A DNA stretch of 64,000 bases from Cyanobacteria bacterium FACHB-DQ100 (GTDB taxonomy: Bacteria > Cyanobacteriota > Cyanobacteriia > Leptolyngbyales > Leptolyngbyaceae), in contig JACJNW010000028.1 of the NCBI GenBank assembly GCA_014695195.1, positions 310,001-374,000 on the forward strand. Reading direction: 5' to 3'. The number at the start of each line of letters is the position of its first letter. Position 1 is the stretch's first letter. The translations under genes and the position numbers were made by a program. Of this stretch, positions 1 to 64,000 are shown in pieces. The notes below the pieces were generated by a model. It did not search any database. It saw only the letters and a program-made list of their open reading frames with translations, and was not told where the DNA came from.

Positions 1-1
1 G

Positions 2-808
2 CTGCTCATTCTAGGGGGACAATGGCTTTTCAAGCGCAATCAATCCTTACTCAAAGGAACGAATTCAGTGCGATGGGCAGTGCCTTGGGATTTTGAGATT
101 ACTTGGCAGGTGTTAGTTGTTGGATTCTTCGCTGTTGGGCAACTGTTAATCGGACAGGTGATTGTCCCGCTCGGATTGTTGGCGGCAAGAACAGCATTTC
201 AGCTTGATCCGACGACCTTTACTGTGCGCGATCGAGCGTTTCTCGCTTTTTTCACTTATCTATTGCTGGCAGCAGGTGGACTTAGCGTTCTGTACTTCTC
301 GATTCGGAAGTTTTTGCCGCTTGAGAACAACTGGTTTCGCTTCAGCCTAAAGGGTCGCTGGTTACTTTGGGGAGTGGGCGGATATGCCGCAGCTTACCCG
401 CTAGTTGCAGGAATCTCCTGGATCAATGACAAAATTTGGCAGGGTCGCGGCGGCAGTAATCCGCTCTTGTCGATCGCGCTTGAAGGCCGAGATTCGATCG
501 CGCTTGTTCTATTTTTTGTCACGGCAGCGATCGCGGCTCCGTTGTTTGAGGAAACGTTTTTCCGGGGATTTCTCTTGCCTTCATTGACGAAGTATTTCAC
601 GACTTGGCAAGCGATTTTGATCAGTGGCTTGATCTTTGCGATCGTGCATCTCAGCTTATCCGAAGTCCTACCTCTAACTGTGTTGGGCGTGATCTTAGGA
701 TTTGTCTACACGCGGACGCAAAATCTGATGGCATCGGTGCTACTTCATGCTTTATGGAATAGCGGCACCCTATTAGCATTGTTCCTACTTGGTAGTGCAG
801 CAACCTAA
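2..808 (+). CDS. CPBP family intramembrane protease, 5' partial
   Basis: Polytopic membrane protein of the CPBP (Abi) family of intramembrane glutamic proteases. The family signatures are visible: EETFFRG near 548-568 (motif 1, proposed catalytic Glu pair and Arg), a following FAIVHLS segment (motif 2 His), and HALWNSG near the C-terminus. About six hydrophobic segments are present. A GTG at 68 could be read as a start, but the frame is open without a stop back to base 2 and continues with protein-like sequence, so I treat the gene as cut by the window edge. The 3' end overlaps the convergent small membrane gene by 4 bases. In cyanobacteria the substrates of most CPBP proteins are unknown. 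Confidence 0.85.
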   Translation: MLILGGQWLFKRNQSLLKGTNSVRWAVPWDFEITWQVLVVGFFAVGQLLIGQVIVPLGLLAARTAFQLDPTTFTVRDRAFLAFFTYLLLAAGGLSVLYFSIRKFLPLENNWFRFSLKGRWLLWGVGGYAAAYPLVAGISWINDKIWQGRGGSNPLLSIALEGRDSIALVLFFVTAAIAAPLFEETFFRGFLLPSLTKYFTTWQAILISGLIFAIVHLSLSEVLPLTVLGVILGFVYTRTQNLMASVLLHALWNSGTLLALFLLGSAAT

Positions 809-1185
809 CCTCGCTTCCACCTCAGCTTGATTATCGCGATCGCCCCTAAAAACATTGCACAAAGGGCGATCGCGACGATCGTTTCTTCGATTCTGGGTGA
901 CAGAACCACAATGAAATTTTGTCCCTTTGTTACCGCTGCAAAACTCGAAACACAGAACGGCATCAGATACAGCCTGAACGCTTGCCAACGATCGCGCCTG
1001 TTTTGAGGAGAAACGCTGAGGAGCAACCCTGTTCCAATCACGGCGCTAATACCGATCGAGTTGATCCAGAGTTTAGGTGACGGATCGAAGTAAAAGTAAA
1101 CCGTAACCAGATACCAAATGAGGTAGCACCAGAGAACCGCTTTACCGGGTTTGATTTTATAAAGATATTGAATCAATCCTTTCAT
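805..1185 (-). CDS. Small conserved membrane protein of unknown function
   Basis: A protein of about 126 residues with three or four hydrophobic segments (for example around AVLWCYLIWYLVTVYFYF and ETIVAIALCAMFLGAIAII) and a basic C-terminus (KLRWKRG). I recognise no family. The frame also allows a GTG start at 1191, but the ATG at 1185 is the more natural choice. The end overlaps the convergent CPBP gene by 4 bases, so the two 3' ends share sequence. Confidence 0.6.
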   Translation of the reverse strand: MKGLIQYLYKIKPGKAVLWCYLIWYLVTVYFYFDPSPKLWINSIGISAVIGTGLLLSVSPQNRRDRWQAFRLYLMPFCVSSFAAVTKGQNFIVVLSPRIEETIVAIALCAMFLGAIAIIKLRWKRG

Positions 1186-1369
1186 TGACACATCTTGGTG
1201 GGCAAGCGTCGGCGATCGATGTGGATAAATTGTCGCATTAATCCTGCACCGTAAAATGCTTAAGTACTACACCGTGATATTACGGATACATTTGTAAAAA
1301 TTTATGTAAGTAATTGATAAGCTTGGGGTACACTGCCAGCAGAAGACATGAGCCTCAAAAGGAGAAAGT

Positions 1370-1633
1370 ATGACGAGTGGAACCTCTGGTGATGCAAGCA
1401 AGAAAATTGCAGCAGGCATCTGCGGTATTTTGCTAGGAAGCCTTGGCGTACACAAATTTGTTTTGGGTTACACAACCGAGGGGCTAATTATCTTAGCTGC
1501 AACCTTTCTAACCTGCGGAGTTGGTGCAATGGTGACATCAATTATCGGAATCGTAGAAGGCATCATTTACCTTACCAAGAGCGATGATGAATTTGTCAGC
1601 ACCTACATCGCCAGCAAAAAAGGCTGGTTTTAA
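1370..1633 (+). CDS. TM2 domain-containing protein
   Basis: An 87-residue protein that is essentially one TM2 domain: a first hydrophobic helix with the characteristic LLGSLGVHKFVLGY turn, then a second helix pair (LIILAATFLTCGVGAMVTSIIGIVEGIIYL). The G-x-H-x-F-Y/L pattern in the loop is the family hallmark. A purine-rich ribosome site (AAAGGAGAAAGT) lies 3-10 bases before the ATG, which fixes the start. Such short TM2 proteins are common in cyanobacteria and have no assigned biochemical role. The gene appears monocistronic. Confidence 0.85.
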   Translation: MTSGTSGDASKKIAAGICGILLGSLGVHKFVLGYTTEGLIILAATFLTCGVGAMVTSIIGIVEGIIYLTKSDDEFVSTYIASKKGWF

Positions 1634-1738
1634 CAGTTGGTTCTAACAAAGGTAGCTTTAACACAAGGGTAGCTTAGTAATGCAGTCTAGTTTTGACGAT
1701 CGACATTAGGCTGCATTTGATTCTCTTTGGTCTTAACA

Positions 1739-1921
1739 ATGCAGAAGCTTTCAAAATCCTCGCTGCTGTTCTTCTACGGTGTTCTGGGAATGGGCTATTT
1801 CAATGCCTTTTCCTCACTCGACATTAATCCAATTCTCAGAAATTACCTCATTCTCGTCCCGGTTCAGATTGGGCTAGTCGTCTATTTTCTCTGGTTCCGT
1901 CGCGACACTTTGAAAGACTAA
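1739..1921 (+). CDS. Small two-helix membrane protein, unknown
   Basis: About 60 residues with two hydrophobic stretches (LLFFYGVLGMGYFNAF and YLILVPVQIGLVVYFLWF) and a charged RRDTLKD tail. The open frame allows a TTG start at 1727, but the ATG at 1739 is more likely. No family is recognised. It lies between the TM2 gene and the copper ATPase on the same strand, 90 bases before the ATPase. Its size makes the call tentative. Confidence 0.5.
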   Translation: MQKLSKSSLLFFYGVLGMGYFNAFSSLDINPILRNYLILVPVQIGLVVYFLWFRRDTLKD

Positions 1922-2011
1922 ACCCTAACGAGATTCAAAAAAAAATGACCAATCCGGCAAAACATCTTCTACGCTCAAGAAAGGAGATGTCTTTGATCGG
2001 AGCGTTGGATC

Positions 2012-4360
2012 TTGTCGCAAACCGTTTTACCCCCTACAGACGAATCAATCGAAACGATTACCCTTGATGTCACCGGAATGAAATGCGCCGGATGCGTCAA
2101 AGCGGTCGAGAAACAACTGACTCAACAACCGGGAGTCAAATCTGCCACGGTCAATTTGGTGACAGAACTCGCTACAGTCGAATGCGATCCGTCGATCGAC
2201 CCTGATAGCCTCGCTCTCAAACTCACTGAAGCAGGCTTCCCAAGTCAGCCACGCACCGCAGAAAGTTCCGACACTCCTGATCTTACAGAACGCCGTCAAG
2301 CAGAAATGCAGCGGCAAACGAAACAACTCGCGATCGCCATCTTACTGCTCGTCTTCTCAACGATCGGACATCTCCACATTGGAATTCTTGGACTGAGTAA
2401 TGTTTGGTTTCACTGTGGGTTGGCGATCGCCGCGCTGATTTTTCCCGGTCGATCGATGATCGTAGACGGTTGGCAAGGACTCCGCCGCAATGCACCGAAT
2501 ATGAATACGCTGGTGAGTTTGGGAACGCTCACAGCCTTTACCGCGAGTTTCGTTGCCTTGATCTTCCCGCAACTTGGATGGGAGTGCTTTTTCGACGAGC
2601 CTGTGATGCTAGTCGGGTTTATCTTACTCGGACGAACCCTCGAACAACGTGCACGCGGACAAGCTGCCGCCGCCCTTCAATCCCTTGCCGCCCTACAACC
2701 GCGATCGGCAAGACTAATCGGCAAAAATGGCGCGACTCAACCAGGAATCGAGATTCCGGTCGCTCATATTCGAGTCGGAGAATGGCTGCAAGTTTTACCG
2801 AGTGAACAAATCCCGGTTGATGGTGAGGTCGTTCTGGGTGAAACGACGATCGACGAATCCTTATTAACAGGCGAATCTATTCCCGTTCAGAAACAAGTCG
2901 GTGACCTCGTCGCGGCTGGAACAATCAATCAATCGGGCGCGATCGCTGTTCGAGTCACGCGAGTCGGCAAAGATACCACTTTGGCGCGAATTATCGATCT
3001 GGTCGAATCGGCTCAAGCTCGCAAGGCTCCGATTCAAAAATTAGCCGATACGATTGCAGGCTACTTTACTTATGGCGTGTTATCGATCGCGCTTTGCACT
3101 TTCTTATTCTGGGAGTTCATCGGCACTAAGATTTGGACAAATTTACCGCAGTGGACGATCGGTATCGAACATGCTCACGATATGGGCATGATGCCGCATC
3201 CCTCACCGATGCTGCTGAGTTTGAAGTTAGCGATCGCTGTCCTTGTCATCGCCTGTCCTTGTGCTTTGGGACTCGCAACGCCGACTGCGATTCTCGTCGG
3301 TTCCGGTATTGGAGCAGAGCGCGGATTACTGATTCGAGGGGGAGATGTCCTGGAGCAAGTGCATCATCTCGATACGATCGCCTTTGACAAAACTGGAACA
3401 CTCACGACTGGAAAACCGGTTGTAACTGATGTGATCGAATTTGAAGGCGGTTCGGTCTTGCAGCTCGCTGCCACGGTCGAAAGTGGAACCCGTCATCCGC
3501 TTGCTGCCGCAATTCTAAAGGCTGCTGAAAACCTACCCCTACTTCCGGCACAAGATTTTTACACGCAGGCAGGATTCGGAGTTTCGGCAAAAGTCGAAAT
3601 TGATTCGGCTCAGCAGCAGGTCTTTCTTGGAACTGCAAAATGGCTCGAAAATAACCACATCGCGATTCCCGAAACTGCTCGATCGCAAGCTGACCAACTT
3701 GCAGCCGCAGGAAAAACGATCGTCTATGCCGCCACCGAAGCGCTTATTGGCATTATCGCGGTTTCAGATGCGCTCAGACCGGATGCCCAATCGACGATCA
3801 AAGCGCTAAAAGATCTAAATCTGCGGGTCTTGATGCTCAGTGGCGATCGCACCTCAACCGCTCAAGCGATCGCGGCAAATCTTGGATTGTCTGATGTCTT
3901 TGCCGAAATTCCACCCGAAGGAAAAGCCAGCGCGATCGCCCAACTCCAAGCTGAAGGTTACTGCGTCGGCATGGTCGGAGACGGCATCAACGACGCACCC
4001 GCTCTCGCCCAAGCCGATGTCGGCATCGCGCTCAAATCGGGAACCGATGTCGCGATCGAAACCGCAGGAATCGTGCTGATGTGCGATCGTCTCAGTGATG
4101 TGGTTGAATCCATCCGCCTCAGTCGCGCCACCTTTGCCAAGATTCAACAGAACTTATTCTGGGCATTCGCCTATAACTTACTCGGAATCCCGATCGCTGC
4201 CGGTCTTTTACTGCCTGCATTCGGTATTTTGCTCAGTCCCGCCGCCGCAGGCGCATTTATGGCATTTAGCTCTGTTAGTGTTGTCACCAACTCGCTATTA
4301 TTACGACGTTTTTCAAAATCGTCAGAACGACCAGAATCAGTTACATTGGGTGAGGCATAA
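2012..4360 (+). CDS. ctaA: Copper-translocating P1B-type ATPase, CtaA-like
   Basis: ATP-driven Cu(I) pump. Domains in order: an N-terminal heavy-metal-associated domain with GMKCAGC (Cys 25 and 28), two membrane pairs, the actuator domain with LLTGES, the CPC metal site (about residue 415, VIACPCALGLATP), phosphorylation motif DKTGT (Asp about 459), the P1B-specific HP motif (SGTRHPLA), hinge GDGINDAPAL, then YN in helix 7 and MAFSS in helix 8, which together define Cu(I) specificity. 782 residues is normal. The N-terminal domain reads more like CtaA (copper delivery at the plasma membrane) than PacS (thylakoid). That assignment is inference. The start is TTG at 2012, with a possible ribosome site (AAGGAG) 25 bases upstream, so the exact start is uncertain. 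Confidence 0.88.
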   Translation: MSQTVLPPTDESIETITLDVTGMKCAGCVKAVEKQLTQQPGVKSATVNLVTELATVECDPSIDPDSLALKLTEAGFPSQPRTAESSDTPDLTERRQAEMQRQTKQLAIAILLLVFSTIGHLHIGILGLSNVWFHCGLAIAALIFPGRSMIVDGWQGLRRNAPNMNTLVSLGTLTAFTASFVALIFPQLGWECFFDEPVMLVGFILLGRTLEQRARGQAAAALQSLAALQPRSARLIGKNGATQPGIEIPVAHIRVGEWLQVLPSEQIPVDGEVVLGETTIDESLLTGESIPVQKQVGDLVAAGTINQSGAIAVRVTRVGKDTTLARIIDLVESAQARKAPIQKLADTIAGYFTYGVLSIALCTFLFWEFIGTKIWTNLPQWTIGIEHAHDMGMMPHPSPMLLSLKLAIAVLVIACPCALGLATPTAILVGSGIGAERGLLIRGGDVLEQVHHLDTIAFDKTGTLTTGKPVVTDVIEFEGGSVLQLAATVESGTRHPLAAAILKAAENLPLLPAQDFYTQAGFGVSAKVEIDSAQQQVFLGTAKWLENNHIAIPETARSQADQLAAAGKTIVYAATEALIGIIAVSDALRPDAQSTIKALKDLNLRVLMLSGDRTSTAQAIAANLGLSDVFAEIPPEGKASAIAQLQAEGYCVGMVGDGINDAPALAQADVGIALKSGTDVAIETAGIVLMCDRLSDVVESIRLSRATFAKIQQNLFWAFAYNLLGIPIAAGLLLPAFGILLSPAAAGAFMAFSSVSVVTNSLLLRRFSKSSERPESVTLGEA

Positions 4361-4529
4361 ACGATTTAATCGTCGATCGTAATCAGCCTGATTCATTACA
4401 ATGAAACACCGAAGCACACCAGCTTGAGCGAATATCGATACTCGTACTCTGTTGCTTCGCGTAAACTAGACTTATCTTTTTTAGGATAAATCCTTCCTGC
4501 CGTTCACCCAATCCTTAATTCGAGTGTCA

Positions 4530-4958
4530 ATGCCCTCAGAACCGCATCAAAACCATCTCATCATTATCGAAGATGATAAGGGTCGCCGGGAGTTTGTGTT
4601 AGATGCCCCGGTTTATTCGATCGGACGTGATGCCAAGTGCGATATTCGCTTAGTGTCGCAGTTTGTTTCTCGTCGTCATGCGACCCTGCTTCAGCTCCCC
4701 AACGAAGACGGAACGCATTATTACCGGATTGTCGATGGCAACCTCAAAGGTAAGCCAAGCGCGAATGGGCTTTTGATTAATGGTCGTAAACTGCAACAAT
4801 GCGACCTCCGTAACCAAGATGAGATTGTTTTTGGCCCTCAAGTCCGCGCCATCTATTACTTGTTGAAGCGGGATGCGGTGCTGACGGTTCCACCCGATGA
4901 GTTTGATATTACCTTGATTAGTCCGAATATGGTTGGTGATCCAGAGGACGAAGAATAA
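4530..4958 (+). CDS. FHA domain protein
   Basis: About 142 residues, nearly all one forkhead-associated (phosphothreonine-binding) domain. The conserved elements are YSIGRDAKCDI (Gly-Arg), FVSRRHATL (Ser and His) and SANGLLINGRKL (Asn-Gly). It probably reads Ser/Thr phosphorylation by a Hanks-type kinase, but no intact kinase is adjacent. The tail is short and acidic (GDPEDEE). A GTG six bases upstream is an alternative start. The gene ends in a strong terminator whose left arm begins at its stop codon. Confidence 0.85.
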   Translation: MPSEPHQNHLIIIEDDKGRREFVLDAPVYSIGRDAKCDIRLVSQFVSRRHATLLQLPNEDGTHYYRIVDGNLKGKPSANGLLINGRKLQQCDLRNQDEIVFGPQVRAIYYLLKRDAVLTVPPDEFDITLISPNMVGDPEDEE

Positions 4959-4997
4959 AAAAACTCCGATCTTCTACTGGGGAGATCGGAGTTTTTT
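4958..4997. terminator. Bidirectional intrinsic terminator
   Basis: A perfect 15-bp inverted repeat (4958-4972 with 4983-4997) around CTCCGATCT, with a 10-base loop. It is flanked by A6 on one side and T6 on the other, so it works in both orientations. It separates the FHA gene from the convergent gene ending at 5009. Confidence 0.9.
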
Positions 4998-5008
4998 AGT
5001 TTAGAGAA

Positions 5009-5356
5009 TTAGCCCGTTACTGTTTCAATCAAATTCCAGCCCTGATTTTCGCTGATCGCTTGGCTAACCAAGTTATACATTTTGCGACAGTGATTCTCAA
5101 CTTGAAGCGGTAGCTCTTCGTTCTTAACAACAAAATTCATCCGAGTTTCTTGGTCGGTTGCCGTTGTCTTATCAATCAGCACCTCCACTGTAACCAGCTT
5201 TGGAAATGCCACTTTCCCTGGAATTTCACGCGCCATCATGTAGTCTTCTGTCGCGTAAATGACATCCAGGTTGCAGGACTTCAGCGTCTGATTCAACAGC
5301 GGCTGGAGATTCTGCATTGGGACTCCAACAGTGAATAGACAGGTGTAACGAGCCAT
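5009..5356 (-). CDS. Conserved cyanobacterial protein of unknown function
   Basis: A soluble protein of 115 residues starting MARYTCLFTVG. I chose the ATG at 5356 over an in-frame TTG at 5368. It reads like a compact alpha/beta domain with several Cys residues (for example KSCNLDVIYA and ENHCRKMYNLV). No catalytic signature is visible and I cannot name a function. It is convergent with the FHA gene and shares its terminator. Confidence 0.65.
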   Translation of the reverse strand: MARYTCLFTVGVPMQNLQPLLNQTLKSCNLDVIYATEDYMMAREIPGKVAFPKLVTVEVLIDKTTATDQETRMNFVVKNEELPLQVENHCRKMYNLVSQAISENQGWNLIETVTG

Positions 5357-5641
5357 AGCAAACCCCAATCTTGTGACAAGTGAATCTTCACTTTCTCCGT
5401 TACCAACCTACGCTAAAACGATGCTCTGGTCTAGGTATCTGCCCGTAAATTTTAATTCGGTCGCCAGACCAATACAGCCAGCAGTCTGCGTAGTTCTTGT
5501 CTAGAGCATGGCGCTCTTAGTGACAAGTCGTTCTAGCCCCTTTATAGCGGATAACCTCAAAAGTGATCTATTCTGCGGAGATCGAATAGAAAGCATTTAA
5601 TTTGAAATACGCTAGAGGATCGGAACTGACGTGGGTTTAAG

Positions 5642-6277
5642 ATGAGTGGAAAATTGATTGTCTTTGAAGGAATAGAAGGCTGTGGCAAGACGACGCAGCT
5701 TGAACGATCGCGCCAATGGTTAACCCGCAGCATTCCAGTAGAGATAATTTCAACCCGCGAACCTGGCGGAACTCGACTCGGTGGGGGCATTCGTCAGCTT
5801 TTACTGCACAATGACGAGGAATCAATTCACGATCGGGCTGAGTTGCTGCTGTATGCTGCCGATCGCGCTCAGCACGTCGAAACCTTTTTGCGTCCGCATT
5901 TAGAACGAGGCGCGATCATTTTGTGCGATCGCTACACTGATTCGACGATCGCTTATCAAGGTTACGGTCGCGGCTTGGATCGCACCTTGATCGACCAACT
6001 CAACCAAGTGGCAACCGGTGGATTACAGAGTGATCTAACCATTTGGCTCGATATTGATGTCGAAGTTGGATTCGAGCGGATGAAACAGCGAGGAAAGCGC
6101 GATCGTATCGAGCAAGCCAGTCTTGATTTTCATCATCGCGTTCAACAGGGATTTGCAGCACTCGCGCAGGAGAATTCCGATCGTATCGTTCGCATTGATG
6201 GGAGCGGCAGCGAATTAACGGTGGCAGAACAAGTTAAAGCTGTACTGAGTCAGGCACTGAAGCGCTGGGGGATGTGA
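5642..6277 (+). CDS. tmk: Thymidylate kinase
   Basis: Phosphorylates dTMP to dTDP with ATP, a required step of dTTP synthesis. The 211-residue protein shows the P-loop FEGIEGCGKTTQ (about residues 8-19), TREPGGT, the DRYTDSTIAYQGYGRG substrate motif and a basic lid segment (KRGKRDRIE). Length and motif order are normal. The downstream deaminase ATG overlaps its stop (TGATG), which implies translational coupling. Confidence 0.95.
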   Translation: MSGKLIVFEGIEGCGKTTQLERSRQWLTRSIPVEIISTREPGGTRLGGGIRQLLLHNDEESIHDRAELLLYAADRAQHVETFLRPHLERGAIILCDRYTDSTIAYQGYGRGLDRTLIDQLNQVATGGLQSDLTIWLDIDVEVGFERMKQRGKRDRIEQASLDFHHRVQQGFAALAQENSDRIVRIDGSGSELTVAEQVKAVLSQALKRWGM

Positions 6278-6762
6278 TGGAAACACGCGATCCGACTGCT
6301 GAGGAAATACTGAAACATTTGCGGCGAGCAAATCAGATTGCCGTGCGATCGCGCTCCTTTGGTCATCATCCGTTCGGTGGGATTCTGGTTGCTCCGGATC
6401 ACAAAACCGTTTTGTTCGAGCAAGGCAACGTCAATTCAGTTAATCACGCTGAATCGGTGCTTATCCGAACGGCGTATCAAAATTTGAGTCCGGAGTATTT
6501 GTGGGATTGCACCCTCTACACAACGGTTGAACTCTGCGCCATGTGCGCTGGAACGCTGTATTGGGGAAATATTGAGCGGTTAGTGTATGGAATTGCGGAG
6601 ACTCGGTTATTAGAGTTGACAGGCAATCATTCGGAGAATCCAACGCTAAATTTACCTTGTCGATCGATCTTTCAACAAGGTCAAAAGCCCATTCGAGTTT
6701 GGGGCGAAATTCCAGAGGTTGCAGAGGAAATTCTGGAAGTCCATCGCGATTTTTGGACTTAA
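6277..6762 (+). CDS. CMP/dCMP-type nucleoside deaminase family protein
   Basis: Zinc-dependent hydrolytic deaminase of the cytidine deaminase-like superfamily. The zinc ligands and proton shuttle are visible: NHAES (His and catalytic Glu) and VELCAMCAG (two Cys). Length (161 residues) and the HHPFGGILV segment resemble guanine-deaminase or TadA-like proteins. The ELCAMC version, instead of the usual EPCxMC, leaves the substrate open. The ATG at 6277 overlaps the tmk stop by one base, so the pair is probably one transcript with a nucleotide-metabolism theme. A GTG one codon upstream is possible but less likely. Confidence 0.8.
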   Translation: METRDPTAEEILKHLRRANQIAVRSRSFGHHPFGGILVAPDHKTVLFEQGNVNSVNHAESVLIRTAYQNLSPEYLWDCTLYTTVELCAMCAGTLYWGNIERLVYGIAETRLLELTGNHSENPTLNLPCRSIFQQGQKPIRVWGEIPEVAEEILEVHRDFWT

Positions 6763-6772
6763 TACTTTGGAC

Positions 6773-7132
6773 TTAATACACCGTTTCGTCTTCTTTGCGC
6801 CAAGCCGGATCAACGATGCAAATAAAAACGATCGCCTCATGCCCCACATTCCGAATGAACTGCCGCGCATTCGGCGGGATGTATACAGCATCGCCCACTC
6901 GAACTGTCTGCACCTCATCATCGATATGCATCTCACCCACGCCACTGAGAATGTAATACACCTCAGAAGTCTTGAGAGAATGCGGGATGGATACCTGATC
7001 CACCGGCACGATCGCATGAGCTAAACTGTAGCGCAGCTCAATCTCTTGCTTTTCTGGATGCAGCAATTCCCGCAGCAGCGTACCGTCTCCTGCGACAAAC
7101 TCAGGACAATCCGCTAATTTCCTCACCAACAT
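6773..7132 (-). CDS. Cupin domain protein
   Basis: A 119-residue single-domain beta-barrel cupin. Motif 1 reads IPHSLKTSEVYYILSGVGEMHI and motif 2 reads GDAVYIPPNARQFIRN. Motif 1 keeps one His and the Glu, but the motif 2 His is Gln or Phe here, so metal binding is uncertain. Substrate unknown. It sits 3 bases downstream of the Cys-motif membrane protein gene and is probably co-transcribed with it. Confidence 0.8.
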   Translation of the reverse strand: MLVRKLADCPEFVAGDGTLLRELLHPEKQEIELRYSLAHAIVPVDQVSIPHSLKTSEVYYILSGVGEMHIDDEVQTVRVGDAVYIPPNARQFIRNVGHEAIVFICIVDPAWRKEDETVY

Positions 7133-7135
7133 TAG

Positions 7136-7408
7136 TTAACGCTCGTAATAATCGGGGCAAGCGATCGCATCTTCGGAAAGCGCGGTCATCGGATGCACTG
7201 GACACTTGAGATTATAGTCTCCGGTGAAAAATTGGCAGTCCGCGCAGGGAATTTGGTGCATCTGCTTGGCTTGCTTCACCGTGTCTCGTGTGATCTCAAA
7301 CGTCCGCCAAGCCATGCTCAAAACCAGCGCCCAAGCCGCAATAAAACAAGTCGGAACCAAGAAGGGCTGAAACCAATGAATCAGGCTCACTAAAACTTTA
7401 AAGAACAT
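7136..7408 (-). CDS. Membrane-anchored four-cysteine protein, unknown
   Basis: 90 residues: an N-terminal hydrophobic anchor (about residues 5-35), then a soluble tail with IPCADCQFF, LKCPVHP and IACPDYY. Four Cys in a CxxC...C...C pattern suggest a zinc ribbon or small Fe-S site. That is inference from spacing only. The family looks conserved in cyanobacteria but I know no function. It is first in a two-gene unit with the cupin and is divergent from the HlyD-type gene across 128 bases. Confidence 0.65.
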   Translation of the reverse strand: MFFKVLVSLIHWFQPFLVPTCFIAAWALVLSMAWRTFEITRDTVKQAKQMHQIPCADCQFFTGDYNLKCPVHPMTALSEDAIACPDYYER

Positions 7409-7536
7409 CTCACGAAATCAACCAGATTGTTATGGGCAATTTAGGTTAAATAATAGTAGACCCCTTGGCATCTGACCCCGGACTTACTTAAGGGTGATTT
7501 ACCAAACTTGCGATTGCCCACTTAATCAACACCATC

Positions 7537-9009
7537 ATGAGAGTTTCTCTGGCTGCTAGCCCCGCCCAATCCCAACAAACCCGCCATCAGCTTGCCAACC
7601 CTGAAGACTCCCTATCCTACGAGTTAGGCAAAGCGGTACAGGAGTTGCCGCCAGTCTATACCCGAGTCTTAGCAGGCAGCATCAGCGTTTTAGTGCTGGG
7701 AACGATCAACTGGGCGCACTTTAGCGAAGTCGAAGAAGTTGCCAACGCCACCGGGAAAATTGTTCCTTCGACTGAAGTTCGACCGTTTCGCGCTCCCAGC
7801 GTCGGCACGATCACAAGAATCAACGTCAAGCCAGGAATGACCGTTGAAAAAGGACAAACCCTGATGGAAATCGACCCAGGGGCAACCGAAACGAATGTCG
7901 ATAGCTTGAAGCAGGACGCGAAAAAAATTCAGGAAGACATTCAGCGACTCGAAGCGGAGAGCCAAGGACAAGGCGCAACGGGAAATGCGCTACAAGATCA
8001 ACTGACTGCCTCACGCCAGCGAGAATTTATCGATAAGCAAAATGCTGCAATTGCTGAAGCCAATCGTCAAAACGCCACGATCGGTGAAGCCCAAGCCCGT
8101 CTGGAGCGCTTCCAGGAAAACTTGGTCAATGCCCGCGCAACTTTGACAAACGCGACGGCAAGTAAAGCAGATGCTCGTAAAAACCTAGAAATTGCCCAAG
8201 AGCGACAAAGACGCCTCAAAACGCTAGAAGACAGCGGAGCCGTTCCGCACTTAGAATTACTGAACGCAGCGGCACAGGTGACACAAGCTAGCCAACAACT
8301 GACAAGCGCCATCAACCAAATTAACGAGGCGGAAGGTCAAATCACTTCCCTTGAAAGAGAAATTGAAGCGCAACAACAGCGGATTAATCAGGCTCGACAG
8401 GCTTTTGAATCAGCACGCAGCACCGCACAAGGACTCACCCCTCAACGTCAATCAGAGATTTTGACGCAGTTAAAACAACGCCGGGAAGAGTTGACCAAAA
8501 AACAAGGCGAAATTGCAGTTGCAACTCAGCAACGTAAAGACCGCGAATCGATCACGGCTCCTTTTGCGGGAATAATCTATAACCTCAAAGCTACAGAAGG
8601 ATTGGTACAGCAGGGTGAAGAGCTCCTCTCGCTGCTGCCAAAAGACCGCGACTTGGTACTAGAAGTGAAAGTCTCTAACCAAGATATTGGCTTTGTGCGT
8701 CCGGGAATGAAAGCAAAAGTGAAGCTGGCAACCTTCCCGTATCAAGAATTCGGCGTGATCGAGGGAGAACTGATTTCGATTAGCCCAGACGCAGTGGTCG
8801 AAAGAGATGAAAACGGGCGCGAATTAGGACCTGTTTTTCCAGCAAAGGTGAGACTCGATCGTAATGCAATTCCCGTTCGGGGTCGCAATGTCGAACTTTC
8901 TCCAGGGATGGCAGGAACAGCAGATATTGTGACGCGCAAGCGATCAATTCTCTCTTTCTTGGTTGAGCCGATTACACGACGATTTAGCGAAGCCTTCTCG
9001 GTTCGATAG
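7537..9009 (+). CDS. HlyD-family periplasmic adaptor (membrane fusion protein)
   Basis: Adaptor subunit that would link an inner-membrane exporter to a TolC-like channel. The 490 residues contain a short cytoplasmic N-terminus, one transmembrane helix (about 42-60), a half-lipoyl motif (SVGTITRINVKPG, 88-100), a long Gln/Glu/Arg-rich coiled coil (about 120-330), the second lipoyl half (ITAPFAGIIYNLKATEG) and a beta-barrel C-terminus. The overall plan matches type I secretion HlyD rather than the short RND adaptors. No ABC ATPase or TolC gene is next to it, so its partner must be elsewhere. Confidence 0.9.
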   Translation: MRVSLAASPAQSQQTRHQLANPEDSLSYELGKAVQELPPVYTRVLAGSISVLVLGTINWAHFSEVEEVANATGKIVPSTEVRPFRAPSVGTITRINVKPGMTVEKGQTLMEIDPGATETNVDSLKQDAKKIQEDIQRLEAESQGQGATGNALQDQLTASRQREFIDKQNAAIAEANRQNATIGEAQARLERFQENLVNARATLTNATASKADARKNLEIAQERQRRLKTLEDSGAVPHLELLNAAAQVTQASQQLTSAINQINEAEGQITSLEREIEAQQQRINQARQAFESARSTAQGLTPQRQSEILTQLKQRREELTKKQGEIAVATQQRKDRESITAPFAGIIYNLKATEGLVQQGEELLSLLPKDRDLVLEVKVSNQDIGFVRPGMKAKVKLATFPYQEFGVIEGELISISPDAVVERDENGRELGPVFPAKVRLDRNAIPVRGRNVELSPGMAGTADIVTRKRSILSFLVEPITRRFSEAFSVR

Positions 9010-9016
9010 AGCGGAA

Positions 9017-9048
9017 AAAGATTGGGTGTTTTCGGACGCTCAATCTTT
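9017..9048 (+). terminator. Probable terminator of the HlyD-type gene
   Basis: A 13-bp stem (9017-9029 with 9036-9048) containing AAAGATTG, with two G-U pairs and a 6-base loop, 8 bases after the stop codon. The following T run is short, so efficiency is uncertain. Confidence 0.5.
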
Positions 9049-9254
9049 GCTGAAAAAATCTGATTTACACAACGTAATATTTCAGATATGCGCTATGATA
9101 GACCATAGTGTAGCGAAACGATTGCGTCTGACCACACCGCATCTTCGAGTGGTGAGTAAAGTGAGGAAACTCCGGGAGCGATCGAGCTAATTCTTTAGGC
9201 TTCGCTGCGATCGAAGATTTCTGTTTCACTTTCCTTACTTATCCGAAGTTCTAC

Positions 9255-10628
9255 ATGGGCAACAAGCCAACGATCGCCTTCTCTCATTTGGGCTGCGAAA
9301 AAAATCGAATTGATACAGAGCATATGCTCGGTCTTTTAGTCGAAGCAGGCTATCAGGTCGATGCAGACGAAGAACTCGCCGACTACGTCATTGTCAACAC
9401 CTGTAGTTTTATCCAAGCTGCCCGCGAAGAATCGGTGCGAACCCTAGTGGAGTTAGCCGAGTCTGACAAAAAGATTGTGATTACAGGCTGCATGGCGCAG
9501 CACTTTCAAGAACAATTACTCGACGAATTACCGGAAGCAGTGGCGCTTGTGGGCACAGGCGACTATCATAAGATAGTAGATGTGATTAAGCGCGCAGAAT
9601 CTGGAGAGCGCGTCAAAGAGGTTTCCGAAGAACCGACTTATATCGCCGACGAAACCACTCCCCGATACCGCACGACGACCGAGGGTGTCGCGTATCTGCG
9701 GATTTCAGAAGGCTGCGATTATCGATGCGCCTTTTGTATTATTCCGCACTTGCGAGGAAACCAGCGATCGCGCACAATTGAGTCGATCGTCCAAGAAGCG
9801 GAACACTTGGCTTCAGAAGGCGTGAAAGAGATTATCTTAATCTCGCAAATTACGACGAACTACGGATTAGATCTTTACGGAGAACCTAAGCTTGCCGAAC
9901 TGCTTCGCGCTTTGGGCAAAGTTGATGTTCCCTGGATTCGGATGCACTACGCTTATCCGACCGGACTCACCCCTAAAGTAATCGAAGCAATTCGAGAAAC
10001 GCCCAACGTTCTACCCTACCTAGATTTACCGCTCCAGCATTCCCACCCGGAAGTGCTACGATCAATGAATCGCCCCTGGCAAGGTCGGGTGAACGACAGC
10101 ATTATCGAACGGCTGAAAGCAGAAATTCCCAATGCAGTGTTAAGAACGACGCTGATTGTGGGCTTTCCTGGCGAAACAGACGAGCATTTTGAGCATCTCA
10201 AGCAGTTTATTGGGCGACACGAGTTCGATCACGTTGGTGTGTTTACGTTCTCGGCTGAAGAAGGAACATCCGCCTACAGCTTGCCGAATCAACTGCCTCA
10301 ATCGGTCATGGATGCGCGTCGAGATGCCTTGATGCAGCTTCAGCAACCGATTTCCCTCAAAAAGAATCGTGCTCAGATCGGCAAAGTTGTGGACGTGCTG
10401 ATCGAGCAAGAGAATCCCCAAACCGGAGAGCGCATCGGACGATCGGCGCGATTTTCCCCGGATGTGGACGGAATTGTATACATCGAAGGCGATGCTCCAC
10501 TCGGCACGATCGTGCCTGTGGTGATTGTCGATGCGGATGTGTACGACCTATACGGACGAGTTGCGAATGCTGCGGATTTGATCCAGCACTCCGCGCTCGC
10601 CGTTCCTGCTAGTGCTGTGTTGAAATGA
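9255..10628 (+). CDS. rimO: Ribosomal protein S12 methylthiotransferase
   Basis: Radical-SAM enzyme that inserts a methylthio group on Asp of ribosomal protein S12. An N-terminal UPF0004 domain carries the first cluster cysteines ([19 protein letters not shown]). The radical-SAM CxxxCxxC is at Cys 154, 158 and 161 ([10 protein letters not shown]). The C-terminus is a TRAM domain. [12 protein letters not shown] separates RimO from MiaB. 457 residues is slightly longer than the usual 440. The 200 bases upstream contain no recognised gene. Confidence 0.93.
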
Positions 10629-10730
10629 CGATGTACCCCGTTTGCTCTGAATGTTAGACCCTCACCGCTTCTAATTTCTTACCCCTTTCCCGCGCCTTTA
10701 GTGGCAATGTTGTAGGAGCAAATTGCTTCT

Positions 10731-10820
10731 ATGTCCGATTCAGACGGCTTGGCTGTGATTGCAAAGACCGTCCCTGAGTTCGAGATTGTCGCTCCGGCGC
10801 AAGACCCTTACTTTTACTAG
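10731..10820 (+). CDS. Possible 29-codon leader peptide ahead of DEAD-box helicase
   Basis: A short frame, MSDSDGLAVIAK then TVPEFEIVAPAQDPYFY, preceded by an AGGAG sequence 13 bases upstream of its ATG. Its stop codon TAG forms part of the AGGAGA ribosome site of the helicase gene, which starts 8 bases later. The arrangement suggests translational coupling or a leader. Coding status is inferred only from layout and reasonable codon use. Confidence 0.4.
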   Translation: MSDSDGLAVIAKTVPEFEIVAPAQDPYFY

Positions 10821-10828
10821 GAGACTCA

Positions 10829-12262
10829 ATGACCCTTTCTTTTCATAGCCTTGGACTGTCTGAAGACCGGATTCGCCATTTAGAAGACCTTGGATTTACA
10901 GCTCCGACTGCAATTCAGGCACAAGCGATTCCGCATCTACTGGCGGGGCGGGATGTTGTCGGTCAAGCCCAAACCGGAACCGGAAAAACGGCCGCATTTG
11001 GTCTGCCAATTCTGGAGCGCATCGATCCCAAATCTCCGAATGTCCAAGCGCTAATTCTGACCCCGACTCGCGAACTGGCAATGCAAGTTTGCCAAGCGAT
11101 TCGATCGTTTACCGACGATCGTCGAGTCAAAGTCGTGACAATCTACGGCGGACAATCGATTGATTTGCAAGTCGATCGCTTACGTCGTGGTGCTCAAATC
11201 GTTGTGGGAACCCCAGGGCGAGTGATCGATTTGCTCGGTCGCGGCGACCTCAGACTCAATGATCTCAATTGGCTTGTCTTAGATGAAGCCGATGAGATGT
11301 TGAATATGGGCTTTATTCAAGATGTTGAGAAGATTCTGAACCAAGCCCCCGCTGAACGTCAGACCACGTTCTTCTCAGCCACGATGGAGCCTTCGGTTCG
11401 CAAGCTGGTGACGAAATTCTTGCGATCGCCGATTACCGTGACGATCGAACAACCGAAGGCGGCACCCTCGCGAATCAATCAAGTGGCTTACACGATTCCA
11501 CGGGGTTGGACAAAAGCTAGAGCCATTCTGCCGATTCTGGAACTTGAAGATCCAGAAGCAGCAATTATCTTTGTGCGGACTCGTCGCGCTGCGGCAGAAC
11601 TCACCAGTCAATTGCAAGCGGCAGGACACAGCGTGGATGAATACCACGGCGACCTGAGCCAAAGTCAGCGAGAGCGCTTGTTGCTGCGGTTCCGTCAGCA
11701 GCAGATCAAGTGGGTCGTGGCAACTGATATCGCCGCACGTGGAATTCACGTCGATGACTTGACTCATGTGATCAACTACGACTTGCCAGATAGCGTTGAA
11801 AGCTATGTTCACCGGATTGGTCGGACGGGTCGTGCGGGTAAAGAAGGGACTGCGATTTCACTCGTGCATCCGCTTGATCGCCGCAAGCTGCGCGACATTG
11901 AAAACCATGTGCGTCAGCGCTTAGAAATCAAAGCGATTCCGACTCGTGCCGAGATCGAAGCTCGCTACTTGGATAAATTACAGTCTCAAGTGCGTGAAGC
12001 CTTAGCAGGTGAGCGTGTGGCATCGTTCTTGCCGATCGTCTCTCAGTTAGCTGAAGATTACGAACCGCATACGATCGCGGCTGCCGCGCTGCAAATGATC
12101 TACGATCGCACTCGTCCGGCTTGGATTACGATGGGCACTGATCCAACTCCTGAAGAGTCATCTGGTGGACGGATGAACGGGGGAGCTAAATCTAAGCCTG
12201 TGAAGCGATCGAGACCTTCGGGATCGTCGGGTCATCGTCGTCAGCCTGCTCAGTCTAAGTAA
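10829..12262 (+). CDS. DEAD-box ATP-dependent RNA helicase
   Basis: RNA-remodelling helicase of the DeaD/CsdA/RhlE group. All core motifs are visible: Q motif (FTAPTAIQAQAIP), AQTGTGKTA, PTRELA, TPGR, DEAD, SAT, ARGIHVDDL and HRIGRTGRAG. After the helicase core (about residues 1-370) is a linker plus a basic Gly/Ser/Lys tail (KPVKRSRPSGSSGHRRQ) suited to nonspecific RNA contact. Cyanobacterial relatives such as CrhR respond to cold and redox. Whether this one does is not visible here. Confidence 0.93.
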   Translation: MTLSFHSLGLSEDRIRHLEDLGFTAPTAIQAQAIPHLLAGRDVVGQAQTGTGKTAAFGLPILERIDPKSPNVQALILTPTRELAMQVCQAIRSFTDDRRVKVVTIYGGQSIDLQVDRLRRGAQIVVGTPGRVIDLLGRGDLRLNDLNWLVLDEADEMLNMGFIQDVEKILNQAPAERQTTFFSATMEPSVRKLVTKFLRSPITVTIEQPKAAPSRINQVAYTIPRGWTKARAILPILELEDPEAAIIFVRTRRAAAELTSQLQAAGHSVDEYHGDLSQSQRERLLLRFRQQQIKWVVATDIAARGIHVDDLTHVINYDLPDSVESYVHRIGRTGRAGKEGTAISLVHPLDRRKLRDIENHVRQRLEIKAIPTRAEIEARYLDKLQSQVREALAGERVASFLPIVSQLAEDYEPHTIAAAALQMIYDRTRPAWITMGTDPTPEESSGGRMNGGAKSKPVKRSRPSGSSGHRRQPAQSK

Positions 12263-12286
12263 CGCTTCGCTCCTTTGTATGATTAG

Positions 12287-12315
12287 AACTCCGACTTCTT
12301 CAAGAGGTCGGAGTT
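12287..12315 (+). terminator. Intrinsic terminator of the helicase gene
   Basis: A 13-bp stem (12287-12299 with 12303-12315, one G-U pair) around AACTCCGAC followed by TTTT. It sits 25 bases after the helicase stop and 22 bases before the exonuclease ATG. Confidence 0.8.
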
Positions 12316-12337
12316 TTCCAGCTTTCGGACTCACACT

Positions 12338-13114
12338 ATGCCAACTCTTTCAACAGATCTGCTTGCGTTTTATCGAGATATCTGTTCGCGTCCGCTGACG
12401 GTGGTTGATCTAGAGACTTCTGGACACAAACCGCCGCGGAGTCGAGCGATCGAAGTCTCTGTTTTGAACGCGAGCTTGAAAGATGGCATTCTCAATCAAG
12501 AAACTTATCTAATTAACCCTAATGTGGTAATTTCTCCGATTATCACCAACATTACGGGAATCTCTCAGGAGATGCTAGAAGATGCGCCTGCCCCCGAAGA
12601 GGTCTGGCTGAAGTGTTTACCTTTGCTAGAGCAGGGAACACTGACGGCGCATAATATTGGCTTTGACTATCCGTTTATTCGATCAGAGTATGCGCGATTG
12701 GGCATTTCGTTTTATCGATCGAAGTCAGAGCAGCTTTGTACAGTGAAGCTGGCGCGATTGATGCTGTCTGAGTTGCCATCCCGCAGCTTACCGAATTTAG
12801 TCAAACACTTTGAATTTCCGGTGGGAGAGTCGCATCGCGCTGAAGCCGATACGATGGCATGCTGGCTTTTAGCAGAAATGTTGCTGAAGCAGATTGCTAA
12901 TGAAGACGATGAAACGGTTTTAACTAGAATCGGGCAGCAGCTTTTGTCGCTGGGCGATGCTGCAAAAATTATAGGGGGTTCCCACAAAACGGTGCGGACT
13001 CGGATGGATGTCGCAGGGATTGAACCTTATGTTTCTCGGACGGGTGCTCATCTGTATCGTCGTATTGATGTTGAGCGGATGTATTGGCAAAAGCATCAGC
13101 TTTCGCTCACTTAG
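12338..13114 (+). CDS. DnaQ-like 3'-5' exonuclease with C-terminal helix-turn-helix
   Basis: The N-terminal 185 residues form a DEDDh exonuclease: DLETSG (ExoI), TAHNIGFDYPF (ExoII) and SHRAEADT (ExoIII, His and Asp). It resembles the DNA polymerase III epsilon proofreading fold but is not fused to a polymerase. The last 60 residues (LGDAAKIIGGSHKTVRTRM and then YRRIDVERM) read as a MerR/excisionase-type helix-turn-helix, giving a nuclease with its own DNA-binding module. Function is probably DNA repair or trimming, which is inference. It stands alone behind the helicase terminator. Confidence 0.8.
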   Translation: MPTLSTDLLAFYRDICSRPLTVVDLETSGHKPPRSRAIEVSVLNASLKDGILNQETYLINPNVVISPIITNITGISQEMLEDAPAPEEVWLKCLPLLEQGTLTAHNIGFDYPFIRSEYARLGISFYRSKSEQLCTVKLARLMLSELPSRSLPNLVKHFEFPVGESHRAEADTMACWLLAEMLLKQIANEDDETVLTRIGQQLLSLGDAAKIIGGSHKTVRTRMDVAGIEPYVSRTGAHLYRRIDVERMYWQKHQLSLT

Positions 13115-13453
13115 TCGGTGAACTGAGTGCAATCGTAATGGCTTGTATTGGTGCAGGGCTGATGTGTGGCGAGTATTTAGAGATTTGGGATAAGGCACTA
13201 TTTCCGCCTGAAAGCGTCTGAGCAATTGATCGGATTCCGTTGATCGATGGAGATTTCGCTGCGGTTTAGTTGGAGCGCGCCGCCTAAACTTTTCACTTAT
13301 AGGACGCTTCGATCCGGTATCGTTCAAGGTTCCTCAGTATGAGGAATTTAGAAATTAGGGCTTCTTAAATCGCGTCGAAGCACTCTATCGTACTGACGCT
13401 GGGATTTTGCGTATCTACCGAGGTCAACATGATTCAGCTTAGCAACACTACAC
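13115..13453. other. Intergenic stretch without a recognised gene
   Basis: About 340 bases. The only protein-like feature is a 27-codon plus-strand frame at 13138-13221 (MACIGAGLMCGEYLEIWDK and so on) without a ribosome site. I see no RNA gene, repeat or clear terminator. Confidence 0.5.
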
Positions 13454-14938
13454 ATGATATTCGAGTCGAATTGCTGCCCGGATTGCACGAATGTAGAGAT
13501 TAAGTCCTGTAAACCATTCATCGCCTCAGAGCGAAAACGACCTGACGATCGTGCGGTTGCGCCAGAGCGGATGTCCCTGCCCGACTCAACTGGTGGTATT
13601 TCTAACAGACGCGATCGCCTCGAAACGATTCGACCTACAACTCAACCGATCAAGCGAGTATTTCTTGTTGTTAACTTAGCTGGATCGGCGCAATCCTCGA
13701 TCGCGGCCAGCCTAACCCGTCTCCGGAGCCAAACGGCAGCGGCGCTAAGAACGCAAGGTTTTACGGTTGTAGAGGTTCCGATAGGGCTTCCACCAGAAAC
13801 CGCGATCGCTTGGATCAATCGACGTGCGGCTCCTGGAGATACAGCTTTATCGATCCAAACTGACGCATTTTCTAATCCTGATGCGCGAGGCATTGCAGCG
13901 TTCTACCGGGCAGGAAGTTTGGAGCGCCGTCAACAGGCGGAGCAACTGATTGATCAAATTTTAATGAACGTGCCGAACTGGATCGATCGCGGAGTCAAAC
14001 CTGATACTGAAACCGCATTTGGTAGCCTTCCGTTTGTGCGCCAAATGAAGATTCCGGCGATCGCGCTCAGCGTCGGGTTTGCCACGAGTCCGCAGGATCG
14101 AGCGATCGTTCGGTCTCGCTCCTTGGCGATCGCTCAAGGCATTGCGACTGGATTAGTGCGTTGGAACCAAACTCCAACGCCGATCAATCTCAGCATCAAT
14201 GGCAAAGTGTTCGATCGCAAAGGGGCGATTATTGAAGGCAGTGCTTATCTTCCGATCGAGGTGTTAAATCAGCTCAAGATTGATGCCCAACGCTCTAAAA
14301 CGGCGCGGCTGATCACAAGCAACAATAGCACTTATATTCGAGCGAGTGATTTACGAGCCTTGAGCGTTTTAGTGGGCTGGAGTTCTAGCCGTCGAACGGT
14401 TGTTTTACGAACAACGCCGCTTTTGACCTCAAATAAACTAAGCCGCATTATGGGACGCGGTTATTTGTCAAAAAATACCTTAAAAGCATTTCTTCAGCAG
14501 AACAATCCCCAAGCATTTAGAGCCTTTCCCGAAATTGCCGATGTGTATATCGAAGAAGCGACGATCGAAGGCGTGAATCCGGATATCGCATTTACGCAGG
14601 CTTTAATCGAAACTAATTTTTTTCGCTTTGGAGGTGTGTTTCAGCCGAGCCGGAACAACTTTGCTGCCCTCAAGGATGTGGGGAGTGCTTCAGACGGCGC
14701 GGTTTTTCCCAACACTAGAACCGGAGTACGTGCCCATATTCAGCTATTGAAAACTTACGCCAGCTTAGAGCCACTGAATCAAGCGATCGTCACGCCACGA
14801 TTTCGCTTTATTGAACGTGGAATCGCACCTGGGATCGAGCAGCTAGGGCGGTATTACTCAGATGATCCGTTCTATGCAGAGAAAATTTTAGGGTTGCTGA
14901 GACAGCTTTATGAGTATCAACTCACGACAACTGGGTGA
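13454..14938 (+). CDS. Glucosaminidase with degenerate amidase-like N-terminal domain
   Basis: Cell-wall protein in three parts. Residues about 70-240 follow the fold pattern of N-acetylmuramoyl-L-alanine amidase (Amidase_3), but the zinc ligands look lost: VNLAGSAQSS in place of DPGHGG, SIQTDA in place of SIHxNA, ALSVGF in place of LVEVGF. Residues about 250-325 resemble a copper-amine-oxidase-like N-terminal domain. Residues about 340-494 are a FlgJ/LytG-type glucosaminidase, with Glu in ALIETNFFRFGG as the likely catalytic acid and NNFAALKDVG following. No signal peptide is obvious. An alternative start is the ATG at 13571 (residue 40). Confidence 0.75.
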   Translation: MIFESNCCPDCTNVEIKSCKPFIASERKRPDDRAVAPERMSLPDSTGGISNRRDRLETIRPTTQPIKRVFLVVNLAGSAQSSIAASLTRLRSQTAAALRTQGFTVVEVPIGLPPETAIAWINRRAAPGDTALSIQTDAFSNPDARGIAAFYRAGSLERRQQAEQLIDQILMNVPNWIDRGVKPDTETAFGSLPFVRQMKIPAIALSVGFATSPQDRAIVRSRSLAIAQGIATGLVRWNQTPTPINLSINGKVFDRKGAIIEGSAYLPIEVLNQLKIDAQRSKTARLITSNNSTYIRASDLRALSVLVGWSSSRRTVVLRTTPLLTSNKLSRIMGRGYLSKNTLKAFLQQNNPQAFRAFPEIADVYIEEATIEGVNPDIAFTQALIETNFFRFGGVFQPSRNNFAALKDVGSASDGAVFPNTRTGVRAHIQLLKTYASLEPLNQAIVTPRFRFIERGIAPGIEQLGRYYSDDPFYAEKILGLLRQLYEYQLTTTG

Positions 14939-14955
14939 ATCGCTCGGAGCGATCG

Positions 14956-14992
14956 AAAAGGTCGATCAAGAAAATCCCTCGATCGACCTTTT
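14956..14992. terminator. Bidirectional terminator between glucosaminidase gene and gnd
   Basis: A perfect 12-bp inverted repeat, AAAAGGTCGATC at 14956-14967 with GATCGACCTTTT at 14981-14992, extended by T in the plus direction. It separates two convergent genes. Confidence 0.85.
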
Positions 14993-15032
14993 TATGTAAA
15001 CGTTCCCAAGCTAGTGGCTTAAGTGTAGCTGA

Positions 15033-16550
15033 CTAACGATTCGTCTGCACTTCTTTTATCTCAACATCTTCTGCATGAGGACGCGGTTGGTCTGCTACAA
15101 GCTTCTGCGGAGTCGAGAAGCTGGAGGCGGATTCTTGCGCCAAAGTCGTCCATTCCGTGTGGAATACGCCTTCTTTGTCGGTGCGGAGATAGGTGTGTGC
15201 GCCAAAATAATCGCGCTGCGCTTGGGTTAAGTTTTGTGGCAAGCGATTGCGGCGGTAGCTGTCGAAGTAGTCGAGCGATGCGCTGAATGCAGGAACCGCA
15301 ATTCCGTGACGAGCAGCAGCCATGATCACTTCACGCCATGCCCCTTGACGATCGAGAATCGTTTGCTTGAACTCAGGAGCCAGGAGCAAGTTCGGTAGCG
15401 TTGGATTATCGATAAACGCGCTTTGAATTTTGCCCAAGAAATCTGCCCGGATAATGCAACCGCCTTTCCAGATTCGCGCACATTCTGCCAAGTTCAACTC
15501 ATAACCGTAGTTCTGAGATGCCACATTCAGCAGCGCCATCCCTTGAGCATAGGAGCAGATTTTCGAGCAGTAGAGCGCATCGCGAACCGCGTTGATGAAA
15601 AGCTTGCGATCGCCCTCAAACTTCGGACTCTGGTAGCTCAATTGCTGGGAGGCTTCGATCCGCTCGGACTTGTACGAAGACATAATTCGAGCATTCACCG
15701 CAGCGATGATTGTGGGGATCGCAACGCCTTGTTCCAGTGCATCGGTCACTGTCCAGCGTCCGGTTCCTTTTTGCCCCGCAGCATCGAGAATGAAATCGAC
15801 AAGCGGCTTTTGCGTATCGGGATCAAGAATCTTGAAGATATCTGCGGTAATTTCGACTAGATAAGAGTTCAGTTCTGGAGTCGTGTTCCATTCGCTGAAG
15901 ACTTCATGCAGTTCGTTGTGATTGAGTCCACCGACATTCTTTAACAAATCATAGGCTTCTGCGATTAACTGCATATCGCCGTATTCGATGCCGTTGTGAA
16001 CCATTTTGACGTAGTGACCTGCGCCACCCGGGCCAATATAGGTTACACAAGCCCCATCATCGACTTGCGCCGCGATCTTTGTGAAAATCGGCTCTAAAAA
16101 TTCGTAAGCGGACTTAGTTCCACCGGGCATCAAGCTCGGACCATTCAGCGCACCTTCTTCACCGCCGCTCACCCCCATTCCAATAAAGGTAAATTTTGCG
16201 GCTTCAAGCTCACGCGCTCGGCGGGCGGTGTCGCTGAATAGCGAGTTACCGCCATCGATTAGGATGTCGCCTTCATCGAGGAGCGGTTTGAGTTGTTCGA
16301 TCATGGCATCCACAGGCACACCTGCTTTCACCATGATCAGGATTTTGCGGGGACGTTCGAGTGAGGCAACGAATTCTTCGATCGTATACGCTGCCTTGAC
16401 ATTCTTTCCGCCTGCTCGATGCTCCATGAAAGCATCGGTCTTTTCGCGGCTTCGGTTGTAGACAGCGACGGGAAAGCCATTGCGCTCGACGTTTAACGCA
16501 AGGTTCTCGCCCATTACGGCGAGACCAATTACACCAAAACTTTGTGCCAT
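15033..16550 (-). CDS. gnd: 6-phosphogluconate dehydrogenase, decarboxylating
   Basis: Oxidises 6-phosphogluconate to ribulose 5-phosphate and CO2 with NADP in the oxidative pentose phosphate pathway, the main dark NADPH source in cyanobacteria. Visible motifs: Rossmann start GVIGLAVMGENLALN, DGGNSLF, GAGHYVKMVHNGIEYGDMQ (signature with catalytic Lys) and QKGTGRWT. 505 residues is slightly longer than the usual 470-485, due to a C-terminal tail (HAEDVEIKEVQTNR). recQ lies upstream on the same strand at 126 bases. Confidence 0.96.
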   Translation of the reverse strand: MAQSFGVIGLAVMGENLALNVERNGFPVAVYNRSREKTDAFMEHRAGGKNVKAAYTIEEFVASLERPRKILIMVKAGVPVDAMIEQLKPLLDEGDILIDGGNSLFSDTARRARELEAAKFTFIGMGVSGGEEGALNGPSLMPGGTKSAYEFLEPIFTKIAAQVDDGACVTYIGPGGAGHYVKMVHNGIEYGDMQLIAEAYDLLKNVGGLNHNELHEVFSEWNTTPELNSYLVEITADIFKILDPDTQKPLVDFILDAAGQKGTGRWTVTDALEQGVAIPTIIAAVNARIMSSYKSERIEASQQLSYQSPKFEGDRKLFINAVRDALYCSKICSYAQGMALLNVASQNYGYELNLAECARIWKGGCIIRADFLGKIQSAFIDNPTLPNLLLAPEFKQTILDRQGAWREVIMAAARHGIAVPAFSASLDYFDSYRRNRLPQNLTQAQRDYFGAHTYLRTDKEGVFHTEWTTLAQESASSFSTPQKLVADQPRPHAEDVEIKEVQTNR

Positions 16551-16675
16551 ATAAATTCTCTGCTAACTCTGTAACGGCAAGGAAGCGATCGTTTCTTCAA
16601 GGTAGCTCGATCGTCTCAAGGTAACGTGGAAGATTACATTAAGACTCTGGCTATAGAGGGAAGGTGAGAAATCGT

Positions 16676-18319
16676 TTAAGTATTGAGGCGCTGGAGTAAA
16701 CCTCGCAGGAGTGCGGCTTCTAGGCTGATGGTTTTGTAGCCAACTTCGTCAAACAGAATCACGATTTTGTCACCTTCGTAGCGCATCACCGTGCCTTCAC
16801 CCCAGGATTTATGCAGGATTCGGCTGTTGAGGGGGTAGGGTTTGCGGGAATCGTTTTGTTGAGCCGCAATTCCGGCACAGCAGTTGTCACAATTTCCACA
16901 CAATTCTTCACGGGGATCACCGAAATAGTTCAGGAGAAACTTGCGGCGGCAGTCTTGCACTTCAGCATAACTCCGCATCATTTCGAGGCGCGATCGCTCG
17001 ACTTTAATCTTACGCTCTTGTGCTTGTAACACTTCTTGCGCGGCTTGTGTTAAGTCTGGTGCGTTCTTGCTGAGGTTCACTTCTCCGGTTGGAAGCGTTT
17101 CAATCACACCTAAAAATTCTAGATGGCTTAAGGTTATCTTTAACTTTGCCTGAGATAGGTTGATTAGGGGTTTTAAGGCTTTTGGATGAATGGGTTCTGA
17201 TTGTTGTCGAACAATGTTAGCAAGCTCAATAATCTGATCGATATCAAGCTTTCCACCTCCTGAAAAGAACTTGCGTAAGTTCAAATCATGAGGCGTATAA
17301 AACAAAATAATGTTTGCGGGATCACCATCTCGTCCAGCGCGTCCGATTTCTTGGTAGTAACTATCGATCGAATCACTAATGTTATAGTGCAGCACAAATC
17401 GAACATTCGATTTATCTACACCCATGCCGAATGCAGTGGTTGCCACAATTACTTCTGCTTCGTCAGACATAAATGCATTTTGAGCTTGTTCGCGCTCTTT
17501 GGTTTTGAGTCCGGCATGGTAAGCGATCGCGCGAACTCCCACTTGATTCAGTGCATCCGTTAATGACTCAGTTGCTTTGCGAGTCGCAACGTAAACAATC
17601 CCCGGCTTTGTTAATTGTTGAATGCGTTTGACAAAGATTTCTTGCTTTTCGGCTTCATCATCATAGTTCTCAACGGCTAAGCGCAGATTCGGACGATCGA
17701 AGCCTCGAACAATAATTCTCGGATTGTTCATGCCTAAACGTTGAATGATTTCTTCACGCACAGGCGGTGATGCAGTTGCGGTTAAAGCTAATGTTGTGGG
17801 ATGTCCTAATGCTTCGATCACGGTTCCTAATCGAAGATAATCCGGGCGGAAACTATGTCCCCACTCACTAATACAGTGCGCCTCATCAATCACAAACAGC
17901 GAAGGTGGAGCCGCTTGTAGATGTTCGATCGTGTCTGTATTGTTGAATTGTTCGGGTGCAAGAAACAGGAATTCAAGCTTGCCATTGTGCCAGCGATCGA
18001 AGATTTCAGCCCGCTCTGATGCTGTGATCGTTGAATTGATCACTGCTGCATTCCCAACATCAATATCTTCTTTGTCGATCGACTCCACTTGGTCTTTTTG
18101 TAGCGCTAACAGTGGAGAAACAACAATGGTTGCTCCAGGAATCCTTGTGGCGGCAAGCTGATAGATTGCTGATTTACCTGATCCGGTTGGCATCACAGCT
18201 AGAGTATCGCAATGTTCTAGGACGGATGCGATCGCAGCTTCTTGTCCGGGTCTGAGGTCATCGTAGCCGAGATGAGTTTGAGCGAGTTTTTGAATTGAGA
18301 CGGAGCGTTTTCTTGCCAT
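16676..18319 (-). CDS. recQ: RecQ family DNA helicase, no HRDC domain
   Basis: 3'-5' superfamily 2 DNA helicase for repair and recombination. Motifs: YDDLRPGQEAAI (motif 0), MPTGSGKSAIYQ, DEAHCISEWGH, TATASP, GVDKSNVRFVLHY and QEIGRAGRDG. The zinc site is CRRKFLLNYFG with CGNCDNC. The C-terminus is not an HRDC domain. It ends in a short beta segment (SWGEGTVMRYEGDKIVILF) like the Tudor-type tail of UvrD/PcrA helicases. 547 residues is shorter than E. coli RecQ. Confidence 0.92.
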   Translation of the reverse strand: MARKRSVSIQKLAQTHLGYDDLRPGQEAAIASVLEHCDTLAVMPTGSGKSAIYQLAATRIPGATIVVSPLLALQKDQVESIDKEDIDVGNAAVINSTITASERAEIFDRWHNGKLEFLFLAPEQFNNTDTIEHLQAAPPSLFVIDEAHCISEWGHSFRPDYLRLGTVIEALGHPTTLALTATASPPVREEIIQRLGMNNPRIIVRGFDRPNLRLAVENYDDEAEKQEIFVKRIQQLTKPGIVYVATRKATESLTDALNQVGVRAIAYHAGLKTKEREQAQNAFMSDEAEVIVATTAFGMGVDKSNVRFVLHYNISDSIDSYYQEIGRAGRDGDPANIILFYTPHDLNLRKFFSGGGKLDIDQIIELANIVRQQSEPIHPKALKPLINLSQAKLKITLSHLEFLGVIETLPTGEVNLSKNAPDLTQAAQEVLQAQERKIKVERSRLEMMRSYAEVQDCRRKFLLNYFGDPREELCGNCDNCCAGIAAQQNDSRKPYPLNSRILHKSWGEGTVMRYEGDKIVILFDEVGYKTISLEAALLRGLLQRLNT

Positions 18320-18405
18320 TGGTGTGATAGTTAGAAAAGAAAATGCAGGACAAGTTAGACTTGTCCCACATTCGAGAGGTTGAACAGCATGAGAACTTGA
18401 ACGCT

Positions 18406-18450
18406 TAACTCTTGAACATCTAACTCTTGAACATCTAACTCTTGAGCATT
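18406..18450. repeat. Three tandem 15-bp repeats
   Basis: TAACTCTTGAACATC occurs at 18406-18420 and 18421-18435 exactly, and a third copy with two differences at 18436-18450. The array abuts the stop codon of the SDR gene on the minus strand. Confidence 0.85.
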
Positions 18451-19466
18451 TAACTATGGTCGTTGAATCCGCCGAAGAATGCTAATCCGCCGAGAACAGC
18501 CGCCGCAAGTACGCCGAGCGAGAACAACGGAGTTTTATCAATGTGGTCGAGGAAGCTGGGAATTTCAAGATTGCTGTAGTCGCCATTGACGCGATCGTAT
18601 CCCGGTTCTTGAATTGCTTCGTACAGATTGTTCGGATCGTCCTCGCCCTTTTCTTCTTTGGTGCGTTGTGAAACGAATCCGATCGCTAACAATGCAGTAT
18701 CGACCAAACCTGGAGAAATCCGTTGAACAACATCTAACACCTTGCCAACATCGCTGACAATGTAATCGCGAACCGGATGTTCAGCAGCATATAGAATTGC
18801 ATCCGTCACTAAGCTGGCATTGTAGAAAGGGGGTGTTGCCATTGGTTTAACACCAAGTTTTGTCTTGCCTTTAGTGTAGAACGGAGTATTGATTACTCCG
18901 GGCATAATGTTGGCAACATTAATCGGATAACCTTGATGCTTTAGCTCTAATCGGAGTGCATCAATCATTCCCATGGTTCCGTGCTTTGAAGCAGAATATG
19001 GGCTTTGATAAGGCAGCGATCGACGTGCTTCAACCGAAGTAATATGAATCAGCGATCCACGTCCTTCTTTTTTCAAGTGCGGCAACGCGACCATTGCTCC
19101 ATACACTTGACCCATCATGTTGACATCAATCACCCGCTTAAACTCTTCGGGTGTGATGCGATCGAAGGTCGAAAACAATCCGGTTGCGGCAGTATGAACC
19201 CAAGTATCAAGCCGACCAAAGCGATCGACTGCTTTATCTGCGATCGCTTTGACTTGCTCGTAATCTGCCACATCCGCGATCACCGCGATCGCTTCACCGC
19301 CGCGCTGATGAATCTCTTCGACCAAGCTTGCTAAGCCCTGTTGACTCCGTGCAGCCACAATGACCTTAGCACCCCGTTCTGCAAACTTCAGAGCCGCGTC
19401 GCGACCAATACCACTAGAAGCTCCAACGACTGCTACAACTTGTTGATTAATCGGTTTTAAGTTCAT
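18450..19466 (-). CDS. SDR oxidoreductase with C-terminal membrane segment
   Basis: Short-chain dehydrogenase: GASSGIG nucleotide motif (about residues 15-21), catalytic Ser in HITSVEARR and YSASKHG (Tyr/Lys). It is longer than the classical 250 residues. The last 25 include a hydrophobic helix (LFSLGVLAAAVLGGLAFFGG), so the enzyme is probably membrane-tethered. Substrate unknown. It starts 15 bases after the DUF6335-like gene on the same strand, so the two are probably co-transcribed and belong to the stress-related block. Confidence 0.88.
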   Translation of the reverse strand: MNLKPINQQVVAVVGASSGIGRDAALKFAERGAKVIVAARSQQGLASLVEEIHQRGGEAIAVIADVADYEQVKAIADKAVDRFGRLDTWVHTAATGLFSTFDRITPEEFKRVIDVNMMGQVYGAMVALPHLKKEGRGSLIHITSVEARRSLPYQSPYSASKHGTMGMIDALRLELKHQGYPINVANIMPGVINTPFYTKGKTKLGVKPMATPPFYNASLVTDAILYAAEHPVRDYIVSDVGKVLDVVQRISPGLVDTALLAIGFVSQRTKEEKGEDDPNNLYEAIQEPGYDRVNGDYSNLEIPSFLDHIDKTPLFSLGVLAAAVLGGLAFFGGFNDHS

Positions 19467-19481
19467 TGTTTTTTAAAGGAA

Positions 19482-19982
19482 TTAAATTTCATCGTTTCTA
19501 CGGTCTTCGTAGTCTTCGGAAGAAGAAGGCTCAAGCTCCCATCTGCGGTCATCGCGCCCTTCTAAAATCTCATTGGTGTGCAGATAGTTGTAGTCACTCA
19601 TCTCCAAACCGACTGCACGTCCTATCTCGTCCACAATGTCCATATCCGGGGTCGATACTGTTCCGCCAACAGATTCGTCTCCAACCGCGTTGGCTTGCTC
19701 ATAGTTCGCATCAATATCGCCACCCGTTAACACCGCAGAAGCTTCATTCAGCTCACTTTCGCGATCGCGCATTGTTCGACCGCCGATCGTATAGCCTGGC
19801 ATTTCTACAACACCCGTACCATAAGACTCGGTGTATTCTTGGGGAACATCTCCAAAGTCTTGCTCTTCTTCGAGGTCATCCTCCTCGTCGTAGACATCGC
19901 CGCCTAGATTGTGTAACGCTGCCTCTAGATCGGCATCATCAGAGATGTCTTGATATCCTGGATTGCTTTTGTTGTAAGTCAT
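19482..19982 (-). CDS. Acidic DUF6335-like protein
   Basis: About 166 residues, strongly acidic, starting MTYNKSNPGYQD. The ATG at 19982 has a good ribosome site (GGGAG, 7 bases). An upstream in-frame ATG at 20006 does not. The central LTGGDIDANYEQANAVGDE, then VGGTVSTPDMDIVDEIG, matches my memory of the cyanobacterial DUF6335 family, which has no known function. The rest is low-complexity Asp/Glu. It leads the operon with the SDR gene and is divergent from the PfpI-ferritin fusion. Confidence 0.7.
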   Translation of the reverse strand: MTYNKSNPGYQDISDDADLEAALHNLGGDVYDEEDDLEEEQDFGDVPQEYTESYGTGVVEMPGYTIGGRTMRDRESELNEASAVLTGGDIDANYEQANAVGDESVGGTVSTPDMDIVDEIGRAVGLEMSDYNYLHTNEILEGRDDRRWELEPSSSEDYEDRRNDEI

Positions 19983-20225
19983 CGTGTTCTCCCGCTCGTA
20001 AGGCATCGCACAATTGTTAAGTTAACGAATTGCAATCTGAGCAGTCTCCTCATATAGAAAGTTCCTTGATCCACCTCAGGAGGGACTTTTGCCTCTGTCA
20101 TTTGAATGAGGAGCGATCGAGAATTTTTCTTTAGCTTGTAGAAAGCCTGTTTAAGCCGAGAATTGCGAATTTTTGGGACACAGAAGTTTAGGTAAAGGCA
20201 AGTCTAGACACAAGGAGAAGCGGCA

Positions 20226-21323
20226 ATGGTGATGGACACGCAGCCAAAGCGGGTTGCAATTCTAATCGAGCAAGGGGTTGAAGATGCCGAATTTCAGCTT
20301 CCCTACAATGCGCTGAAAAAAGCAGGAGCCGAAGTGGTGGTACTCGGTTCGCGGGTGAATGAAGAATACAAAGGCAAGCAAGGCAAGCTCAACATCAAAG
20401 CCGATGCGACGACTACGGAGTCGATCGCAACTGACTTTGATGCCGTCATCATTCCTGGTGGTCATGCACCCGACAAGATGCGGACGAATCTAAAAACAGT
20501 TCAGTTTGTCGAAGATGCACTTGAGAATGGTGTGTTAGTTGCCTCGGTCTGTCATGGTCCTCAAGTTCTGATTGAGGGCGATATGTTAGATGGCGTTCGG
20601 GCAACTGGATTCCGTGCAATCCGCAAAGATATGCAAAATGCGGGTGCTGAGTTTGTTGATGAACCCTTGGTGGTTGATGACAATCTCATTACCTCTCGTC
20701 GTCCGGGTGATCTACCAATTTTTGTGACTGCAATTCTTCAGCAATTAAATCTCAACATTCCCGATACAACATTGCCTCCGGTTAGCGATATGGATGCGGG
20801 CTGGTGGAAGCTCGGCGAAGAATGGGGCGGTTCTAGCAGAAGCGAGATTGTGCAGGCTCTGAATACTGCCATTCAAGGAGAGCGCTACAGCTTGGAAACA
20901 TTCCAGCACTATTCGGATAATGCCACCGATGATGCCATGAAGGAACTGTTTCAAGAGATTTTGCAGCACAAACAGCAACACATCCAACAGTTAGAAGCAA
21001 GATTAGGGCTGTTTAACGAAACTCCTTCGCTTCCTGCTGCAGTCAGCAATCTGTATGCCAGCGTCAAATCATTCTTCCAAAATGATCAGACCGATGTTGA
21101 AATCTTGCGGCGTGCATTAGGTGATCTACAAACGGGTGTGGTTGATACCTACAATCTCCGCAATAAGCTAACTGATCCAGCAACGGTTGAGATTTTTGAT
21201 CGAATGGAAGTGACTTTGGCAAGAGATGAGCAGCGAATTGCGAATCTCTACAAAGACCGATTGGGCGATCGCACTCCGGGATCTCCCAAGCCTTCTAGCC
21301 GTCCTGCCACAACAGGCGCATAG
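20226..21323 (+). CDS. DJ-1/PfpI-family protein fused to a ferritin-like domain
   Basis: Residues 1-185 are a DJ-1/PfpI type 1 glutamine-amidotransferase-like domain with catalytic Cys 109 (ASVCHGPQ) and the N-terminal acidic motif EQGVEDAEFQLP. Members act as proteases, chaperones or glyoxalases. Residues about 195-345 form a four-helix bundle of ferritin/DUF2383 type, with possible metal ligands in IQGERYSLE and EILQHKQQHIQQLEARLG. A strong ribosome site (AAGGAGAAG) precedes the ATG. The fusion suggests protection from oxidative or carbonyl stress, which is inference. The tail after residue 350 is disordered. Confidence 0.82.
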   Translation: MVMDTQPKRVAILIEQGVEDAEFQLPYNALKKAGAEVVVLGSRVNEEYKGKQGKLNIKADATTTESIATDFDAVIIPGGHAPDKMRTNLKTVQFVEDALENGVLVASVCHGPQVLIEGDMLDGVRATGFRAIRKDMQNAGAEFVDEPLVVDDNLITSRRPGDLPIFVTAILQQLNLNIPDTTLPPVSDMDAGWWKLGEEWGGSSRSEIVQALNTAIQGERYSLETFQHYSDNATDDAMKELFQEILQHKQQHIQQLEARLGLFNETPSLPAAVSNLYASVKSFFQNDQTDVEILRRALGDLQTGVVDTYNLRNKLTDPATVEIFDRMEVTLARDEQRIANLYKDRLGDRTPGSPKPSSRPATTGA

Positions 21324-21329
21324 TTCTAC

Positions 21330-21361
21330 CGAAGTCGAAGGTTTCACTACTTTCGACTTCG
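21330..21361 (+). terminator. Hairpin downstream of the PfpI-ferritin gene
   Basis: A 10-bp stem, CGAAGTCGAA (21330-21339) with TTCGACTTCG (21352-21361), and a 12-base loop, 6 bases after the stop and 24 bases before the SRPBCC start. The T run is poor, so it may be an attenuator or an mRNA-end stabiliser. Confidence 0.5.
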
Positions 21362-21385
21362 CTGTTTCAATCTACGTGAGTCTTT

Positions 21386-22099
21386 ATGGAAACTGAATCA
21401 AACAAAACAATCAATTCTTCTGAATCTCAACCGCCATCGTTGACCGATACCGAAAAATGGGCATCGATCGTCGGCGGTAGCGCAATGGTGCTATTTGGTC
21501 TACAAAAACGATCGCTTCGAGGCGTATTGACGGCGATTGCAGGCGGAAGCCTTGCTTATCATGGCGCAACGGCTGAGAAAAGCTTAACCGACAAAGTGAG
21601 TGATGCAGTCGGACTCAATAAAGCCATGAAAGTTGAGAAGACTGTCACAATCAATAAGCCCGCAGAAGAGCTTTACAGCTATTGGCGTAACTTTGAAAAC
21701 TTGCCAACTTTCATGAAGCACGTCAAGTCGATCACCGTGAGCGAAGGTGGCAAGCGATCGCACTGGGTTGCAAATGCGCCCTTGGGTCAAGAGGTCGAAT
21801 GGGATGCAGACCTGATCAAAGATGAACCGAATCATTTGATTGCTTGGGCATCGATTGAAGGTGCAGATGTCGATAATTCGGGATTTGTGCGGTTTACGCC
21901 TGCACCGGGCGATCGTGGGACTGAGGTGAAAGTGGTGATGGAGTATGAGATTGCGGGTGGTCGATTGACTGCTGCTTTAGCAAAGCTGTTTGGTGAGGAG
22001 CCAGAGCAGCAAGTTGGAGATGAACTTCGCCGCTTTAAGCAATTGATGGAAGCAGGCGAGATTGCGACCACTGAAGGACAACCTCGCTGTCACGGATAG
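21386..22099 (+). CDS. SRPBCC (polyketide cyclase-like) protein with N-terminal membrane segment
   Basis: Residues about 25-75 resemble a DUF2892-type helix pair (WASIVGGSAMVLFGL and GVLTAIAGGSLAYHG). Residues about 80-225 form an SRPBCC lipid/ligand-binding domain (EKTVTINKPAEELYSYWRN, then FENLPTFMKHV). Proteins of this plan are often encoded with stress-related genes in bacteria. Ligand unknown. The start has only a weak ribosome site. It lies between the PfpI-ferritin gene and the dehydrogenases on the same strand. Confidence 0.85.
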   Translation: METESNKTINSSESQPPSLTDTEKWASIVGGSAMVLFGLQKRSLRGVLTAIAGGSLAYHGATAEKSLTDKVSDAVGLNKAMKVEKTVTINKPAEELYSYWRNFENLPTFMKHVKSITVSEGGKRSHWVANAPLGQEVEWDADLIKDEPNHLIAWASIEGADVDNSGFVRFTPAPGDRGTEVKVVMEYEIAGGRLTAALAKLFGEEPEQQVGDELRRFKQLMEAGEIATTEGQPRCHG

Positions 22100-22137
22100 T
22101 TTTCTAAGTTGTTTAGCTTCGTTTGGATCTGCGGGTA

Positions 22138-22242
22138 GCCCCCTAAATCCCCCATTCTGGGGGACTTTGAAAGTCGGAGAACTTCCTCAGCAAAGGAAAC
22201 TGCTTTTTCTCTTAGTCCCCCAGAATGGGGGATTTAGGGGGC
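22138..22242. repeat. Long-hairpin repeat element, copy 1
   Basis: Perfect 29-bp inverted repeats (22138-22166 and 22214-22242) around a 47-base loop. Each arm begins or ends with GCCCCCTAAATCCCCCA or its complement and contains a smaller palindrome, CCCCCATTCTGGGGG. The outer 17 bp recur in copy 2 at 25245-25331. Confidence 0.92.
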
Positions 22243-22301
22243 AAGAAGCCGTCAACAACGAAGCCAACTCCTCTCTCAGTTCACTTAACACACAATTAAC
22301 G

Positions 22302-23471
22302 ATGAAAGCTGTATGTTGGCATGGCGCGAATGATGTTCGCGTTGATAATGTCCCTGATCCAACCATTCTGAATCCAAGAGATGCCATTCTCAAAGTAACC
22401 GCAACCACCATCTGCGGATCAGATTTACACATCTATGATGGCTATATCCCCTCAATGCAGCCTGGTGACATCATTGGGCATGAATTCATGGGCGAAATCG
22501 TCGAAACTGGGCGCGAAGTAAAGAAGCTAAAGAAGGGCGATCGTGTCGTCGTCTCTTCGATCATTGGTTGTGGTCAGTGTCACTTTTGCTCACACCAACA
22601 ATGGTCGCTCTGTGATAACTCCAACCCAGGTGGCGCACTGCAAGAACCTATATTCGGTTATAGCACCGCCGGAATCTTCGGATATTCACATCTCTTTGGT
22701 GGATATGCTGGCGCACAGGCTGAGTATGTTCGCATTCCCTTTGCCGATCATGGCTGTGTTAAAGTTCCCGATGGCATGACTGATGAGCAAGCATTACCGA
22801 TTTCGGATGCTTTCCCGACTGGATACATGGGCGCAGATATGTGTGATATCAAGCCCGGAGATGTTGTTGCAGTTTGGGGATGTGGGCCAGTTGGATTGTT
22901 TGCGATTAGAAGTGCGTATCTGTTGGGCGCAGAGAAAGTGATTGGGATCGATCGCTTCCCCGAACGCTTAGCAATGGCAAAAGTCCAATGTGGTGCAGAA
23001 ATCATTAACTACGAAGAAGTTGATGCAGGCGATGCACTGAAAGAAATGACAGGCGGACGCGGGCCGGATGCCTGTATCGATGCGGTCGGGCTAGAAGCGC
23101 ATGGAACCGGATTGATGGGACTGTACGACGAAGTGAAACAGAGCGTTCGGCTGGAAACCGATCGACCCCACATTCTGCGCCAAATGATTGTTGCCTGCCG
23201 CAAAGGTGGCGTGATTTCGGTGATGGGTGTGTATGCCGGATTTATCGATAAGCTACCGATGGGAGCCGCCTTTAACAAAGGTCTCACCTTCAAAATGGGA
23301 CAAATGCACGGACAGCGCTATATGCCCAAGCTGATTGATCACGTCCTCAAGGGTGACATTGATCCAGCATTTGCTTTCTCACATCATATGCCGCTTACCG
23401 AAGCGAAGCAGGCTTATGAAATGTTCAAGCACAAGACCGATAAATGTATCAAGATTCTTCTGAAACCGTAA
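22302..23471 (+). CDS. Zinc-dependent alcohol dehydrogenase, paralogue 1
   Basis: Medium-chain dehydrogenase of the glutathione-independent formaldehyde dehydrogenase type, 389 residues. Catalytic zinc region: TICGSDLHIYDG and GHEFMGE. Structural zinc cysteines: GCGQCHFC with LCDN. Cofactor motif: WGCGPVGLFAI. The start is the ATG at 22302 (MKAVCWHGANDV). The open frame extends upstream through the hairpin repeat but that part is not protein-like. It is followed after 2 bases by the secreted-protein gene and is closely related to the dehydrogenase at 23945. Confidence 0.92.
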   Translation: MKAVCWHGANDVRVDNVPDPTILNPRDAILKVTATTICGSDLHIYDGYIPSMQPGDIIGHEFMGEIVETGREVKKLKKGDRVVVSSIIGCGQCHFCSHQQWSLCDNSNPGGALQEPIFGYSTAGIFGYSHLFGGYAGAQAEYVRIPFADHGCVKVPDGMTDEQALPISDAFPTGYMGADMCDIKPGDVVAVWGCGPVGLFAIRSAYLLGAEKVIGIDRFPERLAMAKVQCGAEIINYEEVDAGDALKEMTGGRGPDACIDAVGLEAHGTGLMGLYDEVKQSVRLETDRPHILRQMIVACRKGGVISVMGVYAGFIDKLPMGAAFNKGLTFKMGQMHGQRYMPKLIDHVLKGDIDPAFAFSHHMPLTEAKQAYEMFKHKTDKCIKILLKP

Positions 23472-23473
23472 CA

Positions 23474-23944
23474 ATGAACTACCTACGCAAGATTTTCTCA
23501 ACTATTATTCTGAGTGTTGTCCTATCACTAACACTATTCTTGGTTCCGGCTCAGGCTGCGATCGCACCTCAAGAAGCTCAAAACATCATGCGCGATGCGA
23601 ATAGCCTGCAAGAAGCCGGACAAAAGCTTAGAGAAGCAGATTCTTCCGAAAAGCTTCGCAACAATGAAGCGCTGAACACGGCGAAAGAAGTCCGCAAAGG
23701 TAGCCCCGCGATCGATGCCAAAGGTAACACGAATCCAATCGCGGATATCAAAGAAGGCATCAAAGACGCGGCTGAAAACGTCAAAGAAAAGCTGAATCTA
23801 GATGAACCGCTTGCGCCTTCGACCAAAGAGTTTCTCGGAAAGCGCCAAGAAACCGTTGAACCCGACGGAAAAGTTCTCGTTAAAGAAGAGCCTGGATACT
23901 ATCAGCGCGGTCGTGAAACCAAAGTTTTTGAAGAGGACAGATAA
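23474..23944 (+). CDS. Small secreted helical protein, unknown
   Basis: 156 residues with a clear Sec signal peptide (LRKIFSTIILSVVLSLTLF, cleavage likely after VPAQA). The mature part is charged, Ala/Glu/Lys-rich and probably helical, with ADIKEGIKDAAENVKEKL recalling LEA-like or apolipoprotein-like amphipathic repeats. No enzyme motif. The ATG is 2 bases after the first dehydrogenase stop, and its own stop abuts the ATG of the second, so the three genes form one operon. Confidence 0.75.
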   Translation: MNYLRKIFSTIILSVVLSLTLFLVPAQAAIAPQEAQNIMRDANSLQEAGQKLREADSSEKLRNNEALNTAKEVRKGSPAIDAKGNTNPIADIKEGIKDAAENVKEKLNLDEPLAPSTKEFLGKRQETVEPDGKVLVKEEPGYYQRGRETKVFEEDR

Positions 23945-25114
23945 ATGAGAGCTTTGTGCTGGCATGGTGCGCTCGATGTTCGCGTTGACAATGTTCCTGA
24001 TCCAAAGATTTTGAATCCGCGTGATGCGATCGTGAAGATCACATCAACTGCGATCTGTGGCTCTGATCTCCACCTCTACGATGGTTTTATTCCCACTGTG
24101 CAATCTGGTGATATTCTCGGTCACGAATTCATGGGCGAGATTGTTGAACTGGGGTCTGCGGTCAAGAATCTCAACATTGGCGATCGTGTCGTAGTTCCTT
24201 TTACGATCGCCTGTGGCAATTGCTACTTTTGCCAAACCGATCTGTGGTCGCTGTGCGATAACTCAAATCCAAACGCCTGGATGATTGAACCTTTGTATGG
24301 AACTTCTCCGGCTGGATTGTTTGGTTATTCGCATTTCTTTGGCGGGTATGCAGGTGGACAGGCTGAGTATGCACGGGTTCCGTTTGCTGATACCGGATTG
24401 TTCAAAGTTCCGTCGGAACTGACTGATGAACAAGTGCTGTTCTTGACTGACATTTTCCCAACCGGATACATGGCAGCAGAACATTGCGACATCAAACCGG
24501 GACACACCATTGCGGTTTGGGGCTGTGGCCCTGTGGGTCAGTTTGCGATTAAGAGTGCGTTTCTGCTAGGTGCAGAGCGAGTGATCGCGATCGACCGAGT
24601 GCCCGAACGCTTAGAAATGGCGAAAACTCAGTGCGGTGCGGAAGTGCTGAACTATGAGGAAGTTGATGTCGGGGACGCGCTGAAAGAGATGACAGGCGGA
24701 CGCGGGCCGGATTCTGTGATTGATGCAGTAGGTTTAGAGTCACACGGAACCAGCATCGATTACTGGGCGGATCGAGTCAAGCAAGCCGCTCGACTGGAGA
24801 CCGATCGACCGATCGCGCTGCGTCAAGCGCTGGTTGCTTGTAGCAAAGGTGGAACAGTTTCGATTCCGGGTGTGTATGGCGGTTTCCTCGATAAAATTCC
24901 GATGGGAGCGGCGTTTAACAAAGGGCTAACGTTCAAAATGGGACAAACCCATGTGCATCGTTATCTCAAGCCTTTGATTGAACACATTCAGCGCGGCGAC
25001 ATTGATCCGTCCTTTGTGATCACACACACGCTACCTTTGGATCAAGCTCCGCATGGTTATGAGATCTTCAAACAGAAGAAAGATAACTGTATCAAAGTGG
25101 TGCTGAAGCCTTAG
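23945..25114 (+). CDS. Zinc-dependent alcohol dehydrogenase, paralogue 2
   Basis: 389 residues, same length as paralogue 1 and alignable throughout: [27 protein letters not shown] with [15 protein letters not shown]. Differences cluster around the substrate pocket ([17 protein letters not shown] versus NPGGALQEPIFGYSTAG), suggesting divergent specificity after duplication. The two copies differ at many positions, so the duplication is not recent. Its ATG follows the secreted-protein stop without a gap. Confidence 0.92.
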
Positions 25115-25153
25115 TGGGCGGTTTGCTGTCTAATCGAACAAGCATCTCTAAAT

Positions 25154-25186
25154 GGGGCAGAGCTTCTCTAGTAAAGCTTCTGCCCC
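25154..25186 (+). terminator. Possible terminator after the dehydrogenase operon
   Basis: GGGGCAGAGCTT (25154-25165) pairs with AAGCTTCTGCCCC (25174-25186) with one bulged base. The T run is weak. Confidence 0.45.
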
Positions 25187-25244
25187 TCGTTGTATGTCGC
25201 AGCCTTTACACCAAATTGATCTTTGAGTGCTACAGATCTTGGAA

Positions 25245-25331
25245 GCCCCCTAAATCCCCCACGAGTGGGGGACTTCAAGCCCAAACTGGTTCAGATTCTC
25301 AAAGTCCCCCATTCTGGGGGATTTAGGGGGC
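25245..25331. repeat. Long-hairpin repeat element, copy 2
   Basis: Shares the outer 17-bp arm GCCCCCTAAATCCCCCA with copy 1. Its inner arms differ (CGAG on the left, TTC on the right) and the loop sequence is unrelated. The element lies between the convergent dehydrogenase operon and the aldo/keto reductase gene, where it could also terminate transcription. Confidence 0.9.
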
Positions 25332-25365
25332 GAAGGATCTATAGCATTAACAAATTGATTCGGTA

Positions 25366-26322
25366 TTACTTCTGATACGATCGCGTCAACAAATCAAGCT
25401 GCGTTACTTCTTCTGGCTCCAAATCCCAACCGATCGCGCCTGCGTTTTGTTTTGCCTGACTCGCATTTTTCGCGCCCGGAATTGGAATTACATTTCCCTG
25501 AGCAATCAACCAATTTAGGGCAACTTGCGCTGGAGTTCGATCGTGCTTCGCGCCGATTTCGGTGAGACGATCGATCAAAGGCATCAGTTTTTCCAAGCCC
25601 TGACGACTAAATTTCGGATCGAGCTTTCGCGCTCCAGTGACAGAATCAGCATTTTCGGGCTTATATTTTCCGGTGAGTAAACCTTGTGCAAGTGGACTAT
25701 ACGCGAGAATTGTCACGCCCAACTCTTTAGCGGTCGCCAGAATTCCGTTGACTTCAATTCCCCGGTGTAGCAGGGAATAGCGCACCTGATTTACCGCTAA
25801 CGGAACCCCTTTTGCTGCCAAATACCCTTGTGCCTCCCGCATTTGATCGGCGGAATAGTTGCTCACCCCGATCGCGCCAATTCTTCCTTGCTTGACTTCC
25901 TCGGCGAGTGCTTCCATCAGCGTTTTCTTACCCATGAAAAAGTCAAACGGCATATGCACTTGATACAGTGCGACCGAACTGACTCCTAAGCGCTTGAGGC
26001 TTTCTGTCACCGCATCATGTACGGCTTGAGCGCTAAACCGCCAGGGTAACGGCATATATTTGGTCGCGATTTGAACAGACTGATCAGTCTGCCGCATAAA
26101 CTGACCTAAGAATTGCTCAGACTTACCTAACCCGTAAATCTCAGCCGTATCAAAGAAAGTCACACCTGACGCGATCGCATTTTCAAACGCCTGCTTCAGA
26201 TCAGCTTCGGTGTAATCTTTGCCATAACTCCAGAACAGCGAATCACCCCAAGCCCAAGTTCCAATACAGAGCGGCGGAACCGACAGACTCGTTCTGCCTA
26301 ATGAAATCGATTCAGTAGCCAC
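25366..26322 (-). CDS. Aldo/keto reductase
   Basis: NADPH-dependent reductase with a TIM-barrel fold, 318 residues. The catalytic tetrad is visible: Asp and Tyr in FFDTAEIYG, Lys in IATKYMP, His in YQVHMPFD. GAIGVSNYSADQM and the C-terminal IPIPGAKNASQAKQN cofactor segment complete the signature. Substrate unknown; carbonyl detoxification is plausible. It is convergent with the dehydrogenase operon. Confidence 0.92.
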   Translation of the reverse strand: MATESISLGRTSLSVPPLCIGTWAWGDSLFWSYGKDYTEADLKQAFENAIASGVTFFDTAEIYGLGKSEQFLGQFMRQTDQSVQIATKYMPLPWRFSAQAVHDAVTESLKRLGVSSVALYQVHMPFDFFMGKKTLMEALAEEVKQGRIGAIGVSNYSADQMREAQGYLAAKGVPLAVNQVRYSLLHRGIEVNGILATAKELGVTILAYSPLAQGLLTGKYKPENADSVTGARKLDPKFSRQGLEKLMPLIDRLTEIGAKHDRTPAQVALNWLIAQGNVIPIPGAKNASQAKQNAGAIGWDLEPEEVTQLDLLTRSYQK

Positions 26323-26457
26323 GAGAATTCCCCTTGTAACATTTCTTTAAGTCTAACGAGGGCGATCAATTCTGACATTCTTCTTGCGATTGACTCATCT
26401 CGATTTCCTGTCCCACGGTAAACTGGTGAAATTGATTATTGCGATCGCGCTTTTGTT

Positions 26458-28599
26458 ATGCCGTCATTTTTACTCGAAGTTGGAACCGAAGAACTCCCCG
26501 CAAGCTTTGTCGATGAAGCATTGTCGCAATGGCGATCGCGCATCCCCAAACAGCTTAGCGAGTTAAATTTGGCATCTGATTCGATTCAGTTTTATGGCAC
26601 ACCGAGACGATTAGCGATCGTGATTGGAGGCTTACCTGCTCAGCAGCCGGATCAAGAAGAAGAAATCAAAGGGCCTCCCGCACAAGCCGCATTCAAAGAC
26701 GGCAAGCCGACCAAAGCCGCAGAAGGATTTGCTCAGAAACAAGGAGTGTCGATCGACTCGTTTGAGATTCGTCCGACTGAAAAAGGCGAATTCATCTTTG
26801 TGAAGAAAACGATTAAAGGTCGCCCCATTTCGGAAATTCTCACAGAACTAATTCCGCAATGGATTACGCAGCTTGAAGGAAAGCGCTTTATGCGGTGGGG
26901 CGATGGAGATTTACGGTTCTCGCGCCCGATTCGCTGGCTGGTGACATTGCTCGATCGCGAAGTTCTCCCGCTCGAAATCACCAGCAATTCGATCCAATAC
27001 AAGAGCGATCGTATTTCCTGGGGTCATCGCGTTCTGCATCCCGATTCGATTTCGATTCCGAATCCAGAATCTTACGTTTCAGCGTTAAAGTCTGCGTTTG
27101 TGGAAGTGAATCCAGACGATCGTCAAACTTTGATCAAACAGCAAGCGGAAGATGCTGCAAAACGAGTCAATGGTGTTGCCATTATTGATCCTGATTTGTT
27201 GCGCGAAGTCACTAACTTAGTGGAATATCCTTCTGCTGTTGTCGGTAAATTCGATGCCGACTTCTTAGAACTTCCCGCAGAAGTGATTACAACCGAAATG
27301 GAAAGCCATCAGCGCTATTTCCCGGTTCGCAAATCGGATAGCTCTGAACTCTTGCCTTATTTCATTACTGCTTCAAATGGTGATCCAAAGAAAGCAGACA
27401 TCATTGCATCTGGAAACGAGCGAGTCATCCGGGCGCGGCTCTCAGATGGGAAATTCTTTTTTGATGCCGATCGCAAAATTCCCCTCGAAGCCTATCTTCC
27501 CAAACTCGAAACCGTAACCTTCCAGGCGGATCTCGGATCAGTGAGATCCAAGGTTGATCGCATCATCGGCATTGCGGCTCAACTTTGTACTCAGCTAAAC
27601 GTTGCCGATCGTGCCTCAGTCGAACAAGCTGCACTCCTTTGCAAAGCCGATCTCGTCACTCAGATGGTTGGCGAATTTCCAGAGCTACAAGGTGTAATGG
27701 GGCAAAAATACGCGATCGCCTGTGGTGAATCTGAAACCGTAGCGACCGCGATCTACGAGCATTACTTACCGCGTGGTGCAGGTGACGATCTACCGCAAAC
27801 TCTAGCAGGAGAGATTGTAGGAATTAGCGATCGTCTCGATACCTTAGTCTGTATTTTCGGCTTAGGTCTGATTCCAACTGGCTCATCTGATCCGTTTGCA
27901 CTCAGACGGGCAGCAACTGCGATCGTCAACATCACCTGGGCAGCAAACTTAGAACTCGACCTCAATCAGCTACTAGAGCAGACTGTTTCTAGCTTCAGTG
28001 CGAACTACGCCCAAGTTCAGAAACTTCCAGCAGCAGACCTACTCAAACAGCTAAAAGACTTCTTCTTACAGCGAATTGAAACGCTGCTGAAAGATGAGCG
28101 AGGCATCGATTACGACCTGGTGAATGCAGTCTTGGGTGAAAACGATCCAGATTACACCGCACGAGCCTTACAGAATTTATTAGATGTGCGCGATCGAGCC
28201 GAATTTCTGCAAGCAATCCGCACCGATCAACGCCTCGCTGCTATCTACGAAACTGTCAATCGTGCTTCTCGTCTCGCAGTTCAGGGAACCCTGGACAAGC
28301 AGCGGCTTGATCCGGTTCCAGTCATTCGTCCTGAACTGTTTGAGAAAAACTCAGAGAAAGCCTTCTTTGCTGCACTTCAGCAGTTAAATCAAACGATGCA
28401 AGGTCAAGCCGACTATACCAAACTGGTTGAAGCCTTGAGCCAAATTGCGCCCACAGTTAGTGCGTTCTTCGATGGTGAAGACAGCGTACTGGTGATGGAC
28501 TCTAATCCTGACATCAAACAGAATCGTTTAAACCTGTTGGGAGTGCTGCGAAACCATGCAAGAGTGTTAGCGGACTTCGGAGCGATCGTCAAAAGCTAG
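26458..28599 (+). CDS. glyS: Glycyl-tRNA synthetase beta subunit
   Basis: Beta subunit of the bacterial alpha2-beta2 glycyl-tRNA synthetase, 713 residues. It opens with the diagnostic [12 protein letters not shown], followed by [16 protein letters not shown] and [10 protein letters not shown]. The C-terminus is the DALR-type anticodon-binding region. The alpha subunit gene (glyQ) is not in the window, as is common in cyanobacteria. Confidence 0.96.
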
Positions 28600-28647
28600 C
28601 TGCACGGACTATTAATTTTCCGTTATCAACATTAATACTTTATCAAG

Positions 28648-28680
28648 CCAGCCTCGCAGATAAAAATTCTGCAAGGTTGG
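28648..28680 (+). terminator. Hairpin downstream of glyS
   Basis: A 13-bp stem (28648-28660 with 28668-28680, two G-U pairs) and a 7-base A/T loop. A weak T-rich stretch follows, so terminator status is probable but not certain. Confidence 0.5.
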
Positions 28681-28705
28681 TACACCTGTTGTTGTTTCGA
28701 TCGCG

Positions 28706-28739
28706 ATTGAGAGTAATGCTTTATACATTACTACTCAAT
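28706..28739 (+). promoter_or_regulatory. Hairpin immediately upstream of comFB start
   Basis: ATTGAGAGTAATG (28706-28718) pairs with CATTACTACTCAAT (28726-28739), 13 pairs with one bulged A, ending 8 bases before the comFB ATG. No Shine-Dalgarno sequence is visible there, so the structure would cover the ribosome landing zone, or it is an operator. Confidence 0.5.
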
Positions 28740-28747
28740 CCATCATT

Positions 28748-29281
28748 ATGCCCGGTCTATCGAATTCTCACACTGACCCTGCTCCGACTAAACCTCCTTC
28801 TTCTCGCATCGAAGCTTCAGTGAACGTCATGGAAATCTTGGTTGCCGAAGAAGTTACAAATCAGCTCGGCTCCCTTCCGTACAAGGTTGCTCGCCAAACG
28901 AACCCCTCTGAAGTTGCCGCTTTCGCCCTCAATCGGCTCCCAGCCCTGTATGCCACAAGCAAGCGGGGCTGGGAGCGCCAGTGGAAGCGAGGCAAAGGAG
29001 AAATGCAAGCGCAAATTGCCACTGCTGTCCGTCAGGGAATCGTGGCAGTCCAGCGCGACCCTCTCTATGCAGATAGTCCCCTCGCCTTTGACAATCCCTC
29101 CGAAACAGCGCTGCAAGAACTCAGGCAGCTCCTCCGCTGTGAGGACTTGTCCTGGCAAAATCTATCCAGCGTCGTCAGACTAACCTTGATGGATACGCTA
29201 CGCGGCAAAATCACTTGGGCTGCACCTCAGCGCAATGAGGGCTTCGATTGGGAGAATCATCCCCATCATCAACGAAGCTAG
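28748..29281 (+). CDS. comFB: ComFB family protein
   Basis: 177 residues. The conserved ComFB region is clear: NVMEILVAEEVTNQL, then NPSEVAAFALNRLPALYATS and GWERQ. Cyanobacterial ComFB-type proteins have been described as cyclic dinucleotide receptors linked to competence and motility. The C-terminal half is longer than the Bacillus form. A PAS-GGDEF-EAL enzyme that could make or degrade c-di-GMP is encoded 31 kb away. The linkage is only suggestive. Confidence 0.85.
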   Translation: MPGLSNSHTDPAPTKPPSSRIEASVNVMEILVAEEVTNQLGSLPYKVARQTNPSEVAAFALNRLPALYATSKRGWERQWKRGKGEMQAQIATAVRQGIVAVQRDPLYADSPLAFDNPSETALQELRQLLRCEDLSWQNLSSVVRLTLMDTLRGKITWAAPQRNEGFDWENHPHHQRS

Positions 29282-29328
29282 CGATCGCCCTCAATCTCCT
29301 ATGCCCCTTGAGAACGCGCTCCACTCTC

Positions 29329-30672
29329 TTAATTTAGGGGCAATAAGATCTCAAACACCGTCCCGCGGAACTCTGGCTCAATACTGGAGTAGACGCGGAA
29401 CTTCCCGCCATGTCTGCCTGTAACGATGCGGTAGCTCATCGCCAAGCTGGTTTCTTGTGCCAAATCTGTTGAAAACGCATTCAATAATTGATTTTGCGTC
29501 TCGATCGATATCTCAGGATTGCTGTCGGAAATCTGAACCGAAACCCAGCGCTGCCCCGATCCGTCGAGCGAACACACTTCGGTCAAAATTGTAATTTTCG
29601 GGGATTCGCAAGACTCCAGTTCACATCGAGCCGCTTGATTGAGCAGAGCATCGATCGATCGGTTCAAAATATTCATGAACACCTGGCTAAGCTGACTGAT
29701 AAAGCAAGGAATCGGCGGGAGGTGTCCGTAATGCTTCACAACTTGAATACTACTCGTCAGGCGGCTCTTCAACAGAAGTAACACCGAATCCAGACAATCA
29801 TGTAAATTTGCGGGGCGCGGATACACCTCATCGATGTGACAGAAATTTTGTAGACTATTTGCCAATCGAGAAAGGCGTTCTGCCCCTGTTCTAATGCTGT
29901 CAAGCGTTTTCGGCAAATCCTCGCAAATGTAATCGAACTCGATCTCTTCCTTCAAATCCGTGATCTTTTGCGGAACTTGAATCACATATTTCTCATACAC
30001 CTGGATAATCTCAAGCAAACTCCGACTGTACTCGGCAATGTGGCTCAAGTTCCCCCAGATAAAACTCACCGGATCGAGAATCTCGTGCGAAACTCCATCG
30101 ACAAGCCGCCCCAAGCTTGCCATCTTTTCACTCTGAACCATCTGAAGCTGGAGACGCTCAATTCTGACCTGCGTCTCAATTCCCCGCAATTGCCAGTAAG
30201 CAATATTCAATTCGTGAACATCGAGAATGCGGTACTGAGCAGAATCGAGATGCACAACGATCGGATCACTCAAGCGCTCAAACGGACGACGCAACGCTTG
30301 CTGTGCTGCACTCAAAATCGGAGTATCACCGCTCAGAATCAGGGGTACAGCGCGATCGTAGCTATGCAAAACCCGAAGCGGCTTGTCGAGAAAAAGATCA
30401 ACTCCGTAAGGACGCAGCAAGTATTCCAGCAGTCGTTGGCGCGGTAACATTCCCACAAAGCGCCCTTGTTCGGTTAAAATGACCCCCGGAAGTAGCGAAT
30501 GCTGCTCGAAGACTCGCGCTACCTCCGTTCCCAAAACGTCTAATTCTGCCGCAAAATCATACAGAGGCAGATCCTTCAGTGTCGATTCAAGCTGGATCGA
30601 TTGCGTGTTCCCACGAGTCAAACTGGGAGCGTTCAGGGGCGATCGAGCAGTAGAGGTTGGTTTTGTAAACAC
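29329..30672 (-). CDS. Histidine-kinase-like protein with CBS-type N-terminus and degenerate ATP site
   Basis: 447 residues. The N-terminal 150 resemble a CBS pair (LPGVILTEQGRFVGMLPR and SDPIVVHLDSAQYRILDV). Then a coiled coil, an H-box (GRLVDGVSHEILDPV) and a HATPase_c-like region with an N-box (QVFMNILNRSIDALL). The G1 motif reads SDSNPEI instead of DNGxGI, and the G2 region reads ETSLAMSYRIV instead of GTGLGL, so ATP binding is doubtful. It could be a dimeric scaffold or sensor without kinase activity. It is divergent from the ABC exporter gene with an 87-base gap. Confidence 0.8.
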   Translation of the reverse strand: MFTKPTSTARSPLNAPSLTRGNTQSIQLESTLKDLPLYDFAAELDVLGTEVARVFEQHSLLPGVILTEQGRFVGMLPRQRLLEYLLRPYGVDLFLDKPLRVLHSYDRAVPLILSGDTPILSAAQQALRRPFERLSDPIVVHLDSAQYRILDVHELNIAYWQLRGIETQVRIERLQLQMVQSEKMASLGRLVDGVSHEILDPVSFIWGNLSHIAEYSRSLLEIIQVYEKYVIQVPQKITDLKEEIEFDYICEDLPKTLDSIRTGAERLSRLANSLQNFCHIDEVYPRPANLHDCLDSVLLLLKSRLTSSIQVVKHYGHLPPIPCFISQLSQVFMNILNRSIDALLNQAARCELESCESPKITILTEVCSLDGSGQRWVSVQISDSNPEISIETQNQLLNAFSTDLAQETSLAMSYRIVTGRHGGKFRVYSSIEPEFRGTVFEILLPLN

Positions 30673-30759
30673 AAGGGCAGTCGTCCAAGTTACAAACTTG
30701 CTGAATCTACACTGCCCAAATTTGCGTCTACTTCATCAGCCTTACCCGAACCTCCTGCT

Positions 30760-32397
30760 ATGCAATTGATTTCTTTCTTGCTCCGGTCTTCTCCCAAATT
30801 AGTCGCGATCGCGATTTTTATGGGGCTTCTCAGTGGGGTGAGTAGTGCGGGATTAATTGCATTAATCAGTCGGGCGCTGGGAAGTCCGAACGCAGCGATC
30901 GGGCAAATTGCAGGAGCGTTTGTTGGGCTGGCGATTCTATCCCTAGTGACGAGCGTTATTTCTCAAGTAGTGCTGATTCGTTTAGCACAAGATGCAGTAT
31001 TTCATCTGCGATTGCAGCTAAGCCGCCAAATCTTATCGTCTGAGCTGCGGCATCTAGAACAGCTTGGCAACGCTCGGATGATGGCAACCTTAACCGAAGA
31101 TGTGCAGGCGGTAGCAACGGCTGTTTCGTCGTTCCCGTTTCTTTGCATTGAGCTGGCAACTGTTGTTGGCTGTTTTGTGTTCATCGGCTCATTGTCTTGG
31201 GTTGTGTTTGCAATGGTAATGGGCTTGTTTGCATTCACATTTTTAACTTGTCAATGGTTACTCAATCAAGCGCGTCGTCGGATGGTTGATGCGCGTGAAG
31301 ATCAAGACGCTTTGTTTCGACATTTCCGATCGATTACCGATGGCATCAAGGAACTAAAGCTGCATTCTCCCCGCCGTCAAGTCTTTCTCAATCAAGAACT
31401 AGAAACGACTTCAGCCTCTTTTCGTCGCCATAACATTTATGCACTGATTCTGTATGCGTCCGCCGGGAGTTGGGGCAAACTGATTTTCTTCTTTGCGATC
31501 GGCTTTTTGCTGTTTGCGCTTCCTAGTCTTTTATCGATTCCGATCGAAACGCTGTCAGGCTATGTTTTGACGTTTACTTATCTAACGTTGCCGTTGGATA
31601 AGTTAATTCTAAAGCTGCCAATTCTTAGCCAAGCGAGTGTTTCACTTCAGAAAATTGAAGCTTTGGGACTATCACTCAAAAATCGTGCAGAAGCCGCAAA
31701 TAATCCAGCGGCGGTCACGTTTTCAGGTGAAGCCAGCGCCCAGAACTGGAGACAGATTAAACTTCATAACGTGGCTCACAGTTACTATCAGTCCGCAGAT
31801 ACACAGTTCAAACTAGGGGACATCAATCTCACGCTAAATGCAGGCGAAATTGTGTTTATTGTGGGTGGAAACGGTAGTGGTAAATCAACCTTAGCAAAGC
31901 TTTTAACTGGATTATACGCACCAGAATCAGGAGCTATTTTGCTCGATGGCACTCCGATTACAAACGAGAATCGAGAATGGTATCGGCAGCACTTCTCGAC
32001 TGTGTTCGCTGACTTTTATCTCTTCGATCGCCTACTTGGTTTAGATGCTACAGATCAAGAAGCACAGAACTATCTGCAACAGTTGCAATTAGATCATAAA
32101 GTTCAGATTCGCAATGGTCAGTTTTCAACCACTGAGCTTTCTCAAGGACAACGAAAGCGACTGGCGTTGTTAACTACATATCTTGAGGATCGCCCCATCT
32201 ATCTGTTTGATGAATGGGCATCGGATCAAGATCCTACGTTTCGTGAATTGTTCTACACCGAGTTCTTACCAAAGCTAAAGCATCGGGGTAAGACGGTGTG
32301 GGTGATTAGTCATGATGATCATTACTTTGGGTACTGCGATCGTCTGATCAAACTCGATTATGGGCAGGTTGAGTACGATCACCGCAATGAGTCCTGA
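30760..32397 (+). CDS. Cyclic-peptide-type ABC exporter (SyrD/YojI/PvdE family)
   Basis: Fused half transporter of 545 residues: six transmembrane helices, then the ATPase with Walker A GGNGSGKSTLAK, signature LSQGQRKRLALL and Walker B IYLFDEWASDQDP. The WASDQDP sequence after Walker B is typical of exporters of cyclic peptides or siderophores. The frame extends upstream to 30601 but the ATG at 30760 (MQLISFLL) begins the family homology. No peptide synthetase or precursor gene is nearby, so the cargo is unknown. Confidence 0.88.
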   Translation: MQLISFLLRSSPKLVAIAIFMGLLSGVSSAGLIALISRALGSPNAAIGQIAGAFVGLAILSLVTSVISQVVLIRLAQDAVFHLRLQLSRQILSSELRHLEQLGNARMMATLTEDVQAVATAVSSFPFLCIELATVVGCFVFIGSLSWVVFAMVMGLFAFTFLTCQWLLNQARRRMVDAREDQDALFRHFRSITDGIKELKLHSPRRQVFLNQELETTSASFRRHNIYALILYASAGSWGKLIFFFAIGFLLFALPSLLSIPIETLSGYVLTFTYLTLPLDKLILKLPILSQASVSLQKIEALGLSLKNRAEAANNPAAVTFSGEASAQNWRQIKLHNVAHSYYQSADTQFKLGDINLTLNAGEIVFIVGGNGSGKSTLAKLLTGLYAPESGAILLDGTPITNENREWYRQHFSTVFADFYLFDRLLGLDATDQEAQNYLQQLQLDHKVQIRNGQFSTTELSQGQRKRLALLTTYLEDRPIYLFDEWASDQDPTFRELFYTEFLPKLKHRGKTVWVISHDDHYFGYCDRLIKLDYGQVEYDHRNES

Positions 32398-32580
32398 ATC
32401 GGAATGATCGTTCTTTAAGATACAAATGTAATTCTTTTGAGAAAATTCGCCCTTAATCGCATCAAATTTTCAGCTTTAGGGAACTCTGAGCACAGTTGCT
32501 GATTGTGATTTCGCGTCGGTTCATTGCGTTTTCCGAAACCATGAGCCTGTACAAGTTCCTCTAACAGATCCCCCCGTTCT

Positions 32581-35172
32581 ATGACCTCTTTTTCCTCGCA
32601 TCTACCCGATTCGCCCCGCCCCGTAACGATGCAGCCTGATGGTCGTGACCGCACGATCACGCCCCACCCTAGCGAATCGCGGCTTGTCGTCGCCTCAAAC
32701 CATGCCTTAGCTCCCAAAGGAAGGTTTTCTTCATTTCTCGCACCGTTGACTCAGGAGAAGTTCAAAGAAGTTGTTCACGAGGTTGAACACAAGCTCAAAA
32801 TCGTCAATCAAACCCTATCGATGCTGGATATGCAGGGGTTTGACACAATTTTGGAGGAGATGCTGAATTCGATCACCGCAAAAACCGGGGAATTGCTCAA
32901 CGCCGATCGCACGACAATTTATTTGCTCGATGAGGAAAAGCACGAACTTTATACAACTGTGACAGAGGGATCAGGGGGACGTTCGATCGAAATCCGTTTT
33001 CCCGCTGATCAAGGGATTGCTGGAGAAGTGGCAACCTTTAAGCGCCCGGTGAATATTCCCTATGATTTTTTTGATGATCCTCGATCGACCCAATCTAAAA
33101 TTCAGTTCAGCAAAACGGGCTATCGAACTTACACGATGCTAACGATGCCCTTGCTGAACGATGAAGGGGGCTTGGTTGCAGTAGTTCAGTTAATTAATAA
33201 GCTCCGATCCCGCTGCGATCGTGCTCTTCCACTCGATCAGCGAATTGCGCTCGAAGGCTTTACCCCACACGATGAAGAACTATTCCGAGAGTTTGCACCT
33301 TCGATTCGACTGATTTTAGAATCTTCGCGATCGTTCTACCTTGCAACCCAAAAACAACGGGCTGCCAATGCCTTGATCAAGGCAACTCAGTCGCTGAGTC
33401 AGAGCAGCTTAGACCTCGATGACACGCTCAAACGAGTGATGGACGAGGCAAAAACTTTAATGAACGCCGATCGCAGTACGCTTTGGTTGATTGATCGCGA
33501 TCGCGATGAAATCTGGACGCGCATTCCTACAGTAGAAGGCGCAATGAAAGAATTGCGCTTACCGATCGGCGTTGGATTTGCGGGACAAGTCGCCGCTTCG
33601 GGCGAAGTCATCAATATTCCTTTTGATTTGTACGAGCAAGCAGGAGCCGAAACGGCTAAAAAAACCGACCAAGACAACGGCTATCGCACCTGTAGCCTGC
33701 TTTGTATGCCCGTTCGCAATGCTGACGGTGAGCTGATTGGTGTCACTCAGTTAGTCAACAAAACCAAGCAAGGCGATTTCCCCTCCTACGATCCTAAAGA
33801 CTTCCCCAAAGCACCGGAGCGCTGGAGAGCAAGCTTCAACCGCAGCGATCAGGAATTCATGGAAACGTTCAATATTCAAGCTGGAGTTGCCCTGCAAAAC
33901 GCTCGACTGTTTGAAACCGTCAAGCAGCAGGAACAAATGCAGCGCGACATCTTGCGATCGCTAACCAATGGCGTGATCTCCACCGATAAAGAAGGTAGGA
34001 TCATTGCCGCGAACGAAAGCGCCAAAAAACTTCTGGGACTGAGTGAAGAAGACGCGATCGAAGGACACCTGATTACTCAATTGATCCAACTCGAAAAAGG
34101 CAGCTTCTACAACTGGTTCAATCAAGCCATTACAGGCAACCGTCAGCAATACTATCCAGATCAAACCCTACAACCCGTTAGAGGCGAGGAACAGCACAGC
34201 ATCAACTTATCGATTAACACGATCGCCGATGCCAATGACCACCATCGCATATCGGGTGCGCTCGTTGTGATGGACGACATCAGCGACGAAAAGCGACTCA
34301 AAAGCACAATGTACCGCTACATGACCCAGGAACTCGCAGAACAGCTCCTCGAAAATCCTGATGCCGCAAAGATGGGCGGCGATCGCAAAGATGTTTCTGT
34401 GCTGTTCTCAGATATTCGCAGCTATACAACGCTGACCGAAACGCTCAAAGCCGAAGAAGTCGTCGAGATGCTAAATCAGTATTTTGAATCAATGGTCGAA
34501 GCGGTCTTCATGCACAAAGGCATTCTCGATAAATACATCGGTGATGCGATTATGGCGGTGTTTGGATCGCCCTTACCCTTAGACGATCACGAATGGATGG
34601 CAGTCCAAACCGCACTAGAGATGCGCCATCGGTTGACGGCATTCAATCGAGCTAGAAGCGCCTGTAATCAACAGACAATCTCGATCGGAATTGGCATCAA
34701 TTCAGATACGGTGATTAGCGGCAATATTGGATGCAGTAAACGCATGGAATTTACCGCGATCGGTGATGGAGTCAATCTCGGTTCTCGGCTCGAAGGCGCA
34801 AGCAAGCTGTATGGAACCGATATCGTCATGAGCGAGACCACTTATCGCCCTTGCGCCGATCGCGTTTGGGCGCGAGAACTCGATTTCATCAAAGTCAAGG
34901 GTAAAAACAAGCCTGTTGCCGTTTACGAACTGGTGGGACTGCGATCAGAGAAAATCTCCGACAAGAAGCAGCGCATCATCGACCACTATCACAACGCTCG
35001 TCAGCACTATTTGAACCGTAAATTTGCCTTCGCTGTGGCAGAATTTGCAACAGTTCTAGAAATCGACCATACGGATAAAGCGGCATCTCTGCACATGGAG
35101 CGCTGCCAGCACTGGCTCAGAACGCCGCCGTCTGATGACTGGGACGGCTCCTGGTCACTCACCGAGAAGTAA
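32581..35172 (+). CDS. Class III adenylate cyclase with two GAF domains and a PAS domain
   Basis: 863 residues laid out like Anabaena CyaB1/CyaB2: GAF-A (about 90-235), GAF-B (about 270-430), PAS (about 450-570), cyclase (about 590-775), then a short helical tail. Cyclase residues are intact: FSDIR and IGDAIM (metal Asp pair), DKYIGD (substrate Lys), EFTAIGD (Thr in place of Asp, as in CyaB1) and NLGSRLEG (transition-state Asn and Arg). It probably makes cAMP, with cyclic-nucleotide feedback through the GAF domains. Confidence 0.93.
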   Translation: MTSFSSHLPDSPRPVTMQPDGRDRTITPHPSESRLVVASNHALAPKGRFSSFLAPLTQEKFKEVVHEVEHKLKIVNQTLSMLDMQGFDTILEEMLNSITAKTGELLNADRTTIYLLDEEKHELYTTVTEGSGGRSIEIRFPADQGIAGEVATFKRPVNIPYDFFDDPRSTQSKIQFSKTGYRTYTMLTMPLLNDEGGLVAVVQLINKLRSRCDRALPLDQRIALEGFTPHDEELFREFAPSIRLILESSRSFYLATQKQRAANALIKATQSLSQSSLDLDDTLKRVMDEAKTLMNADRSTLWLIDRDRDEIWTRIPTVEGAMKELRLPIGVGFAGQVAASGEVINIPFDLYEQAGAETAKKTDQDNGYRTCSLLCMPVRNADGELIGVTQLVNKTKQGDFPSYDPKDFPKAPERWRASFNRSDQEFMETFNIQAGVALQNARLFETVKQQEQMQRDILRSLTNGVISTDKEGRIIAANESAKKLLGLSEEDAIEGHLITQLIQLEKGSFYNWFNQAITGNRQQYYPDQTLQPVRGEEQHSINLSINTIADANDHHRISGALVVMDDISDEKRLKSTMYRYMTQELAEQLLENPDAAKMGGDRKDVSVLFSDIRSYTTLTETLKAEEVVEMLNQYFESMVEAVFMHKGILDKYIGDAIMAVFGSPLPLDDHEWMAVQTALEMRHRLTAFNRARSACNQQTISIGIGINSDTVISGNIGCSKRMEFTAIGDGVNLGSRLEGASKLYGTDIVMSETTYRPCADRVWARELDFIKVKGKNKPVAVYELVGLRSEKISDKKQRIIDHYHNARQHYLNRKFAFAVAEFATVLEIDHTDKAASLHMERCQHWLRTPPSDDWDGSWSLTEK

Positions 35173-35389
35173 GCTTCACAATTAAATTAAATTTTCATAT
35201 ACAGGTAGCACACCTAGAAAGACGATGCTATTCTTAACCCAGGAATTAGCAGACAGCTCGAAATACTTACCGGACACTACGCCCGCAGGGATGCGATTTC
35301 GCAGTTGCGAAAGGTATACTAGAAGTATTAAGAGCATAATGCTCACGCCATCACTGACCTCGATGTGTCGAGCCACCATTGACAGAGCC

Positions 35390-35434
35390 TGTATTGCTCC
35401 TGCTTGTATTGCTCCTGCTTGTATTCCTTCTACT
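35390..35434. repeat. Tandem 15-bp repeats
   Basis: TGTATTGCTCCTGCT occurs at 35390-35404 and 35405-35419, with a diverged third copy to 35434. It lies in the leader of the following small gene; if translated it would encode repeated ACIAP. Confidence 0.8.
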
Positions 35435-35458
35435 GTAGTTATTCACCCCACCCTACTC

Positions 35459-35641
35459 ATGTCTTCCTTCCACCACAACGGTCAAGCTGCTTCCATCGCT
35501 ACAGCAAGCCCAGTGCATCAGCAGTCGTCGGATCTATTCAGCGATCTTCAAGCGCTGATTCCGCAGAATTTAAGCAATAACAAGCGTGCTGTGATTAATG
35601 CCCTAATCGCACGTCATCTAAAGAACTCTAGCGATCGCTAA
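35459..35641 (+). CDS. Possible small protein, unknown
   Basis: A 60-residue frame starting MSSFHHNGQAAS and ending DLFSDLQALIPQNLSNNK, then RAVINALIARHLKNSSDR. The C-terminal half looks like an amphipathic helical segment. The open frame runs further upstream through the tandem repeats, but that part looks non-coding. No ribosome site is obvious and I recognise no family. Confidence 0.4.
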   Translation: MSSFHHNGQAASIATASPVHQQSSDLFSDLQALIPQNLSNNKRAVINALIARHLKNSSDR

Positions 35642-35892
35642 ATCTTATTTCTCCTAAAGCAGTGGGTCGATATTGTCTTGTCCCAAGCGAGATATAGGAG
35701 ATTTGGCTATACTATATTATAATTCCTAACTTTTCGCGAGTTTGGGTTGTCTCTACCATTACTGAGACGGGCGACCCTTCACAAATCTTGATAAACTTTC
35801 TAAGCTTTGTGCGAAATGCGCCAGGGCCGTTTTGTATTCCTAACTGTGCAACGTCCTGTGTCCCCAGATGGTCTCAGTTAGGCAAGGCAAAT

Positions 35893-36582
35893 ATGATGAC
35901 CAAAGAGCAATCTCTTCAACTTCTCTCGGACTTAATTGAACGAGTTACAAAGGCTGACACCGATGACTTCTTAATTCTTGCGGAAATCGCAGGACTAAAC
36001 CCGCTTCAAGACTTTTCAGGAATTGATTTGAGCGGGGTCGATCTTCGATCGAAGAATATGGCACGGGCAGATCTAATCGAAGCAACACTGGTGAGAGCCA
36101 GCCTGATTAGCACGGATTTAACCGATGCGCGGCTCATTAGTAGCAATCTGGCACATGCAAATCTGACCGATGCGACGCTGACGGGAGCAAACTTAATCAA
36201 TGCAGATTTAACGGGTGCGGTCTTGGTGAACGCCACTTTAGATGGTGCGAATCTGACGGGTGCAATTTTGACCGAGGCGAAGTTGAGCTATGCAGATGTA
36301 CGACGATCGACATTAACGAGTGCAGACTTGAATGGAACGAAGCTGAGTGAGACGAACTTAAGCTACGCAACGCTGCGGCGGGCACACTTGATCAATGCAG
36401 ACTTGAGTGGGGCAAGTTTGTATGGAGCCGACCTGACTGGAGCAGATCTACGAGGCGCAGTATTGTCTGATACGAATCTTGTGGGCACAAAGGTTGAGAG
36501 AACGCGGTTTAATGATTCCCGCTGGTTTTCGAGAGATGCAAAGCGGGATTTGATCCAGCGCGGCGCGATGTTTGAAGCTTAG
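35893..36582 (+). CDS. Pentapeptide repeat protein
   Basis: A short N-terminal helical segment (KEQSLQLLSDLIERV) is followed by about 30 A(D/N)LxX pentapeptides from about residue 38, forming a right-handed quadrilateral beta-helix. Examples: ANLTDATLTGANLINADLTG. The ATG at 35893 begins the helical cap; an upstream extension to 35788 is unlikely. These proteins are abundant in cyanobacteria, including the thylakoid lumen, but this one has no signal peptide. Function unknown. Confidence 0.85.
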   Translation: MMTKEQSLQLLSDLIERVTKADTDDFLILAEIAGLNPLQDFSGIDLSGVDLRSKNMARADLIEATLVRASLISTDLTDARLISSNLAHANLTDATLTGANLINADLTGAVLVNATLDGANLTGAILTEAKLSYADVRRSTLTSADLNGTKLSETNLSYATLRRAHLINADLSGASLYGADLTGADLRGAVLSDTNLVGTKVERTRFNDSRWFSRDAKRDLIQRGAMFEA

Positions 36583-36906
36583 ATATTTGAAGCTTAAAGG
36601 TGCCAACGCACCGCTTCTTGTCCGGCAGGCGGCTGAACTTGCTTTGCCTCAACTGCATACAGCCTCACCGACTCTGGTAGCTTATAGAGTGAGAGTGCAG
36701 TTGCTTCAGCATGACGAACTTGGCTGGAGAGAGGCTATTGAGGGTTGCGAGCAACAGAAGAGGGAGTAATGTAGCTTGCTGTAAGGCGGAGTCGATCGAA
36801 TCGATATAGTGAGTATGCCTCATGATAGAGGCTTCTAGCTTCAGCAATGAGAGCGCTTAAAAACACGCTAGGATCAAGGACACACCTCGATTTCGAAAAC
36901 TTGGTC
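36583..36906. other. Intergenic stretch without a recognised gene
   Basis: About 324 bases. It begins with a direct repeat of TTTGAAGCTTA (one copy at the end of the pentapeptide gene). No RNA gene, terminator or supported small ORF is visible. Confidence 0.5.
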
Positions 36907-39147
36907 ATGGCGCAAGAAAAACCTCCTCAGTCTGGCGGTGGAATGGCAGTCGTGCAATATTGGGCGGAGCAAACGTTATCGCCGGATGGAGCCAAGATTT
37001 GGCAAACGCTGTTTCATAAAAGCGCGTGTTTGTCCTGTGCCTGGGGAACTGGCGGACAGAAAGGTGGATTTGTCAACGAAGACGGGGAAGTGTTCCAGCG
37101 ATGTGCCAAAAGTGTGGAAGCGATCGCGTCTGAGCTACAACCTGCCACGGCTTTTGAGCAAGAGTATACGATCGCTCAATTGCAAGCTTTAACTTCCCAA
37201 GAAGCAAACAATCTAGGGCGCTTAAGTCATCCCCTGATTCTGAGAAAGGGTAGTAACCGCTATGAGCGCATTAGCTGGGATGAAGTCTATCAGATTGCAG
37301 AAGCAGCCTTTCAGAAAGCTCCAGAACGAGTGGCATCTTATAGTTCAGGACGATCTTCAAATGAAGCTGCCTATCTATTACAATTGATGATGCGAGCTTT
37401 GGGATCGAACAACTTAGCCGATTGTTCCGATTTGTGTCATTCTGCTTCGACAGTAGGGCTGAAAGATATGTTTGGCTCCGGCACATCAATGGTGAGCTTA
37501 GAGAGTCTGAAAAAAGCGGATTGTGTTGTGTTGATTGGATCAAATGCGCCTGCAAACCATCCGCGATTGATGAATGAATTGATTCAACTGCGCGATCGTG
37601 GCGGTAAGGTGATTGTGATCAATCCTACGATCGAGGTTGGATTGGTTAAATTCGGTTCTCCTGCATTTCCGATTAAATCCATGTTGAAGGGCGGCTCTGA
37701 CATTTCTTCACTATATCTACAACCTATTCCCGGAAGTGATGTTGCATTGTTCGTGGGGTTGCAAAAAGCACTAATCGAGCAGAATTTAGTGAAACAAGAC
37801 TTTCTTGAAGCCTATACAGAACAATGGCAAGCGGTGATTGACTATGCCCAATCAACTTCTTGGGAAACCATCACCGAAGTCTGCGGAGTGTCTAAGCCTG
37901 AAATTGATCTCGCTGCAAATTTCATTGGCACTTCAGAAGGAGTCGTTTTCGCCTGGGCAATGGGTGTGACTCAACAAGAAAATGGAGTCGATAACATCTA
38001 TAGCATTGCCAATACAGCCCTGATTAGTGGCAATGTGGGGAAAGAAGGGGCAGGAACCATGCCGATTCGGGGACACTCGAATGTGCAGGGCTTTGGATCA
38101 ATGGGTGTCACCATTCACCTGAAGAAAGAGATTCAGCAAGCATTAGAGAAATTATTGCAAAAGCCTTTGAGCCGGATTCAGGGCTATGATACTCGCGCCT
38201 TGATTGAAGCCGCAGATGCAGGTCAGATCGATACTTTAATCTGTTTAGGTGGTAATTTATATGCTGCAAACCCTGATTTAACTCAGGCAAAACGCGCTCT
38301 CGGCAGCATCGAAACTATCTTCTATGTTGCAACTAAGCCAAACTTAGGACATTTTCACGGACTCGCTCGCCACAATACGATCGTCATTCCTGTGCTCACT
38401 CGGTTTGAGAATCCTCATAAAACGACGGCTGAATCCGGCAACAACTTCGTGCGCCTAAATGATGAGGGTCACACTCATCTGAAAAATGCGGAGTTGATTT
38501 CTGAAGTGGGATTTTTAACGGAGATTGCCGATCGCGCCCTCCAAGAATCTCCAGTCCAGTGGCGCAAGCTTCAAGATACAAAGTATGTGCGGCAGTTGAT
38601 CGCTCAAACGATTCCAGGCTATGAAAAGATCGGTGAAATCGATGACACCGAAGAAGAGTTTACGATCGCCAATCGCGTGTTTACAACGCCGAAGTTCCCC
38701 ACAGCTAGCGGAAAAGCTTCAATGTTTGTCGCACCTTTACCAAGGCTCTCAATTCCAACAAAACAAGACTTTGGTCTACCAGACTCAATTCCCGGATTGA
38801 CACTGATTTTAGGTACAGGACGCAGCTACGCACAGCACAATACTGTGGTGTACAAGCCTGGAGATAAATATCGCGCTATGCCGCACCGTAATTGTATTTT
38901 GATGAATCAAGCAGATGCAGAGCGGGCAGGATTTCGAGAGCATCAGCGCGTCACGGTGCAGGGCGATGCAGGTAAGCTCGAACAAGTTGAAATCATCTAC
39001 GGCATGATTCGATCGGGTGCCGCGATGATGTTTTATCCTGAGGTTAATGCTATTTTCAAGGCTAAGATTGATCCACGATCGGGAACGCCCGCTTATAAAC
39101 GAGTTCCCGTTGTCGTTTACGCACCTGAAGCAGTCTCGACTAAATAG
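36907..39147 (+). CDS. FdhF/YdeP-family molybdopterin oxidoreductase
   Basis: A 746-residue molybdopterin-guanine-dinucleotide enzyme of the DMSO reductase superfamily, YdeP subgroup. The N-terminal SACLSCAWGTGG has only a CxxC, so a [4Fe-4S] cluster is doubtful. NLADCSDLCHSAS supplies the residue near molybdenum, and GIIRGHSNVQG-type sequence (MPIRGHSNVQGFGSMG) and the C-terminal NQADAERAGF domain follow. YdeP of E. coli is linked to acid resistance; the substrate is unknown. I prefer the ATG at 36907 (MAQEKPPQSGGG) to the one at 36847. No FdhD-type maturation gene is adjacent. Confidence 0.87.
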   Translation: MAQEKPPQSGGGMAVVQYWAEQTLSPDGAKIWQTLFHKSACLSCAWGTGGQKGGFVNEDGEVFQRCAKSVEAIASELQPATAFEQEYTIAQLQALTSQEANNLGRLSHPLILRKGSNRYERISWDEVYQIAEAAFQKAPERVASYSSGRSSNEAAYLLQLMMRALGSNNLADCSDLCHSASTVGLKDMFGSGTSMVSLESLKKADCVVLIGSNAPANHPRLMNELIQLRDRGGKVIVINPTIEVGLVKFGSPAFPIKSMLKGGSDISSLYLQPIPGSDVALFVGLQKALIEQNLVKQDFLEAYTEQWQAVIDYAQSTSWETITEVCGVSKPEIDLAANFIGTSEGVVFAWAMGVTQQENGVDNIYSIANTALISGNVGKEGAGTMPIRGHSNVQGFGSMGVTIHLKKEIQQALEKLLQKPLSRIQGYDTRALIEAADAGQIDTLICLGGNLYAANPDLTQAKRALGSIETIFYVATKPNLGHFHGLARHNTIVIPVLTRFENPHKTTAESGNNFVRLNDEGHTHLKNAELISEVGFLTEIADRALQESPVQWRKLQDTKYVRQLIAQTIPGYEKIGEIDDTEEEFTIANRVFTTPKFPTASGKASMFVAPLPRLSIPTKQDFGLPDSIPGLTLILGTGRSYAQHNTVVYKPGDKYRAMPHRNCILMNQADAERAGFREHQRVTVQGDAGKLEQVEIIYGMIRSGAAMMFYPEVNAIFKAKIDPRSGTPAYKRVPVVVYAPEAVSTK

Positions 39148-39152
39148 AGCGA

Positions 39153-40742
39153 ATGAGAAGAGAAGCCTCTAGAGCAGCAACTTACGGATTGATTGCAATC
39201 CTACTGATGGCAGCAATTCTTCGGTTTTATAAAGTTGATCAGCCCTTTATTGATGCAACAAGTTGGAGACAGTCTGATACTGCCACGATCGCGGATAACT
39301 TTTACAGAGGAAACTGGAATATCTTTTATCCGAAAATTAGCTGGAATGGGCCAGGAGATCAAGTTGTCGGATATGAGTTTCAGACGATCAGTTATCTTGC
39401 GGCGTTGTTGTACCGCATTGTCGGGCAGCATGATTGGGTTTGTCGCGCGATTGCAATCGTCTTTGGCGTGTGGGGCATTTTCGCGTTTTACCAACTGTTG
39501 CGCCGCGTTTGGGGTCAGAACTATGCCGTTGTCGGGGCCGCAGTCCTAGCGCTGTTACCCGGTGCAGTTTATGTCGATCGCTCCTTTCTCCCCGATCCAG
39601 TTATGCTATCGCTGGTGATTACGAGCGTTTGGCTACTTGTCGCCTACCTGCAAACAGAAAAACTGCATTACTTACTACTCGCAAGCTTGGCTGGGATATT
39701 CGGCTTTCTGACCAAGATCTCCGGCTTGATTGTAGGAATCCCGATGCTTTATGCGATCGTTACCATTCTAGGCCAGAAACAAAATCGACGCTTAAAGCAG
39801 CTTACTTTAATTGCGGGTGCTGGCGTTGTCACTCTAATTCCGGTCATTGCCTATTACGCTTGGGCACTCCACCTTTTTCGCACCCAGCCGCCTTACTATG
39901 TAGCCGCTGGCGAATACTGGGTTTGGAAATATGGGCTATCGCGGTTTCTAGAACAGAATTACTTTTTACCAAAACTTTTATATCAATTGCGCTGGTTCTG
40001 GACATTGCCCGTCATAGTTCTCGCGATCGTTGGATTGTTTCTGCGTCCACCGTCTCACAACGAGTATAAAGCGCCTTGGCTATTTCACATTTGGATGCTT
40101 GCATTTGGGTTTTACTACGCGATCGCCGCTCAAGGCTTAGTGAATAATCCGACAAACCTGAACCTATCAAATCCTGCTACAGCGGCTCTCACCGCCCATA
40201 GTCTGATTAAAATCGCTGCATGGATTCGAGCAAAACTGGGAACACGAGCATCATTAGCGTGGATGGCTGTGGTTTTACTCTTGATTGGTGGACTTGGGCA
40301 AAGAGCATTGCACCGATTTGCGCTGCGACCTTTTGCCGAACAGGACTTCAAACTCGGACTCGCTTTACGGCAGGCGGCTCAAACCAATGAACTGGTTGTC
40401 ACTGCGACTTCAACACCTGGGGATGCTGTTACAGTTTATTACAGCCAGCGTCGAGGATGGGTGTTTCCTCCGCTTTATGCTTGGTCTTCGTCACTCTCTC
40501 AGTTGGAGGATGAAGAAGGAATTCGATTGTTAAAAGAGCTTGCAGGCAAAGGAGCAGATTGGTTTGGACTGGTTAAACCCGAGCAGTTTGCGAGCCAGCA
40601 TCCTCAGCTCATGGAATATCTCGATCGCAACCTATCTCGCTATCAAGCTAGTCCGGAGTTCACAATCTACCGCATTGGGCCAAAAAAAGGGACATCGATC
40701 AATGCCCCTTTTTCATCTGATGTGAGAAACGAAACTAACTAG
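39153..40742 (+). CDS. Membrane glycosyltransferase, GT39/ArnT-like
   Basis: 529 residues with about ten to twelve transmembrane helices. The N-terminal loop WRQSDTATIADNFYRG and later DRSFLPDPVM match the PMT/ArnT superfamily, which moves sugars from polyprenyl-phosphate donors. In this family the acidic residue in the first loop is catalytic. Acceptor unknown. It begins 5 bases after the molybdoenzyme stop and could be co-transcribed. Its 3' end overlaps the convergent sigma-factor gene by 8 bases and contains a terminator. Confidence 0.82.
   Translation: MRREASRAATYGLIAILLMAAILRFYKVDQPFIDATSWRQSDTATIADNFYRGNWNIFYPKISWNGPGDQVVGYEFQTISYLAALLYRIVGQHDWVCRAIAIVFGVWGIFAFYQLLRRVWGQNYAVVGAAVLALLPGAVYVDRSFLPDPVMLSLVITSVWLLVAYLQTEKLHYLLLASLAGIFGFLTKISGLIVGIPMLYAIVTILGQKQNRRLKQLTLIAGAGVVTLIPVIAYYAWALHLFRTQPPYYVAAGEYWVWKYGLSRFLEQNYFLPKLLYQLRWFWTLPVIVLAIVGLFLRPPSHNEYKAPWLFHIWMLAFGFYYAIAAQGLVNNPTNLNLSNPATAALTAHSLIKIAAWIRAKLGTRASLAWMAVVLLLIGGLGQRALHRFALRPFAEQDFKLGLALRQAAQTNELVVTATSTPGDAVTVYYSQRRGWVFPPLYAWSSSLSQLEDEEGIRLLKELAGKGADWFGLVKPEQFASQHPQLMEYLDRNLSRYQASPEFTIYRIGPKKGTSINAPFSSDVRNETN
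40684..40713 (-). terminator. Terminator of the sigma-factor gene, inside the glycosyltransferase 3' end
   Basis: AAAAAGGG (40684-40691) pairs with CCCTTTTT (40706-40713). Read on the minus strand the stem is followed by seven T, a good intrinsic terminator 22 bases past the sigma stop. On the plus strand it lies 27 bases before the glycosyltransferase stop codon. Confidence 0.7.
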
Positions 40743-41721
40743 CAATATACTCGCGAACGTTTGCTTTGCGACGACGTAGATGATCCAACGCTTGCCGCTC
40801 AAGCTGACGAACCCGCTCACGGCTCAGATTCAAACGATCGCCCACCTTCGCCAGCGATAGCTCGTAACCATCCTGCAAACCGTAGCGCAGGCTTAGAACT
40901 TCGCGCTGTTGCGGAGTCAAGTCAGTCATCAACGTCTCAAGATCCTGGCGTAAAAGCTCCTGAGTCAAGTGCATATCCGGCGAAGGGCCGTTATCCTCTA
41001 ACAACTCCTGAAGCTCGGTATCTTGGTTGTCCCCGACGCGCAGATCGAGCGAAACCGGCTGACGTGACATCATCAGAAACTCACGAATCTGATCGGGCTC
41101 AAGCTCTAACTCGGTGGCAATCTCAGCTGCAGTCGCAGCCCGTCCAAGCTTCTGCGCTAACTCACGCTGAACACGCTTGATCTTGTTGAGCTTCTCGGTG
41201 ATGTGAATCGGTAAACGAATCGTGCGGGCTTGCTGAGCGATCGCTCTCGTAATCGCCTGACGAATCCACCAGTACGCATAAGTTGAGAACTTATAGCCGC
41301 GAGTCGGGTCAAACTTCTCAACCCCGCGCTCTAAGCCCAGCGATCCTTCTTGAATCAGATCCAGAAACTCAAGATTGCGCTTCTGATACTTCTTGGCGAT
41401 CGACACCACTAGGCGCAGATTCGCTTCGATCATCTTCTGCTTAGCACGACGACCCCGCGTAAAGATGCCAGTCAACTCAGCATCGCTCAGATGAACGTGC
41501 TCAGAAAACTCTTGCTGCGTCGGCTCGTGACCAAGCTTCTTAGCAAGCTTCTCTTTCTTCTCTTGCAGCGTCATCATCTGCTGCACTTGCTTGCCGTAGA
41601 GAATCTCTTGCTCGTGGGTCAGCATCGGCACACGACCAATCTCATGCAGGTAAGTACGCACCATATCGGCGCTGTAGGTGGACTTGGGAGCGGATTTAGA
41701 TTTGGTGTTGGCAGTAGCCAT
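40735..41721 (-). CDS. Group 2 RNA polymerase sigma-70 factor
   Basis: 328-residue nonessential RpoD-like sigma factor. Regions 1.2 (SADMVRTYLHEIGRVPMLT), 2 (LRLVVSIAKKYQKRNLEFLD and YAYWWIRQAITRAIA), 3 and 4 (LSLAKVGDRLNLSRERVRQ) are complete. It lacks the long N-terminal region 1.1 of the principal sigma factor. Cyanobacterial group 2 factors (SigB to SigE) tune dark, heat, nitrogen and carbon responses. Which one this is cannot be settled by eye. Confidence 0.93.
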   Translation of the reverse strand: MATANTKSKSAPKSTYSADMVRTYLHEIGRVPMLTHEQEILYGKQVQQMMTLQEKKEKLAKKLGHEPTQQEFSEHVHLSDAELTGIFTRGRRAKQKMIEANLRLVVSIAKKYQKRNLEFLDLIQEGSLGLERGVEKFDPTRGYKFSTYAYWWIRQAITRAIAQQARTIRLPIHITEKLNKIKRVQRELAQKLGRAATAAEIATELELEPDQIREFLMMSRQPVSLDLRVGDNQDTELQELLEDNGPSPDMHLTQELLRQDLETLMTDLTPQQREVLSLRYGLQDGYELSLAKVGDRLNLSRERVRQLERQALDHLRRRKANVREYIAS

Positions 41722-42209
41722 GTGCAGTCAACTCCATGAAATGAAAACGATTGGGGCGGCGAAACTCTGATGGATCGAGGGTAAAGACTAAGAAGCAGGT
41801 GCGCTCAGAACTGAGGCATCACGAAGGCAATCACTTAAACACAGAATGTGGAAGAGAACAACCTGAACTGAAGGGAAATAGGGTAAAGGTCTACGCTGTA
41901 AACCTGACGACAAAAGTAAGAGCTGGGTTCCTATGTCGAAGTCAATTCGACTTTAATTTAATAATAGGACGAACTCGAACAAAAGTAAAGAGCCTCGCAG
42001 GACTTTCTGGGAAAATCTCAGAAAATATATCGCTTGAGAGAACAAAACGCGAGGCATAGAGCGATCCAAAATAGAACTGAAGGTCGGTTAAATTCTTCTT
42101 TTATCATGACGGGTCTGTGAGGGAATGAATAGACGATCGCGTGGGGGATAACCGTACCATTTTTAACAATAGGAGTTGTGATTTCTACCAGTTAGATTCT
42201 TTAGCGATG
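41722..42209. other. Long intergenic region upstream of the sigma-factor gene
   Basis: About 490 bases that must hold the sigma-factor promoter and leader. A/T content rises after 41,930. No convincing ORF, RNA gene or repeat is visible. Confidence 0.5.
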
Positions 42210-42501
42210 CTAAACGCTCGGAAGTCTTGCCACGTGCCACTTTTGAGAGTTCGAGAAAATTTGCTCTAACAGTTTCAGGACAGCTTTATGTTTGTTAGAT
42301 TGTGGCTGTTCTAACCTAGTTTTTAAATGTGAAAATGCAGTGACATTTAGATGACGATCGCATAAAAAAATAACGATCCTTAATACTTTCAATCGTATGT
42401 AGATTGATTGATCCATCGTCCTCAATTTGATAGAAATGGCACTTATACTCAACGCGATTTTGTATGCGTTCGTTAAGCTGACAGGTAAGTTGTTTCAACA
42501 T
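42210..42501 (-). pseudogene. Possible frameshifted small gene
   Basis: Two overlapping minus-strand frames join into one protein-like sequence if one base is removed from the A7 run at 42364-42370. The first gives MLKQLTCQLNERIQNR and on to SIKDRYFF. The second continues CDRHLNVTAFSHLKTRLEQ to WHVARLPSV. The joined product would be about 96 residues. No family recognised. It may be a decayed gene, a programmed slip, or chance. Confidence 0.35.
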
Positions 42502-42515
42502 GAGGAAAAAGGCTT

Positions 42516-43205
42516 ATGCTGACTGTCGCTCAATCTCGACCGACAGAGCGTGCCCAGTTTATCCAGAAGACCTATCTACACTTAGCTGGAGCCGTGGGCG
42601 CGTTCATTGTTCTTGAAGTGCTGCTGTTTCAGTCTGGAATTGCTGCCGCCATTACTGGGTTTATCGCATCGAGTCGATTTACCTGGCTGGCGATTTTGGG
42701 AGCGTTTGCGCTGTTGGGCTGGCTGTCTCGATCGCTCGCTGCAAAAGCGGATTCTGTACAAACGCAATACACAGGTTTGGCAATCTACGTCATTGCAGAA
42801 GCCCTGATTTTTGCGCCGATTCTTTACATCGCCGCGACCTTTTCTGATCCCAGCGTGATTCCGACTGCCGCAATTTTGACCTTGCTCTTATTTGCAGGTC
42901 TGACGGCGGTTGCCCTGACGACGAAAAGAGATTTCTCGTTTTTGGGCGGTGTTTTGACGATCGGTGGATTTATCGCGCTGGGTCTGATTCTGTGCAGCGT
43001 GATCTTCGGCTTTACGCTGGGGCTGATCTTCTCGGTTGCAATGGTGCTCTTTGCCTCGGTTGCGATCCTGTATGACACCTCAAAAGTCATGCACCATTAC
43101 GCGACGCACCAATATGTCGCAGCCTCCCTAGAGCTATTTGCATCGGTGGCATTGCTATTTTGGTACGTGCTGCGGATTGTCATGTCGCTATCTTCGCGCC
43201 GATAG
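42516..43205 (+). CDS. Bax inhibitor-1/YccA-like membrane protein
   Basis: 229 residues, seven hydrophobic helices, with the BI-1 features FIQKTYLHLAGAVGAF at the start, FAGLTAVALTTKRDFSFLGG in the middle and AILYDTSKVMHHYATHQYVAASLELFA near the end (only fragments quoted). The Asp of ILYDTSKV is the conserved pH-sensing residue in this family. Role is probably ion or Ca2+ leak, or membrane protein quality control, by analogy only. Confidence 0.88.
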   Translation: MLTVAQSRPTERAQFIQKTYLHLAGAVGAFIVLEVLLFQSGIAAAITGFIASSRFTWLAILGAFALLGWLSRSLAAKADSVQTQYTGLAIYVIAEALIFAPILYIAATFSDPSVIPTAAILTLLLFAGLTAVALTTKRDFSFLGGVLTIGGFIALGLILCSVIFGFTLGLIFSVAMVLFASVAILYDTSKVMHHYATHQYVAASLELFASVALLFWYVLRIVMSLSSRR

Positions 43206-43209
43206 GTTC

Positions 43210-43243
43210 GGAATGCTCAAGCGTCGATCGCCTGAGCACTTCC
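43210..43243. terminator. Hairpin between convergent genes
   Basis: 43210-43223 pairs with 43229-43243 through GGAA/TTCC, TGCTCA/TGAGCA and GCG/CGC with one bulge and one mismatch. It fills the 38-base gap between the BI-1-like gene and rbcR, so it probably ends both transcripts. Confidence 0.55.
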
Positions 43244-44266
43244 TTATTCCAGTTCAGAAATCGCTCGATTACTCGCGGCTTGCAGCATCGCTTTCAGGCT
43301 TTGGGGTTCTGGATAGGCAGGAGTCGGGCGCTCGAACTTCAGCGGCAGATTTGTGAATTTTGGCAAAATTTCTCGGCAGAACGCATCCGCAGCTTTCGAT
43401 CGATATCGAGTCGGGTTAATAATCACCGAGAGATTGCGCTTCACGACTACATCTTCAATTCTGGCGCGATGCAGCATTCCCATTTGCAACTCTTTCTCAA
43501 TCGCAGACACCGACACAAACGACGCGCCTAAACCCGACTGAACCGCGTTTTTAATCGCTTCGATCGAATTCAGCTCCATCTCAATTTTGAGGCGGCGGGT
43601 TTCAATGCCACAGCGTCCTAAAACTTGGTCGATCACCTTGCGAATCGTCGATTGAGAGTCGAGGGCAATAAACTGCAAACGATACAAATCGTCTTTCTGG
43701 ATCGTTTCTAGGCGGGATAAAGGGTGAGACGGAGGCAAAATCAGCGCGAGTTCGTCTTCGGCATAGGGAATAATTTCAAGCGAGTCTTGAAGTTCAGGAG
43801 AAATCTCACCGCCAATAATCGCCAGATCGATCTGACCATTCGCCACGCTCCAAGAGGTTCGTCGTGTGGAGTGGACGTGCAACTGAACCGCTACATCCGG
43901 ATACTGCTGTCGAAACAACCCAATCATGCGCGGCAACAAATAGGTTCCCGTCGTTTGACTTGCGCCAATAATCAGCGTCCCGCCCTGGAGATTCTGCAAA
44001 TCTTCGATCGCGCGGCAAGTCTCCTGACAAAGCGTTAGGATTTTCTCCCCATAATTTAGAAGCAAATGTCCTGCTTCGGTCAATTGCGCTCGTCGTCCAC
44101 CACGATCAAATAAGGGCACGTCAAGCTGGCGTTCTAAATTCTGAACCTGTAGACTTACCGCTGGTTGAGAAACGTATAAGCTATCAGCAGCCCGCTTAAA
44201 GCTGCCCTCAGACGCGATCGCCTTCAAAATACGTAACTGATCGAGAGTGAAAGGAAGGTCAGACAT
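43244..44266 (-). CDS. rbcR: LysR-type regulator, RbcR-like
   Basis: 340-residue LysR regulator. The N-terminal helix-turn-helix reads [19 protein letters not shown], then [20 protein letters not shown]. The effector domain starts with [19 protein letters not shown]. The [13 protein letters not shown] segment and overall sequence match the RbcR (Ycf30) type, which activates RuBisCO and carbon-concentrating genes in response to Calvin-cycle metabolites. The ATG at 44266 gives MSDLPFTLD; a 19-residue upstream extension is not homologous. The rbc genes are not in this window. Confidence 0.87.
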
Positions 44267-44480
44267 ACGGCTAAGCCTAAAGTGTGAGGAGCTTGAATTA
44301 CACCGGGAGATCAATGCGTTCACTCTAAACTGGGAAGCCAGCTAGAGAGTGTGAACAATTATGAAGAACAATCAAAAATGGAAAAAATAGGCAAGCTTTA
44401 GTTGCGCGATCGCGCTGAGTCAAATTTCCTCCAGCGATTGATGTGGCAAGTATTGTACAAAACGATGAGCAAATCAGCCT

Positions 44481-44825
44481 ATGAACCAGGAAGTTATTCA
44501 GGACTTTCTGAATGTACCAGGAATCACGGGAATCGCCCTATTTATTAGACAGTCTGAGCCAGTTTTTTACAGCAGTCATCCTGAGATTTTTCAAGGGTGA
44601 TCGCAATTGCTGGCTGAAGGCATTCTACGAGTTGTCGAAACTATCCCAACTGAATATGAAGTGCTTGAGTTTCAGTGCGCTCAAACTCAAGTGGTGCTGC
44701 ACGACTGGTTTCGCGCTTGGGTGGCTCAGTTTATTCGTCGCTGTTCTCAAGCGGTGAGCGATTATGCCGTCCTCGTCGAACAACACGCCCTCACGGATAC
44801 CCAAAAAGCTCTTTTATTGCCCTAA
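44481..44825 (+). pseudogene. Gene interrupted by an in-frame TGA at the head of the PAP-like cluster
   Basis: Translation from the ATG at 44481 gives MNQEVIQDFLNVPGITGIAL and on to HPEIFQG, then TGA at 44598-44600. The same frame continues as SQLLAEGILRVVETIPTEYE to ALLLP before the natural stop. The first part resembles the start of a roadblock/LC7-like domain. One C-to-T change would explain the stop: GGCGATCGC (a HIP1 site) became GGTGATCGC, turning CGA into TGA. A TTG at 44607 could restart translation of the last 72 codons. Readthrough cannot be excluded. Confidence 0.65.
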
Positions 44826-44842
44826 ACACTATTGCCCTAAAT

Positions 44843-45253
44843 ATGGTGAAAACGTTACGCCTTGAACCGATCGCCCAAGACAGCGCGATCGAAACAATGG
44901 GGAATCTCCTCTCGGTGCTTCTCAACAAAGATTTAGATGTTTTAAAAGAATGTGGCGGGCATGGAAGGTGCGCGACTTGTCATATCTACGTCAGGGATGG
45001 AATGGCTTCTTTGACTCCAATCGCTCGACGTGAGCAGCGCACTTTGGAAGTGATCACCTCTTGTAAGCCGAATTCACGATTGGCGTGTCAAGCGAGAGTT
45101 ATCGGGAGTGGAGTCGTCGTGGAGCTACCTCCAGGAATGTATGTCAACTCGATCAAAGACATCGAAGCGCTAATTGGTCGCAGAGCTGAACAGGATCTCC
45201 TACATCCTTTGACCGGGCAAGTTCTGGTGGAAGCGGGAAAATTAATTACCTGA
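44843..45253 (+). CDS. [2Fe-2S] ferredoxin, Fd5/Slr0148-like
   Basis: 136 residues with the plant/adrenodoxin-type cluster motif KECGGHGRCATC (C-x5-C-x2-C) and the fourth ligand in SRLACQ. The N-terminus (MVKTLRLEPI) and long C-terminal tail are not those of photosynthetic PetF. In Synechocystis the comparable ferredoxin (slr0148, Fd5) belongs to the PAP operon and is phosphorylated by the kinase SpkG. The start is the ATG at 44843. An upstream frame in the preceding pseudogene is a shadow. Confidence 0.82.
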   Translation: MVKTLRLEPIAQDSAIETMGNLLSVLLNKDLDVLKECGGHGRCATCHIYVRDGMASLTPIARREQRTLEVITSCKPNSRLACQARVIGSGVVVELPPGMYVNSIKDIEALIGRRAEQDLLHPLTGQVLVEAGKLIT

Positions 45254-45379
45254 TCGATGCTGAAAAAAATCGAAGACACGACCCCTTTCAATCCGTCAAA
45301 TTACTTCTCGAATTCGTCTAGCGTTTAGATTCACAAAGAAACAGGGAACGCTTCAAACAACTCTAAATCGATAACGCTT

Positions 45380-45853
45380 ATGTTGAGTCAGATCCAGCGG
45401 TTAACGCAAGAAACCGAAGGACGCTACGCCACCGATGAGGAACTCCGTTTTCTAATTGAGTATGCTCGATCGTATGAGTTGCGCGTCCAAACCTATCAGA
45501 AGCTGCAAGCCTTTGAAGCGGTAATCATACAGCAGGTACAAGCGAAAATGAGAGCGATCGATCCGATGTTGTTTCGTCAGGGCAACGAGGATTTAACAAA
45601 TAAATGGAAGCGCGATACAGTGCGAGTTCTGCGCTACTCTGCCGCTACGATGCTGATTGACGACCCAGAGTCGATGCGGGAACGGTTTCTCTTTTGGTTT
45701 CAGACGATGATGCGGGCGTTTAATGCTCAGAAAAGCTGTGGTGTCACTTACACAGTAATGCAGGATGTGATTAAACAGGTTTTAACGGTCAATGAAGCGA
45801 ATTTGATTTTACCGATTCTAGAATTGAATCGCCGGATGCTTGGAACAGTTTAG
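45380..45853 (+). CDS. Allophycocyanin-like globin-fold protein, no bilin cysteine
   Basis: 157 residues aligning with phycobilisome subunits: an N-terminal helical hairpin (YATDEELRFLIEYARSYELR) and the KRDTVRVLRYSAATML segment equivalent to the chromophore helix. The bilin-binding Cys is absent (NKWKRD instead of CLRD), so no covalent pigment is expected there. Similar proteins are encoded in the PAP operon (slr0146 and slr0149 type). It may bind other tetrapyrroles or assembly partners, which is inference. Confidence 0.78.
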   Translation: MLSQIQRLTQETEGRYATDEELRFLIEYARSYELRVQTYQKLQAFEAVIIQQVQAKMRAIDPMLFRQGNEDLTNKWKRDTVRVLRYSAATMLIDDPESMRERFLFWFQTMMRAFNAQKSCGVTYTVMQDVIKQVLTVNEANLILPILELNRRMLGTV

Positions 45854-46027
45854 CAGCCAGCTTTTCGCTTCGTTCTAGACAGAGAGATGCTCCTAACTTC
45901 CCCATGAGTAGAAGACTTGAAGCAGGAAAGTTTCAAAACTCCGAATCTGGGCACACTGAAACCCATCAGCGCATCTGTTGTCGCTTCACTGATTGGCTAC
46001 TTATTGCTTGACCCCCCTAGAAAACTT

Positions 46028-46708
46028 ATGCCCATTGCACTTTCTCATCAAACCTCAGCAAAGCTCAAGAATCCGAAAAAACATAACCACTACGGATTCA
46101 AAGACTTTTATCAATTCAATTCGGATACAGGCACGATCGTTGATTGGAACAACAGTCAAAACATTCTCACATCTGAAGATTTCATCATTGGTTTGGTTGA
46201 AGGACTCGAAGAAGAAGTGGGTGATGCTTCAGCGGCAACGATGTACACGATCGGCTGCGAGTGGGGTCAAAAAGATGCGTTCTTTTTCGAGAAATGGTTT
46301 GAAAAAGAATACGATCGCCCGATGCGTCAAACCAATCTAATGTTCTTGCTTGAAACTTGGTGGTGGTCGTTTACCGCCCAGGGTTGGGGACGCTGGGAAG
46401 TGGATTTGGGCGATCGCAAACAAGGATTCATGTTCATCAGTGTGTTTGACTCAGCCGTGGCGCGGACGCTGGGGGATGTGGGTAAACCGGTTTGCTTTTT
46501 ATATGCTGGATTGTTTGCTGGCTTTTTTACGGAATTGGTGAAAAAACAGCTTAGCTGCATCGAAATTCAGTGCTATTCGATGGGCGAAACCTACTGTAAG
46601 TTCCTCCTTGGCGGACAAGAACGGATTGATGCAGCATCCTTTTGGCTGAATGAAGGCGCGACTGCAAGAGACATCGAAAAACGGCTCAGAGCAGGAGAAC
46701 TCCGATGA
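46028..46708 (+). CDS. V4R domain protein, PAP-operon type (copy 1)
   Basis: About 226 residues. The C-terminal half is a V4R (4-vinyl reductase-like small-molecule-binding) domain ending with GLFAGFFTELVKKQLSCIE and QCYSMGETYCKFLLGG. V4R domains bind tetrapyrroles or similar ligands. The ATG at 46028 (MPIALSHQTS) is preferred to the TTG at 45917, whose extra residues look non-coding. Its stop overlaps the next gene (ATGA). Confidence 0.82.
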   Translation: MPIALSHQTSAKLKNPKKHNHYGFKDFYQFNSDTGTIVDWNNSQNILTSEDFIIGLVEGLEEEVGDASAATMYTIGCEWGQKDAFFFEKWFEKEYDRPMRQTNLMFLLETWWWSFTAQGWGRWEVDLGDRKQGFMFISVFDSAVARTLGDVGKPVCFLYAGLFAGFFTELVKKQLSCIEIQCYSMGETYCKFLLGGQERIDAASFWLNEGATARDIEKRLRAGELR

Positions 46709-47019
46709 CTCTCATGCTGGAACAGAACGACCTCCAAGGTACTCAGAATTGGCTATATTCTTCGGTTCAAACGTTTTTCACAACCTGCAATTGGGAAGAT
46801 CAACCTATTGCTCCAACGCCGCAGGTGGTTCAACAGTTGGAACAAGCCGCCGCGATCGAGCCATTGACAGAACTTTCATTCAACTTACCAGTCGGTCAAT
46901 TTTTCGCTGCAATTCATTGGGAAGGAACCGCAGCCCGACTTTCCCTAGTTGAACCTCTCGAATCTTCTTCAGAACCGACAGATGACTTTACCTTGACTGA
47001 TTTTTCTGATTTGTTTTAA
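46705..47019 (+). CDS. Small acidic protein of the PAP-like cluster
   Basis: 104 residues, start overlapping the V4R stop by 4 bases. Acidic and compact (TCNWEDQPIAPTPQVVQQ and then LNLPVGQFFAAIHWEG-like text) with a C-terminal DDFTLTDFSDLF. By position it corresponds to slr0145. No function known. Confidence 0.72.
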   Translation: MTLMLEQNDLQGTQNWLYSSVQTFFTTCNWEDQPIAPTPQVVQQLEQAAAIEPLTELSFNLPVGQFFAAIHWEGTAARLSLVEPLESSSEPTDDFTLTDFSDLF

Positions 47020-47035
47020 TGTGACAGGAACGCTT

Positions 47036-47530
47036 ATGCAATCTCCCATTCACGAAATTTTTGATGAAGCCGAACACCGCTACCTCAAACCCGAAGAACT
47101 TCAATTAATCGGGCACTATGTTGGCTCAATCACAGACCGCATCCATGCTTATCGAGCCTTGCGCGATCGAGAGCTTGACTTAATTCAACAAGCTGCCGAT
47201 CAGCTCCAATTCGATCTGCCTGATGCAGAACTCGCCGTGTTAGAGCGAGCAATTAAAAACGGAATGTTAATCTTACGCCACTGTGGAATGGCGATGCTGC
47301 TAAATGACCCGAACTTTGTGCAGTCTCGGCTGCTAGATTGGCTCAAAGACTCGATCGAACTGCATCAAGCACAAGGTGCAGATGCTGCTTTCTTTGAATT
47401 GATGAAACAGCAACTGCGTCTGTCACTGGCTCCACAGCAGATGGCGCTTCTACAACCGTTTCTCAATCAAGCCGAAGCGATCATGCCAGCGCAGCCCGAA
47501 GAAATGCTCACCGTCGCAGGGATTTTCTAA
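47036..47530 (+). CDS. Second allophycocyanin-like protein of the cluster
   Basis: 164 residues, starting MQSPIHEIFDEAEHRYLK. The start is the ATG at 47036, with AGGA 7 bases upstream; a GTG at 47021 is also in frame. It has the phycobilisome helical hairpin (KPEELQLIGHYVGSITDRI) and a chromophore-helix equivalent (KNGMLILRHCGMAMLL) without the usual CxRD cysteine. It is separated from the next V4R gene by 2 bases. Confidence 0.75.
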   Translation: MQSPIHEIFDEAEHRYLKPEELQLIGHYVGSITDRIHAYRALRDRELDLIQQAADQLQFDLPDAELAVLERAIKNGMLILRHCGMAMLLNDPNFVQSRLLDWLKDSIELHQAQGADAAFFELMKQQLRLSLAPQQMALLQPFLNQAEAIMPAQPEEMLTVAGIF

Positions 47531-47532
47531 TC

Positions 47533-48189
47533 ATGATTTCTGTTAGCGATTTATTGATTCGCGATCGTCTGCCCGCGAACTACTACGCCAGCGATATCTA
47601 TGTGCGCGGCGATCTAGAAATGGGGTTGCTTGAAAGTCGACGGGGAGATCGATTGCTCTCGCTGCCTGAAGCATTCATTCAGGGGATTTACTCTGGGCTG
47701 AACAAAGAAACAGGTCAAGCTTCGCGATTGGTTTTATTTAACTGCGGTCGCTGGTGGGGGAGAAATTTCTTTAATCGCTTCCGGGATGAAATGAGCGATT
47801 ATTATAGAGCGCCGCTAGTTGAAATGCCAATGGCAGACTTTTTGCAAGCTTTGAAGCAATGCTGGATGACTTACGGTTTAGGCAAACTGAGCTTAGATCA
47901 GACCTATCACGATCGCGGATTTCTCGTTGTGGAGACAACAAATTCGCCGTTTGCGCGAGTTGCGATCGATCCTGTGCTGCCATCTTGTCATCTAGAAGCA
48001 GGAGTGTTTGCGGCAATCTTTAGTCAGCTTGCAGAGCGAGAGCTACACTGTGTGCAAACGCGCTGTGAATCTTTGGGAGCTGCAAGTAATCTGTTTGTGG
48101 TTGGGCTGAAAAAGCGGCTAGAGCAGGCTGAGAGTTTGGTGGAAAAACAGCTTGACCACGAATCTATTCTGCCTCGTTTATTGGTCTAG
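47533..48189 (+). CDS. V4R domain protein, PAP-operon type (copy 2)
   Basis: 218 residues, related to copy 1 (for example FNCGRWWGRNFFNRF against IGCEWGQKDAFFFEKW, and AGVFAAIFSQLAERELHCVQ). It ends with CESLGAASNLFVVGL, the V4R C-terminal signature with the ligand-site Cys/Gly pattern. It would be the last intact gene of the cluster. The broken kinase gene begins 18 bases later. Confidence 0.8.
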   Translation: MISVSDLLIRDRLPANYYASDIYVRGDLEMGLLESRRGDRLLSLPEAFIQGIYSGLNKETGQASRLVLFNCGRWWGRNFFNRFRDEMSDYYRAPLVEMPMADFLQALKQCWMTYGLGKLSLDQTYHDRGFLVVETTNSPFARVAIDPVLPSCHLEAGVFAAIFSQLAERELHCVQTRCESLGAASNLFVVGLKKRLEQAESLVEKQLDHESILPRLLV

Positions 48190-48207
48190 CGTGGGATCGA
48201 TTGAGAG

Positions 48208-49256
48208 GTGTCTACGCTATCAGACGCTAAGTTCAAGCCATTCAAGTATCGCATTCTAGGATTGGTGGGTCGGGGGCAGTTTGGGCTTTTCGGGTCTGCA
48301 CACAGAAATCATAGCGGCGCATCTCAATCAACCTGTGCGTATTCCAGCGCATATTCCAACATCGCTGCAAACTGCGATTTCTACAGCGCTTGAGAAGTTA
48401 AAGGCGCGAAGATTTCAGTCTGCGGCTCAAATGCGGGCTGCGCTGCAGTCTGCGGCTGCACAAACATTTCAAGTAGGTGCTCAAAATCGAACAACTCCGA
48501 TCGCTCCGCTATTCTATCTGCCTGAGATTTTGCGGAACGAACGGTTGCCCGCTCAATCTGGGCAGATTGGAGTCGTAGAGACGGCTACCCTTCCCCAGTA
48601 CGATCGCTATGTTCGTCGATCCGCCTTAATTTTTCTCAGTCACGTCGAAACGCTGCAAGCTCGTTCGTATCCGATGGGATTCGTCGATCGCCGAAGTGGA
48701 AAAGCTTTACCCATTGCTACCCTTGCAGAGCCAATTCGGGAATTAACTGTGCGATCGCAAGGCTGTTTTGCGGTGACAGAGCGATCTGTTTACCGGCTTT
48801 CTGAGCAAGCGCCGCAATTGATAACTCGACTGCATCACCCATCGCGAATCGCGATCGAGCCACAAGGGCGCTGGATGGTAGTTGCAACGTTGAGAGACCA
48901 GGAGAGTGCAAAGCTTTTGGGCTTTTGGACGCTGCCGCAGCCTTGCTGCAACCGAAGTTGAACATGAACGATCGCTGCTGTTAGTGCATCTCAAACCGTA
49001 TCGGTTAATTCGGCTTACGATCGCAATTCGTCCTCAATTTGTTGCGGCTTTTCCTTGGGGAGTGGTTGTTTGCGACGAGGAGCAACTCATTGCAATGGAT
49101 TACAACGGGCAGCAAATTGGACAATCAGAAATTCCGCAAGGCATTTGCGCGATCGCGGCGCATGGAGAAACGGGACTCGCGATCGCAACGTGGCATCAAG
49201 CGGAAAGCGCACTTTACAGCTTGAATCTTGAAGCGATGCGCTCCGCGAGCTTGTAA
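48208..49256 (+). pseudogene. Broken SpkG-like Ser/Thr kinase gene
   Basis: The first frame starts at the GTG at 48208 and reads KPFKYRILGLVGRGQFG, the glycine-rich loop of a Hanks-type kinase. Sequence then jumps into another frame that reads FSGLHTEIIAAHLNQPVRIP and ALEKLKARRFQSAAQMRAAL, the final helices of a kinase domain. Nearly all the catalytic domain (VAIK Lys, HRD, DFG) is missing. The C-terminal beta-rich region then runs to about 48950, shifts frame by +1, and ends at 49256 (LYSLNLEAMRSASL). The gene therefore carries a large deletion and at least one frameshift. Confidence 0.78.
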
Positions 49257-49287
49257 GCTAGATTTATTCTTCAAAGTTCGGTTAGGT

Positions 49288-50001
49288 ATGGCTTTTGACT
49301 GGTTGACTTCCAGCCATTTCATTATGTTTGGATGGCTCGTCGGGTTCGCGATCGCGCATAGTGGGCTGGCATCACTGCGAATGGTGGCAGAAAAACGGAT
49401 CGGGGCACGACTGTATCGGGTGATTTTTGCGCTGGTGAGTCTGAGTATTGCGGTACCCATGCTGATCTACTTTTTCAATCATCGCTATGACGGCTTACAG
49501 CTTTGGAATGTTCAGGGCGTTCCAGGCGTTTCTACGATCGTTTGGATTTTGTCAGCAATTTCGTTTTTGTTCCTCTATCCTGCGACGTTTAATCTGTTAG
49601 AAATCGCGGCGATTCAAAAACCGCAAGTGCATCTATATGAAACGGGCATTATTCGGATTACGCGACACCCGCAAATGGTCGGACAGATTATCTGGTGCGT
49701 TGCCCATACCTTGTGGGTGGGCAGCAGTTTTATGGTTGTCACTTCGATCGGGTTAATTCTGCATCACTTGTTCGGAGTGTGGAACGGCGATCGGCGGTTG
49801 ACGGCGCGATATGGTGAAGCGTTTGCAGCGGTGAAAGCGAGAACCTCGATCGTGCCGTTTGCCGCGATCGTCCAAGGTAAGCAGACGCTTGAACTCAAAG
49901 AGTTTTTGCGGGTTGCTTATGTCGGAGTGGGGGCATTCACTCTATTATTTTGGTGGCTTCACCCAATCGTAATTCGTGCATCTGGGAACGTAGGCTGGTA
50001 G
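49288..50001 (+). CDS. NnrU family membrane protein (Z-ISO relatives)
   Basis: 237 residues, about six transmembrane helices. ITRHPQMVGQIIWCVAHTLW and HHLFGVWNGDRRL show the NnrU/methyltransferase-like membrane fold with conserved His residues. Plant 15-cis-zeta-carotene isomerase belongs to this family, and bacterial NnrU is associated with denitrification. Which role applies here is open. The ATG at 49288 is 31 bases after the kinase pseudogene. The frame extends upstream to 49228, but that is the overlap. Confidence 0.8.
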   Translation: MAFDWLTSSHFIMFGWLVGFAIAHSGLASLRMVAEKRIGARLYRVIFALVSLSIAVPMLIYFFNHRYDGLQLWNVQGVPGVSTIVWILSAISFLFLYPATFNLLEIAAIQKPQVHLYETGIIRITRHPQMVGQIIWCVAHTLWVGSSFMVVTSIGLILHHLFGVWNGDRRLTARYGEAFAAVKARTSIVPFAAIVQGKQTLELKEFLRVAYVGVGAFTLLFWWLHPIVIRASGNVGW

Positions 50002-50048
50002 CATGATCCCAAGCCTTAGTAAAAGCAAATAATAATTTTTGGAGAACT

Positions 50049-50387
50049 ATGCAAGCAGGAATTAGCGAAGGGGCGTTTAACCAAGAAGTTCTTGAATCAA
50101 CGACCCCGGTTCTTGTGCATTTCTGGGCACCTTGGTGTGGGATCTGTCGCTTGATCGAGCCATCGCTGAATTTACTCTTGAAGCAGTATGGCGATCGACT
50201 CAAATTGGTCGGAATCAACGCAGATGAAAATTTGAAGCTGGCAAGTCGCTATCGAATTACCACACTGCCAACAGTATTGCTGTTTGAAGGGGGTCAGGTG
50301 CTGCATCGGTTAGATAGTTATCAGCGGCGTGAAGAGCTACGATCAATTCTCCAAGAACTTCTGGTTGCGCCTGCGAGATCTCGGTAA
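50049..50387 (+). CDS. Thioredoxin-family protein with CGIC active site
   Basis: 112 residues, single thioredoxin fold: FWAPWCGICRLIEPSL active site and cis-proline TTLPTVLLF. The usual WCGPC is WCGIC, which would alter the redox potential. It lies 47 bases behind the NnrU-like gene on the same strand and ends at a strong terminator. Partner unknown. Confidence 0.88.
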   Translation: MQAGISEGAFNQEVLESTTPVLVHFWAPWCGICRLIEPSLNLLLKQYGDRLKLVGINADENLKLASRYRITTLPTVLLFEGGQVLHRLDSYQRREELRSILQELLVAPARSR

Positions 50388-50409
50388 AGCCGCGATTTAT
50401 CGCGGCTTT
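50386..50409 (+). terminator. Intrinsic terminator of the thioredoxin-like gene
   Basis: AAAGCCGCGAT (50386-50396) pairs with ATCGCGGCTTT (50399-50409) in a very tight stem. The left arm begins within the stop codon of the gene. Confidence 0.8.
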
Positions 50410-50496
50410 GCGAGGGCACTGGTACTAATCCAAAGGCGCTTCCAACTTGACTAGAATTCTGCAACTCGTGACGATCGTCTGCGCTTAGAAGCCAAA

Positions 50497-50658
50497 TTAG
50501 ATTTTTCCTTGAAATTCTAAAAATTCGATCGCGTCTTCCAACTGGTAGATGCGAACTTGTAGACCTATGTTCTTTGATAGATGGAAACGGCTCGACTGGG
50601 ACGAGGCTCTCATTAGCGTGTAGATCGGGTAAGAATTACCCAATTGGGATCGACTCAT
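50497..50658 (-). CDS. Possible small protein antisense to the kinase leader
   Basis: A 53-residue frame, MSRSQLGNSYPIYTLMR, then HLSKNIGLQVRIYQLEDAIE and FLEFQGKI. It lies in the otherwise empty 290 bases between the thioredoxin-like gene and the histidine kinase gene. The C-terminal part is protein-like, but no ribosome site is seen. The open frame also continues into the 5' end of the kinase gene, which is unlikely to be translated that way. Confidence 0.3.
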   Translation of the reverse strand: MSRSQLGNSYPIYTLMRASSQSSRFHLSKNIGLQVRIYQLEDAIEFLEFQGKI

Positions 50659-50700
50659 CACACGTAAAGGAGAGAATCGCCCCTGCAAAGTGCAGAGTGC

Positions 50701-53628
50701 ATGAGTTGGAACACCGCCCATGATGACTTTGAGTTTGCCTGTATGACCCATAACCTCATGCGGAATCTGTCCTTTGATCCTCAGCCATGTAATCTGTTAC
50801 CCAATCCGACATCTTATACAGCGAGCGGAGTGCTGCAACTGGCAAGAGGCAGAATTCAGGGATGCGATGCGATCGCGGCTCAGCTACTCGGTTACTCAGT
50901 GGAAGCGTTACTTGGTCGCCGATTGTTTGATCAAGCTTGGCAGATTACGCATCTAGATGGATCACCCTTGCCGCTCGACACCGCGATCAACTGCAAGTAT
51001 CACCGTGAGATCCGGCTAGGGTTAAATCGACCTGATGGCAAACGCCTCTGGCTGCATCTCGCCCTTACCCCCTTATTCCAAGCGACGACAACCGATACTG
51101 TCATTGCGACCCTTACTCCCATCACTTCACCTCAACCCCTAACCGAGCAGCAACCGCAGTTTCAGCACCTAATTCAGCAGATCGCCGCTACAGTTCCCGG
51201 CATGCTGTATGTGTATGACCTGATTGAGCAGCGCAACGTTTATATCAATCGCCAAGTTGGTGAGATTCTAGGTTACACACCCGAACAGTTCGAGCAATTG
51301 GGCGATCGCGTACTTGCGCTACTGATTCATCCGGAGGATTCAGTGCGATTAATAGATCACTTGGGTCGGTTTCAAACGGCGATCGATTCCGAAGTGCTGG
51401 AATTTGAATACCGAATGCGCCGATCGGATGGCGAATGGTGCTGGCTGTTGTCGAAAGAGACCATCTTCAGCCGAACTGATGCAGGTGCGCCCAGACAGAT
51501 TCTCGGTGTAGCTCAAGAAATTACCGCTCTTAAGCAGCGAGAAACCGAACGCCAACAAGCAGAAGCAAGTTTACGCGAGAGTGAAGCGCGATTTCGTCTC
51601 ATGACTGAACTCTTGCCCCAAATCTTCTGGACAACGACGATCGACGGCTCGTTTGATTACTTTAGCCCGCGCTGGGAGGAGTATGTCGGCATCGATCAAA
51701 CTCTGACGATGGGATGGAATTGGAGCCCGGTCGTTCACCCAGACGATTTGCAAACCACAGTCGATCGCTGGACAGAAGCCCTGCAAACCGGGCAGTTTTA
51801 CGAATGTGAACACCGACTGCGACGCTATGACGGTGAATATCGCTGGCATCTCAGTCGCGCCATGCCCCTGCGCGATCAGGCTGGGCAAATCATCCAATGG
51901 TACGGAACCGCGATCGACATTCACGACCTGAAACAAACGACAGCCGCGCTGCACCAAAGTAACGCAATTTTAAACACGATTAACGAATCGACTCCGACGC
52001 TAGTTTATGTTAAAGACCGAGCCGGACGAATGCTGGTGGTCAATCCGGCAGTTCTCGCTCTCATCGGCAAACCCGCAGAAAAAATTGTGGGTAAAACTGC
52101 GCTGGAATTTGTTGAGCCGATCGACGAAGCTGAGAAAATCATGGACAACGATCGCGTTGTGATGCGGACTGGAGAGCCACAGCAGTTTGAAGAAATTGTC
52201 GAAGTGGTTGGGGGGCGAAGAGTCTTTCTCTCAGTGAAAGCGCCTTACCGGGATGAGCGAGGCGAGATTATCGGCATTATTGGGGTTTCGAGCGATATCA
52301 CCGATCGCAAGCAAGCGGAACTAAAGCGAGAACAGCTTTTAGCCCTTGAACGACAATACACGAACCAATTGCAAGGGTTGACCGCAGCCTCGATCGCGAT
52401 TAATTCTGCGTTTTCGGTTGAACAAGTGCTGCAAACCATTACGGATCAAGCGGCAGCGATCGTCGGGGCGCATCAATCAGTAACGAGTTTGACGAGCGAT
52501 CAAAACTGGGCACAGGCAATTACTGCCGTTTACCTTTCGGAAAAATACGCGCAGTGGCGGGACTATCACGCCCCATCTGATGGCGCTGGCATCTATAGCT
52601 GTGTGTGTCATAACCAACCCATGCGAATGACTGAGGCTGAACTCGAAGCCCATCCCCATTGGAAAGGATTTGGTAAAGAGGCAGAGCATCATCCGCCGAT
52701 GCGGGGGTGGCTGGCGGCTCCCTTGGTTGGGCACAACGGGCAAAATATTGGCTTGATTCAACTTTCGGACAAACTCGACGGAGAGTTTACCGAAGCCGAC
52801 GAAGCAATTTTGGTGCAACTGGCGCAGCTCGCGTCGATCGCGGTTGAGAATGCTCGCCTCTACGAAGCCGAACAACAAGCGAGATCGATCGCAGAAGCGT
52901 CTCGTGAAGAAGCGCAAGCGGCAAACCGAATCAAAGATGAATTTCTGGCGGTCTTATCTCACGAACTCCGCACTCCCCTGAATCCAATTCTGGGCTGGAT
53001 TAAGCTGCTGCAAAACGGGCGTTTAGATGCGGAAAAATCTAACGCAGCGCTGGCAACGATCGAGCGCAATGCTCGATTACAGTCGCAACTGGTCGAAGAC
53101 TTGCTCGACATTTCTCGTATCATGCGCGGCAAGCTCACCCTAAACAAAAGCAGCATCAACCTCAAGGCGATCATCGGCGCGGCGATCGAGACGGTGCGGT
53201 TAGCGGCGGAGGCAAAGTCAATCCAGCTTCACTCAATCCTTGACTCTAATCCACAGGGTGCGATCGGCGATGCGGTGCGGCTTCAGCAGGTAGTCTGGAA
53301 CTTGCTCTCAAATGCGGTAAAGTTCACACCAGGAGGCGGGCAGATTTGGGTGCAGTTAGCTCAGGTGGGTGATTACGCTCGCATTCAGGTCAGCGATAAC
53401 GGCAAAGGCATTGATCCTAACTTTCTGCCGTATGTGTTTGACTATTTCCGCCAGGAAGATAGTTCGACCACCCGCAAGTTTGGTGGACTCGGCTTGGGAC
53501 TCGCGATCGTGCGTCAAATTGTCGAGCTTCATGGAGGAACAGTTGCAGTAGACAGCAACGGAGAAGGGCGAGGAGCAACCTTTACCGTGAGATTACCGTT
53601 GCAGGTGAAGTTTGATTCTAATCACTAA
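50701..53628 (+). CDS. Multi-PAS/GAF hybrid-type sensor histidine kinase
   Basis: 975 residues, no membrane segment. Layout: four PAS domains (about 30-140, 155-285, 295-415, 420-545; for example EILGYTPEQFEQLG), one GAF (about 565-725), HisKA with phospho-acceptor near residue 753 (FLAVLSHELRTPLNP) and HATPase_c with N-box NLLSNAVKF, G1 SDNGKGI and G2 GGLGLGLAIV. All kinase motifs are intact. No response regulator is adjacent, so it is probably an orphan. Several PAS domains lack obvious cofactor residues. Confidence 0.93.
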   Translation: MSWNTAHDDFEFACMTHNLMRNLSFDPQPCNLLPNPTSYTASGVLQLARGRIQGCDAIAAQLLGYSVEALLGRRLFDQAWQITHLDGSPLPLDTAINCKYHREIRLGLNRPDGKRLWLHLALTPLFQATTTDTVIATLTPITSPQPLTEQQPQFQHLIQQIAATVPGMLYVYDLIEQRNVYINRQVGEILGYTPEQFEQLGDRVLALLIHPEDSVRLIDHLGRFQTAIDSEVLEFEYRMRRSDGEWCWLLSKETIFSRTDAGAPRQILGVAQEITALKQRETERQQAEASLRESEARFRLMTELLPQIFWTTTIDGSFDYFSPRWEEYVGIDQTLTMGWNWSPVVHPDDLQTTVDRWTEALQTGQFYECEHRLRRYDGEYRWHLSRAMPLRDQAGQIIQWYGTAIDIHDLKQTTAALHQSNAILNTINESTPTLVYVKDRAGRMLVVNPAVLALIGKPAEKIVGKTALEFVEPIDEAEKIMDNDRVVMRTGEPQQFEEIVEVVGGRRVFLSVKAPYRDERGEIIGIIGVSSDITDRKQAELKREQLLALERQYTNQLQGLTAASIAINSAFSVEQVLQTITDQAAAIVGAHQSVTSLTSDQNWAQAITAVYLSEKYAQWRDYHAPSDGAGIYSCVCHNQPMRMTEAELEAHPHWKGFGKEAEHHPPMRGWLAAPLVGHNGQNIGLIQLSDKLDGEFTEADEAILVQLAQLASIAVENARLYEAEQQARSIAEASREEAQAANRIKDEFLAVLSHELRTPLNPILGWIKLLQNGRLDAEKSNAALATIERNARLQSQLVEDLLDISRIMRGKLTLNKSSINLKAIIGAAIETVRLAAEAKSIQLHSILDSNPQGAIGDAVRLQQVVWNLLSNAVKFTPGGGQIWVQLAQVGDYARIQVSDNGKGIDPNFLPYVFDYFRQEDSSTTRKFGGLGLGLAIVRQIVELHGGTVAVDSNGEGRGATFTVRLPLQVKFDSNH

Positions 53629-53819
53629 GTGTTGTGCGCGATACTGCTGACGTGACTCTAGAGTTTTACAGCGAGATGAATCAAGACTCGATTGAGAAGA
53701 AACGAACGGGTAAGGACATAGGGCGCAGTGGGTTGTAATAGGTATACCCAACATTCTGTGAAGGGGGATTAGGCTTTAGAGCCGTATATTTCCCGAAATC
53801 GGTCGTTGAATTTAGAAGA

Positions 53820-54260
53820 GTGCAAACAGATGGCATCGGTGAGGCTTATGCTAGAGGTGATCTTGAGCCTCTGATGTTTATGCCTACTCCCTGTCACATC
53901 GTAGTCGAAGGAAATCCAGCGATCGTTTATGCCAGTCGGAATGGTGCGCCGGAGAAGATGCTGCCGATTTTGGAATCGTTTCTAGATACGTTTTGGCAAG
54001 AGCGGGATGCGTTGGGTGAAACGCAGGATACACCCGAATGCCTGGTGGCTCAGGTGGTCGTGCGGTTTGGGTTTGAGATTTGCGAGGATGATTTCTCGAA
54101 TCTCAAAGTGGGCTTGAAATACGATCCGAATGCGGCATATCTCTATTTCATCTCGACGGAGCGGCAGTTGAGCGTGTGGATACCGAGCGACGATTATCGA
54201 TCGAACCCTACTTTGGGATTAAGAGGGTGTCATCAACTGAGAACCGTGTCGATCGGGTGA
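53820..54260 (+). CDS. Conserved cyanobacterial protein, unknown
   Basis: 146 residues starting with GTG at 53820 (MQTDGIGEAYARGDLEP), preceded by AGAAG. Contains MFMPTPCHIVVEGNPA and RFGFEICEDDFSNL, which I recognise as typical of a family found across cyanobacteria, with no function known to me. Cys and Asp/Glu-rich segments could bind metal, but that is a guess. It lies between the kinase gene and tab2 on the same strand. Confidence 0.7.
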   Translation: MQTDGIGEAYARGDLEPLMFMPTPCHIVVEGNPAIVYASRNGAPEKMLPILESFLDTFWQERDALGETQDTPECLVAQVVVRFGFEICEDDFSNLKVGLKYDPNAAYLYFISTERQLSVWIPSDDYRSNPTLGLRGCHQLRTVSIG

Positions 54261-54311
54261 CGAAAAGGTGTTAGGAGTTAAATAGCTCATGCGATCGCAC
54301 GATTAAATTTT

Positions 54312-55169
54312 ATGGCAACGATTTGGGAACTTGACTACTACTCACGTCCAATTTTGGACGAGCAAAATAAGAAGGTTTGGGAAGTGCTAATTTGCGAAAG
54401 CCCAACCGCTGTGGATGTTGAACCGGAGAAGCTGTTTCAGTTTTCCAAATACTGTCCGAGTACAGAAGTGAATTCCGGCTGGTTAAAAGATGCGATCGAG
54501 GCGGCAATTGCGAACGCGCCGAATCCCCCGGACAAAATTCGCTTTTTTCGGCAGGCGATGTCGAATATGATTACGACCGCCTGCAAGGGATTGGATGTGC
54601 CTGCTGTGCTAAGTCGCCGTACTTTTGCGCTAACGACTTGGATGCAGGATCGCGCTCAAAACGTCTATCCAAAGGATCCGGGGTATCAGCCGTCGATTAA
54701 TCCTTCGGTCGTGTTTCCGGTGCTACCGCCGCAAGTCCTGCCCGACGCATTACAGGGTCAGAAATGGACGTTTGCAACCTTGCCGCTAGAGGCGTTTGCG
54801 GATATGGGCGAATGGTCGATCGATTTTGGGGAAGCATTTCCCTTGAGTTTGACGCAGCTTGAACCGGATACGCCTGTGCCGGGGCTGATTATTTTCACGA
54901 AACGCGCGACCGCAATGGCGGCTTGGATGTCGGGATTAGAGATTGCTGCGGTTAAATATGATCTAGCGTTGCCGAATCGGTTGTTGTTGGAAACTGGGGT
55001 GAACGATCGCTGGTTTTTGACCACCTTGGACCAAAGAGCGGTTCCAGAAGCGCAGCAATTTGAAGCGGCAAAGGAGCGATCGAATCAAGTTCATTTTCTA
55101 GCAATTCAGGAAAGTCCCGATGTCGAGGCGTTTGCAGGATTTTGGCTGATGCAGGAGATTGGGTTTTAA
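54312..55169 (+). CDS. Tab2/Atab2 family RNA-binding protein
   Basis: 285 residues of the Tab2 (DUF1092) family. The start MATIWELDYYSRPILDE is typical, and CPSTEVNSGWL, FFRQAMSNMITTACKGL, then LGIPV-like sequence follows. In Chlamydomonas Tab2 and Arabidopsis ATAB2 this protein is needed for translation of photosystem I or II mRNAs. The cyanobacterial role is not established. It is convergent with the peptidase gene, 11 bases apart. Confidence 0.88.
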   Translation: MATIWELDYYSRPILDEQNKKVWEVLICESPTAVDVEPEKLFQFSKYCPSTEVNSGWLKDAIEAAIANAPNPPDKIRFFRQAMSNMITTACKGLDVPAVLSRRTFALTTWMQDRAQNVYPKDPGYQPSINPSVVFPVLPPQVLPDALQGQKWTFATLPLEAFADMGEWSIDFGEAFPLSLTQLEPDTPVPGLIIFTKRATAMAAWMSGLEIAAVKYDLALPNRLLLETGVNDRWFLTTLDQRAVPEAQQFEAAKERSNQVHFLAIQESPDVEAFAGFWLMQEIGF

Positions 55170-55180
55170 GGTGACAATGC

Positions 55181-57133
55181 TCATTTCAAAAGTGTCTCTT
55201 TGATAAACATGATGGTGGAATAGAACTGAAAGTCAATGTTTTTCTTCTTGGAGAATCCGTGTCCTTCATCTTTTGCCATCAGATACCACACAGGAACACC
55301 ATTATCTCTCACGGTTTTAACGATCTGTTCTGCCTCGTTCAAGGGAACACGCGGATCGTTTTTACCGTGAATGACAAACAAGGGCTTTTTGATTTTTTGG
55401 GCATTGTTAAGCGGCGAAATTTTTAACAGAAACTCGCGCATTTTTGGATCGCGTTCATCTCCGTATTCAACGCGGCGCAAATCTCGACGGTAACTCTCAG
55501 TGCGCTCTAAGAAGCTAACGAAGTTTGAGATTCCCACAATGTCGATCGAAGCGCGAATGCGATCGCTGTAATTTGTTGAAACTGCCAGCGACATATAGCC
55601 GCCATAGCTTCCACCTGTGACCAAAATTCGGTCTTTGTCCAAATTTGGTTGAGTCGCAATCCAATCGAGTAATGCACCAATATCTTTAACCGAATCTTCT
55701 CGCAAAGCACCGTTATCAAGCTGCAAAAATGTTTTACCGTAGCCCGTAGAGCCGCGCACATTTGGAAACAGAATTGCAACACCTAACTCATTTAGGTAAT
55801 AGTTATTGCGTCCTAAAAAGCTCGGTCTAAATTGTGCTTCAGGCCCACCGTGGATATTGATAATCACAGGGCGCTTACCCTGAAATTTTGCAGGAGGACG
55901 ATAGAGAAATGCCGAAATTGTCCGATCGTCAAAACTCTTCCACCGCACTAATTCAGGTTCAGAAAAGTTAGTGGTATTTAATCCGCCTGTTTCGCTTTCT
56001 GTCCAGCGATCGATCTGATTTGTCACCACATTGAGCGAATACGCATCCGCCGTCGATCGAGCTGAAACGAGCGTAAATCCTAAATCCTGACTGTTCCGAT
56101 GCCAGCTAATGCCGCTAACTTGTCCGATCGGTAATTTTGGTAAAGGCTTCTCCTGATTCGTTGCCGTATCAATCAAATGCAGAACACTAATTCCATCTTC
56201 ATTTGAGACATACGCCAGGGATTTCCCATCTTCTGAGAGATCAAATTCTTCAACATCCCAAGGAATTTGACTGGTCAAATAAGTGTGCTTGAAAGTGGCA
56301 AGATCAATATAGGCAAGTCGTTGAAATTCCGAGTCGCGATCGGTAACAACGTATAAACCTTTTCCATCTTTACTAAACACGCCGCCTTGATAAGAGACTT
56401 TCTCTTTTCCATCTTTTGGCGTAATCAGTTTCTTCTCACCGGAATTCGTGTCAAATATCCAAAGATAACTCTCGTTTACAGAAACGAACTCCATCACCAA
56501 TAGCTGTCGATCGTCTGGCGACCAGCTCATGCCACCCCAACCGCCTCCTTCCACCTGAGCCAGTAAACGATCGCTCTTTGGATTCGTCGGATCAATGCTG
56601 TAAAAATCGTTATCTTTTCCGGTGCGACGAGTCGAATTGTAAATCATGCGATCGCCTTTATTCGACCACACCCCGCCACTGTTGCGCGATTTTCCATCGC
56701 TCAGCAGCGTTACATCACCTGTCGCCAAATCATAGCGATACAGTTGACTAAATTCATTGCCACCAATGTCTTTACTAAAGACAAAGTAATCGCCTTTTGT
56801 CGGTTGATACGATGCCCGAAACACAGGTTCACTGAAGAAGGTCATCTGCTGTCTGCTGCCGAGCGGAAACGCGACGCGATGCACTTGAGCTACATCGCCG
56901 AACCGAGTTGTAATCAAAACCTCTCGACGCTGGGGATGCCAGCTTAATAAGCCCGCCGATCGAAATTGCGTGTAGCGATCGACCGTTTGCGCTAATGCTG
57001 CGGGAATCGGCGGAATGCTTTCGACGACAAGGTTATCGCCCGGAGTGATGTCTGCTGCTTGTGCGACTGTCATAAGCCCTGAAAGAAGGAGAACCGCGAG
57101 AACTGTGGCAAGAAAACGGGTAAAAAATTTCAT
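55181..57133 (-). CDS. Exported S9 family (prolyl oligopeptidase-like) peptidase
   Basis: 650 residues. The signal peptide (RFLATVLAVLLLSGLMTVAQA) sends it to the periplasm. A beta-propeller region (about 40-380) is followed by an alpha/beta hydrolase domain with nucleophile GGSYGGY, Asp in GKNDPRVPL and His in EGHGF. S9 enzymes cleave short peptides after proline or related residues. It is the last gene of a minus-strand run with the small secreted protein, pseudouridine synthase and Lin0512 genes. Confidence 0.9.
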   Translation of the reverse strand: MKFFTRFLATVLAVLLLSGLMTVAQAADITPGDNLVVESIPPIPAALAQTVDRYTQFRSAGLLSWHPQRREVLITTRFGDVAQVHRVAFPLGSRQQMTFFSEPVFRASYQPTKGDYFVFSKDIGGNEFSQLYRYDLATGDVTLLSDGKSRNSGGVWSNKGDRMIYNSTRRTGKDNDFYSIDPTNPKSDRLLAQVEGGGWGGMSWSPDDRQLLVMEFVSVNESYLWIFDTNSGEKKLITPKDGKEKVSYQGGVFSKDGKGLYVVTDRDSEFQRLAYIDLATFKHTYLTSQIPWDVEEFDLSEDGKSLAYVSNEDGISVLHLIDTATNQEKPLPKLPIGQVSGISWHRNSQDLGFTLVSARSTADAYSLNVVTNQIDRWTESETGGLNTTNFSEPELVRWKSFDDRTISAFLYRPPAKFQGKRPVIINIHGGPEAQFRPSFLGRNNYYLNELGVAILFPNVRGSTGYGKTFLQLDNGALREDSVKDIGALLDWIATQPNLDKDRILVTGGSYGGYMSLAVSTNYSDRIRASIDIVGISNFVSFLERTESYRRDLRRVEYGDERDPKMREFLLKISPLNNAQKIKKPLFVIHGKNDPRVPLNEAEQIVKTVRDNGVPVWYLMAKDEGHGFSKKKNIDFQFYSTIMFIKETLLK

Positions 57134-57165
57134 TGTCTAAGTGTAATCCGTTCGGACAGTCGTGC

Positions 57166-57489
57166 TTAACGCTTTAAATTTCTTGTTAATGATCGCCATC
57201 GTACGGTCAATTTGTCGAAATCGCGAGTTGCGGGATCAATCTTTAATAAGTCCTCTTGCTGCACTTGCGATCGACGCTCCAACAATTGGATCTCATGGAT
57301 CTCACGCTCGAATTGTGCTTGTCCCTGCTTAAAGAAGTCCTGAGCATTCGTCGGGGTTAAATCGCGGGTGAGGCATTGACGATCAACAATCGGTAAGCTC
57401 GGAAGCGACTGAGCAAACGCCGGAAAACTTGCCATCAACACAACACCAGGAACAATCAGGAACATAGGTCTAAACATAGATCTAAACAT
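57166..57489 (-). CDS. Small exported protein, unknown
   Basis: 107 residues from the ATG at 57489, which has GAGG 5 bases upstream; a TTG at 57522 is less likely. An N-terminal hydrophobic signal (FLIVPGVVLMASFPAFA) is followed by a Gln/Glu/Arg-rich mature part with a probable coiled coil (QAQFEREIHEIQLLERRSQ). Direct repeats of TTGTACTTGCTGA (minus strand) lie just upstream. Function unknown. Confidence 0.65.
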   Translation of the reverse strand: MFRSMFRPMFLIVPGVVLMASFPAFAQSLPSLPIVDRQCLTRDLTPTNAQDFFKQGQAQFEREIHEIQLLERRSQVQQEDLLKIDPATRDFDKLTVRWRSLTRNLKR

Positions 57490-57532
57490 TGCGACCTCAG
57501 CAAGTACAATCAGCAAGTACAAATTGATGCTT

Positions 57533-58468
57533 TTAATCTATCGAATCTTCGTGTCCTTGCACTTCATCAGGTAGGCATAACAATGCTGGAAGATGCGATC
57601 GTACCCTGATCGAATGTCCTTCCGTCGGGTGAGTCAAACACAGCTCATAGCTGTGCAACAAATACCCACAATCACTCGGAATCGAAGTCTGATTGATCGG
57701 AATTCCACCCGTCCCATAAAGCGGATCGCCCCAAAGTGGGTGTCCTGCTGCTGCTAAATGAATTCTGATTTGATGTGGTCTACCTGTTGGAATCGTCACC
57801 TCTAGCAAAGTTGTATTTGAACAACGATCGCGCCTCAGCACAACACAATGACTCATGGCTTCTTTTCCGGTTTTTGTTGCTGCGTACAAATAGCCCAACT
57901 GAGGATAAGCCACCTTGCCAATCTGAGCCGTTACTGTGAAGCGATCGAGGTCTGGAATACCTGTTGCTAGAGCACGATAGCGTTTTTGCAGTGTGCGATC
58001 GCGCAAATCCTTCGAGAGTTGCGATCGAGCCTTCTCCGTTTTCGCAAGTACCATCACTCCCGATGTCCCTCGCCCTAACCGATGAATGGGAACTGGAGGA
58101 ATCACATACTGCCGTCTTAGCCATCCCCACACCGTATTCTCAAGAAAGCGTCCTCCCGGTAATACAGGCAATCCAGAAGGCTTATCAATGATCAATAAAT
58201 CATTGTCCTCGTAGAGTGTAATCACATTAAATGGAACATCCGGTTCAGCCCAGGGCGATCGCTGATAAGCAAGTTGTTGTCCTGAGCCAAGCAATGTCTC
58301 TGGATCAGTAACCGGAACATCATTGATCGAAATCGCTCCAGATTGAATGCGATCGCGCCATTCCTGCTGAGTCGAATGCGTATAGCGCTGAGTGTAATAC
58401 TCCAGCAACGTTATTCCTGACTGACTGACTCGATCTGTATAAATCCAGCCTTGATTCAAATGGATCAT
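57533..58468 (-). CDS. RluA-family pseudouridine synthase with Gly in place of catalytic Asp
   Basis: 311 residues. An N-terminal S4-like region (YYTQRYTHSTQQEWRDRI) precedes a RluA/RsuA-type catalytic domain. The conserved HRLDxxTSG motif reads HRLGRGTSG, so the catalytic Asp is Gly. PTGRPHQIRIHLAAAGHPLWGDPLYG, the C-terminal motif, is otherwise normal (fragments only). I recall such HRLGRGTSG versions in plant and cyanobacterial relatives. Activity is therefore uncertain. The start overlaps the Lin0512 stop by 4 bases. Confidence 0.85.
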   Translation of the reverse strand: MIHLNQGWIYTDRVSQSGITLLEYYTQRYTHSTQQEWRDRIQSGAISINDVPVTDPETLLGSGQQLAYQRSPWAEPDVPFNVITLYEDNDLLIIDKPSGLPVLPGGRFLENTVWGWLRRQYVIPPVPIHRLGRGTSGVMVLAKTEKARSQLSKDLRDRTLQKRYRALATGIPDLDRFTVTAQIGKVAYPQLGYLYAATKTGKEAMSHCVVLRRDRCSNTTLLEVTIPTGRPHQIRIHLAAAGHPLWGDPLYGTGGIPINQTSIPSDCGYLLHSYELCLTHPTEGHSIRVRSHLPALLCLPDEVQGHEDSID

Positions 58469-58833
58469 TCTGGCTGTTCAACAAACACCGTCACCGCTGC
58501 AACCGCAACATACATATCGTCGTTTTTATCGTTGAACTCTGCGATCGCTCGTCCCTGCACAATCATGCCTCCCGATTCGAGCTTGAGCGTTTTACGCCCA
58601 AACGGTAGAACTTGTAACACCTCGTCTTCTCGCACCTGCTCAGGATGAGGAACCGCCACTTGCACTTCGATCACCATCTCGCTCGGATGCTCCAATTTAG
58701 CAACTTCCCAAATTCCGGGTAAGGCATTGTGCGCGATCGCATTTCTCACGGCTCTTGCTGCCGCAACGGTCGGATCTTGTCCATGCTGATCCACACCCAT
58801 TCCCATCTCGATCACAAACCGTTTTAGCGCCAT
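58465..58833 (-). CDS. Lin0512 family protein
   Basis: 122 residues from the ATG at 58833 (MALKRFVIEMGMGVDQHGQ); the frame extends 15 codons further upstream without homology. GMGVDQHGQDPTVAAARAV is the diagnostic block of the Lin0512 family, whose function is unknown to me. It overlaps the pseudouridine synthase start by 4 bases, so the pair is translationally coupled. Confidence 0.82.
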   Translation of the reverse strand: MALKRFVIEMGMGVDQHGQDPTVAAARAVRNAIAHNALPGIWEVAKLEHPSEMVIEVQVAVPHPEQVREDEVLQVLPFGRKTLKLESGGMIVQGRAIAEFNDKNDDMYVAVAAVTVFVEQPE

Positions 58834-58978
58834 TTCACTTTCGAAACACAGCCTCTTGATCGTATCAATCGATCGCATTCAACGATTCACTAAGTTATCA
58901 ACGTATGGAACATTTGGGGACTACTTAAATACCCAAATGAAGCGAACGTTTTTGATTGAACTCACGCTAAATTAAAGG

Positions 58979-59830
58979 GTGAAGTATCAGATTGACGATC
59001 GCTTGCTACAAAAAAAGATTCTCCAAGTTCAGCTTGATTTCGATGACTTAACCACTGTTCCTGCTGCGTATATTGAAGTCGGATCAGGAATTCCATTGCT
59101 AATGCTACATGGATTTATGGGGAATGCGTCCTGCTGGGTGCCACTCAGCGATCGCCTAAAATCCAATTTTCGCTGCATCAGTTTAGACTTATTGGGATTT
59201 GGAGAATCGGCACGCCCGACAATTCGCTACGACATTGCTAAAGAAGTCGCCTTTTTGCGGCAAGTCGTCGAAGCCCTGCATTTAAACTCGTTTTACTTGA
59301 TGGGGCATTCCTTTGGCGGATGGGTCTCTGCGGCTTATGCACTGAAGTACCCGGACTCGCTCAAAGGATTGATTCTCGCGGCTCCCGCCGGAATTCGCGA
59401 CGACAGTTTTGTGGGACGCTACGATCACCTCCGCCCGATCTTATGGCAGACTCCGGTGATCGACTGGGCGCTAGACTTAATTAAACCGATCGCACCCCTG
59501 ATCGCCCAAGAAAAAACGATCGCTCAGATCGCCTGGATACGCCGCGAACTGAATACTCAACCCGCCGCCCGATCGTTTCTCGTCGATCGGATGCGTCCTG
59601 AAGACGCGATCGACACGGTGGAAAAAGAGATCGATCGCTTAACTGTTCCGACTCTGGTGATTACAGGCGACCAAGACGAAACAATCCCGCTCTGGCATAG
59701 TCAAACCTACGCCAATCAAATCCCCAACGCCCAGTTGGTAATTCTGCCCAATGCTGACCACAGCCTACCGCAGAAATTTGTCCCTGAACTCGCTGCACAG
59801 CTATCCGCCTGGTGTCTGTCCCTGACGTAA
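58979..59830 (+). CDS. Alpha/beta hydrolase
   Basis: 283 residues. Oxyanion strand LLMLHGFMGNASCWVPL, nucleophile GHSFGGWVS, acid Asp in TGDQDETIPLW and His in NADHSLPQ. No signal peptide. Cytosolic esterase or lipase-like enzyme; substrate unknown. The start is GTG at 58979, directly preceded by a purine-rich AAAGG, so the true start might lie a few codons downstream. Confidence 0.88.
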   Translation: MKYQIDDRLLQKKILQVQLDFDDLTTVPAAYIEVGSGIPLLMLHGFMGNASCWVPLSDRLKSNFRCISLDLLGFGESARPTIRYDIAKEVAFLRQVVEALHLNSFYLMGHSFGGWVSAAYALKYPDSLKGLILAAPAGIRDDSFVGRYDHLRPILWQTPVIDWALDLIKPIAPLIAQEKTIAQIAWIRRELNTQPAARSFLVDRMRPEDAIDTVEKEIDRLTVPTLVITGDQDETIPLWHSQTYANQIPNAQLVILPNADHSLPQKFVPELAAQLSAWCLSLT

Positions 59831-60011
59831 CCGTTTATCCCGATACGATTGTGGGCAAGATAAATACAGTACCGTCGCATTTCCTGTATTCTGGTGCAGA
59901 ATATTGCGATCACGCTTTATCAGTTGACGTGAAAAATCGAACTCATTCACACAACAAATTTAATAAGGTGTGTTTCCTTCTGAATTGCATTATCTCTTCA
60001 AGGTAGCAGGC

Positions 60012-62207
60012 ATGGCAAAGTCGATCGATCCGGAGTGCTCTAACCAGCCCGCAGCAACCGATCCCAGCCCTGCATCCGCGCTGATTCAAGAATCTGAGTG
60101 GTTGCTGCAAACCGTCGTGGAAAATCTCAGCGACGGAGTTGTGATCACCGATTTGCAAGATCAGGTACTCTACGTCAACTCACGTCTTGCCAAACTGGTG
60201 GGATGTTCCGCCGCAGAAATGGTGGGTAAACCTGCCCATGACTTTTTTCATGAAATTGAAGGATGGCGCGATTTTCAGGACGCTGCCGAACCACAACCGT
60301 TCTATGGCTGGAAAGAAGGACAGTTACGCCGCAAAGATGGTCGCAAGTTCTGGGCAGAAGTAAACGTCACCCAACTCGAAGATGCAGCCGGATCAGCGAC
60401 CGCAACCCTGATTACCGTCAAAGACATCACTGAGCGCAAATGGCTTGAAGAATACCTGCGCCTGTTGGAGTCGGTGGTGGTGAACGCAAATGAAATCGTG
60501 ATGATTTCGCAGACTGAAGAAGCGGTCGCTGACCCACTCAGCTTAAGAATTATCTATGTCAATGATGCCTTCTCACGCACCACAGGCTATTCCTCTGGCG
60601 AAGCGATCGGGAAATCAGCGCTGGTGCTGCTGGGCGAAAAAACCTCAATGGCAGAAGTGAATCGCATCCGTACAGCCTTAAGAAGCTATCAACCTGTACG
60701 GGCTGAAGTCGTTCTCTACCGCAAGAACGGCACTCATTTTTGGGTCGATGTCAACATGGTGCCGATTCGCAATGAGCAAGGACAGGTGACCCACTTTGTT
60801 TCGGTCATGCGCGAAGTCACCGAACGCAAAATTGTCGAAGAACAACTGCGCCGCAATGCGTTTCACGACTCGCTGACCGGCTTGCCGAATCGGTTGCTGT
60901 TTATGGAGCGTTTAACCCAAACGGTTGAGCGTGCTCATGAAGATGAGTCTTATCAGTTTGCGCTGCTGTTTTTGGATCTCGATCGCTTCAAGGTGATCAA
61001 CGACAGTCTCGGACATATGCTGGGGGATCAGTTGCTAGTTGCGATCGCTCGCCGGCTCGAAGGCTGCCTCAAACAGGAAGATATGGTCGCAAGGCTCGGC
61101 GGCGACGAATTCACGATTTTGCTAGAGAACATTCAGCAAGATAGCGATGCGGAAAAGATTGCAGAACGAGTTCAACAAGCCCTTTCAGCGCCGTTTAATC
61201 TGAGTGGGCATGAGGTGTTTACTTCTGCGAGTATTGGGATTACGCTCTCTTCAACTGAGTTCGATCGTCCAGAAGATTTGCTCAGGGGTGCAGATATTGC
61301 CATGTATCGCGCCAAAGCACAGGGGAAAGCGTGTCATGAAGTGTTTGACACTGATATGCACACGCATGTCGTCGCGCTGATGCAGCTTGAGAATGACTTA
61401 CGCAAAGCGGTCGAGCGGCAGGAATTTGAGTTGTATTATCAGCCGATTATCGAGCTTGCCAATGGGCGGATTACGGGGTTTGAGGCGCTAGTGCGGTGGC
61501 AGCACCCGGAGCAAGGCACGATTTCTCCGGCAAAATTTGTGCCGATCGCCGAAGAAACTGGACTGGTGATTCCGCTGGGACAGTGGGTACTGCGCGAAGC
61601 TTGCCGGCAACTGAAGCAATGGCAAGACCAATTTGCATCAGAGCCACCGCTGAGCGTTAGCGTTAACCTTTCGAGCCGACAGTTTTCACAGCCCTATTTG
61701 ATCGACCAAGTGCGGAAAATTTTGGCTGAAACAGGAGTCGATGCTCGCTGCTTAAAGCTCGAAATTACCGAAAGCGCGATCATGGAAAACACCAAATTTG
61801 CTATGGATATGCTGCTGCAACTCAAAGCAATGGGCATTCAGCTATCGGTGGATGACTTTGGCACCGGATATTCTTCACTGGGATATCTCTACCGCTTCCC
61901 AATGGATGTGCTGAAAATCGATCAGTCTTTTATCAGTCGGGTCGATGTGGATGGAGAGAAGCTCGAACTGGTTCGCACCATTATTACCCTCGCTTGGAAT
62001 TTGGGCATGGATGTGGTTGCGGAAGGGGTAGAAACCATGAAGCAACTGACACAGCTAAAAGCGCTGAAGTGTGAGTATGCTCAAGGGTTTCTGTTTTCGG
62101 AGCCAGTACCTCAGAGGGATGCAGAAAAACTGATTGTGCAGTCCCAACCTTTTTTGCACCTGAGCCAGACTTTGCCTACCAGCAGCCGATTAGCTGAAGA
62201 TGCTTAA
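60012..62207 (+). CDS. PAS-PAS-GGDEF-EAL cyclic-di-GMP enzyme
   Basis: 731 residues from the ATG at 60012 (MAKSIDPECSNQ), with AGGTAGCAGG just upstream. Two PAS domains (about 30-160 and 165-290), GGDEF with intact RLGGDEFTILL, and EAL with GFEALVRWQHP, ITESAIM, DDFGTGYSSL, KIDQSFI and AEGVET. Both active sites look complete, so it could make and degrade c-di-GMP, with PAS-controlled balance. No transmembrane segment. Confidence 0.95.
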   Translation: MAKSIDPECSNQPAATDPSPASALIQESEWLLQTVVENLSDGVVITDLQDQVLYVNSRLAKLVGCSAAEMVGKPAHDFFHEIEGWRDFQDAAEPQPFYGWKEGQLRRKDGRKFWAEVNVTQLEDAAGSATATLITVKDITERKWLEEYLRLLESVVVNANEIVMISQTEEAVADPLSLRIIYVNDAFSRTTGYSSGEAIGKSALVLLGEKTSMAEVNRIRTALRSYQPVRAEVVLYRKNGTHFWVDVNMVPIRNEQGQVTHFVSVMREVTERKIVEEQLRRNAFHDSLTGLPNRLLFMERLTQTVERAHEDESYQFALLFLDLDRFKVINDSLGHMLGDQLLVAIARRLEGCLKQEDMVARLGGDEFTILLENIQQDSDAEKIAERVQQALSAPFNLSGHEVFTSASIGITLSSTEFDRPEDLLRGADIAMYRAKAQGKACHEVFDTDMHTHVVALMQLENDLRKAVERQEFELYYQPIIELANGRITGFEALVRWQHPEQGTISPAKFVPIAEETGLVIPLGQWVLREACRQLKQWQDQFASEPPLSVSVNLSSRQFSQPYLIDQVRKILAETGVDARCLKLEITESAIMENTKFAMDMLLQLKAMGIQLSVDDFGTGYSSLGYLYRFPMDVLKIDQSFISRVDVDGEKLELVRTIITLAWNLGMDVVAEGVETMKQLTQLKALKCEYAQGFLFSEPVPQRDAEKLIVQSQPFLHLSQTLPTSSRLAEDA

Positions 62208-62229
62208 CGCGATCGTTTCGGCGCGTTTA

Positions 62230-64000
62230 TCAAAGTTCGCTAAAGATATCGAGTTGTTGGGTGGGATCTTTCACGGGTTCATTCGGTTTCGCTTTGCTTT
62301 TTCGCAGACCGATCGCGATTTTGCTGTGTTTTTCAATTTGTGCCATGACTTGCCGCGCTCGATCAATCACCGAACTGGGTAAGCCTGCGAGCCGTCCGGC
62401 TTCGATGCCATAAGAGCGATCGGCTCCTCCGGGCTGGACTTTGTGCAGAAAGATGATCTGCTCTGGCATTTCACGTACCGTAACTTGATAGTTTGCCACG
62501 TTGGGCAGGATCGAGGCGAGTTCGTTGAGTTCGTGGTAGTGCGTGGCAAAAATGGTGCGGGCGCGGATTTCGGCGGCGAGATGTTCGGCGACTGCCCAGG
62601 CGATCGACAATCCATCAAAGGTGGCTGTCCCGCGTCCGATTTCGTCGAGCAGAACGAGCGAGCGATCCGTTGCGTGATTGAGAATGTTTGCGGTTTCGTT
62701 CATTTCCACCATAAACGTGGATTGTCCGGTCGCGAGATCATCAACTGCACCGACGCGGGTAAAGATGCGATCGCAAATTCCTAAACGGGTGGATTCTGCC
62801 GGGACGAAGCTTCCGGTCTGAGCTAACAGTTGAATTAAGCCAATTTGCCGCAGGTAACAGCTTTTACCGCTGGCATTGGGGCCTGTCAGGACGATTAGAT
62901 CGGGTGCAGGGGTTCCGAGTTCTGCCGAGTTGGGGACAAAGAAACCCGCAGGAATCGACTGTTCAACGACGGGATGGCGACCTTCGACGATCGAGATCTC
63001 CCGCCCCGGTAAGAGTTTGGGACGACAGTAGTTTTTGAATACAGCTAGTTCAGCGAGTCCCGTAAGGGCATCGACTGCCGCGACTGCGTGAGCGACTTTG
63101 CGAATCAGTTCTGCGTGTTCTCCGACTTGCGATCGCAGTCCGACAAAAATCTCGTATTCCAGTTCGCTGATTTCTCGCCGCGCATTCATGATGCGGTTTT
63201 CGCGCAGCTTCAGTTCGTCGGTGGTAAAGCGTTCTTCGTTGGTTAAGGTTTGCTTGCGCTCGTAGCCTTCCGGGGGGTGTCCGGCTTTGGCGCGAGAGAT
63301 ACTGATGTAGTAGCCAAAGGCTTTGTTGTAGCCGACTTTGAGCGTTTGAATGCCGGTACGATCGCGTTCGTTTTTCTCTAGTTCTGCCAGCCACTTTTCG
63401 TCTTCTGCGGCTTGCGATCGCATTTCGTCGAGTTGAGCCACCCTGTTTGATCGAATCAGTCCGCCCTCTTTGACGGAGATCGGGGGACGTTCGACAAAAT
63501 GCGTGAGCAGCGTTTGTCCCAACTGTTCTAGAACAGGCGGAACGGTTTGCAAAGCGCGGAGATGCGGAGAGTTTGCACGCGCTACCAAACGCGCCAATTC
63601 TGGCAGTTTATTCAGCGATTCTCCGATATGCACTAAATCGCGGGGGGTTGCAGTTCCCGATCCGGCTCGACCTGCTAAACGCTCTAGATCGTAGATTTGG
63701 TGCAGCATTTGCTTGAGATCTTCGCGCAGAACCCCATCTTTTACCAGTTCCTCGATCGTGTCTTGGCGCGTTTCAATCTCAGCAATATCAAGCAGGGGCT
63801 GTAATAGCCAGCGTCGGAGGGCGCGACTGCCCATCGGGGTTTCAGTGCAATCGACTGCCCACAGCAATGATCCATGAAACGTGCCATCTCGAACGGTTTG
63901 AGTGATTTCTAGGTTACGTCGAGTTTGCGGATCAAGCGTGAGATATTCGGTAATTGTGTAGGTGCAAATGTGCTGGAGGGGAACTTGGGTCGCTTCTGGG
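62230..64000 (-). CDS. mutS: DNA mismatch repair protein MutS, 5' partial
   Basis: C-terminal two-thirds of MutS: the lever and core segments ([33 protein letters not shown]), the clamp, and the ATPase with Walker [36 protein letters not shown] and [10 protein letters not shown]. The frame is open to the window edge, so the N-terminal mismatch-recognition domain lies outside. The C-terminus ends [11 protein letters not shown] then a short Lys-rich tail and the QLDIF sequence common in MutS. Confidence 0.96.

Follow-up and report, generated by a model that had tools for sequence, protein, structure and literature searches.

A PAP/BBAG-type gene cluster in inherited order with an inactivated SpkG-type kinase and an inactivated flanking gene X in Cyanobacteria bacterium FACHB-DQ100

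INTRODUCTION

The best described relative of the locus considered here is the pap operon of Synechocystis, slr0144-slr0152, which has been linked to the assembly or repair of photosystem II (PMC4853703, PMC9145668). Interactions among Slr0144-Slr0149 have been validated by AP-MS (PMC9880817, in part), and SpkG is required for the phosphorylation of Fd5 in the same organism (PMC11863333, in part). The BBAG clusters, as covered in the sections consulted of PMC10151467, bring together an Fe-S protein, two V4R proteins and a globin, and are variable and lost in many genomes; genes adjacent to the cluster in Synechocystis are often absent elsewhere, and only part of the cyanobacterial BBAGs carry the CXRD bilin motif.

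The cluster described here lies in a window of 64,000 nucleotides, the whole stretch of FACHB-DQ100 DNA that was analysed. It has the same core as the pap operon: a pair of V4R proteins, a pair of phycobiliprotein-like globins, one bacterial-type [2Fe-2S] ferredoxin and one small protein. The Synechocystis operon ends in an SpkG-type kinase, as do the clusters of the window's intact relatives, whereas in the window this gene is broken. The Synechocystis order is V4R, small protein, globin, V4R, ferredoxin, globin, (fd150), TPR, kinase; in the window the ferredoxin and one globin instead precede the V4R genes, slr0150- and slr0151-type genes are absent from the cluster, and a further gene, here called X and likewise broken, stands at its head. 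For this comparison we used the published gene list together with a stand-in locus that has the full nine-gene order (L182). All of the BBAG components named in the consulted sections of PMC10151467 are present, the phycobiliprotein-related globin being recognised by PF00502.

RESULTS AND DISCUSSION

The locus and its parts

43244-44323, minus strand: LysR-family regulator, divergent; flanks the cluster in same-order relatives
44481-44825, plus strand: remnant of gene X (intact form 233 aa, ORF at 5104-5805 in L039)
44843-45253, plus strand: bacterial-type [2Fe-2S] ferredoxin, Slr0148/Fd5 type, 136 aa (PF00111, Fer2, E 1.2e-7)
45380-45853, plus strand: phycobiliprotein-like globin, Slr0149 position (PF00502, Phycobilisome, E 5.1e-18)
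46028-46708, plus strand: V4R protein, Slr0144 type, 226 aa (PF02830, E 3.9e-22)
46705-47019, plus strand: small protein, Slr0145 position, 104 aa; recurs between the first V4R and second globin genes
47021-47530, plus strand: phycobiliprotein-like globin, Slr0146 position (PF00502, E 2.8e-9)
47533-48189, plus strand: V4R protein, Slr0147 type, 218 aa (PF02830, E 4.1e-13)
48208-49256, plus strand: remnant of an SpkG-type Ser/Thr kinase (600 aa when intact)
49288-50387, plus strand: NnrU-like membrane protein and thioredoxin, the conserved downstream flank

The locus is a known PAP/BBAG-type cluster, and both the slr0144-slr0149-like identity and the parts list given in the initial annotation hold: the ferredoxin, two globins, two V4R proteins and small protein stand together at 44843-48189, identified by Pfam except for the small protein, which is without a Pfam match and is assigned by position. 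The close packing reported from the first V4R gene onward is also borne out, with a 4-base overlap between that gene and the small gene followed by gaps of 1 and 2 bases. Profile scores divide the V4R proteins into two types (140 and 132 rows), and the window contains one of each. The label NnrU-like is a working one, as no NCBIfam family matched that protein. All six core genes are open in FACHB-DQ100, and the Slr0144-type V4R protein is 99% identical to its counterpart in the sister strain FACHB-63.

A model of stepwise loss

The suggestion that the cluster was partly decayed and had lost its kinase was well founded, since the SpkG-type gene is a remnant and gene X, at the other end, is broken too. 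Separate deletions have disabled the two genes in this strain; both are intact in FACHB-63 (kinase 600 aa, X 233 aa). We consider it probable that this is a PAP/BBAG-type cluster, inherited in its genus order, that is undergoing stepwise loss, with X and the kinase, the putative regulators of the ferredoxin, as the first genes to go. In this model the six-gene core is kept intact and presumably still expressed; X and the kinase would act on the ferredoxin, as suggested by X adjoining the ferredoxin gene in ferredoxin-first clusters; and the core complex, if made, would run without control by either. The strain would then stand at an early stage of a loss that may be expected to go on.

Further stages of loss are found in two family members. 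In G011 most of the cluster has decayed: X is frame-broken, the kinase truncated, the ferredoxin partial (60% identical) and a V4R gene interrupted by stops, while one globin and the second V4R gene are missing, although part of this state could be due to assembly since the cluster reaches contig ends. In G009 a stub of X lies between the LysR gene and the NnrU-like and thioredoxin genes, by which the empty site was located, and the rest of the cluster is gone; G313, a congener of G009, has the full cluster.

It is possible, though we do not think it probable, that the six-gene core is instead retained permanently and is constitutively active, this strain having no need of the kinase and X in its habitat. 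All six genes are open, pairwise dN/dS against FACHB-63 is low for five of them (0.04-0.16, with 0.32 for the small gene), and replacements on the window branch are not in significant excess (11 vs 6, background 1 vs 3; Fisher p 0.27), so that relaxed selection on the core was not detected by this comparison. The low ratios, however, fit stable kinase-free use and early decay alike, and a stable core sits less easily with G011 and G009, which are further towards loss, or with two replacements inside the cluster-binding loop of the ferredoxin. These are R40H, at a site that is Arg in 74 of the 76 other rows and Gln in two, and M42R, where 69 of 76 have Met and two have Arg. The four Cys columns are conserved throughout (77/77 rows), and the best solved-structure matches are putidaredoxins. 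Thr18 and Thr72 are phosphosites of Fd5, and the window ferredoxin has Thr at both. A natural kinase-free strain beside an almost identical intact sister allows a two-strain comparison of what SpkG and X do to the ferredoxin.

Across the phylum, a Slr0148-type iron-sulphur protein was found in 50 of 291 genomes (E 1e-15), 49 of which also have the first V4R gene; the exception, G043, has a V4R match of the second type only. The Slr0149-position globin of the window has WKRD in place of the CXRD bilin motif, which is not a required feature of BBAGs in the consulted part of PMC10151467. The Trp/Cys state changes seven times on the tree, and this rules it out as a clean clade marker. At the Slr0146 position, the window globin has Ala where 14 of 130 rows have Cys.

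Gene X and its link to the ferredoxin

The intact 233-aa X protein (L039 copy) has no Pfam family above cut-off. Its model (mean pLDDT 83.2, pTM 0.50) predicts a roadblock/LC7 fold followed by a conserved C-terminal domain of about 108 aa. Foldseek places the N-terminal domain in the roadblock fold (best E 1.1e-5), and VIA-align superposes it on M. xanthus MglB with Z 13.9 and rmsd 2.3 over 108 aligned residues. X thus shares its predicted fold with MglB-type proteins and differs from them in its additional C-terminal domain, for which the PDB offers no clear match: Foldseek gave none at E 0.001, VIA-align a best Z of 5.3, mostly to H-NOX and too weak to use, and a profile against PDB sequences a best E of 0.025. 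Elsewhere this domain rides on pentapeptide repeats in several Synechocystis-type lineages and on a receiver-like domain in two deep loci. Going by gene labels, the cluster includes no GTPase gene.

X lies directly upstream of the ferredoxin gene in 37 of 39 ferredoxin-first loci. The strongest X matches in the phylum sample (E up to 4.4e-14) come from 14 genomes, counting that of the window. In 12 of the 14, X stands at most 500 bases before the ferredoxin, and in five of these (G028, G035, G049, G065, G240) the V4R genes are at least 10 kb away from the pair or sit on a different contig. Linkage across the phylum sample as a whole is limited: when all 36 genomes with any X match are counted, X precedes a ferredoxin in 14 and the first V4R gene in seven (eight with G212, at 509 bases), and is elsewhere in the rest. 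We suggest, tentatively and as a rather unlikely proposal, that the Fd5-type ferredoxin has in X a regulatory partner so far unrecognised, which together with SpkG forms a switch acting on the ferredoxin in lineages where the Slr0151 TPR protein is absent beside the cluster, and that the window strain may have lost both halves of this switch and kept the machine. Gene X was not met as a cluster member in the consulted sections of the literature searched (including PMC10151467, PMC13326532, PMC9145668, PMC4853703, PMC11863333, PMC7363133, PMC10651672, PMC9880817, PMC7860145), and our comparison brings this neglected gene to attention.

The lesions and their surroundings

Relative to FACHB-63, gene X has a premature stop (TGA at codon 40) and an internal deletion of 358 bp whose joint carries one extra base, the net loss being in frame. 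The kinase has lost 545 bp and 209 bp, both deletions shifting the frame, and with them residues 27-208 and about 428-496. The first of these segments held the Lys, catalytic-loop and DFG motifs of the catalytic core. The assembly is a draft in 44 contigs, yet it is very unlikely that the breaks are assembly or sequencing errors, as there are three separate deletion joints and a stop within a 1.2-Mb contig and the core genes between the broken ends are open. That the remnants still function, for instance through the C-terminal non-kinase part of SpkG being made alone, is extremely unlikely: a 226-aa open frame is left at 48281-48961, but the earliest start codon available to it, a TTG, falls on the first joint, and the frame ends past the second frame-shifting joint, with the last ~105 residues of the kinase in another frame. 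No further copy of X, nor of the C-terminal part of the kinase, came up in a search of the genome; 22 Ser/Thr kinase matches remain in the genome, one of which might replace SpkG.

In a synteny survey of 71 FACHB-63 ORFs over a stretch of ~79 kb, 57 were intact in the window genome, seven were flagged and seven were without a match. Besides X and the kinase, the flagged set comprised an over-long ORF in which the ferredoxin portion is undamaged, two ORFs with full-length matches that missed the ORF-containment rule, and two small ORFs, leaving X and the kinase as the sole conserved genes in the survey with demonstrable internal deletions in the window. By automatic flags, the reverse direction gave 54 of 71 intact, 11 flagged and six without a match, among them genes with products of 529, 455 and 244 aa which are absent or partial in FACHB-63, so the sister also differs by nearby gene losses or gains. 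General gene decay around the locus is unsupported by this survey.

An inherited gene order

The order ferredoxin, globin, V4R, small protein, globin, V4R, kinase occurs in all seven sampled relatives of the genus, in one of which the kinase is cut by the contig end; the arrangement is therefore not a chance one. The same order also stands in many relatives, and on the V4R tree the ferredoxin-first state occupies the root row and other deep rows, while the main Synechocystis-type group is a single clade. The ferredoxin changes position twice on the whole tree, and once when seven long-branch rows are dropped; these include L186 and L187, which also carry the ferredoxin behind the V4R genes. 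On this sequence evidence the Synechocystis-type order, with the ferredoxin after the second V4R gene, is likely to be derived and the ferredoxin-first order ancestral. The gene order here does differ from slr0144-slr0152, but we give almost no credence to a rearranged Synechocystis-type operon, as the initial annotation had proposed, when all seven genus relatives have the same order, ferredoxin-first rows lie at the root and deep in the tree, and one or two position changes suffice overall. The initial annotation named a common, ancestral order among related genomes as grounds for refutation, and on that test its permutation claim falls. The gene order likely to be ancestral is thereby corrected for a photosystem II assembly cluster whose study has centred on Synechocystis.

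The reported absence of slr0150- and slr0151-type genes stands for the cluster, where none is labelled; as a loss in this strain it does not, since such absence is normal for ferredoxin-first loci. In the rest of the genome an slr0151-type query gave 14 partial TPR matches and none of full length, and four plant-type ferredoxins were matched. Adjacent genes are often absent in the BBAG account (PMC10151467, sections consulted), whereas a kinase is adjacent in most relatives sampled here: with seven duplicates dropped, 80 loci carry both V4R genes, leave 2.5 kb of room and show no ferredoxin behind the V4R genes or inverted beside them, and in 72 of these loci a kinase gene lies directly downstream of the second V4R gene.

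Composition of the cluster and loss of its flanking genes

The initial annotation had placed a PAP-type (slr0144-slr0152-like) cluster in the window (G000:C28:310001-374000, in a 5.5 Mb genome of 44 contigs), and its parts list was recovered in full.

Core genes of the cluster, in window coordinates
44843-45253, ferredoxin, Fer2 (Pfam)
45380-45853, phycobilisome-type globin, Slr0149 position (Pfam)
46028-46708, first V4R protein (Pfam)
46705-47019, small protein
47021-47530, second phycobilisome-type globin (Pfam)
47533-48189, second V4R protein (Pfam)

The tight spacing described from the first V4R gene onward also held, with a 4-base overlap followed by gaps of 1 and 2 bases. The interval 44481-49256 is bounded by one gene remnant at each end, that of gene X (44481-44825) upstream of the ferredoxin and that of an SpkG-type Ser/Thr kinase (48208-49256). 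Both genes are intact in the near-identical sister strain FACHB-63 (L039, on the same contig as G007:C137), where X encodes 233 aa and the kinase 600 aa. Compared with FACHB-63, a deletion of 358 bp in X of the window leaves one foreign base where its ends meet, and codon 40 is a TGA. Two deletions, of 545 and 209 bp, cut the kinase; the joint of the second shows a 3-base repeat. The first of the two removes the kinase motifs, which stand at residues 40, 130, 152 and 177 in the intact protein. A search of the window strain's genome found no second copy of X or of the SpkG C-terminal part. The suspected loss of the regulatory kinase is borne out. The genome holds 22 Ser/Thr kinase matches, and one of these kinases might conceivably target the ferredoxin in place of the SpkG-type kinase. 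Elsewhere in the window, a 529-aa gene (39153-40742) has no match in the syntenic FACHB-63 stretch, a difference of about 1.5 kb that reflects either an insertion or a loss.

Gene order and its polarity

Gene order was compared across 80 loci (the best 80 of 263 relatives) and 60 further loci, with 7 known duplicates between the sets. All seven sampled genus relatives share the order divergent LysR, X, ferredoxin, globin, V4R, small, globin, V4R, kinase, NnrU-like, thioredoxin, with contigs ending within the kinase in G003 and ahead of the thioredoxin in G005. The ferredoxin lies behind the second V4R gene, as in Synechocystis, at 24 loci. Joined V4R proteins were used for a tree (95 rows after a 93% identity filter; quick method, SH-aLRT only). 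On it, the ferredoxin stands before the V4R genes in the root row L189, in deep rows and in the window's clade, and its position changes twice, a count that omits loci with the ferredoxin inverted or none nearby. With seven long-branch rows removed, among them the ferredoxin-last L186 and L187, the position changes only once, and a single clade (SH-aLRT 100) unites the 18 ferredoxin-last rows that are left. From the order shared by the genus relatives and the tree placement, the gene order of the window is inherited, not permuted as first proposed; it is the order of the Synechocystis type that appears to be derived, having arisen once or twice.

The kinase and gene X in relatives

Where a locus carries both V4R genes and extends 2.5 kb or more past the second (7 duplicates dropped), the next gene is the kinase in 30 of 33 ferredoxin-first cases and in 42 of 47 that lack a nearby ferredoxin. 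A few of the relatives' kinases may be broken as well, because their frames are short (L096, 90 aa; L112, 339; L113, 421). At L096, from the Hormoscilla sp. SP12CHS1 MAG, the 90-aa frame accompanies split ferredoxin and V4R matches, which may point to another decayed cluster or to errors in the MAG. The ferredoxin-first loci contained no gene labelled as slr0150/0151-type. At three loci without a nearby Fd5-type (Slr0148-type) ferredoxin (L046, L050, L055), a plant-type (slr0150-like) ferredoxin gene lies inverted ahead of the first V4R gene, at a distance of 271-638 bases.

In the predicted model, intact X opens with a roadblock/LC7 fold at the N-terminus. A variable linker joins it to a conserved domain of ~108 aa at the C-terminus (pLDDT 94.5), whose model gave no clear PDB match in structure comparison. 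No Pfam family exceeded its cut-off in X, the best being a GNAT model (E 0.006, 16.7 of 26 bits). Of 39 ferredoxin-first loci, 37 have X immediately upstream of the ferredoxin. Of the 291 genomes in the phylum sample, 36 gave a match to X. It lies no more than 500 bases upstream of the ferredoxin in 14, ahead of the first V4R gene in 7 and elsewhere in the rest; G212, with X 509 bases before the first V4R gene, would be an eighth in the second class. Twelve of the 14 strongest matches precede the ferredoxin (exceptions G027, G134). Proteins with an X-type C-terminal domain lie upstream of a V4R gene at L159, L163, L172-L174, L176 and L180. Both proteins scanned, that of L159 and the more distant of two X-related ones at L174, have N-terminal pentapeptide repeats, and those of L185 and L188 show a weak receiver-domain match under the Pfam cut-off. 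The domain is thus fused to differing N-terminal parts beside the same kind of cluster.

State of the core and cluster loss

Physical interactions among Slr0144-Slr0149 (PMC9880817) and SpkG-dependent phosphorylation of Fd5 (PMC11863333) have been reported. The kinase and X plausibly exert control over the ferredoxin; the core of the window strain, if expressed, would then work without both. Pairwise dN/dS against FACHB-63 is 0.04-0.16 for five core genes and 0.32 for the small gene. Replacements at genus-invariant sites number 11 in the window and 6 in the sister for the core, against 1 and 3 for five neighbouring genes, with no significant excess in the window core (Fisher p 0.27). The window ferredoxin carries R40H and M42R within the cluster loop (CGGHGRC), where other rows have R40 in 74/76 and M42 in 69/76, and the terminal V4R branch is 0.038 for the window and 0.014 for FACHB-63. 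These signs of change in the core are suggestive only. Judged from sequence, the cluster could be either a stable variant or at a first step of loss.

Wide absence of the cluster, including from Nostoc punctiforme, has already been reported (PMC10151467). In the phylum sample the ferredoxin occurs in 50 of 291 genomes and, among the matches listed, V4R matches fall in the same 50, so the cluster behaves as a unit. In G011, decayed pieces lie at two contig ends (L197, L198). G009 retains LysR and an X stub without a start (L200 8767-8976), followed by the NnrU-like gene; the stub is a footprint of cluster loss, and the cluster is intact in its congener G313.

Bilin motif of the Slr0149-position globin

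At residue 76 of the globin at 45380-45853, W replaces the bilin-anchoring Cys of CXRD. We surveyed 85 loci having this globin, the window and 7 duplicates being left out. Before the V4R genes the residue is W in 44 and C in 6; behind them, C in 26 and F in 1; and in inverted globins, W in 5, C in 2 and V in 1. Across the V4R tree, W and C interchange seven times.
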